The notes below the pieces were generated by a model. It saw only the letters and a list, made by a program, of their open reading frames with translations, was not told the origin of the DNA and did no database searches. 33,444 bases of DNA from NCBI GenBank assembly GCA_027460615.1, contig JAPZAO010000023.1, positions 1 to 33,444 of the forward strand, written 5' to 3'. Origin of the DNA: Candidatus Methanoperedens sp. (GTDB lineage Archaea; Halobacteriota; Methanosarcinia; Methanosarcinales; Methanoperedenaceae). Position 1 is the first letter of the stretch. Each line of letters begins with the position of its first letter. The translations under genes were made by a program, and so were the position numbers. Shown here in pieces: positions 1 to 33,444 of the stretch.

Positions 1-167
1 ATTTATTGCCATGTCTTCCTCAGCAGAAGTTCAGAGTCAATTATATGTGGCATTAGATCAAGGATATATTAATCACAAGCAATTTGATGAAATTTATGGC
101 CAGGCTGAAAAAACCGCCATGCTCATCTCAGGACTCATTAAATATCTTCGTACGAAGTCCGCCAAAC

Positions 168-1303
<1,136 letters not shown>

Positions 1304-1325
1304 GTTTAAATCCGCAGTCTGGGTG

Positions 1326-1354
1326 TTGATTCACTCAGTTTCCCATGATACTAT
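1326..1354 (+). promoter_or_regulatory. Possible sigma70-type promoter for the PIN pair
   Basis: TTGATT at 1326-1331 and TACTAT at 1349-1354 are separated by 17 bases in the short gap between gmd and the PIN gene. A better -10 match, TATAAT at 1352-1357, lies at a less favourable spacing of 20. The match is weak and rests on consensus only. Confidence 0.25.
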
Positions 1355-1395
1355 AATAAAAAAGATCTTAAGTTAGCCGTCAGGGGATATTTCGA

Positions 1396-1845
1396 ATGAA
1401 GGTATATTTGGATCTTTGTGTTTATAATAGGCCTTTTGACGATCAGGGGCAGCCAAGAATTTTAGTAGAGACCGTAGAATTTATGTTTTTGTTAGAGAAG
1501 GCAATCAACAAAGAGATGGCTATCATTAATTCTTTTGTATTGGAATATGAGAACAGTAAAAGTCCGCTTATCCACCGCAGGGACAAAATAGAGGATCTTC
1601 TAAAAATTGCTTCGGATTATGTAAGATATTCTGAAAGATTGGAGAATAGAGCCGAGGAGATTGAAAAAAGGGGTTTTATGGCGATAGATGCATTGCACAT
1701 TGCCTGTGCAGAAGCAGCAAAGTCGGATTTCTTTATCACCTGTGATGACCTTTTGTTACAAAAAGGAAAAGCCAATAAGGACAAGTTAAAGGTTAGAATA
1801 GTTGGTTTAATGGAGTTTTTTTCTGAGGAGGTGTTTAAAACATGA
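1396..1845 (+). CDS. PIN-domain protein, probable type II toxin
   Basis: This 149-residue protein has the PIN-fold signature: Asp6 in the first strand (VYLDLCVYNRPFDD), Glu50, Asp98 in AIDALHIACAEAAKSDFF, and Asp117/Asp118 in ITCDD. These acidic residues are the expected metal ligands of a PIN ribonuclease. An AGGGG site precedes the ATG. The stop overlaps the ATG of the next small gene (ATGA at 1842-1845), which indicates translational coupling, and the downstream partner resembles those of other PIN toxins that begin YLDxxxYNRPFDD. In the family, PIN toxins cleave RNA and are held inactive by the antitoxin. Target RNA unknown. It lies between gmd and the fcl-like gene but has no obvious role in sugar synthesis. 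Confidence 0.75.
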   Translation: MKVYLDLCVYNRPFDDQGQPRILVETVEFMFLLEKAINKEMAIINSFVLEYENSKSPLIHRRDKIEDLLKIASDYVRYSERLENRAEEIEKRGFMAIDALHIACAEAAKSDFFITCDDLLLQKGKANKDKLKVRIVGLMEFFSEEVFKT

Positions 1846-2051
1846 GTCAAATTCTTCATCGGACACCCACCGAAATACAGAAAGCTGGATGGGAGGCGTT
1901 GAAAAAGCAGTTAGGGCTCCCAGGGGCGCTAAGATTCCTTTTGCAATATGATAGAGGAGAAGGGGATTATACAAAATTAAGACGGAAGTATTTTAGAGGT
2001 AAAACAGTAAAGAATTTGGTTAATGATATGAGGAAAGAAAAGAAAATTTGA
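1842..2051 (+). CDS. Small partner of the PIN protein, probable antitoxin
   Basis: The 69-residue, Lys/Arg-rich product contains the segments EIQKAGWEALKKQLG and LRFLLQYDRGEGDYT, typical of the small proteins encoded immediately downstream of PIN genes with the YNRPFDD start. A strong GAGGAGGTG ribosome-binding site lies just upstream, inside the end of the toxin gene, and the start overlaps the toxin stop by four bases. This is a toxin-first order, less common than antitoxin-first. A role as antitoxin is inferred from the pairing. No classic DNA-binding motif (ribbon-helix-helix or AbrB-like) is evident by eye. Confidence 0.6.
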   Translation: MSQILHRTPTEIQKAGWEALKKQLGLPGALRFLLQYDRGEGDYTKLRRKYFRGKTVKNLVNDMRKEKKI

Positions 2052-2085
2052 CTTCTTTAATCCTTTTTAGTCTTCCAAACGATCT

Positions 2086-2121
2086 TAACTAAATAAACCA
2101 AATAGACTAAAGAAACCAGAG
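2086..2121 (+). repeat. 9-bp tandem repeat array B (4 units)
   Basis: Units aaaccaaat (2095), agactaaag (2104) and aaaccagag (2113) follow a degenerate first unit at an exact spacing of nine. The array lies between the antitoxin-like gene and the fcl-like gene. Confidence 0.7.
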
Positions 2122-2139
2122 AAACTCTCTACCCTCTAA

Positions 2140-3147
<1,008 letters not shown>

Positions 3148-3187
3148 GCCATTAACCTTGCAACTGGTTGGCATCTTTTAACAAAAG

Positions 3188-3222
3188 AAACTAAACAGAC
3201 CAAATAAAACGAGATAAACTAA
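3188..3222 (+). repeat. 9-bp repeat array C
   Basis: Units aaactaaac and agaccaaat are followed by a copy with one extra base (aaaacgagat) and a degraded unit. It directly abuts the first fcl-tail remnant. Confidence 0.65.
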
Positions 3223-3307
3223 TTTGGGATGGAAGCACAAGACTTCCCTTAAAGATGGACTTCGTCTTACGTACCAAGAATTTTTAAAAAGCCAAGAAAC
3301 TAAATAG
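3221..3307 (+). pseudogene. 3' remnant of a GDP-L-fucose synthase gene (copy 1)
   Basis: The short frame reads LGWKHKTSLKDGLRLTYQEF then LKSQETK and TAG. LGWxxKxSLxxGLxxTYxxFL is the standard C-terminal end of Fcl/WcaG. Only about the last 27 codons remain; the frame is closed upstream by TAA at 3215-3217 in array C, and there is no start. The stop at 3305-3307 is made by repeat array D. It closely resembles the second remnant at 4270-4404, indicating duplicated and truncated fcl copies. Confidence 0.7.
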
Positions 3308-3332
3308 ACCAAAGAAACCAAAGAAACCCAAT
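3288..3332 (+). repeat. 9-bp repeat array D (5 units)
   Basis: Units aaagccaag, aaactaaat, agaccaaag, aaaccaaag and aaacccaat run at an exact period of nine, starting within the last codons of the fcl-tail remnant. Confidence 0.75.
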
Positions 3333-3392
3333 GAACAATGTTCATGCATTCATCCTCGCCGAGTTTTCAACCATCAACACGAATAATCTTTT

Positions 3393-3422
3393 TTGACTCT
3401 GTAATCTTTTTTGTTATAGAAT
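3393..3422 (+). promoter_or_regulatory. Likely sigma70-type promoter for the DUF5678/retropepsin pair
   Basis: TTGACT at 3393-3398 and TAGAAT at 3417-3422 are spaced by 18 bases. They lie just upstream of a good AAGGAGAG ribosome-binding site and the ATG at 3446. TATAGA at 3415-3420 with a 16-base spacer is an alternative -10. Assigned by consensus only. Confidence 0.4.
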
Positions 3423-3445
3423 TGAGTTAATAAGGAGAGAAATTT

Positions 3446-3646
3446 ATGGAAAGGATTTTGGTGACCACTGACGAATTTAATGGTCGGTATGTTGCGATGA
3501 AAAGTGTCAATGACAATACAATTGTCGGCGTAGGGGAGGATCCTGAGAAGGCTTTGAGGGATGCCGAGTCCAAAGGGTTTAAAAACCCAGTGCTTTTATA
3601 CATACCCGAGAAAGATCTTGTGCATATCTACCCTGTAGCTGAATAG
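3446..3646 (+). CDS. DUF5678-like small protein
   Basis: The 66-residue protein begins MERILVTTDEFNGRYVAMKS and continues with a GEDPEKALRDAESKG helix and a VLLYIPEKD strand. This matches the general pattern of DUF5678 proteins, in which a GRYVA/GKWVA strand, a helix of the type xxPEEALxxAxxKG and a final strand follow each other. Function unknown. A strong AAGGAGAG site precedes the ATG. It is followed 27 bases later by a retropepsin-like protease gene, a pairing I recall as recurrent, which suggests the two act together. It lies between arrays and is probably cargo unrelated to the polysaccharide. Confidence 0.65.
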   Translation: MERILVTTDEFNGRYVAMKSVNDNTIVGVGEDPEKALRDAESKGFKNPVLLYIPEKDLVHIYPVAE

Positions 3647-3673
3647 GATCTGTTACAACAACGGGGCCCAATA

Positions 3674-4081
3674 ATGTCAGCACGAGACTATCCCTTTTCT
3701 GTCATAAGGCCTGGGGATATAGCACGACCTTACCTCCCTATAATCATTATTAACCCAGATACAGAAAAGCAAATAAATGTCTATGCCCTTATTGATACAG
3801 GTGCAGATGAGTGTGCTTTTCCTGGTTCATTTGCTTCACTTCTTGGTCATAATCTGCAGGCGGGTCAATTGAAGAGGGTTAGCACAGGGAATGGAATCAC
3901 GGTTGCTTATAGCCATACCATTCGAATCATTATAGAAGAATTTTCAACTCAGGATGTTTTAGTCGATTTTATGCCCAATCTCAATATCCCATTACTTGGT
4001 GTAAGAAGCTTCCTTAGTAATTTCATTCTAACTGTTGATTATCCGAACAAACAATTTTCTTTGACATTGCCGAGTAAATAA
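3674..4081 (+). CDS. Retropepsin-like aspartic protease
   Basis: The 135-residue protein carries the catalytic block ALIDTGADECAFP, with Asp41-Thr42-Gly43 as the aspartic protease triad. A hydrophobic strand (DVLVDFMPN) and NIPLLGVRSFL follow; the latter is the usual LLGxxxLxxF element of bacterial single-domain retropepsins. Such enzymes act as homodimers with one DTG per subunit. No signal peptide is seen, so it is probably cytoplasmic. The ribosome-binding site is weak, and translation may depend on the DUF5678-like gene upstream. Substrate unknown. Confidence 0.75.
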   Translation: MSARDYPFSVIRPGDIARPYLPIIIINPDTEKQINVYALIDTGADECAFPGSFASLLGHNLQAGQLKRVSTGNGITVAYSHTIRIIIEEFSTQDVLVDFMPNLNIPLLGVRSFLSNFILTVDYPNKQFSLTLPSK

Positions 4082-4161
4082 ATGGCACCTAAGGATTCAC
4101 TCCTTTTGAGGTTAGCTACTTTCAGGCGTGATCTTTCAGCTTTCAACTTTGAACTTGTTCT

Positions 4162-4269
4162 TGACCCAATAGACACAATAAACCAGATAAACCAGAAAAA
4201 CTAGAGAGGCCAAATAAACCAGACAGACCAAACAGACCAGACAGACCAAATAAACAAGATAAACTAAAA
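4162..4269 (+). repeat. 9-bp repeat array E (12 units)
   Basis: Twelve units at an exact period of nine include agacacaat, aaaccagat, aaaccagaa, aaactagag, aggccaaat, aaaccagac, agaccaaac, agaccagac, agaccaaat and aaacaagat. It is in frame with, and directly fused to, the second fcl-tail remnant, reading Arg/Lys-Pro-Asn/Asp triplets into that fragment. Confidence 0.85.
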
Positions 4270-4404
4270 AAACCCGATGGTACTCCTCAGAAACTCCTGG
4301 ACGTTTCCAGGCTTCATAAATTGGGATGGAAGTATAAGATTTCCCTTAAAGATGGCCTTCATTTAACTTATCAAGACTTTTTAAAAACTAAACAAACCAA
4401 ATAG
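4270..4404 (+). pseudogene. 3' remnant of a GDP-L-fucose synthase gene (copy 2), fused to array E
   Basis: The frame reads [20 protein letters not shown] followed by [19 protein letters not shown], the canonical last 40 or so residues of Fcl/WcaG. The reading frame is open upstream through array E to about 4165 but has no start codon. TAG at 4402-4404 comes from array F. It is a more complete copy of the fragment at 3221-3307. The missing N-terminal 85-90 percent suggests deletion or recombination ending in the repeat. Confidence 0.75.
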
Positions 4405-4465
4405 ACCAAATAGACCAAATAGACCAGATAGACCAAATAGACCAGATAGACGAAATAGACGAGGT
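4385..4465 (+). repeat. 9-bp repeat array F (9 units, most regular copy)
   Basis: Units aaactaaac, aaaccaaat, agaccaaat, agaccaaat, agaccagat, agaccaaat, agaccagat, agacgaaat and agacgaggt run at an exact period of nine with few substitutions. It joins the fcl tail to the gmd head remnant at 4471. Confidence 0.9.
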
Positions 4466-4470
4466 TTAAC

Positions 4471-4548
4471 ATGAAGAAAGCACTGATTACCGGCATCACC
4501 GGACAGGATGGGAGTTACCTAGCTGAGTTTCTAATAGAAAAGGGTTAA
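4471..4548 (+). pseudogene. 5' remnant of a gmd gene
   Basis: ATG 4471 begins [20 protein letters not shown] and ends at TAA 4546-4548 after LIEKG. It is almost the same as the first 25 codons of gmd at 275, including an identical run spanning gctgagtttctaatagaaaa. Similarity fades after about 4560. Like the larger gene, it starts right after a 9-bp array. It is a truncated duplicate with no function expected. Confidence 0.8.
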
Positions 4549-4747
4549 GAAGTTTACAGATGAATTATCAAGGATAAAGATTTGAACCCAAGGCCCTTTT
4601 CTGGAGGCTAAACTTGGTAAAACCGTGTATAGGATTTCCACAAGTTTAAAGGATTTCCAAAATTCGTTACGATAAAAGAGAACAAATTTTATCCGAGTGG
4701 GAAAGAAAGATAAAGAATAACTCCTATCACAACTGGGCAATTTAATC

Positions 4748-5470
4748 ATGGGATCACGTTCTATATATACTAAGATTTTGTTTGCCTCAAACACGATCTG
4801 TTTGATTTTCATTTTGGTGATTATCATCAGGGAAGATTATCCTCACAGGATACTTTCAAGATTTTCAACAAAGTCTGTTTACAACTATGTGAATAATTCG
4901 CAGTATAAGCAGGCGACAGATTTTTATAAAGTGTATTCCAAAACGGGCAATGTTGTAATGTTGGGCGATTCTCTTACATCTCAGATTGATTGGAATGAAT
5001 TACTCAATCGGACTGATACAATCAATCGTGGGATAGGTGGGGACGTGACCGAAGGGTTTTTAAACCGAATGGAGTACATCTACAAGGTTAGACCGAAGAT
5101 TTGTTTTATCTTGGGCGGTGGAAATGACATTATGAAAAATATACCTGTGGATACCACCATTAAGAATCTTTCGCTAGTGATTGAGGGATTAAAGGAGCAT
5201 AAAATATTGCCTGTTTTAGAAAGCGTTTTGTATAGTGCATCAGATTTCCGAGATTCAAAAATTTATAACCGAAAAGTAGAGATTTTAAATAAAAAGTTGT
5301 ATGACTTAGCAATAATCCATTCGATTGAGTGGTTAGATTTGAACAGAATTTTAGCAAAAGACGGAACTCTAAGACCCGAGTACTCATTTGACGGAATTCA
5401 TTTGACAAGGGCAGGCTATTTGATTTGGAAACAAGAACTGGAGCGGATTCTGAAGAAGTATAATACCTGA
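4748..5470 (+). CDS. SGNH/GDSL-family hydrolase with an N-terminal membrane anchor
   Basis: The 240-residue protein has one hydrophobic segment (about residues 10-28), then the SGNH blocks: GDSLTSQ with Ser75 as nucleophile, block II Gly in NRGIGGDVTEG, block III GGGNDI with Asn126, and block V DGIHLTRAGY with Asp215 and His218. The predicted location is periplasmic and membrane-tethered. Family members are esterases or O-acyltransferase-like enzymes; one in this setting could add or remove acyl groups on a sugar, but the sequence does not show the substrate. The ribosome-binding site is weak. It follows a 200-base stretch (4549-4747) in which I see only the decayed end of the gmd remnant. 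Confidence 0.75.
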   Translation: MGSRSIYTKILFASNTICLIFILVIIIREDYPHRILSRFSTKSVYNYVNNSQYKQATDFYKVYSKTGNVVMLGDSLTSQIDWNELLNRTDTINRGIGGDVTEGFLNRMEYIYKVRPKICFILGGGNDIMKNIPVDTTIKNLSLVIEGLKEHKILPVLESVLYSASDFRDSKIYNRKVEILNKKLYDLAIIHSIEWLDLNRILAKDGTLRPEYSFDGIHLTRAGYLIWKQELERILKKYNT

Positions 5471-5911
5471 TGCGCATCGTGTTAACTGCAACTTAGTCGT
5501 CAAAGAAGAACTCATCCCTAGAATCCCGGCTGCTATTTTTTAAATCCTGAACGTACGTTTTGCCATTACCAATAAAATTTTCATAGATATATAGCCTCAT
5601 AAACGCTTTTGAGTGAATGTCTCTTCCCAACGAACCCAACGTGCCCAACAATCGGTCATAAAGTTCCTAACGATCCTAATGAAATCACGCTTCACGCCTT
5701 ACAATTTAGTGTAACCTAATAAATTTATCCCGCCTGTCCCGAAGCGAAAGCGTACGGGATGAAATGCAAAGCTTATTTCACTGGGATGAAATAGACCAAA
5801 GAAACTAAAGAAACCAGAAAGACGAGAGAAAAACTATCAACTGTGTAGGCTTAACCCTAAAGCCATTGATGTGGATAGCACGGAGATGGTAACAAAAATG
5901 AGGAGGAGACT
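5471..5911 (+). other. Intergenic region of 441 bases without a gene
   Basis: I find no convincing coding sequence. It holds a perfect palindrome GATGCGCATC near its start, a second period-9 repeat type at about 5624-5683 (cccaacgaa, cccaacgtg, cccaacaat, then tcctaacga, tcctaatga), a TCCCG/CGGGA inverted pair near 5738, and array G. The ribosome-binding site GAGGAG for the next gene is at its end. Confidence 0.5.
5793..5828 (+). repeat. 9-bp repeat array G (4 units)
   Basis: Units agaccaaag, aaactaaag, aaaccagaa and agacgagag run at an exact period of nine. The last two units repeat the order seen near the end of array A. This is the last clear array in the window. Confidence 0.75.
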
Positions 5912-6844
5912 ATGGAGAGAATACTCGTCACAGGTGGTGCCGGATATGTTGGGGCGGTTCTTGTCGACCATCTTTTGAATAAAAAATATAATGTAACCGT
6001 GGTTGATCGTTTGATATATGAGAACGGCCACACGATGATTAACTACTTTAAGAATCCGCATTTCACGTTTGTCAAAGGCGATATTCGCGATGAGACGTTG
6101 ATGAAAAAACTGACGGATAATTGTGAATGCGTTATTCATCTGGCTGCAATTGTTGGGTTCCCTGCTTGCGAAAAGGCGCAGGATCTTGCGCGTAGTACAA
6201 ATCTTGAAGCAACAAAGATGATTTCTCGGTTACTTTCAAAGAATCAACCTATTATTTTTGCATCCACAGGAAGTAATTATGGGGTTGTCGACGGCATCTG
6301 CACAGAAGAAACGCCGTTGAACCCCCTGAGTCTTTACGGCAAGACCAAAACCGAAGCGGAAAAATGGCTTCTGGAACATAATAATACAGTTATATTTAGG
6401 TTCGCGACGGCCTTCGGTCTTTCCCCGAGGATGCGTTTAGATCTCTTGATCAATGATTTTGTTTACGAGGCAGTCATCAACAAGTATCTGATTATGTTCG
6501 AAAAACACTTTAAGCGCACCTTCATTCATGTGGATGACATGGCATGCAGTTTTATTTTTGCATTGGAGAATCTGGACAAAATGAAGGGCGAAGTGTTCAA
6601 TGTTGGTGACAGTAGCAATAATTTTAATAAAGAGGATATTGCTCTTATGATAAAAAAGAAGGTTGAGTATTATCTTCATTTTGCTGATATTGGCGAAGAT
6701 AAAGACAAGCGTAATTATGAGGTCTGCTATGATAAAATAAATGCTCTTGGATATAAGGCATGCATATCCGTGGAGGAAGGAATAGACCAAATGGTGCGTG
6801 CTATCCCGGTTCTTGAGCACCATAACAATTACCGCAATGTTTAA
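5912..6844 (+). CDS. NAD-dependent sugar-nucleotide epimerase/dehydratase (SDR)
   Basis: The 310-residue extended SDR has GGAGYVG at 8-14, an Asp at the end of strand 2 (VVDR), the AAIVG stretch after strand 4, STGSNYG as the active-site Ser/Thr block, and Tyr142-x3-Lys146 (YGKTK). It begins with a good GAGGAG site. It is the first of four sugar-nucleotide genes before the chimera at 9.9 kb, followed 31 bases later by another SDR and then an aminotransferase. Exact reaction (epimerase, reductase or 4,6-dehydratase) cannot be read from sequence. The context suggests a deoxy-amino sugar. Confidence 0.8.
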   Translation: MERILVTGGAGYVGAVLVDHLLNKKYNVTVVDRLIYENGHTMINYFKNPHFTFVKGDIRDETLMKKLTDNCECVIHLAAIVGFPACEKAQDLARSTNLEATKMISRLLSKNQPIIFASTGSNYGVVDGICTEETPLNPLSLYGKTKTEAEKWLLEHNNTVIFRFATAFGLSPRMRLDLLINDFVYEAVINKYLIMFEKHFKRTFIHVDDMACSFIFALENLDKMKGEVFNVGDSSNNFNKEDIALMIKKKVEYYLHFADIGEDKDKRNYEVCYDKINALGYKACISVEEGIDQMVRAIPVLEHHNNYRNV

Positions 6845-6875
6845 TTGTTTAAAACGCATAAAGAGGTAGAAGGAA

Positions 6876-7796
6876 ATGAAAGTTCTCATTTTGGGTGGAC
6901 ATGGATTTGTCGGGCGAAATCTGCGTGAGATTTTGACAAGTCCCGATTATGAGATTGTTGCACTGTCGCGGCGGGATGGGCTTGATCTGCGGGATCTCGG
7001 ACTTGTCCGGGATTATTTTCGCGACCAGCACCCCGATGTCGTCGTCAATCTTGCTGCGCACGTGGGTAGCCTCCATTATGTGACACAATATGCTGCTGAC
7101 GTCTTATATGATAATATACAAACGGCCTTGAACTTGTATAAAGCCGTCACGGAATTTTGCCCAAAGGTCCGCATCGTTAATCCACTGTCTAATTGTTCCT
7201 ACCCCGGTGATGCGAACAAGCATAATGAACCGGACTGGTGGCAAGGAGAAGTTCACGACTCCGTTTTTTCATATGGCAATGCCAAGCGCTTTATCTATGT
7301 TATTTCGAAAACTTTCAGGAAACAGTATGGGATAGATACGGTCAATTTCTTAGTGCCTAACACGTTCGGACCAGGTGATTATATGGACCCCAACAAGACG
7401 CATGCGCTGAATGGTATGATTATCCGAATGATTCTTGCTCAACGCAACGGCGACTCGCATTTTGAAATCTGGGGAAGTGGCAAACCCATCCGCGAGTGGG
7501 GGTATATTAAGGATGTCGTCCGTATCTTGGCATTCGGGCTTACAATAAAGCATGATTTGATTTATCCGGTCAATATTGGTCAAAACAAAGGATATTCCAT
7601 AAAAGAATCCGCGGAGATGATTGCTGAAGAGGTAGGCTTTTCTGGCGATTTAGTCTTTAACACCAACTACCAGGACGGAGCGCCTTTCAAGATACTGGAT
7701 GATGTCAAATTCAGAACATTATTTCCAGATTATAGGTTTTATGATCATCGACAGGGTATAAGAGAAACCGTGGAATACTATAAATCCATTTTATAA
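6876..7796 (+). CDS. GDP-L-fucose synthase-like SDR epimerase/reductase
   Basis: The 306-residue protein has GGHGFVG at 7-13, NLAAHVG, the Fcl-like active-site block NPLSNCSYPG, Tyr133-x3-Lys137 (YGNAK), PNTFGPGDY and IWGSGKPIREWGYIKDV. It is closer to the Fcl/WcaG family than its upstream neighbour but diverges enough that the substrate is open: a GDP- or other NDP-4-keto-6-deoxysugar is likely. It lies between another SDR and a DegT aminotransferase, so it may act on a keto sugar that the aminotransferase then aminates. The start is a clear ATG with GAGGTAGAAGGA upstream. Confidence 0.75.
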   Translation: MKVLILGGHGFVGRNLREILTSPDYEIVALSRRDGLDLRDLGLVRDYFRDQHPDVVVNLAAHVGSLHYVTQYAADVLYDNIQTALNLYKAVTEFCPKVRIVNPLSNCSYPGDANKHNEPDWWQGEVHDSVFSYGNAKRFIYVISKTFRKQYGIDTVNFLVPNTFGPGDYMDPNKTHALNGMIIRMILAQRNGDSHFEIWGSGKPIREWGYIKDVVRILAFGLTIKHDLIYPVNIGQNKGYSIKESAEMIAEEVGFSGDLVFNTNYQDGAPFKILDDVKFRTLFPDYRFYDHRQGIRETVEYYKSIL

Positions 7797-7822
7797 AGAA
7801 ACACGAGAAAGGGAAACGATAA

Positions 7823-8959
7823 GTGGAAAAAAAGGACTACGAGCTTCAAGATGGTTTGATTCGCCTCTGGTCAACTTATATCCCTGAAAGGGCGGGCGAC
7901 GCTGTAAAAGAGATACTTCGTTCCAAGTGGATTAACACCGGAAGTCAAGAAAAGCTATTTCGCGAAAAGGTTAGTCAAAAATTCAATATACCCCATTGCG
8001 TTGCTTGTACCAGTGGTACAGCCGCTCTACGTGCAAGTTATGCGGCTGTTGGCATCGGCCCAGGTAATGAGGTCGTAAGTACGCCATATACCTTTATAGC
8101 GACCAATACCGCCATTCTTGAGCAAGGTGCTAAACCTATCTTTGCTGACATTCAGTACGAAACGCTTAACATAGATCCCAAAAGTGTCGAATCAAAAATT
8201 ACAAGGAAAACTAAAGCCATTGTCTGTGTCCATTACGGCGGTCTTCCCTGCGACATGGATGAGTTATGGGAGATCGGGAAGAAATATAATCTGCCCGTTA
8301 TTGAGGATTCGGCACATGCATTGGGGTCGAAGTATAAGGGGGGGTATATTGGCTCGCGCGGTGATATCATTACATTTTCATTTCAAGTCATAAAGATCGT
8401 AAATTCGGGAGATGGAGGGATCATTGCCACAACCTGTGAAGAATATTATAAAAAACTTAAGAAACTTGTTTGGTTTGGTATCGACCGAGAGGAGAAAAAA
8501 GCGGATCTACTTGATCCGCTACCGGAGTGGATCGATATGCTGGGCTTTAAGTATAACATGAATGATATCACCGCCACGTTAGGAATCGTCGGGATTGATC
8601 ATTTCGATATACCCTTTGAGCGGAGAAACCAAATCGGTGAGCAGTACCGACGCGAACTTGCCGGTTTGCGAAAAATTCAATTGGTTAAACATGCGGCAGA
8701 CCGCAGTTCCAACTATCAAATATTCCCCATTCATGTCGAAGGGCGTCTTGATTTCGCCAAGTTTATGCGAGAGAGAGGCATTTTGGTCAACGTTAACAAT
8801 CGTCGCAATGACCGCTACACCATATTTGGTGGACTTTGCGAGCTACCCAACACGGCCCGTGCTGATGAAGACGTAATTCTCATTCCTCTTCACGCCGACC
8901 TCAGCAACGATGACGTCGATAAGATCATCGACGCTGTTCAAGCATACGATAGAATCTGA
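7823..8959 (+). CDS. DegT/DnrJ/EryC1 sugar aminotransferase
   Basis: The 378-residue PLP-dependent aminotransferase has the phosphate-binding TSGTAAL at 63-69, Asp162 in EDSAHALG (pyridine nitrogen contact), and Lys191 in SFQVIKIVNSGDGG as the Schiff-base lysine. Such enzymes transfer an amino group from glutamate to a keto sugar nucleotide (3- or 4-position), as perosamine synthase and WecE do. The start is GTG 7823 with an AGAAAGGGAAA site. It follows two SDRs that could provide the keto sugar. The precise product cannot be determined. Confidence 0.85.
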   Translation: MEKKDYELQDGLIRLWSTYIPERAGDAVKEILRSKWINTGSQEKLFREKVSQKFNIPHCVACTSGTAALRASYAAVGIGPGNEVVSTPYTFIATNTAILEQGAKPIFADIQYETLNIDPKSVESKITRKTKAIVCVHYGGLPCDMDELWEIGKKYNLPVIEDSAHALGSKYKGGYIGSRGDIITFSFQVIKIVNSGDGGIIATTCEEYYKKLKKLVWFGIDREEKKADLLDPLPEWIDMLGFKYNMNDITATLGIVGIDHFDIPFERRNQIGEQYRRELAGLRKIQLVKHAADRSSNYQIFPIHVEGRLDFAKFMRERGILVNVNNRRNDRYTIFGGLCELPNTARADEDVILIPLHADLSNDDVDKIIDAVQAYDRI

Positions 8960-9092
8960 GTTATTATCCTGTTTTCCAAATTAACCACTGATTCTTCACT
9001 GAATGATTCATCTTATCATTGGATTGCTATCATACTTCCTTAGTGGGAAGCCTTTATCTTCTTGTTCGTCAATATCTGTGGTCATTTTTTAA

Positions 9093-9896
9093 ATGGCGAG
9101 AGTAAAAGATATCCGACCGCTACCCCGGGCCCTAATCGGGCATACAGGTTTTGTCGGTGGGAACATCTTGCGGCAAAGTCGGTTCGATTTTCTCTATAAC
9201 ACTAAGAACATAGACAAAATGCTGGAAGTGGGACGGTTTGAGATCGTGGTCTGCGCTGCACCCGACAGTGTCAAATGGCGTGCCAATAAATATCCCGAAG
9301 AGGATTTCGCCTCGATAAAACGATTGATGAATGTTCTTGAATCGATCCAAACCCAGAAGTTCATCCTAATTTCTACCATCGACGTTTATCCCGCGGCGCG
9401 AATGGTGGATGAGGATTTTCCTATCGACTTGGAGGAGCTGGCACCTTACAGCAGACACCGACGGCAGCTGGAGCTGTTTGTCGAAAACAGGTTCGATGCT
9501 CTTGTGGTCCGTCTACCTGGTCTATTTGGTTCGGGACTACGTAAGAATATCATTTACGATTTGCTGCATAATGACCAGAAATTTGTCCACCAAGACGGGG
9601 TTTTACAGTATTACAATCTCGAAAATATTTGGCGTGACTTGAACATCGCGCTAAAGAACGATATCAAAGTCCTGAATATTGCTCCCGAGCCCATAGCTGT
9701 GAAAGAAATTGCCAAAGCAGCGTTTGGGATTGAATTAGATAATGATTTGCCGCCTCCACCACCCCTGTACGACATGCATACAAAGCACGCATTATTCTGG
9801 AACAGAGAGGGCGTTTATCTTTATGATAAAGGGGCTATCTTAGACGAATTGCGGAATTTTGTAGCGGGATGGAGGATAGCCCGGGAGAACACATGA
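9093..9896 (+). CDS. SDR-like protein with Tyr-x3-Arg in place of the catalytic lysine
   Basis: The 267-residue protein keeps a Rossmann start (GHTGFVG, 16-22) and an ISTIDVYP block but has Tyr119-Ser-Arg-His-Arg123 where SDRs have Tyr-x3-Lys. The acceptor loop DLPPPPPLYDMHTKHA is Pro-rich. It is shorter than typical sugar epimerases. It may be a noncanonical NAD-dependent epimerase/reductase or a catalytically altered subunit. Its stop overlaps the ATG of the fucosyltransferase chimera (ATGA at 9893-9896), so the original operon placed a glycosyltransferase immediately after it. Confidence 0.65.
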   Translation: MARVKDIRPLPRALIGHTGFVGGNILRQSRFDFLYNTKNIDKMLEVGRFEIVVCAAPDSVKWRANKYPEEDFASIKRLMNVLESIQTQKFILISTIDVYPAARMVDEDFPIDLEELAPYSRHRRQLELFVENRFDALVVRLPGLFGSGLRKNIIYDLLHNDQKFVHQDGVLQYYNLENIWRDLNIALKNDIKVLNIAPEPIAVKEIAKAAFGIELDNDLPPPPPLYDMHTKHALFWNREGVYLYDKGAILDELRNFVAGWRIARENT

Positions 9897-10156
9897 TTAT
9901 CGCACGTTTAAAGGGAGGGTTAGGTAATCGGTTATTTATCTATGCAGCTGCGCGAGGTATCGCTTCAAAGCACAATATCCCACCTCGCCGGTTGCATGGC
10001 GTTGGGAATGTGGCGAACCCGCAGCCACTCTCTTCAATTAAAGATATGATCGAAAAGATAGACCCTGCAACATGCCCAAGGTGTACATTTGGACCATACA
10101 ATGAAATAGTTGAGAAAGTGTTCATCAAGGATAGTATGTGTAGGTTTTTCCCTTAG
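9893..10156 (+). pseudogene. Chimeric remnant: start of an alpha-1,2-fucosyltransferase (GT11) joined to the tail of another protein
   Basis: From ATG 9893 the first 30 residues read MIIARLKGGLGNRLFIYAAA and so on, which is the diagnostic N-terminus of GT11 alpha-1,2-fucosyltransferases (R-x-GGLGNxLFxYA). After about residue 30 the homology ends. The remaining 57 residues, including DPATCPRCTFGPYNEI and KDSMCRFFP, look like the extreme C-terminus of a different enzyme, possibly a radical-SAM protein with a Cys-x2-Cys tail. A GT11 enzyme is about 290 residues, so most of it is gone. Best explained by a deletion joining two genes in frame. The ATG overlaps the previous stop. The GT11 part is secure, the donor of the tail is a guess. 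Confidence 0.7.
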
Positions 10157-10166
10157 TCTGAAAAAT

Positions 10167-10188
10167 TGGGAATAAATAGCTTTTCCCA
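10167..10188 (+). terminator. Weak hairpin after the chimera
   Basis: TGGGAA at 10167-10172 can pair with TTCCCA at 10183-10188 around a 10-base loop, just past the chimera stop. No clear T-run follows, so termination activity is doubtful. The rest of 10157-10363 is AT-rich without a gene. Confidence 0.2.
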
Positions 10189-10363
10189 TTTCCATACTTT
10201 CAGGGCAAATAAAATAGTCAAAATTATTAATAATCTGTTTTTAGATTTCTATTAAATACTCAAAGAAATTATGTTTAAAACTGTAAGATTGCCAATATTA
10301 TTTTTCCGACGAAGAAACTAAAAACAGCATTAATAGAAATTTCTTTCTTTAAAAAGCCTTAAT

Positions 10364-11689
10364 TTGATCAATAGAACTCTGCAAAAATTATGGGTCTTAA
10401 CTCCTGAAGCCAGTTGGGTATTTGTTGGTCAGGTCGGAACAGGTATTGCAGGGTTATTAGGAATAAAGCTATTAACACATGTCCTTGATCCATCTGAGTT
10501 CGGTAAACTTGCACTTGCTAATACAATAGTAGCCCTTATTGGATTAAATTTCTTTGGCCCATTCGGGCAGGGGTTCACGCGATTCTGGTCGATAAGTAAA
10601 GACAGGGGAAATTTAGACGTTTTTTATGCTGTTACAAACCGTCTTACTATATTTGTTTGCCTCATATCATTTTCGACTTCAATAATATTAGTTTTTATTT
10701 TTAGTATGATAAAAGATTTGGATTGGACTATTTTAATAGCCCTTTCTTTAGTTATAGGTATTATTACAGGTCTGTTTAGCCTCAGAATAGGGATTTTTAC
10801 TGTAGCACGTCAGAGGAAACCTGCTGCAATCTTTGACATAAGTAACTCTTTTTTAAGACCCTTAATTGCTACATTTTTAGTTATCTTGACAATTGCAAGT
10901 GTAAACGTGGCGTTAGTAGGGTATCTTGTGGCTGCCATATTTGTACTTTTGATTGTAGAACGACTCTACTCTAAGAATGTTTCCGATGCTTCTTCTCAGC
11001 ATTTAGAATCAAAAACACGAGTACCATTATTACAAGGTTTGAGTAAAGAAATATTATCTTATTCCTGGCCTTTTCTTGTGTGGGGTATTTTTGGATGGAT
11101 TCATATGTCATGTGATAGATGGTCACTTCAAACCTTTCACGGAGCTGAAGTTGTTGGTGCATTTGCAGTAGTTTCACAATTATCCATATATCCTTTATCA
11201 TTTAGCTCAGGTTTCTTAAGTGCTTTATTTATGCCGATTGCTTTTCAAAAGGCAGGAGATCTTACTAAAAATGGGTCAGTAGCTTCCGCGAATAGAATAT
11301 TAACAGGTATGACAGGGGTTTATGTTTTAGGAACAATGTTTCTTATAGGAATTTTTATTCTTTACCATCAACAATTAATATTGCTCATAAGCAATGAGCG
11401 ATTTGTTACATACTCCTATCTACTTCCCTGGTTGACAACTGCTTGGGGTCTTTTTTATTTAGGGCAAGTGTTAACCCAATTTGGCTTGCTTGCGAATAAA
11501 CCTCAACTTTATATTATGCCTAAAATTACAGCTTCATTGGTGGCAGGAGGCGCCACATTTTATTTGTCGTTCAGAATGGGAGCTATTGGTGTAGTTTGGG
11601 GTTTGGCTGTGGCGAGTATTGTTTATGCTGTTTGGTGTATTGTAATAGCTTTTAAGTTTGTAGATGCCAATAAAATTAGCATTAGATGA
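10364..11689 (+). CDS. wzx: Wzx-type polysaccharide flippase (MOP superfamily)
   Basis: The 441-residue, very hydrophobic protein has about 12 membrane segments, with the opening pattern GQVGTGIAGLLGIKLLTHVL followed by DPSEFGKLALANTIV, which is the usual N-terminus of the polysaccharide-synthesis exporter family (PST/MVF). It would flip the lipid-linked repeat unit across the inner membrane. The start is TTG 10364; TAG at 10334 closes the frame upstream and no ATG lies between. It opens the AT-rich segment and is followed 30 bases later by the polymerase, the expected neighbour. Confidence 0.85.
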   Translation: MINRTLQKLWVLTPEASWVFVGQVGTGIAGLLGIKLLTHVLDPSEFGKLALANTIVALIGLNFFGPFGQGFTRFWSISKDRGNLDVFYAVTNRLTIFVCLISFSTSIILVFIFSMIKDLDWTILIALSLVIGIITGLFSLRIGIFTVARQRKPAAIFDISNSFLRPLIATFLVILTIASVNVALVGYLVAAIFVLLIVERLYSKNVSDASSQHLESKTRVPLLQGLSKEILSYSWPFLVWGIFGWIHMSCDRWSLQTFHGAEVVGAFAVVSQLSIYPLSFSSGFLSALFMPIAFQKAGDLTKNGSVASANRILTGMTGVYVLGTMFLIGIFILYHQQLILLISNERFVTYSYLLPWLTTAWGLFYLGQVLTQFGLLANKPQLYIMPKITASLVAGGATFYLSFRMGAIGVVWGLAVASIVYAVWCIVIAFKFVDANKISIR

Positions 11690-11719
11690 GTACAAGCAAA
11701 AAAGAGCTATAAATAAAAA

Positions 11720-13234
11720 ATGATTAAAAATACGGGTTTTATTATAAATCAGCAAACATCTATTAAAGATGGAATTGCTGACCGTCAGATAATTTGGGGG
11801 ATAATTATTGTTTTTATTGGGGCTATTGCTGCAATTTTAAGTTCAAAGCTTGGGTTGGGTCTATTATCAGTATGGCCTGTTATTATTCTCTTTTTTGTTT
11901 TTGTTAAACATTACGAATTAGGTTTAATATGTTTTGTATTATCTTTTGCTTATCAGGCGCCGGTTATTTTTGCCCCAAGTTTTGGTCTTTCCGCTATTAT
12001 TCGATTGGATGAAATGATATTCGTATCAATTTTCCCTGTATGGCTTTTAAGGAAATCTGTCAGGCAGGAAAAGTCACTGGCCCGCTCTCCTTTAAGGAAC
12101 CCCTTATTATTTTACGCCCTGATTGCGTTTCTCTCATTGCTTGTGCGTTACAACGAAATCAGTTCAACTCCTTTTTTGCATACCGGTACGGGCATGATAG
12201 GGCTTTCACCGCTTATTTTAAGACTTTTCGAAGTAGTCGGTGGGTATTTAATGCTCACCGATCAATGGACAGCTCAGAAGACACAGCAAAGTCTTTTCAG
12301 ATGCTTGCATATTGTCGCTGGGTTTGCAGTAGTATTCAGCTCCCTTGCTTCTCATGGATTCCTGCCAAAAGATTTCTTTGGCATAGAAATGTATGATCCC
12401 TATGCTTGGTTAACAAGGTTCTCTCTCTATGGCAATACAAGCGCATGGGGTGTTTTATTAGTAATATATTTTCTTATACTTCTCTATTGGTTTTTATATT
12501 TTAAACCTGTGATAGGAAAAATTGTTTTTATTTTATTAATGATCCTATGCGTTGATGCCATTCTAATTTCCGGAACAAAAACTGCTATGATTAGCTTAAT
12601 GGTAGGTCTTATCTTGCTTATGATCAGAGAAAGTAAGAATTTTAAGCTTTCGACAAGGATGTTGATTATTGCCTTTATCATAGTGTCTTCTGGGATGTGG
12701 TTTTTGGAACAGTTTGCAACAGCAGAACAGAAAAGGGAAGTTTATGGCCAGTTAGAGAGCGCTTATGTTGCTACAGGAATTAGAGGTTTCGAAAAAGCTT
12801 ATCATGAAACATCCCTTGGGAGCAGATTTGACAACTGGGGTAGGTTTGTCGAAACAGTGCAAGAAGAGCCTGAGTTATTAGTGTTAGGCCGAGGTTGGCA
12901 GCGAAGAGCTATTTATGAAACCGGCATTTCATTGCATGCTGACCTATTAACATCGACACATGACATGGGAATCTTGGGAGCAGTTTTTGTAATATGGCTT
13001 TATTTTAAAATGTTCACGCAATTTTCTATCAAAATAAAACAACCTTTTTCGACAGGAGAAACAAAATTATTAAATTCAATTATGCAAATCTTAGTTCTAT
13101 TAATAATTGCCAGTTCTTTCTCCAGTGAGAACTTAACATTATATCCAGGAATTGATGTGCAATTTCCTTTTATAATAACAATTATGGCAATTACGTGGAG
13201 CTATATTAGAGGGCTTAATTATAGGACGATTTAA
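11720..13234 (+). CDS. wzy: O-antigen polymerase-like membrane protein (Wzy)
   Basis: The 504-residue protein has about 10-12 membrane segments and a large periplasmic loop (about residues 330-420) rich in charged residues. The segment ISGTKTAMISLMVGLILLM resembles the conserved region of the Wzy/WaaL ligase family (SxSRTAxL type), and the downstream loop SLGSRFDNWGRF followed by a GRGW element and an STHDMGILGA stretch fits the family's N/H-x-x-x-x-x-G pattern. Together with the flippase upstream this supports polymerisation of the repeat unit in the periplasm. An O-antigen ligase is the main alternative. The stop overlaps the next start by one base. Confidence 0.75.
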   Translation: MIKNTGFIINQQTSIKDGIADRQIIWGIIIVFIGAIAAILSSKLGLGLLSVWPVIILFFVFVKHYELGLICFVLSFAYQAPVIFAPSFGLSAIIRLDEMIFVSIFPVWLLRKSVRQEKSLARSPLRNPLLFYALIAFLSLLVRYNEISSTPFLHTGTGMIGLSPLILRLFEVVGGYLMLTDQWTAQKTQQSLFRCLHIVAGFAVVFSSLASHGFLPKDFFGIEMYDPYAWLTRFSLYGNTSAWGVLLVIYFLILLYWFLYFKPVIGKIVFILLMILCVDAILISGTKTAMISLMVGLILLMIRESKNFKLSTRMLIIAFIIVSSGMWFLEQFATAEQKREVYGQLESAYVATGIRGFEKAYHETSLGSRFDNWGRFVETVQEEPELLVLGRGWQRRAIYETGISLHADLLTSTHDMGILGAVFVIWLYFKMFTQFSIKIKQPFSTGETKLLNSIMQILVLLIIASSFSSENLTLYPGIDVQFPFIITIMAITWSYIRGLNYRTI

Positions 13235-14520
13235 TGCTCTCTTATAAAAAGAAAATATTTATAGATCGAACGATTGGCTTTATTACTGCCGTTATAATGC
13301 GGTTTTTAACAAGATTAGTTGGGACAATCCTCCGAAGAGATCATTCATTGCCAGAAAATCCTAAAGTCATAGCTGTAGCAAAAATTGTTGGCTTAGGTTC
13401 AATAGTATATACAGGAATATTATGTCGAGCGTTAAAGGAAAAATTCCCTAAAGCAAGATTAATCTATATTACAAGTTATAGCTCCCGGGAGCTTGTTAAA
13501 AGAATGAACTATATTGATGAAATTTTCTTAGTTGATGATAGGAATGTAATTCCGATGATAAGAAGTACCATATTCGTAATCATGAGATTATGGCAGTACC
13601 GGCCAGCTCTTTACTTTGACATGGAGGTGTATTCAAGTTGGTCAGCTATACTCGCTACTTTTAGCCTTGCCCTGAACAGATATGGATTTTATAGGAAAAA
13701 TGCTGAGTTTAAAAAAGGCATGCATACTCATATGATCTTTTTCAACACAAAACGCCATATCTCAGAAGTTTATAGCCAAATGGCATTATGTGTTGGAGGC
13801 ACACCCGATCCTAATTTAATTAATATACTGAATGTGCCCTCTGAGGATAAAGCTTTATGCTTTCAAACATTAGAAGCAATTGGGATAAATAATAATTCCA
13901 TAATTCTAGTGAATGTAAATGCATCTGAATTATTGCTAGAAAGGCGATGGCTTGCCGAGAAATGGATAGATTACCTTGAACAAATTACACAACAGTTTCC
14001 TGAGTACACCTTTCTGTTAATTGGTTCACCGAATGAACATGGATATGTTGCTGCTGTATCTAATAATTTGTCTCAGACTGCTCGCAATAAGGTTTTTAAT
14101 GTTGCTGGACGATTTACTTTTGGTGCTTTTTTAGCATTAGTAGAGAAATGCGTCTTAATGGTGACGATTGATTCGGGTCCCGTTCATTTTGCTGCCGCTT
14201 TAAATAGACCAACTATTTCAATTTGGGGTCCAGGTGCCCCTGAACATTATGCTCCTATAACTGGTCTCAACAAAATAATCTATGAACCTGTTTATTGTTC
14301 ACCTTGTTTATATCATGCAGACTTCCCACCATGTGAGGGGAATAATGTATGTGTAAGAGATATATCAGTTTTTACTATCCTTGAAGCTACCAAAGAAATT
14401 ATTGCTGATATCGAGTTGCATAGAGGTGAGCCATCGCAGAGTAAGAAAGAGGCTACATTTATTAAACCAAAAAAATTTTCGCCCGTTATTACCCACAAAA
14501 ATATAAAACTCAATAAATAA
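13234..14520 (+). CDS. GT9-family (heptosyltransferase-like) glycosyltransferase
   Basis: The 428-residue protein has a GT-B fold with the GT9 signature TIDSGPVHFAAALNRPTISIWGPG and a following HYAP, and an N-terminal VAKIVGLGSIVYTGILCRAL loop in place of the usual R-x-D-x-IGD. A pair of Cys in YCSPCLYH and another in PPCEGNNVCV resembles the CSPC motif of other GT9 enzymes. GT9 members transfer ADP-heptose or related sugars in LPS core or O-antigen. The C-terminal 40 residues are a basic extension. It overlaps the polymerase by one base. Donor sugar is unknown. Confidence 0.75.
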   Translation: MLSYKKKIFIDRTIGFITAVIMRFLTRLVGTILRRDHSLPENPKVIAVAKIVGLGSIVYTGILCRALKEKFPKARLIYITSYSSRELVKRMNYIDEIFLVDDRNVIPMIRSTIFVIMRLWQYRPALYFDMEVYSSWSAILATFSLALNRYGFYRKNAEFKKGMHTHMIFFNTKRHISEVYSQMALCVGGTPDPNLINILNVPSEDKALCFQTLEAIGINNNSIILVNVNASELLLERRWLAEKWIDYLEQITQQFPEYTFLLIGSPNEHGYVAAVSNNLSQTARNKVFNVAGRFTFGAFLALVEKCVLMVTIDSGPVHFAAALNRPTISIWGPGAPEHYAPITGLNKIIYEPVYCSPCLYHADFPPCEGNNVCVRDISVFTILEATKEIIADIELHRGEPSQSKKEATFIKPKKFSPVITHKNIKLNK

Positions 14521-14522
14521 AA

Positions 14523-16340
14523 GTGGAAAAAGTTGCACCCTCCCTTTTTCCAATGGGCAAAAGACAATCAATAATATATTGGTATATATTCTGGCTTATA
14601 TTATCTATAGTTGTAATGATTTTATCTATTAATTTTAACTGGTCTCATTGGGGAAATCTTGCGTTGGTTAATGATGATATTCATAGGGAGTTTGTAACTC
14701 CAATACGTTTATTACAGGGGGAAGTTCTTTACAAAGATTTCAATTTTTTATACGGTCCTTTACCTCCCTACATGAATTCCTGGATTATACAAATACCATT
14801 CTTTGACGCTTTTACTCAACTGCGCTTTACTGCGTTAGCACTATTTTTATTAAATTTATTATTTTTGTGGTTGATATGTCGAGAGATTGGACTCTCCTGG
14901 ATTTTTGGACCTGTTTTCTTCGGCATAGCAGCTTGGACAACCTCATACACGTACAATCCATCATCATTCAATGCTATTTATGGCACTTTATTTTCGACCT
15001 TTGGGGCATGGTGTGGAATAAGAACCTTAAAAGGGGAGAAATGGGCATGGTTTGGATTAGGGATTGCATGTGGCGCGGCAATTTTATCTAAACCTGAAGC
15101 ATTTTTTGTTGTCGGGTTAGCTTTTGTTGGAGCATATATATTCAATTATCGAACACAAAAGAGTGTCCTTAATTTAAATGCTCTAAGTTGCTTAGGTGGA
15201 ATATTTTTACTTGCAATGCCATTTATTATCTATCTGTTTTCTCAAGGTTTATCATTGGAATATTTACTTGAAGGGATCTTACAAGGCAGATTTCAAAAGA
15301 ATTTAAGCATGGGTTTCATCGAACAATATGGATATTTTTTTGGCATTAATCATGTTCTTGTGATAATAGCCGGAGTTATATTCATTGCACTCATTTTTTA
15401 TTTAATTAACTTATATCATGCCCGTAGGTTATTCAGATTCTATGCGGTATTTTCTTTGAGTTTATTAGTCGTGGTAGTTTTGGCAATTTATGGGCAATTA
15501 ACCAGAATAACTGATGACTATCAAAATCTTGGTGATTTTTTTGGCGGAATCTTAGGTTATTGGTGGTATAGACAAATTCCTGAGGGGATCTTGAAGAAAG
15601 GATATTTTATTTTTTGGCTCTCTTCTCTAGGTGGCTGGTTAAGACCTCTATTCCACATTGGGGCATTGGTTATTCCTTTTATGGTTGGTGGAGGATTGCT
15701 ATTGGCCACTGTTTTTTGGCTTTTGATTTTACCTTCTTTATTCCTGAGATTTTATCCAAATTTAATTAAAGACTCTCAACGGCTCACAAAGGTTTTTATA
15801 AATATTGGATTCATTGGAATTCTTGTATTCGGTTTTACAGGATTGCAAAAAAATTATGATTCCCAATGGAAATATCCATCAGTCAAGTTTGAAACAAAAT
15901 ATGGAAGTTTATTTGCTAACAGTAATGAGCAAAGTACTCAATTGGGGATAGAGGTAATAAATTGGATTCAAAATAATATTAGCAAAGACAAAAGGATAGT
16001 TGCACTTGAAGGATTGTCCATAGAGCTTATTTTGGGATGGTTACCTTGCCTCCCTTTATCACAACTAAATTATCAAATTTATAAAGGTGATACCCAAAGG
16101 ATAATATCTAAATTTGAAACACAACGAGATATTGAATATATATTAGTGCATGTTAGACAAGGGGGATATAATTTCGGAATTCAAGACTATAAATTAGCTG
16201 ATTATCTTGACACTAAGTGGAAACAAGTAAAACGATTTAATGTGCCAGATCAATTAACTTCTTTAACACAAATGTCGCCTGATAGGAAGCGTGATTCTGG
16301 ATTAGTAAAGGGTTTTATACTTTACGGGCGGAAATATTAA
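14523..16340 (+). CDS. GT-C superfamily integral membrane glycosyltransferase-like protein
   Basis: The 605-residue protein has about 11-12 membrane segments. The first periplasmic loop contains Asp51-Asp52 (NDDIHREFVTPIRLLQGEVL), followed by YKDFNFLYGPLPPY, a typical GT39/GT83-like arrangement in which the acidic pair is catalytic. Such proteins use polyprenyl-phosphate sugars to decorate a glycan on the periplasmic side. The start is GTG 14523, two bases after the previous stop. It may add a side sugar to the polymer; GtrA downstream could supply a lipid-linked donor. Family level only. Confidence 0.7.
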   Translation: MEKVAPSLFPMGKRQSIIYWYIFWLILSIVVMILSINFNWSHWGNLALVNDDIHREFVTPIRLLQGEVLYKDFNFLYGPLPPYMNSWIIQIPFFDAFTQLRFTALALFLLNLLFLWLICREIGLSWIFGPVFFGIAAWTTSYTYNPSSFNAIYGTLFSTFGAWCGIRTLKGEKWAWFGLGIACGAAILSKPEAFFVVGLAFVGAYIFNYRTQKSVLNLNALSCLGGIFLLAMPFIIYLFSQGLSLEYLLEGILQGRFQKNLSMGFIEQYGYFFGINHVLVIIAGVIFIALIFYLINLYHARRLFRFYAVFSLSLLVVVVLAIYGQLTRITDDYQNLGDFFGGILGYWWYRQIPEGILKKGYFIFWLSSLGGWLRPLFHIGALVIPFMVGGGLLLATVFWLLILPSLFLRFYPNLIKDSQRLTKVFINIGFIGILVFGFTGLQKNYDSQWKYPSVKFETKYGSLFANSNEQSTQLGIEVINWIQNNISKDKRIVALEGLSIELILGWLPCLPLSQLNYQIYKGDTQRIISKFETQRDIEYILVHVRQGGYNFGIQDYKLADYLDTKWKQVKRFNVPDQLTSLTQMSPDRKRDSGLVKGFILYGRKY

Positions 16341-16343
16341 AAG

Positions 16344-17234
16344 ATGGGACCAATTTGTCCAATTTGCAAACAAAGTGAGAGTATTATCATACAAGAATCA
16401 GTTTTTTCTATTTATTCTGAAATATCTTATAAATTAGTTTGTTGTAGGAATTGTAGCCATCTATTTACATCGGGATATAAAAATATAGATGTACTAAATG
16501 AGATATATAAAACGTTATATAATTATAGAGCACATCTTACAATAGAAAATGAAAAAAAATGGAGATCGAAGAAATATTTAAAAAAAATACAAAATTTTAT
16601 TCCAAAAGATATGACAATCATAGATATTGGATGCATGTATGGATTTTCACTTGAAGTATTTCGAAGATTTGGATATTCAAATTTAATTGGTATTGAAATA
16701 GAAGCATTAGCAGTTAAGAAATGTCGTGAAAAAGGATTTAATGTTTTTCAGGGAACATTCTCTGAATGGGTGAAATCAAGTCAGATGAATTTAAAAATAG
16801 TTCCCACTTGTCTATATTTGTCACATGTAGTTGAACATATTTATAATATTAATCACTTTTTTAAAGAATTAAAGGGAATTTTAAGCCCTGATAGTTATTT
16901 AGTTATTATGGTACCTCATTCTAAAGCAAGGACAATTAGATTATTCAAAAAATATTGGGGATGGTGGCAAGTCCCTATACATGTACATCACTTTACAAAA
17001 GAGTCTCTTTTATATCTATTATCTGCTTATGGATACAAGATAGAAAAGACTTTTAGAAGAGGCGGTGATTCTTTATTTTGGTTATCATCTTTAGCGTCTT
17101 TATTAGGTATAAAATCTAAATCGCAAAACATTTCATTTCTACAAAAACTAGGTATTAAGGGTGTTAGTTTTATTCTTAGATACTGGTTTTTCATAGGAGA
17201 TGAGGAATTAATTGTAGTTGCAAAGAAGAAATAG
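16344..17234 (+). CDS. SAM-dependent methyltransferase with an N-terminal zinc-ribbon-like segment
   Basis: The 296-residue protein starts CPICKQ with Cys5/Cys8 and later CRNC (Cys34/Cys37), a zinc-knuckle layout common in class I sugar methyltransferases. The SAM-binding motif is DIGCMYG (94-100), slightly off DxGxGxG, and SHVVEHI corresponds to the motif IV region. An HHFTKESLLYLL segment is typical of the Methyltransf_23 family. It is likely to O- or C-methylate a sugar or glycan. It is strongly AT-rich: 16501-16560 has only 11 G or C in 60. Confidence 0.75.
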   Translation: MGPICPICKQSESIIIQESVFSIYSEISYKLVCCRNCSHLFTSGYKNIDVLNEIYKTLYNYRAHLTIENEKKWRSKKYLKKIQNFIPKDMTIIDIGCMYGFSLEVFRRFGYSNLIGIEIEALAVKKCREKGFNVFQGTFSEWVKSSQMNLKIVPTCLYLSHVVEHIYNINHFFKELKGILSPDSYLVIMVPHSKARTIRLFKKYWGWWQVPIHVHHFTKESLLYLLSAYGYKIEKTFRRGGDSLFWLSSLASLLGIKSKSQNISFLQKLGIKGVSFILRYWFFIGDEELIVVAKKK

Positions 17235-17249
17235 TTGAAAATATCAACC

Positions 17250-17675
17250 ATGTACAATATATACAAAGTTAAAGAACAATTAAATTTCGGTCAGGTTATT
17301 AGATATATTTTAGTTGGTGGGATTTCAGCCTCAATCGAATTTTGTATCTTTTCAATTCTTGTTTTATATCTTCATGTTTTCTACCTTGTAGCAAATGTCT
17401 TTGCATTCTTTGTGGCTTTTCTTATAGGTTTCTGGCTTCAAAAATATTGGACTTTTAAAAATTATGAAAAAAAATATGTTAAACAGATGACGAAATCCTT
17501 CACAGTAGTCGGCATTGGGTTTTTATTGAATAATTTATTGGTTTATTTATTCATTGGTGTTCTCGGACTTCATATCTTTATAGGGAAGCCACTTGAATTA
17601 TTCTTGGTGTTCTTCTGGAATTATTCAGGCCAGAGGTTTTGGACTTTTAGGTATAAAAATGAGCAAACAATTTAA
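17250..17675 (+). CDS. gtrA: GtrA-family membrane protein
   Basis: The protein of about 141 residues has four membrane segments and the family pattern FGQVIRYILVGGISASIEF, then FLIGFWLQKYWTFKNY and WNYSGQRFWTFR. GtrA proteins are thought to flip undecaprenyl-phosphate-linked sugars for periplasmic modification or to assist such transfer. ATG 17250 is chosen because it begins just before the conserved region; TTG 17235, directly after the previous stop, would give 146 residues and cannot be ruled out. Its 3' end overlaps glf by 17 bases. Confidence 0.8.
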   Translation: MYNIYKVKEQLNFGQVIRYILVGGISASIEFCIFSILVLYLHVFYLVANVFAFFVAFLIGFWLQKYWTFKNYEKKYVKQMTKSFTVVGIGFLLNNLLVYLFIGVLGLHIFIGKPLELFLVFFWNYSGQRFWTFRYKNEQTI

Positions 17676-18759
17676 ATTTTTGATCGTTGGTGCGGGTTTT
17701 GCTGGTTGTACTTTTGCTGAGAGGGTCTCTACCCAGCTTAATAAGAAGGTTTTACTTGTGGATAAACGAAGCCATATCGGGGGTAATGCTTATGATTATT
17801 ACAATGAAGATGGAATTCTAATACAGAAGTATGGACCGCATATTTTTCATACAAAATCAAGAAAGGTATGGGATTACCTGAGCCAGTTCACAGAGTGGAA
17901 CGGTTATGTCCACAGAGTGATTGCCAAAGTGAGAGATAAGGAAGTTTATCTGCCGATCAATATTGATACGATGGAACTTCTTTATAATCGTAAGTTTACG
18001 GCGAAAGGGCTCAAAAAATATTTTGGCAACAAAATGGTAAAAATGGATAAGGTTAAAAATTCACATGATGTAGTTGTTTCGCAAGTGGGGGAAGAATTAT
18101 ATGAGTTATTTTTTAAAAACTATACAAAAAAACAATGGGGTGTTTATCCAGAAGAGCTTGATCCACAAGTGACTAAAAGACTCCAAGTTAGGTTTAATAG
18201 AGACAGTCGATACTTTACCGACAAGTATCAGGGCATACCGAAATATGGTTTTTCAAGACTTTTTGACAAAATGCTTAATAATAGGAATATTCATATTTTA
18301 CTAAACACAGATTATAGAAAAATAATTGACGTTTTAAAATTCGATAAGATTATTTTTACCGGCCCAATTGATTATTTCTTTGATTATATGTATGGCAAGT
18401 TGCCATATAGAAGTCTTGATTTTAAATTTGAGACTTTAGATATAGAGAAATTCCAAAATGCCGCCGTGGTTAATTATCCAAATGATCAAGATTACACAAG
18501 AATAACCGAATTCAAGCATTTTTACTTCCAAAGGCACAACAAAACAACAATTTGTTATGAATTCTCAAAGGGAGATGGAGATCCATATTATCCAATTCCA
18601 ATTCCCGACTACCAGAAGATTTATCTAAAATATAAAAAAGAGGCCGAAAAACTAAAAAATGTATATTTTGTGGGAAGACTCGCAGAATATAGATATTTAA
18701 ATATGGATCAGGTAGTGAATAGCGCTTTAAGAGTGTTTAAAAAAATAAAACATGGATGA
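17659..18759 (+). CDS. glf: UDP-galactopyranose mutase
   Basis: Glf interconverts UDP-galactopyranose and UDP-galactofuranose using reduced FAD. The 366-residue protein starts MSKQFKFLIVGAGFAGCTFA, with GxGxxG for FAD, then DKRSHIGGNAYDYY and KYGPHIFHT, the family's substrate-side His region, and ends with GRLAEYRYLNMDQVVNSAL. Length matches bacterial Glf. ATG 17659 is the start, because the protein begins there in the family; upstream in-frame codons belong to gtrA. It overlaps gtrA and the next glycosyltransferase, so translation is probably coupled. Confidence 0.95.
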   Translation: MSKQFKFLIVGAGFAGCTFAERVSTQLNKKVLLVDKRSHIGGNAYDYYNEDGILIQKYGPHIFHTKSRKVWDYLSQFTEWNGYVHRVIAKVRDKEVYLPINIDTMELLYNRKFTAKGLKKYFGNKMVKMDKVKNSHDVVVSQVGEELYELFFKNYTKKQWGVYPEELDPQVTKRLQVRFNRDSRYFTDKYQGIPKYGFSRLFDKMLNNRNIHILLNTDYRKIIDVLKFDKIIFTGPIDYFFDYMYGKLPYRSLDFKFETLDIEKFQNAAVVNYPNDQDYTRITEFKHFYFQRHNKTTICYEFSKGDGDPYYPIPIPDYQKIYLKYKKEAEKLKNVYFVGRLAEYRYLNMDQVVNSALRVFKKIKHG

Positions 18760-19705
18760 AAAAAAGGGAAAGATCGCAGCAGTTATTGTTACTTATAATA
18801 GAAAAGAACTTTTAATCAATTGTTTAGAAAAATTACTGCAACAAACAAGGTCTCTCGACAGTATTATTATAATAGATAATGCAAGTACCGATGGAACACG
18901 AGAATGTTTAGAGGGAAGTGATTTTCTTAGTAATCCAAAAATAGATTACATAAAACTAATAGAAAATATCGGAGGAGCCGGGGGGTTTTATGAAGGAATT
19001 AAAAGAGGATATGAAAGAGGTTTCAATTGGGTATGGTTAATGGATGATGATGGGTTTCCAGAGGTAAACACACTAGAACTGTTTTGTTCTTTAGATCTGA
19101 ATCAAAACTCATGCTACTGTCCTATAGTGTTAGATCCGTTAGATAAAAATCAGCTGACTTTTGGATTTTGTGGTTTTTTCAATAACAAAAGCATCTATTT
19201 TCAGTCAATGAATGATGTCGATAGTTTCATAGGATCTTATAGAACAAAAATCATCAGTGGATATGGGAACTTTTTCAATGGAATTTTTCTTAATAGAGAA
19301 ATAATAAAAAGTATAGGATTTCCACGAAAAGAAATGTTCATTTGGGGTGATGAGAATGAATATCTTTTCAGGATATTGGCCAATGGTTTTAATGTTTGGA
19401 TTATGCTTGATAATGTATTTTATCATCCACGATTTCCACAAACCACTATTGCTTTCTTAGGGAAAAAAATATCTTATATTGATAATCCAGCTACTTGGAA
19501 ATATTATTACCAAACTCGTAATCTTTTATACATAAATAAAAAATATCGTAGCCAATTAAAAGTTAGATGGCCTATTTTAAAGTGTTTATTATCTAGACTA
19601 ATATTAGCCGCACATGTTAAAAAAATAAGAAATTTTATTTTGCTTGGTTTATTTGATCAAATACTTGGTCTTCCATATAAGACATTGAGCCAACTAAAGA
19701 AATGA
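18752..19705 (+). CDS. GT2 glycosyltransferase, probable galactofuranosyltransferase
   Basis: The 317-residue GT-A enzyme has VIVTYNRKELL, IIIDNASTDGTRE, the motif ENIGGAGGF (71-79) and Asp98-Asp99-Asp100 in LMDDDG, plus WGDENEYLFRI in the acceptor/catalytic half. The N-x-GGxGGF element is a feature of GlfT-like galactofuranosyltransferases, and the gene overlaps glf by eight bases, so UDP-Galf is the probable donor. No membrane segment is clear. Family assignment secure, donor is an inference. Confidence 0.8.
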   Translation: MDEKKGKIAAVIVTYNRKELLINCLEKLLQQTRSLDSIIIIDNASTDGTRECLEGSDFLSNPKIDYIKLIENIGGAGGFYEGIKRGYERGFNWVWLMDDDGFPEVNTLELFCSLDLNQNSCYCPIVLDPLDKNQLTFGFCGFFNNKSIYFQSMNDVDSFIGSYRTKIISGYGNFFNGIFLNREIIKSIGFPRKEMFIWGDENEYLFRILANGFNVWIMLDNVFYHPRFPQTTIAFLGKKISYIDNPATWKYYYQTRNLLYINKKYRSQLKVRWPILKCLLSRLILAAHVKKIRNFILLGLFDQILGLPYKTLSQLKK

Positions 19706-20979
19706 TATCAATAATATCAAGAATTTTACCACAGAGTATAAAAGAAAAAATCCGTTTAAGTAATTTTTGGCCATTCATATTGGAATATAAGGCAGGAAAA
19801 TTACACAAAGAATATAATCGGAGACGGGAGAAATATAAAACCCTAAAGGGAAATAAACAATTATCTATTTCTATAGGGAATGGCATGAATTCGTTAAAAC
19901 AACATTTTATTTCCTATGGAGGATGGAATCGTAAGCATAAAAAAGTTGGAGAAATTCATACATTTGCAATAGTTCGCAGGAAGACATGGGAAAAAAGTCT
20001 GGCTGATGAACTTAAAGCACTGGGTAAGGTGACGATATTTGATTTTTATGAGAGAGGTTTTGATGAGTCAATACAGACTAAAAGAAATTTATGGCTGAGA
20101 AAAAGAGAAGAAGAAAACAGTGAGATCATTAAAGTTTTACAGGAAACCCATAAAGCTGATCCTGTTGACTGGGTGTTTTGTTATTTTGATGGTCTGTTTA
20201 TTCTTAGATCAACAATTGAGACCATAAAAAACAGTTTTAATATTCCAACAGTAAACATGTGTCTTGATGATAAACATTCCTGGGATGGTTATAGACTTGG
20301 TGAGCAGATGACCGGTCAGATTGCTTTAGCTAGTGTTTTTGACCTTTCGTGGACTTCAGCTCGTATAGCTGTTGATTGGTATAATTTAGAAGGTGGTCGA
20401 TGCATTTATCTCCCAGAGGGATTTAATCCTGCGGAATATTATCCCACTGGTGTTGATTTTGATATTCCTGTAAGTTTTGTTGGAGCCTGCTATGGAGCAC
20501 GTCCTTTACTGATTAATTTTTTAAAAAAACATGGCATCCCGGTCCAGGTCTTTGGTAGCGGCTGGGGTAGGGAAGGTAGTGGATATGCAAGATCACCTAA
20601 CGAGATTTTTAATAGGAGTCAAATCAATCTTGGCGGTGGTTATATAGGTCATTCGATGGATTTGACTAATGTAAAAGGAAGGGATTTTGATATACCTGGT
20701 ACAGGTGGCGGCGCTTATCTGACAACTTTTAACTCTGACTTGGCACAACACTACCAAATAGGAAAAGAGATCCTCTGCTATCATAGTGTTGACGAGTGTC
20801 TTGAGCTCGTTCGACATTATCTTGACCGACCAGAAGAATGTCGGTCCATGGCAAAATTGGCACGAGACCGTTGCCTAGGGGAACATAGATGGCTACACAG
20901 GTATATATACATCTGTCAATTGCTTGGAATTCTTGATGATAAAATCTCGGTACCCGCCATTATAGATCAACTAAAATGA
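19702..20979 (+). CDS. CgeB-like glycosyltransferase (GT-B)
   Basis: The 425-residue protein has an N-terminal segment of about 90 basic residues, then a GT-B-like fold with FCYFDGLFIL, LDDKHSWDGYR and LPEGFNPAEYYP. The C-terminal half holds FGSGWGREGSGYA and DFDIPGTGGGAYLTTFNSDL, followed by GKEILCYHS and a final helix pair LVRHYLDRPEECRSMAK. This is the layout of the CgeB/Glyco_trans_1_2 family. It overlaps the previous gene by four bases and ends the AT-rich segment. Sugar specificity unknown. Confidence 0.7.
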   Translation: MISIISRILPQSIKEKIRLSNFWPFILEYKAGKLHKEYNRRREKYKTLKGNKQLSISIGNGMNSLKQHFISYGGWNRKHKKVGEIHTFAIVRRKTWEKSLADELKALGKVTIFDFYERGFDESIQTKRNLWLRKREEENSEIIKVLQETHKADPVDWVFCYFDGLFILRSTIETIKNSFNIPTVNMCLDDKHSWDGYRLGEQMTGQIALASVFDLSWTSARIAVDWYNLEGGRCIYLPEGFNPAEYYPTGVDFDIPVSFVGACYGARPLLINFLKKHGIPVQVFGSGWGREGSGYARSPNEIFNRSQINLGGGYIGHSMDLTNVKGRDFDIPGTGGGAYLTTFNSDLAQHYQIGKEILCYHSVDECLELVRHYLDRPEECRSMAKLARDRCLGEHRWLHRYIYICQLLGILDDKISVPAIIDQLK

Positions 20980-21002
20980 TGTTGTTGGAGTCTTTGCGTA
21001 AT

Positions 21003-21059
21003 ACGGAGTCCGTCCAATCGCGTAAGTAGCGATTTCACGAGAATCGAATCTGAGATTCG
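21003..21059 (+). other. Cluster of three short inverted repeats in the 229-base gap
   Basis: ACGGA/TCCGT (21003-21013, 1-base loop), ATCGC/GCGAT (21017-21033, 7-base loop) and CGAATC/GATTCG (21045-21059, 3-base loop) lie next to each other between two CgeB-like genes, at the point where base composition changes. No T-run follows, so a simple terminator is unlikely. The rest of 20980-21208 has only a 36-codon open stretch ending at 21172 without a start codon or recognised similarity. Confidence 0.45.
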
Positions 21060-21208
21060 CCCGATTTCAAAGTTCTGGTTCACTTTTTCACTGCTGGTGG
21101 CGTGGCTGATAACATGGTTGATGAGCAAGTGATTACAGCTGGTTTTGCTACCTGCAATGAGGTTGCATCATGAGGCTTTGATGGTCGATTCCGGAGGGTG
21201 GGAACGAA

Positions 21209-22276
21209 TTGAAGATACTCATCGCAGGCGACTGGCGCTGGCCAATCTATGAACAGGCATTTAGCCAAGCCCTTTCGGAACTGGGGCATCATGTTATTCC
21301 TTTTTCATTTAGTGATTATTTTGCTGGACGAATTGGACATTATCAAAGCGCCATCCCCTTTCCAGGTCCTGCATTATTGAGGATTAACAAACAATTGTTG
21401 AAAAAAGCAAGTGTTGAGAAGCCGGAAGTGGTTTTTGTGTGGAGAGGAACGCATATCTTACCAGGAACAATAAAACAGTTGAATCGTACTGGCATCCTGA
21501 CGGCTTCTTATAACAATGACGACCCTTTCGGTTCAAGAACGCACGGCAAAGTTCCTTGGCATCATCACCTCCTTTGGTTTTGGTATTTACTAAGTCTGAA
21601 TCATTACCAACATAACTTTTTTTATCGGCAGGTGAATGTCGACGAGGCTTTGGCGATGGGTGCATTGCACGCAAAGGTTTTAAAGCCATACTTTATTCCA
21701 TGGCTGCATCGCCCCATGGTGCTTCCTAAGGTTGAGGCAAGTCGCTTTAGCTGTGATGTGGTCTTCGTCGGCCACTACGAACCCGATGACCGTGTTAATC
21801 ATCTGAGGGCGCTGGTTCATTCGAGGCTATCAGTTAAACTCTTCGGGGGTCGGTATTGGACCCCGAAGGTTTTGGGAGACTTGTACTCCTACTTCGCGCC
21901 TATTGTCCCTACCGAAGGTGATAACTACGCAAAAGCTCTGTGTGGCGCCAAAGTATGCCTCGCGTTTCTGTCAAAGCTCAATCGCGACACCTATACGCGG
22001 CGCTGCTTGGAGATTCCCGCCTGCGGCCGAGTCATGCTCGCAGAGCGCACGGACGACTTACTTGGCATGTTTGGGGAAGACAAGGAAGCCTGCTTCTTCT
22101 CATCCACTGAAGAACTGGTTACCAAAGCCAAATGGTTGGTGGAAAACCCGAATATCGCCGACCAGATCGCCCAAGCCGGCCAGAGGCGGGTTTGGGCTGA
22201 TGGGCATGATGTAAAGAGCCGGGTGGGGGAGTTTCTAGACGCTGTGAATAGAAATAACAGTGGACCTTTTAAATAA
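21209..22276 (+). CDS. CgeB-like glycosyltransferase (GT-B), second copy
   Basis: The 355-residue protein starts MKILIAGDWRWPIYEQAFSQ and has DPFGS, CDVVFVGHYEPDDR, KLFGGRYW, and RRCLEIPACGRVMLAERTDD then GKGE-like EDKEACFFSS, the CgeB/DUF3880-type pattern with a Glu in the C-terminal nucleotide-sugar region. TTG 21209 is preferred: GGAGGGTGGG lies 9-14 bases upstream and no better start is close. It opens the higher-GC region. It is only distantly similar to the CgeB-like gene before it. Donor sugar unknown. Confidence 0.7.
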   Translation: MKILIAGDWRWPIYEQAFSQALSELGHHVIPFSFSDYFAGRIGHYQSAIPFPGPALLRINKQLLKKASVEKPEVVFVWRGTHILPGTIKQLNRTGILTASYNNDDPFGSRTHGKVPWHHHLLWFWYLLSLNHYQHNFFYRQVNVDEALAMGALHAKVLKPYFIPWLHRPMVLPKVEASRFSCDVVFVGHYEPDDRVNHLRALVHSRLSVKLFGGRYWTPKVLGDLYSYFAPIVPTEGDNYAKALCGAKVCLAFLSKLNRDTYTRRCLEIPACGRVMLAERTDDLLGMFGEDKEACFFSSTEELVTKAKWLVENPNIADQIAQAGQRRVWADGHDVKSRVGEFLDAVNRNNSGPFK

Positions 22277-22305
22277 ACGAGAGAATAGATGCGAAGCTTG
22301 ATGCA

Positions 22306-23367
22306 ATGAAGATCGTTTATCTCTATGCTGAGGTCATGGGTTACACCATGGCAACGATCAGGGAGTTGATCGATCGTCATGTCGCAGAATTACATATTGT
22401 TCATTTGGATTCAAAGAAGTTAACACCTTATAAGTACCAAAATGCCAACAATGTGACTTTCTATGGTCGTTCGGCATATTCAACAGCCATGATCAAAGAG
22501 TTGGTGAGTCGCGTGGATCCCGATTTGGTAGTTGTGTCAGGTTGGCAGGATAGAGGATATCTACAAGTAGCCAGGCTGCTTAGAAAGAAAGGGATTCCAG
22601 TCGTTACTGGGTTTGATGATCAGTGGCATGGTACTCCACGGCAAATTGCGGCATCATATTTCAGTTTTTTTCTAAAGCGATATTTCAGTCACGCATGGGT
22701 ATCGGGACCATATCAGTTTGAATTTGCTAGACGGATGGGATTTAACAAGGACGAAATTGTTTTTAATCTTTATAGTGCTGATCTTACGCTATTCAATGAT
22801 GTCTACAATAAGGCACAACATAACAAGCAATCAAATTATCCCCATCGTTTCTTATTTGTCGGTCGATTTGAAAAGATTAAGGGCGTTGATCTGTTGGTAG
22901 AGACATGGAACAGTCTCGGAGATAAGAGAAAGGATTGGGAGCTTCATTTTATAGGCGACGGATCGCTCAAAAGTTATTTGAAGGCGCAAACTGGAATTAC
23001 AATCAGTGATTTCATGCAACCAAATCGCCTAAAGGATGAGATTTTAGGCGCTGGTTGTTTCATCTTGCCAAGTCGTAAAGAGCCATGGGGTGTAGTTATC
23101 CATGAGTTTGTTGCTGCTGGTTTGCCAATCATCTGCTCAGATACCTGCGGTGCAGCGCCAGTTTTCTTGATTCATGGCTTAAATGGTTTCAGCTTTAAGT
23201 CGGAAAACATAGACTCGCTGAGTAGGCAAATGCTAAATATTATAAACACTGATGATCAGGAACTCTGTAAAATGTCTGAACATTCACATGGTTTAGGGCA
23301 GCAGATTACACCTGCAATGTCCGCAGCAAGTCTAATCTCAATCAAGCGTCAAACGGCTGCAGTCTAA
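22306..23367 (+). CDS. GT4-family glycosyltransferase
   Basis: The 353-residue GT-B enzyme has the phosphate-site pattern FLFVGRFEKIKGVDLLVETW, GDGSLKSYL, and the C-terminal catalytic EPWGVVIHEFVAAGLPII (E-x7-E) typical of GT4. The first half contains VVSGWQDRGY and GFDDQWHGTPRQ. It belongs to the assembly of the repeat unit from a nucleotide sugar on the cytoplasmic side. It starts 29 bases after the previous gene, where a short TAAACGAGAGA stretch resembles a single 9-bp repeat unit. Linkage and donor are not determinable. Confidence 0.8.
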   Translation: MKIVYLYAEVMGYTMATIRELIDRHVAELHIVHLDSKKLTPYKYQNANNVTFYGRSAYSTAMIKELVSRVDPDLVVVSGWQDRGYLQVARLLRKKGIPVVTGFDDQWHGTPRQIAASYFSFFLKRYFSHAWVSGPYQFEFARRMGFNKDEIVFNLYSADLTLFNDVYNKAQHNKQSNYPHRFLFVGRFEKIKGVDLLVETWNSLGDKRKDWELHFIGDGSLKSYLKAQTGITISDFMQPNRLKDEILGAGCFILPSRKEPWGVVIHEFVAAGLPIICSDTCGAAPVFLIHGLNGFSFKSENIDSLSRQMLNIINTDDQELCKMSEHSHGLGQQITPAMSAASLISIKRQTAAV

Positions 23368-23371
23368 GATT

Positions 23372-24217
23372 ATGTTTTTGGTCTCACAAGTCTATGCATG
23401 GATCTACTTTACAGTGAAGCGGTTGTTCGGATATCAAATACCCGGCCTTGGTTTTTTGTTGCGCCGGATTCATGCTAATCGCATGTTTGAGATATCAGGC
23501 AGGAAGATGTGGTTTAACCACAAAGTAGCGTCCTCTTACGGGCTCCTTATTTTGGGTATCTGGCAGGAACCTGAAACACATTCGATACTTTCGGCCATCA
23601 TCGTGGCACTTAATAAGCGGGCTGTAGCATTCGTCGACGTGGGGGCCAATGTTGGTGAAATGATGATTGACATCGGACGGTATAAACACGTAACCGTCTA
23701 TGGTTTCGAACCTTCGGAAGAATGTTGTAGGGCGATAGAGAGATCCCTGTTAGCAAATCGTGATAAAAACTCAAAAATTTACAACAAGCTTGTCGGTGAT
23801 TCTGTTTGTCAAATGCCATTTAATGAGGGTGCTAATGTTTTTGCGGCTTCAGTATTATCTATGCAGTCTGCATCGTCTTCCAAACATGCCGAACAGACCA
23901 CTCTGGATTATGAACTTAGTCTTCCAGAAGAACATATCGTCATGCTCATCGATGTCGAAGGCTATGAGCCTCAAGTATTGCGGGGGGGGATACAGCTTAT
24001 CAAACAGAAGCGCCCATTGATTATCTTCGAATATAACTTAGTATCGAAGCAGTACTTCAGCATTGCTGATATTCAGAATATTCTTGGCGCCGATTATAAA
24101 ATCTTTCGGCTCCGCAGAGACGTGAAACTGGATTCTGATGTTGAAAATGCCTGGAATTGTGTGGCCATTCCCAATGGCTCTGTTTATCAAGAGATTCTGC
24201 GCAATCGAACCATGTGA
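23372..24217 (+). CDS. FkbM-family methyltransferase
   Basis: The 281-residue protein contains VDVGANVGEMMIDIG as SAM motif I, VYGFEPSEECC as the acidic second strand, and MLIDVEGYEPQVLRGG with RPLIIFEYN, the standard FkbM layout. FkbM proteins O-methylate sugars in surface glycans. The N-terminal 75 residues are less conserved. It begins four bases after the previous gene and is followed by a GT4 gene, so it is likely part of the same transcript. Acceptor sugar is unknown. Confidence 0.8.
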   Translation: MFLVSQVYAWIYFTVKRLFGYQIPGLGFLLRRIHANRMFEISGRKMWFNHKVASSYGLLILGIWQEPETHSILSAIIVALNKRAVAFVDVGANVGEMMIDIGRYKHVTVYGFEPSEECCRAIERSLLANRDKNSKIYNKLVGDSVCQMPFNEGANVFAASVLSMQSASSSKHAEQTTLDYELSLPEEHIVMLIDVEGYEPQVLRGGIQLIKQKRPLIIFEYNLVSKQYFSIADIQNILGADYKIFRLRRDVKLDSDVENAWNCVAIPNGSVYQEILRNRTM

Positions 24218-24269
24218 ATGGCCTTCTGGTGTGTTAAGGATCAATAATCCTGATGGGTGACCTCTACAC

Positions 24270-25412
24270 GTGACTGAAGGACTCGTTGTTGGAATTGACG
24301 CCTCTCGTAACCGCTCCGGGGGTGCCAAGGCACATCTTGCAGGAATCCTCAGCGAAGGCGATCCGCTCAAACACGGCGTCGAAGAGGTTCATGTCTGGAC
24401 TTATGCCTCATTACTAGATTCTATCCCAGAACGACCTTGGCTGGTTAAGCACAATCCAAGAGAACTTGAACAGTCCCTAGCGAAGCAACTGTGCTGGCAG
24501 GCAACCAAACTTTCGAGTGAAGTGGCAGCGGCTGGATGCGACATCTTGTTTACAACAGATGCAAGCACTTTTTGTCGTTTCAAGCCGATGGTGGTTATGA
24601 GTCAGGATATGCTTCCCTACGAACCGGGGATGATGAAGTACTTTGGGTTTACAAGAGACCGGTTGCGGTTACTGACGATATTATATCTTCAAAACCGCGC
24701 GATGAGAGCTGCGGATGGTGTAATCTTTCTTTCGCGATATGCTTCCAAGGTCATTCAGCAATCCTGCGGGCCACTTTCGCATATCGCGTTTATTCCTCAC
24801 GGTATAGGCGCGGATTTCAAACACTCTGAGGCAGCCCAAGACTGGCCAGTTAGCAATGAACACCCCGTTCGTTGCATATATGTTTCCGATACCATGATGT
24901 ATAAGCATCAATGGATGGTTGTGAAAGCTATCGCAAGGCTTCGTAGACAAGGGTATAATGTTGCCTTGCAGCTCATTGGAGATGGTTCAGGTAGGGCTCA
25001 GCGGTTGCTGGACCAAGAAATTGCTCGCTGTGATCCGAATAGGACATTCGTCACCCAGACAGGTTTTGTTCCGCATAAGGAACTGCCTGCGAACCTTGTA
25101 AATTCAGACTTGTTTGTCTTCGCTTCAGGTTGCGAAAATATGCCTGTTTCTCTTTTGGAAGCCATGGCGGTTGGGTTGCCTATTGCATGCTCTAATCGGG
25201 GTCCTATGCCTGAGGTACTTCAAGATGGCGGTGTTTACTTCGACCCCGAAAATCCTGACTCAATTGCCGCTGCAATGGAACGACTCATATGTGACCGTGC
25301 TCTTCGTGAGAGGGTCGCACAGCGCGCCAAGCAACTATCTGAACAATATTCTTGGTCTCGTTGCTCCGAGGAAACCTGGAGGTTTATTACGGAGACATTA
25401 AGGAGCGTTTGA
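24270..25412 (+). CDS. GT4-family glycosyltransferase
   Basis: The 380-residue GT-B enzyme has the N-terminal GIDASRNRSGGAKAH (acceptor-side Gly-rich loop), LQLIGDGSG, and ENMPVSLLEAMAVGLPIACS (E-x7-E region) with PMPEVLQDGGVYFDPENPD, all GT4 features. The start is GTG 24270, since no ATG is available before the conserved segment. It ends two bases before the wbuX start. Donor sugar unknown. Confidence 0.8.
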   Translation: MTEGLVVGIDASRNRSGGAKAHLAGILSEGDPLKHGVEEVHVWTYASLLDSIPERPWLVKHNPRELEQSLAKQLCWQATKLSSEVAAAGCDILFTTDASTFCRFKPMVVMSQDMLPYEPGMMKYFGFTRDRLRLLTILYLQNRAMRAADGVIFLSRYASKVIQQSCGPLSHIAFIPHGIGADFKHSEAAQDWPVSNEHPVRCIYVSDTMMYKHQWMVVKAIARLRRQGYNVALQLIGDGSGRAQRLLDQEIARCDPNRTFVTQTGFVPHKELPANLVNSDLFVFASGCENMPVSLLEAMAVGLPIACSNRGPMPEVLQDGGVYFDPENPDSIAAAMERLICDRALRERVAQRAKQLSEQYSWSRCSEETWRFITETLRSV

Positions 25413-25414
25413 GC

Positions 25415-26554
25415 ATGGCAAACCGACCCTATCGGATATGTACAAACTGTGTCATGGACACAACGGACCCCAAACTTACTTTTGATGAAAAGGGTGTCTG
25501 TGACCATTGTCATACCTTTTATAAGTACGTCCAACCAAACTGGCACACCGATGGACGAGGCCTTGCACCGCTACAAGCTACTGTCGAGATGATTAAGTGT
25601 GCGGGAAAAGGCAGGGACTTTGACTGCATCATTGGCATAAGTGGAGGAGTCGATAGTTCCTACCTTACGTATTTTGCGAAGGAACAACTGGGCCTTCGTC
25701 CTCTTGTTTTCCATGTAGATGCTGGATGGAATTCACAAGAAGCAGTCAATAACATTGAGAAACTTGTCGATAAGCTGAGTCTCGACCTTTACACAGAGGT
25801 CATTGATTGGGAAGAAATGCGAGATCTACAGCTCGCATTTCTTAAATCAGGGGTACCTCATATAGACACACCTCAGGATCATGCCTTTTTCGCTAACATG
25901 TATAGATTTGCGGAAAAATATCATGTCAAGTACATCCTTACGGGTGGGAATTACTCGACGGAGTGTGTTGACATGCCTATAGACTGGATGTATTACCAGT
26001 CTGACATCGTACAGTTGCGCGACATTCATCGACGATTTGGAACTCGGGAGCTGGCTAAGTTTCCCACTACGTCCATCTTGTACCATAAGTTTTATTTGCC
26101 ATACATCAAGGGCATCAAGCTTGTTAGGCCTTTGGATTATATTCCTTATGTCAAAAAAGATGCAATGAGATTTTTAGTTGAAGAATTCGGCTGGCAGCTA
26201 TACCAAGAAAAACATTATGAATCACGATTTACAAAGTTTTACGAAGGCTATTGGCTTCCTAGAAAATTCGGTTACGATACGAGAAAGGTGACCTATTCGA
26301 GCATGATCCTTACCAAGCAAATGTCACGGGAGGAGGCCCTCAAAAGGCTTAAACACCCTCCTTTGGATGAGGCAACAATATCGCGAGAAGTCGACTATGT
26401 AGCCAGCAAGCTGGGTATTTCTGTAGAGGAACTGCTGGGCTATTTGTCTGCACCGAACAAGGGTTATAAAGACTATAAATCGCAGGCATATCTTTATGCG
26501 ATAGGTGGTTTTGTAATGAGAGTTCTCGGGTTGGACTTTGGTGGTAGACGTTGA
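25415..26554 (+). CDS. wbuX: N-acetyl sugar amidotransferase, WbuX/WbpG/PseA type
   Basis: This enzyme uses ammonia from its HisH-like partner to turn a sugar N-acetyl (or carboxamide) group into an acetamidino group. The 379-residue protein has CTNC (Cys9/Cys12) and CDHC (Cys29/Cys32), consistent with a zinc site, and the PP-loop ISGGVDSSY (residues 75-83) that binds ATP. ATG 25415 has an AAGGAGCG site; an earlier in-frame ATG at 25352 lies inside the previous gene. It is followed by HisH- and HisF-like genes with overlapping ends, the known operon order in Pseudomonas and Escherichia O-antigen clusters. Confidence 0.9.
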   Translation: MANRPYRICTNCVMDTTDPKLTFDEKGVCDHCHTFYKYVQPNWHTDGRGLAPLQATVEMIKCAGKGRDFDCIIGISGGVDSSYLTYFAKEQLGLRPLVFHVDAGWNSQEAVNNIEKLVDKLSLDLYTEVIDWEEMRDLQLAFLKSGVPHIDTPQDHAFFANMYRFAEKYHVKYILTGGNYSTECVDMPIDWMYYQSDIVQLRDIHRRFGTRELAKFPTTSILYHKFYLPYIKGIKLVRPLDYIPYVKKDAMRFLVEEFGWQLYQEKHYESRFTKFYEGYWLPRKFGYDTRKVTYSSMILTKQMSREEALKRLKHPPLDEATISREVDYVASKLGISVEELLGYLSAPNKGYKDYKSQAYLYAIGGFVMRVLGLDFGGRR

Positions 26555-27165
26555 TTGCTATTGTAAATTACGGTCTTGGCAATATCCAAGCCCTTGTTAA
26601 TATCTACAGGCGTCTAAACATTCCGGTAGCCATTGCGGACAGAGCTGATGAGCTACGAGGGGCTGATAAAATCATTCTTCCTGGTGTGGGTGCCTTTGAC
26701 TGGGCGATGACCCTTTTGAACGAATCTGGAATGCGAAAAGCTATTGATGAATTTGTTATCGAAAAGAGGAAGCCCGTCTTAGGGATTTGCGTTGGCATGC
26801 AGATGATGGCCCAGAGAAGCGATGAGGGGATTTTGGACGGGCTTGGGTGGATTGATGCAGAGGTCAGAAGATTCGATCAATCATTTTTCAAGGAGAAGAT
26901 GCAACTTCCTCATATGGGGTGGAACGACGTAGTACCGAAAAAGGTCGATGGCTTATTCCGCGAATTGGAAAATGGCGCACGGTTCTACTTTTTGCATTCT
27001 TATTATGTTTTGCCAAGCAACCCGGAATGGGTACTTGCGGTTACGAACTACGGCGCTCCCTTCGCATCGAGTGTGTGTGCAGTAAATGTATATGGTGTAC
27101 AGTTCCATCCTGAGAAAAGCCACCAATGGGGCATACAGTTGTTGAAAAATTTTGCGGAATTATGA
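26551..27165 (+). CDS. hisH: HisH-like glutamine amidotransferase of the sugar amidation set
   Basis: A 204-residue class I glutaminase with catalytic Cys80 in LGICVGMQ and His186/Glu188 in QFHPEKS, releasing ammonia from glutamine. The oxyanion-site PGVGAFDWAM and the GLGNIQALVN start match HisH. It overlaps wbuX by four bases (TTGA at 26551), so TTG is the start. In this context it is the glutaminase partner for WbuX rather than a histidine enzyme: no other his genes are near. Confidence 0.9.
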   Translation: MIAIVNYGLGNIQALVNIYRRLNIPVAIADRADELRGADKIILPGVGAFDWAMTLLNESGMRKAIDEFVIEKRKPVLGICVGMQMMAQRSDEGILDGLGWIDAEVRRFDQSFFKEKMQLPHMGWNDVVPKKVDGLFRELENGARFYFLHSYYVLPSNPEWVLAVTNYGAPFASSVCAVNVYGVQFHPEKSHQWGIQLLKNFAEL

Positions 27166-27950
27166 ATATGCTTCGCCCAAGAATCATCCCTTGTTTATTG
27201 GTTAAGAACGGCGGGTTGGTCAAAACTGTACAGTTCAGTAATCCAAAGTATGTGGGAGACCCCATTAACGCTGTTCGCATCTTCAACGAAAAAGAAGTGG
27301 ATGAACTCGTCGTGCTTGATATCGATGCGACTGTGCGGAGGCGGGAACCTGATTACACCCTAATTAAAAACCTTGCGGCCGAATGCCGCATGCCGTTGTG
27401 CTACGGGGGAGGGGTCAAGACAGTTGAGCAGATACAGAAGATTATTACCTTAGGGGTCGAAAAAGTCGCCATTGGCGCCGCTGCCATCGAAACGCCCGGT
27501 TTGATTTCTAATGCAGCCGCACGGGTGGGAAGTCAAAGCATTGTGGTGGTAATGGATATCAAAAAAACAGGCTTTCTCCGTCGTTACGAGTTGTTTACCC
27601 ACAATGGCACTCGGTGGACTGGCTTCAATCCCGTGGAATTTGCAAAAAGAATTGATGAGAACGGCGCAGGTGAGGTCCTGATCAATTCGATTGACAATGA
27701 TGGGGTCATGGAGGGATACGATTCGAGCCTTATAAAGGCTGTGAGGGAAGCCATCACGTTGCCCATGACAGTACTAGGAGGTGCCGGTAGATTGGAAGAC
27801 ATATCCAGGCTGATTCAGCAATTCGGCATTATTGGCGCTGGAGCGGGAAGTCTCTTCGTTTTTAAAGGCAAATATAGAGCCGTATTGATCACCTACCCAA
27901 GCCGTACCGAAAAAGATTCCCTGCTCAGAGTTGCTGGCTCGTCTGCCTAA
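27162..27950 (+). CDS. wbuZ: HisF-like protein WbuZ (glycosyl amidation-associated)
   Basis: The roughly 262-residue (beta-alpha)8 barrel resembles imidazole glycerol phosphate synthase cyclase (HisF). The N-terminal segment reads RIIPCLLVKNGGLVKTVQF. True HisF has CLDVKDG, with catalytic Asp11; here that Asp is Leu (residue 13 with ATG 27162), typical of the glycan-associated branch. An aspartate is kept at VVVMDIKK. It probably serves as the structural partner that channels ammonia from the HisH-like protein to WbuX. ATG 27162 overlaps the hisH stop (ATGA); ATG 27168 is an alternative. Confidence 0.9.
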   Translation: MNMLRPRIIPCLLVKNGGLVKTVQFSNPKYVGDPINAVRIFNEKEVDELVVLDIDATVRRREPDYTLIKNLAAECRMPLCYGGGVKTVEQIQKIITLGVEKVAIGAAAIETPGLISNAAARVGSQSIVVVMDIKKTGFLRRYELFTHNGTRWTGFNPVEFAKRIDENGAGEVLINSIDNDGVMEGYDSSLIKAVREAITLPMTVLGGAGRLEDISRLIQQFGIIGAGAGSLFVFKGKYRAVLITYPSRTEKDSLLRVAGSSA

Positions 27951-28019
27951 AGTTCGATCGTTTTCTGAAGTTGCGGAGCTTCGTTTTAAGCAAATTCTCT
28001 AAGGTTTTAGGGTAACGCC

Positions 28020-28265
28020 GTGAAACAGATCATTCAGAATTATAAGACTGGTGAAATAAGATTAGAAGAAGTTTCTCCTCCTATCTGTAGGCCTGGTGGA
28101 GTGTTGGTTAGGAATGTTGCCTCTGCAGTTAGTTTGGGTACAGAACGGTCCATCATAGATTTAGGAAAGAAAAGCCTGCTTGGTAAAGCAAGAGCACGGC
28201 CTGACCTTTTTAAGGAAGCTTTCAATAAAGCTCAAAGAGAAGGATTCTGGAAGACATTTCAGTAA
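28020..28265 (+). pseudogene. N-terminal remnant of a bi-domain (zinc dehydrogenase/Gfo-Idh) oxidoreductase
   Basis: The 81-residue frame starts MKQIIQNYKTGEIRLEEV at GTG 28020 and includes PPICRPGGVLVRNVASAVSL, GTERSIIDLGKKSLLGKAR and a KAQREGF helix. These are the opening residues of the large bi-domain oxidoreductases in polysaccharide loci (about 700 residues). The frame stops at TAA 28263-28265, far short of the family length. The downstream fragment continues in the same frame from 28266 but belongs to a different protein family, so a deletion joined two genes here. Confidence 0.7.
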
Positions 28266-28268
28266 ACA

Positions 28269-28484
28269 ATGGGGAGGCTCGATACACCAAATCTCCCCCT
28301 TGGCACTGTCGAGGACTATTGTAACAAGGCTTTCCGGTCGTTTTATTACGGCCCAAAGTATGTGTGGCAGAGAATCAAAAAAATTCGTGACAGTGAGGAG
28401 TTTATCCGAGTAGCCAAGTCAGGATTCTATGCCTTGAGATCTCTCCCAACGTTAGGAAGGGTAATGTTGAAGAAGGTTCGCTAG
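28269..28484 (+). pseudogene. C-terminal remnant, probably of a B12-binding radical-SAM protein
   Basis: The 71-residue frame includes LDTPNLPLGTVEDYCNKAFR, SFYYGPKYVWQRIKKIRDS and a basic end, which resembles the extreme C-terminus of cobalamin-binding radical-SAM proteins (pattern AYREFYxRPxYI-x-RLxxIR). No Cys-x3-Cys-x2-Cys is present, so it cannot be active. It is in the same frame as the oxidoreductase head before it, with TAA at 28263-28265 in between. Assignment by pattern only. Confidence 0.6.
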
Positions 28485-28539
28485 AATGCAGTTCTATCAA
28501 GATGTCTGATTTCCCTATTCGTTCCCAGGAGGTATGTAA

Positions 28540-29487
28540 ATGTTTTCAGGCAAAACCCTCTTGATTACTGGTGGTACCGGTTCTTTTGGTAATGCTGTAT
28601 TACAAAGATTCTTACACACTGATGTAAAAGAAATCCGTGTCTTTAGCAGAGACGAAAAGAAGCAGGAAGATATGCGGATCGAGCTCAAGAACGACAAGGT
28701 AAAATTTTATATCGGGGATGTACGCAATTATGAAAGTGTCAATTTCGCGATGCCGGGTGTCGACTATGTCTTTCAAGCTGCTGCCTTAAAGCAGGTACCT
28801 TCCTGCGAGTTCTACCCCATGGAGGCGGTGCGGACCAATATCCTTGGTGCGGAAAATGTCCTGAATGCGGCCTTGGCCAATGATGTGAAGAAAGTAATCA
28901 TGCTAAGCACCGACAAAGCCGTGTATCCCATCAATGCCATGGGGATTTCCAAGGCCATGATGGAGAAACTGATGGTGGCAAAGTCAAAGACAGCCGATAA
29001 GAGCAAAACCATCTTGTGCGGGACGCGGTACGGTAATGTGATAGCCTCGCGAGGCTCTGTTATTCCTCTCTTTGTGAAACAGGCCAAGGAGGGGAAACCC
29101 CTTACCGTGACCGACCCAAGGATGACCCGTTTCCTCATGTCGCTGGATGATTCCGTTGACCTTGTGCTCTATGCATACAAGCATGCAAAACAGGGAGATA
29201 TTTTTGTCCAGAAAGCCCCTGCAAGTACCATAATGGATCTGGCTATCGCCATAAAGGAGATTTTTAAGAGTAACAGTGAGATAAAAATAATCGGAACGCG
29301 TCACGGTGAAAAGCTCTACGAAACCTTGCTTACGAGGGAGGAACTGGCAAAGGCCGAAGACCTTGGCAGTTATTATCGGATAAAGGCGGATGTCAGGGAT
29401 TTGAATTATGCTAAGTATTTTACCGAAGGAGAAGAACAGGTGTCACTCCTGGAAGATTACAACTCTCATAATACGAAGAGACGGTAA
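28540..29487 (+). CDS. fnlA: UDP-GlcNAc 4,6-dehydratase/5-epimerase (FnlA/CapE/WbjB), C-terminus truncated
   Basis: FnlA/CapE starts UDP-L-FucNAc synthesis by dehydrating and 5-epimerising UDP-GlcNAc. The protein has GGTGSFG (11-17), the STDKAVYP block, and Met134-x3-Lys138 (NAMGISK), where this branch replaces the SDR tyrosine with methionine. AGGAGGT precedes ATG 28540. Family members end some 20-30 residues beyond the YNSHNT(R/K)R motif; here the stop comes right after YNSHNTKRR, so the tail is missing. The frame collides there with the start of fnlB. Function may survive because the missing part is at the end. Confidence 0.9.
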   Translation: MFSGKTLLITGGTGSFGNAVLQRFLHTDVKEIRVFSRDEKKQEDMRIELKNDKVKFYIGDVRNYESVNFAMPGVDYVFQAAALKQVPSCEFYPMEAVRTNILGAENVLNAALANDVKKVIMLSTDKAVYPINAMGISKAMMEKLMVAKSKTADKSKTILCGTRYGNVIASRGSVIPLFVKQAKEGKPLTVTDPRMTRFLMSLDDSVDLVLYAYKHAKQGDIFVQKAPASTIMDLAIAIKEIFKSNSEIKIIGTRHGEKLYETLLTREELAKAEDLGSYYRIKADVRDLNYAKYFTEGEEQVSLLEDYNSHNTKRR

Positions 29488-29519
29488 CCGGCTCCAAGGG
29501 GTTCATTGGAAAGAACCTC

Positions 29520-30584
29520 ATGGTAGCCTTATTGAGACAAGAGAACGTCAAAGTCACTGGTTTTGATGCAGACGATAATGTCTCCTTACTCAGGGAGGGA
29601 TTAAAGGACGTTGGCATTATTTATCACCTTGCGGGAGTCAACCGCCCTGGAAAGGTTGAGGAATTTGAGACAGGGCATGCAGGGTTTACACAACAAATGT
29701 TATCCCTTCTGTCAGAACAAGACAGAAAGCCGGCGATTGTCCTATCATCTTCCATTCAGGCCGAACTCGATAACCCTTACGGCGTCAGTAAGAAAAAAGT
29801 AGAGGACCTTCTCTTTGATTACAGCAAAAATACAGGCGCTCCGGTCTTTATCCATCGACTTCCGAATGTGTTTGGCAAGTGGTGCCGCCCGAACTACAAT
29901 TCAGTGGTGGCAACGTTTTGCTACAATATCGCGCATGATCTCCCTATAACTATCTCTGACAGGGAAAGGCTGATGGAGCTGGTATATATCGATGACGTCA
30001 TTGCCAGTTTCCTGGATGTTTTGCATAATAGTGAGAGGCGACCTTCAGATAAATATCTGAGCGTGCGCCCGGTTTACAAGATCAAGCTCGGTGAACTCGC
30101 TGACAGAATATACCATTTGCGGGATATTCGTAAAACCCTTGTCGTGCCTGATCTGAAAGAGAGCTTCATGAAGTGCCTTTACGCGACCTATCTTTCCTAT
30201 CTTGAGAAAGATGACTTTTCCTATCCCCTGGACCTGAAAACCGATAACAGGGGGAGTCTGGCGGAAGTAATCAAATCCGAACATTTCGGGCAGATATTCG
30301 TCTCAAAATCCCATGCTGACATTATCCGGGGGAGCCATTACCACGACACCAAGATCGAAAAGTTCTGCGTCATCAAGGGTAGGGCGGTTATTAAACTAAG
30401 GCATATCCTGGAGGATAAGGTTCTGTCATACCATGTTTCCGGCGATAAGATCGAAATAGTGGACATTCCGCCGGGATACACACATTCCATCGAAAACCTT
30501 TCTGATGAAGAAATGATTGTCCTCTTCTGGTCAGATCAGATATTCAACTCCGAGAAACCGGATACCTATCAGAACGAGGTGTGA
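29520..30584 (+). CDS. fnlB: FnlB/CapF/WbjC-type UDP-sugar reductase/epimerase, N-terminus disturbed
   Basis: The protein has an SDR domain with an NPYGVSKKK (Tyr-x3-Lys) motif and a C-terminal cupin (IRGSHYHDTKIEKFCVIKGR, then PPGYTHSIEN), the two-domain layout of CapF, which 3-epimerises and reduces the FnlA product. In-frame sequence before ATG 29520 reads TVTGSKGFIGKNL (29481-29519), clearly the conserved GxxGxxG start, but no ATG, GTG or TTG precedes it before TAA at 29469. Starting at 29520 would omit the NAD-binding loop. A -1 shift from the fnlA frame just before its stop would produce a fused protein. Confidence 0.85.
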   Translation: MVALLRQENVKVTGFDADDNVSLLREGLKDVGIIYHLAGVNRPGKVEEFETGHAGFTQQMLSLLSEQDRKPAIVLSSSIQAELDNPYGVSKKKVEDLLFDYSKNTGAPVFIHRLPNVFGKWCRPNYNSVVATFCYNIAHDLPITISDRERLMELVYIDDVIASFLDVLHNSERRPSDKYLSVRPVYKIKLGELADRIYHLRDIRKTLVVPDLKESFMKCLYATYLSYLEKDDFSYPLDLKTDNRGSLAEVIKSEHFGQIFVSKSHADIIRGSHYHDTKIEKFCVIKGRAVIKLRHILEDKVLSYHVSGDKIEIVDIPPGYTHSIENLSDEEMIVLFWSDQIFNSEKPDTYQNEV

Positions 30585-30687
30585 AACACAGAAACCGTTT
30601 TTGAATTTAGATTGTTGAGTTGTGAATAATTGTCGCTGGCCTGGGAAAAACCTTTAAAAAGAACATTTGGGTTCTGCGAGGTACAAA

Positions 30688-31815
30688 TTGAAGAAAATTA
30701 AAGTGATGACCATTGTTGGGACAAGGCCTGAAATCATCAGGTTATCCCGGGTAATGGCAAAGCTTGATAGGTACGCTGCCCATACCCTGGTCCATACAGG
30801 GCAGAACTATGATTATGAGCTGAACGAGATATTTTTCAAGGATCTTGGAATTCGGAAACCCGACTATTTCTTGGAGGCGGCAGTAGGGTCTGTTGCCGAA
30901 ACCATCGGACAAGTGATAAGTAGGGTTGACAAGGTGCTCGCAAAGGAGAAGCCCGAGGCGGTATTGATTCTGGGTGACACGAATAGTTGTCTCTCAGCCA
31001 TTCCGGCCAAGCGGCGGAAGATTCCTATATTCCACATGGAGGCAGGGAATCGCTGCTTTGATCAGAGGGTGCCCGAAGAGACGAATCGAAAAATCGTGGA
31101 TCATATCAGTGACATCAATCTGACGTACAGTTCCATTGCGCGAGAATATCTCCTTCGGGAGGGGCTTCCCCCTGAGCGGGTGATAAAGAGCGGAAGTCCA
31201 ATGTTCGAAGTGCTCCATCACTATATGGCTGGGATAAATAAATCACAAGTATTGAAGCGGTTGAACCTGAAGAGGCTGGAGTATTTTGCGGTGAGCGCTC
31301 ATCGTGAGGAGAACGTGGACTCAGATATCAATCTCACAAAGCTTGCCATTATTCTCAACAGTCTGGCAAAGACGTATAAGAAAAGGATTATTGTATCCAC
31401 CCATCCAAGGACTAGGAAAAGGATTGAAACCAATGGGGTGAAGTTTCACGATAAAATCGAACTCCTGAAACCACTTGGCTTTTTTGATTATGTCCACTTG
31501 CAGAAGAACGCTTATGCAGTACTTTCGGATAGCGGCACAATTACGGAGGAGTCCTCGATATTAAATTTCCCGGCCTTGAATATCAGGGAAGCCCACGAAC
31601 GCCCCGAAGGCATGGAAGAAGGGGCGGTGATGATGACCGGATTGGAGATTGATCGTGTACATCAGGGCCTGGCCATCTTGGAAGAACAAAGCCGTGATGA
31701 AAACCGGACTTTACAAATAGTTGATGACTACAATGTGCCGAATGTCTCTGACAAGGTAGTCCGCATAATCATAAGTTACACCGATTATATCAATCGAATT
31801 GTTTGGCAGAAGTGA
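30688..31815 (+). CDS. fnlC: UDP-N-acetylglucosamine 2-epimerase-family enzyme (FnlC/CapG/WbjD)
   Basis: The last step to UDP-L-FucNAc, a C2 epimerisation, is done by FnlC/CapG. The protein of 375 residues begins [20 protein letters not shown] and has [33 protein letters not shown] and [11 protein letters not shown], the family's catalytic and UDP-binding motifs. TTG 30688 is chosen because GAGGT lies about six bases upstream and homologues start with MKK; TTG 30667 would add seven residues. Placed directly after fnlA and fnlB, as in E. coli O26 and P. aeruginosa O11-type clusters. Confidence 0.92.
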
Positions 31816-31846
31816 TATCAAGTTAGCAATATGTTGAAAAATTCCA

Positions 31847-33121
31847 ATGGCGAACATTCTGATCCTGACTCTAGTGTTTCCACCTGACAGCGTTTCGACT
31901 GCCCAAATTATGGGTGAACTTGGGGTAGACCTTGAAGCGCGTGGTCATAAGGTTACAGTCTTGACTACCTCACCTCATTACAATCGAGATTTAAAAGCCG
32001 AGTCTCTGCAGCCACTTCGCGGCTACTGGGGGCCAATACTGAAAAGGAGTGTTTACCACGGTATACAGGTCTACCATACATTCATGCCGAGGAAAAGTAA
32101 AAATGTCTTATTCCGACTTTTAGCATGGGTCGGATTTCACTTTATTAGTACGGTAGCTGGCATGACAGTGGTTCCCAAACCTGACCTCATCATCACACCG
32201 TCTCCTCCTCTCACAATTGGCCTAAGCGCCTGGATTCTCGGGGTCTTCCATCGTGCCTCGTACATTTACAATGTTCAGGAGATATATCCCGACATAGCGA
32301 TTCGTTTAGGTGCTGTTCGCAACAAATGGCTGACCGAATTGTTATTCCGCCTTGAGCTTTTTGTCTACAAGAAAGCAAGTTGCGTTACAGTTATTGCACC
32401 CCGGATGTGCGAAAGGCTGCTAGGAAAAGGAGTACCTCGAGAAAAAGTCAAAGTGATTCCAAACTTTATAGATATCGGCGACATTAGTCCTCTTCCTAAA
32501 GACAACGAATTCAGCCGCTTGTATAAAGTTCATGACAAGTTCGTGGTAAATTACGCAGGGAACTTGGGACCGGCCCAGGGGTTGGAAAGTTTCCTTGAGG
32601 CTGCTAAGTTGTTACGAGATGAGTCTGGCATTCGCTTCATGATGATGGGGGATGGCATTCTCCGTGAAACGCTAAAACAGCGCGCCACAGAGCTAAATCT
32701 ATCAAATTTTACTTTTCTCCCTTACCAACGTTATTCGTTGATGCCCCAAATTTACGCGGCTTCTGATATATGCCTTGTGCCACAGGCCGCTGAGACAGGC
32801 TGTGATGCTATACCATCTAAGGTATATCGCATTATGGCCTCTGGACGACCGGTGCTGGCTTATACAGACCTGAATTCAGACTTAGCGCACCTTGTGACCG
32901 ATGTGGGCTGCGGTGTAACCGTTCAGGCGGACTCACCCAAAGTGCTAGCCAATACCATTTTGGGGGCATATCAGAATCAGGATCGGTGGCGACAGATGGG
33001 ACAGTTGGGGCGTGCTTGTGTGGTGCAACACTATGCTCGCTCTGTAGTCACTGGCCAATATAATGATTTGATTCAGACGTTGACAACTGGGAGGGTGAGG
33101 GCAAAAAATAACACAAGTTGA
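31847..33121 (+). CDS. GT4-family glycosyltransferase, probable L-FucNAc transferase (WbuB-like)
   Basis: The 424-residue GT-B enzyme starts MANILILTLVFPPDSVSTAQ and has PHYNRDLKAES, NVQEIYPDIAIRLG, GNLGPAQGLESFLEA, GDGILRETLK and ETGCDAIPSKVYRIMASGRP, the pattern of WbuB-type transferases that add L-FucNAc in E. coli O-antigens. Its position right after fnlABC supports that donor. The proposed reaction is inference from context; the GT4 fold is secure. The ribosome-binding site is weak. Confidence 0.8.
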   Translation: MANILILTLVFPPDSVSTAQIMGELGVDLEARGHKVTVLTTSPHYNRDLKAESLQPLRGYWGPILKRSVYHGIQVYHTFMPRKSKNVLFRLLAWVGFHFISTVAGMTVVPKPDLIITPSPPLTIGLSAWILGVFHRASYIYNVQEIYPDIAIRLGAVRNKWLTELLFRLELFVYKKASCVTVIAPRMCERLLGKGVPREKVKVIPNFIDIGDISPLPKDNEFSRLYKVHDKFVVNYAGNLGPAQGLESFLEAAKLLRDESGIRFMMMGDGILRETLKQRATELNLSNFTFLPYQRYSLMPQIYAASDICLVPQAAETGCDAIPSKVYRIMASGRPVLAYTDLNSDLAHLVTDVGCGVTVQADSPKVLANTILGAYQNQDRWRQMGQLGRACVVQHYARSVVTGQYNDLIQTLTTGRVRAKNNTS

Positions 33122-33186
33122 CGACACGAAAAGATAAAGTCTCGAAAAAGCTCAAAACTTCCAAACCTTCTAACTTTGTTTTTTAA

Positions 33187-33233
33187 ATATTAGGGACACA
33201 TTTATATTAGGGACACATACCTTTTTAAAAAGG
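33187..33233 (+). repeat. Duplicated ATATTAGGGACACAT and an adjoining palindrome
   Basis: Two identical 15-base copies, 33187-33201 and 33204-33218, are spaced 17 bases apart. They are followed by the perfect palindrome CCTTTTTAAAAAGG at 33220-33233. A further hairpin AAAGCT-CAA-AGCTTT is at 33244-33258. The pattern resembles sequences near IS200/REP-type transposase elements in some environmental genomes, but no transposase gene is visible. Confidence 0.65.
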
Positions 33234-33293
33234 CGCAAGGATTAAAGCTCAAAGCTTTTGACCTTCCTGACTCCATTTTTCAGTCAGATTCTT

Positions 33294-33444
33294 ATGGCAA
33301 ACTCTAAACTGGTATACACCGATTCTGGAGGAATTCAAGAAGAGACGACAATTTTAGGTATCCCATGTCTGACTCTGCGCGAAAATACGGAGAGACCTAT
33401 TACGATAACAGAAGGTACGAATACCTTAGTGGGAAGCGATCGAG
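33294..33444 (+). pseudogene. 3'-part of a UDP-GlcNAc 2-epimerase (wecB-like) gene, headless and cut by the window end
   Basis: From ATG 33294 the frame reads [20 protein letters not shown] and [18 protein letters not shown], the conserved final third of non-hydrolysing UDP-GlcNAc 2-epimerases (DSGGxQEE, ENTERP). The N-terminal two-thirds is missing, and the open frame begins only at 33246. It is not continuous with fnlC. It may be a degraded gene; its 3' end lies beyond the window. Confidence 0.7.

Follow-up and report, generated by a model that had tools for sequence, protein, structure and literature searches.

DUF5678 proteins as predicted partners of a clade of prokaryotic retropepsin-like proteases in a possibly toxin-antitoxin-like two-gene module

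What does a small protein of a family labelled 'family of unknown function' in Pfam do next to the gene of a retropepsin-like protease? The question is raised by a locus in a metagenome-assembled genome (MAG) of the archaeon Candidatus Methanoperedens sp., which we analyzed within a contig stretch of 33,444 nucleotides (hereafter, the window). A sequence-only reading had placed a DUF5678-like gene and a retropepsin-like gene at 3446-4081, and both open reading frames (ORFs) are found there, with their families assigned by Pfam:

3446..3646, + strand: DUF5678 ORF, 66 aa (ORF list, Pfam)
3647..3673, + strand: inter-gene gap of 27 nt, TAG to ATG, with both ORFs in the same frame (sequence)
3674..4081, + strand: clan AA retropepsin-like aspartic protease, 135 aa, one catalytic domain (ORF list, Pfam, fold match)

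The downstream protein has the motifs of clan AA, with a catalytic loop DTGADECAFP and a second motif PLLG in one small domain. It scored above the Pfam cut-offs of gag-asp_proteas (PF13975; 30.2 bits, cut-off 28.2) and Asp_protease_2 (PF13650; 25.5 bits, cut-off 24.3) and under those of RVP (15.2 bits, cut-off 20.7) and of the NCBIfam subfamily TIGR03698, clan_AA_DTGF (42.1 bits, cut-off 57.35). The residues D41-T42-G43 and L107-L108-G109 were invariant in nine protease sequences; among 56 intact related proteases, D[TS]G was present in all and the second motif, as written, in 52. The protease part of an AF2 joint model has a retropepsin fold, matching the Rickettsia conorii retropepsin-like protease 5c9f_A with a Z of 9.8 (rmsd 3.1 over 114 residues), EIAV protease with a Z of 9.3 and HIV-1 protease 3ttp with a Z of 9.0. 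Because each chain carries one catalytic Asp, the active enzyme is presumably a dimer. In its small size, D-[TS]-G loop and fold, the protein resembles the single-domain clan AA proteases of COG5550, COG3577 and TIGR03698; the accessible part of one study describes prokaryotic clan AA proteases as ORFs of ~120 residues of which little is known (PMC2642776).

The upstream protein scored 33.2 bits against PF18929 (DUF5678; cut-off 23.2), and a Pfam scan of it found no DNA-binding domain. Its AF2 model (pLDDT 82.2, pTM 0.65) predicts a beta-beta-alpha-beta fold followed by a C-terminal tail. Ten residues were invariant in 12 sequences (G13, Y15, V16, A17, G30, P33, A40, G44, P54 and Y62), the last two lying in the tail. 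We took the sequence pattern of DUF5678 to resemble HicB, but found no support for a HicB-like fold in three structure comparisons and no HicB family in Pfam at E values up to 1 for the window protein. In those comparisons, Foldseek against the PDB returned nothing below E 1 (best E 1.8), a second structure comparison gave a best Z of 3.2, to deaminases, with no convincing solved relative, and the best match in BFVD had an E of 0.069. A weaker BFVD match (E 0.23) was A0A2U7UD66, an annotated DUF5678 protein of Pandoravirus neocaledonia; the DUF5678 label thus extends to giant viruses and also to eukaryotes, a DUF5678 protein being named in a Plasmodiophora proteomics table in the accessible part of PMC12135032. 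The window's own genome, which is 82% complete, contained one DUF5678 match and one match to the protease family.

Around the pair lies a cluster of polysaccharide genes, including GDP-mannose dehydratase, epimerases and a DegT aminotransferase (Pfam) as well as glycosyltransferase-like ORFs (by eye). Scanning of the window neighbors identified epimerase, PIN, GDSL and DegT genes; one further ORF had no match. Further features around the pair are:

149-280, 2067-2134, 2754-2821, 3278-3336, 4152-4282 and 4375-4460: degenerate 9-nt repeat arrays with a unit like ACCAAATAG
1396-2051, + strand: PIN-domain protein (PF01850, 25.5 bits, cut-off 23.6) followed by a 69-aa ORF (1842-2051), with a 4-nt overlap
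3220..3328, no strand: left copy of a direct repeat of 109 nt, 82% identical, that brackets the pair and is not part of the unit
3393..3422, + strand: weak sigma-70-like promoter candidate, TTGACT-18-TAGAAT, at chance level
4317..4425, no strand: right copy of the direct repeat, likewise not part of the unit

Repeat arrays do flank the pair, as the sequence-only reading had said, with 9-nt units around 3278-3336, 4152-4282 and 4375-4460. These arrays occur both between and inside genes, one of them within the epimerase ORF at 2155-3147. Within the genome, the unit pattern matched eight times, always on this contig; reading the pattern backwards as a control gave seven matches, so its specificity is low. 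We rejected the arrays as a general part of the unit because nine of 11 related pairs had no tandem repeat within 1 kb; among these 11, L010 had one weak tandem row ~0.55 kb downstream of the pair and L004 alone had strong arrays (L004:1-69, 1088-1242 and 1536-1605), built from an unrelated 8-nt unit, TGGAAGGA. A promoter-like site common to both genes had also been claimed: the motif is present at 3393-3422, but such motifs are at chance level there, with two found against 3.4 expected in 3140-4480. Two side observations concern the same neighborhood. A short copy, 90% identical, of the start of the GDP-mannose 4,6-dehydratase gene (278-361, a region with an in-frame stop) lies by itself on the other side of the pair at 4471-4554 as a duplication remnant, and the PIN gene with its 69-aa ORF, which has no Pfam match, forms a second toxin-antitoxin (TA)-like pair 1.4 kb upstream, between repeat arrays.

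Whether the two genes belong together was assessed by a survey of co-occurrence, the check that the sequence-only reading had proposed, naming rare or random pairing as the outcome that would speak against a unit. PF18929 matches occurred in 37 of 294 genomes from the window's phylum, in 26 of 295 of the phylum of a Nitrospirae MAG (G296) and in 28 of 297 of the phylum of a Deltaproteobacteria MAG (G297), with up to nine matches within one genome; every phylum sample includes its pair-bearing center genome. Among the matches listed, we took 90 DUF5678 loci from 84 genomes, namely 29 from the window's phylum (the window itself excluded), 29 from the second sample plus two of G301, and 30 from the third. 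The protease profile used on them was seeded only with sequences from the protease search, and its hits were fed back in two rounds. A clan AA protease lay within 600 nt downstream on the same strand in 74 of the 90 loci (50 in the first pass, before feedback), as against one in the control regions (the upstream 600 nt and the reverse strand), and that one, L014, is a second pair in tandem. The pairing asserted by the earlier reading is thus neither rare nor random.

Of the 90 loci, 56 had an intact protease and 19 a broken or partial one; in four a contig end truncated it, and 11 gave no profile hit. Four of these 11 (L020, L022, L039 and L058) had protease remnants recognizable by eye, and L135 is a false DUF5678 hit, its ORF looking like a phosphoribosyltransferase. 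No protease was seen in six loci with enough sequence (L053, L065, L123, L131, L133 and L137). At one of them, L065, a DUF6932 gene stands in place of the protease, 140 nt after DUF5678. We also noted four loci (L064, L068, L072 and L077) in which a protease variant with DTGAP, DTGSA or DTGAA is paired with a DUF5678 protein bearing a long N-terminal extension.

The reverse survey started from a protease alignment (A7) that had matches in 51 of 297 genomes. Among 30 loci fetched with it, DUF5678 was found just upstream on the same strand in 22 of the 23 that scored at least 40 bits and in none of the seven below 35 bits, with a slight bias because four of the 16 rows of A7 came from loci found through DUF5678; the single exception among the high scorers, L158, has a truncated protease. 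This difference between high and low scorers indicates that DUF5678 marks a particular clade of proteases rather than all of them, and there is good support for regarding DUF5678 as the dedicated partner of one clade of prokaryotic retropepsins.

A scan of genome contigs with the window protease returned eight loci with 53-78% identity; their MAGs are labelled Nitrospirae (four), Deltaproteobacteria, Nitrospinales, Brevinema and Firestonebacteria. A small ORF lay just upstream in seven of them (L004-L010), and these pairs exceeded the Pfam cut-off for DUF5678. The eighth locus, L011, has a protease gene disrupted by a frame change, its N-terminal part lying upstream in another frame, and by eye no DUF5678 ORF precedes it. 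The nearest relatives of the pair are therefore in MAGs labelled bacterial, whereas its host is an archaeal MAG, which may reflect inter-domain transfer or a misbinned contig. The archaeal assignment of the genome comes from a Ribosomal_L19e hit; of 14 control genomes, the only ones with such a hit were four archaea. Tetranucleotide correlations between window pieces and ten other stretches of the own genome were 0.46-0.81, compared with 0.66-0.92 among those stretches and 0.57-0.74 among the window pieces.

The arrangement and evolution of the two genes were examined for further signs of a unit. In the window the genes do not overlap, unlike the tightly spaced genes of many relatives: 44 of 67 pairs with readable spacing overlapped when the start nearest to an overlap was chosen (21 by 4 nt and 12 by 1 nt, the latter spacing also seen as a stop/start overlap in L006-L009), 47 of the 67 had gaps between -13 and 0, and under a first-ATG rule 34 of 57 pairs overlapped (14 by 4 nt and 12 by 1 nt). 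Such overlap means little by itself: in prokaryotes, neighboring genes on one strand are most often spaced by overlaps of 4 or 1 nt, and short overlaps are overrepresented among genes for the subunits of heteromeric complexes, according to the accessible part of PMC10666635. The distances among DUF5678 proteins and among their proteases were strongly correlated (Mantel r 0.846, 65 pairs, 0 of 2000 permutations as high), a correlation to which shared species history may contribute. Both genes are under purifying selection, with a median dN/dS of 0.077 for DUF5678 and 0.074 for the protease in the window and six close relatives (10 and 7 of 21 comparisons, respectively, with finite dS). One locus, L034, has a natural DUF5678-protease fusion ORF that exceeds both cut-offs in the first 170 residues, the part scanned.

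Given near-obligate mutual pairing, correlated descent and a natural fusion, physical partnership is the safest conclusion, and DUF5678 and the protease are very probably partners in this sense. Their fates at decaying loci differ: the DUF5678 ORF was open in 18 of the 19 loci with a broken or partial protease and interrupted as well in the remaining one (L059), an excess of broken proteases that is partly a selection effect, since the loci were found via DUF5678, and that counts L034, where the protease is incomplete simply because it extends past the 600-nt stretch.

The pair is also carried by viruses. A search of viral contigs with the protease alignment gave four loci (L041-L044), all four with the pair, the two genes overlapping by 1 nt in L041, L042 and L044 and abutting in L043; in the former three, whose small proteins were scanned, DUF5678 was over the Pfam cut-off. 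Viral contigs yielded no relative when the query was either the single window protease or the alignment of small proteins. In L041 the pair follows a portal/minor-head gene, with ORF6N also in the locus, and in L042 it lies between terminase and head-tail adaptor genes, whereas in L044 it directly precedes an integrase gene and in L043 an integrase is 2.5 kb away. The protease of L041 had no match among INPHARED phages, and no match for the pair was found on plasmids. On the chromosomes, no Pfam family recurred in more than two of 142 neighboring ORFs, some of which are surely not genes. Together, these distributions suggest a mobile, patchily distributed module that ranges over bacteria, archaea and phages, with no plasmid match.

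A second kind of protease partner was found in archaea. TIGR03698 was present in 45 of 294 genomes of the archaeal sample, and upstream of 29 of these proteases we found a ribbon-helix-helix (RHH) protein in 14, a DUF5678 match in two and neither in 13, some of which (e.g., L095 and L098) lie near the start of a contig. The 13 loci with neither partner indicate that membership of clan AA does not in itself make a protease dependent on a partner. The RHH-protease pairs (L081-L091, L093, L096 and L097) come from one archaeal family, f7, which we take to be Archaeoglobus-like; overlap between their genes is common, and the RHH gene is split in L093. The RHH domain is N-terminal in the upstream protein and scored 31.8 bits in L087, over Pfam's 27, and 21.2 in L081, below it; the RHH profile was built from 11 of the 14 loci that it then finds. 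We predict that the archaeal RHH protein and TIGR03698 protease form a two-gene module of their own. RHH is the usual DNA-binding half of an antitoxin. The tail of the RHH proteins aligned with strand 2 and helix 1 of DUF5678 with an hhalign probability of 31.7, a value equalled in one of 200 column shuffles, and with a probability of only 3.5 when a smaller alignment was used. The upstream protein of L102 was a stronger candidate, aligning with DUF5678 at a probability of 69.6, with 14.0 bits in Pfam (below the cut-off) and an E of 0.0045 against our own profile. A relationship between the RHH tail and DUF5678 is only suggestive on these alignments.

We propose, at about even chances, that DUF5678 and the protease constitute a mobile TA-like module in which DUF5678 is the partner or inhibitor that holds the protease back. 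The unit in the earlier idea of a regulator-protease, perhaps TA-like, arrangement is borne out by the co-occurrence, and its TA-like part fits the gene order, frequent overlap, phage carriage and patchiness. Like type II TA systems such as HicAB and Xre-COG2856, the pair comprises two small co-directional genes, the putative regulator first, with a mobile and patchy spread, though for our pair with no plasmid match; the overlap seen in many relatives is absent from the window. Phages carry the pair, it is patchily distributed with up to nine matches in a genome, it lacks a recurring neighbor family and its protease often decays. Together with the gene order, these are habits of TA-like modules, although protease decay would also be expected of a module that the host can simply do without. 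In the proposed mechanism, DUF5678 would be made first and in step with the protease, being encoded upstream and with a 1- or 4-nt overlap in many relatives; it would bind the protease, possibly via its C-terminal tail, and keep it inactive or undimerized. Loss of the partner, for example when it is proteolyzed, a phage takes over or the element is lost, would free the protease dimer, which could then cleave one or more host proteins and slow or kill the cell, so that the element would be maintained or the infection aborted. That the partner inhibits rather than activates, and that the protease is toxic, is what we infer from these habits. With a little less confidence than in an even bet, we suggest that DUF5678 is a new family of antitoxin-like inhibitors and the retropepsin clade a set of proteolytic toxins, which would together act as a phage- or chromosome-borne addiction or abortive-infection module.

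The genes would also be expected to pair, overlap and descend together if DUF5678 were an activator, adaptor or substrate-delivery subunit of a housekeeping or phage processing protease with no toxicity, and the enrichment of short overlaps among heteromeric subunits (PMC10666635, accessible part) agrees with such a role, as do the regulatory or stress roles of the bacterial retropepsins RloA and RimB given in the accessible part of PMC12239564. Phage carriage, the absence of recurring neighbors, patchiness and protease decay are nevertheless better matched by a selfish or defense module, and we consider a non-toxic activator or adaptor unlikely, while giving it real weight.

We are more doubtful still that DUF5678 is a structural subunit or folding chaperone that the protease needs for folding or dimerization, even though near-obligate mutual pairing and the natural fusion (L034) would follow from such a need. 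In the one-chain joint AF2 model (pTM 0.77), the block of DUF5678 residues 11-50 had a pLDDT of 91-97, compared with 89-94 for the protein alone, but residues 51-60 were worse (68 versus 78 alone) and residues 58-80 fell under 50; this model does not establish a contact, and we discarded it as a source for an interface. The seven lower-scoring clan AA proteases had no DUF5678, and, to our knowledge, retroviral proteases need none.

The positions in L041 and L042 beside portal, terminase and head-tail adaptor genes could also mean that the protease serves phage head maturation or acts against the host, with DUF5678 as its scaffold and the chromosomal copies as prophage remnants. This seems very improbable to us, given the integrases that accompany the pair in L044 and L043, the lack of an INPHARED match for the protease of L041, and the absence of phage structural families among the 25 most shared of 183 families in the 142 chromosomal neighbors. 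Accidental adjacency, or a spurious DUF5678 ORF, can be set aside almost entirely in view of the 74 of 90 paired loci against one of 90 in the control, the reverse pairing in 22 of 23, the correlated distances and the selection on both genes, DUF5678 included.

Comparison with described systems places the putative inhibitor-protease module near several of them. RloA and RimB are bacterial retropepsin-like proteins, as is the window protease, but their partners are the ATP-grasp proteins RloC and RimK (PMC12239564, accessible part), and no gene of that kind was among the scanned window neighbors. In a survey of TA systems by Makarova et al. (PMC2701414), the accessible part of which treats COG2856 as a predicted protease in a TA-like pair, HEPN/HicB antitoxins are described as probably not DNA-binding themselves, with some fused to RHH; by analogy, DUF5678, with no DNA-binding domain found in the window protein and a weak likeness to the tail of RHH proteins, would follow this pattern. 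The words aspartyl and aspartic are absent from the main text of that survey, and the terms operon and toxin from the main text of PMC2642776. Three PADLOC defense candidates, PDC-M08B, PDC-M52B and PEPT_D, weakly matched proteases of our set, the best values being 2.2e-05 (L014), 3e-05 (L044) and 0.0032 (the window); the DUF5678-type proteins submitted had no PADLOC match at the limits used, so that the weak match to PDC-M08/PDC-M52 concerns the protease only. None of the papers listed in our literature searches describes the pair in its title or abstract, a scope with most subscription journals and bioRxiv outside it. As far as this literature shows, the component families are known, and their partnership and its spread are new.

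Regardless of which role DUF5678 plays, our findings link this uncharacterized domain to a definite genomic partner in sequences from bacteria, archaea and viruses. If DUF5678 is an activator, the pairing would still explain the control of a set of uncharacterized prokaryotic retropepsins. An inhibitory role would instead make DUF5678 a naturally occurring protein inhibitor of retropepsin-like enzymes and bring an aspartic-protease toxin into the TA repertoire, as part of a module that, if the TA reading is true, would be built on the enzyme fold of HIV protease.
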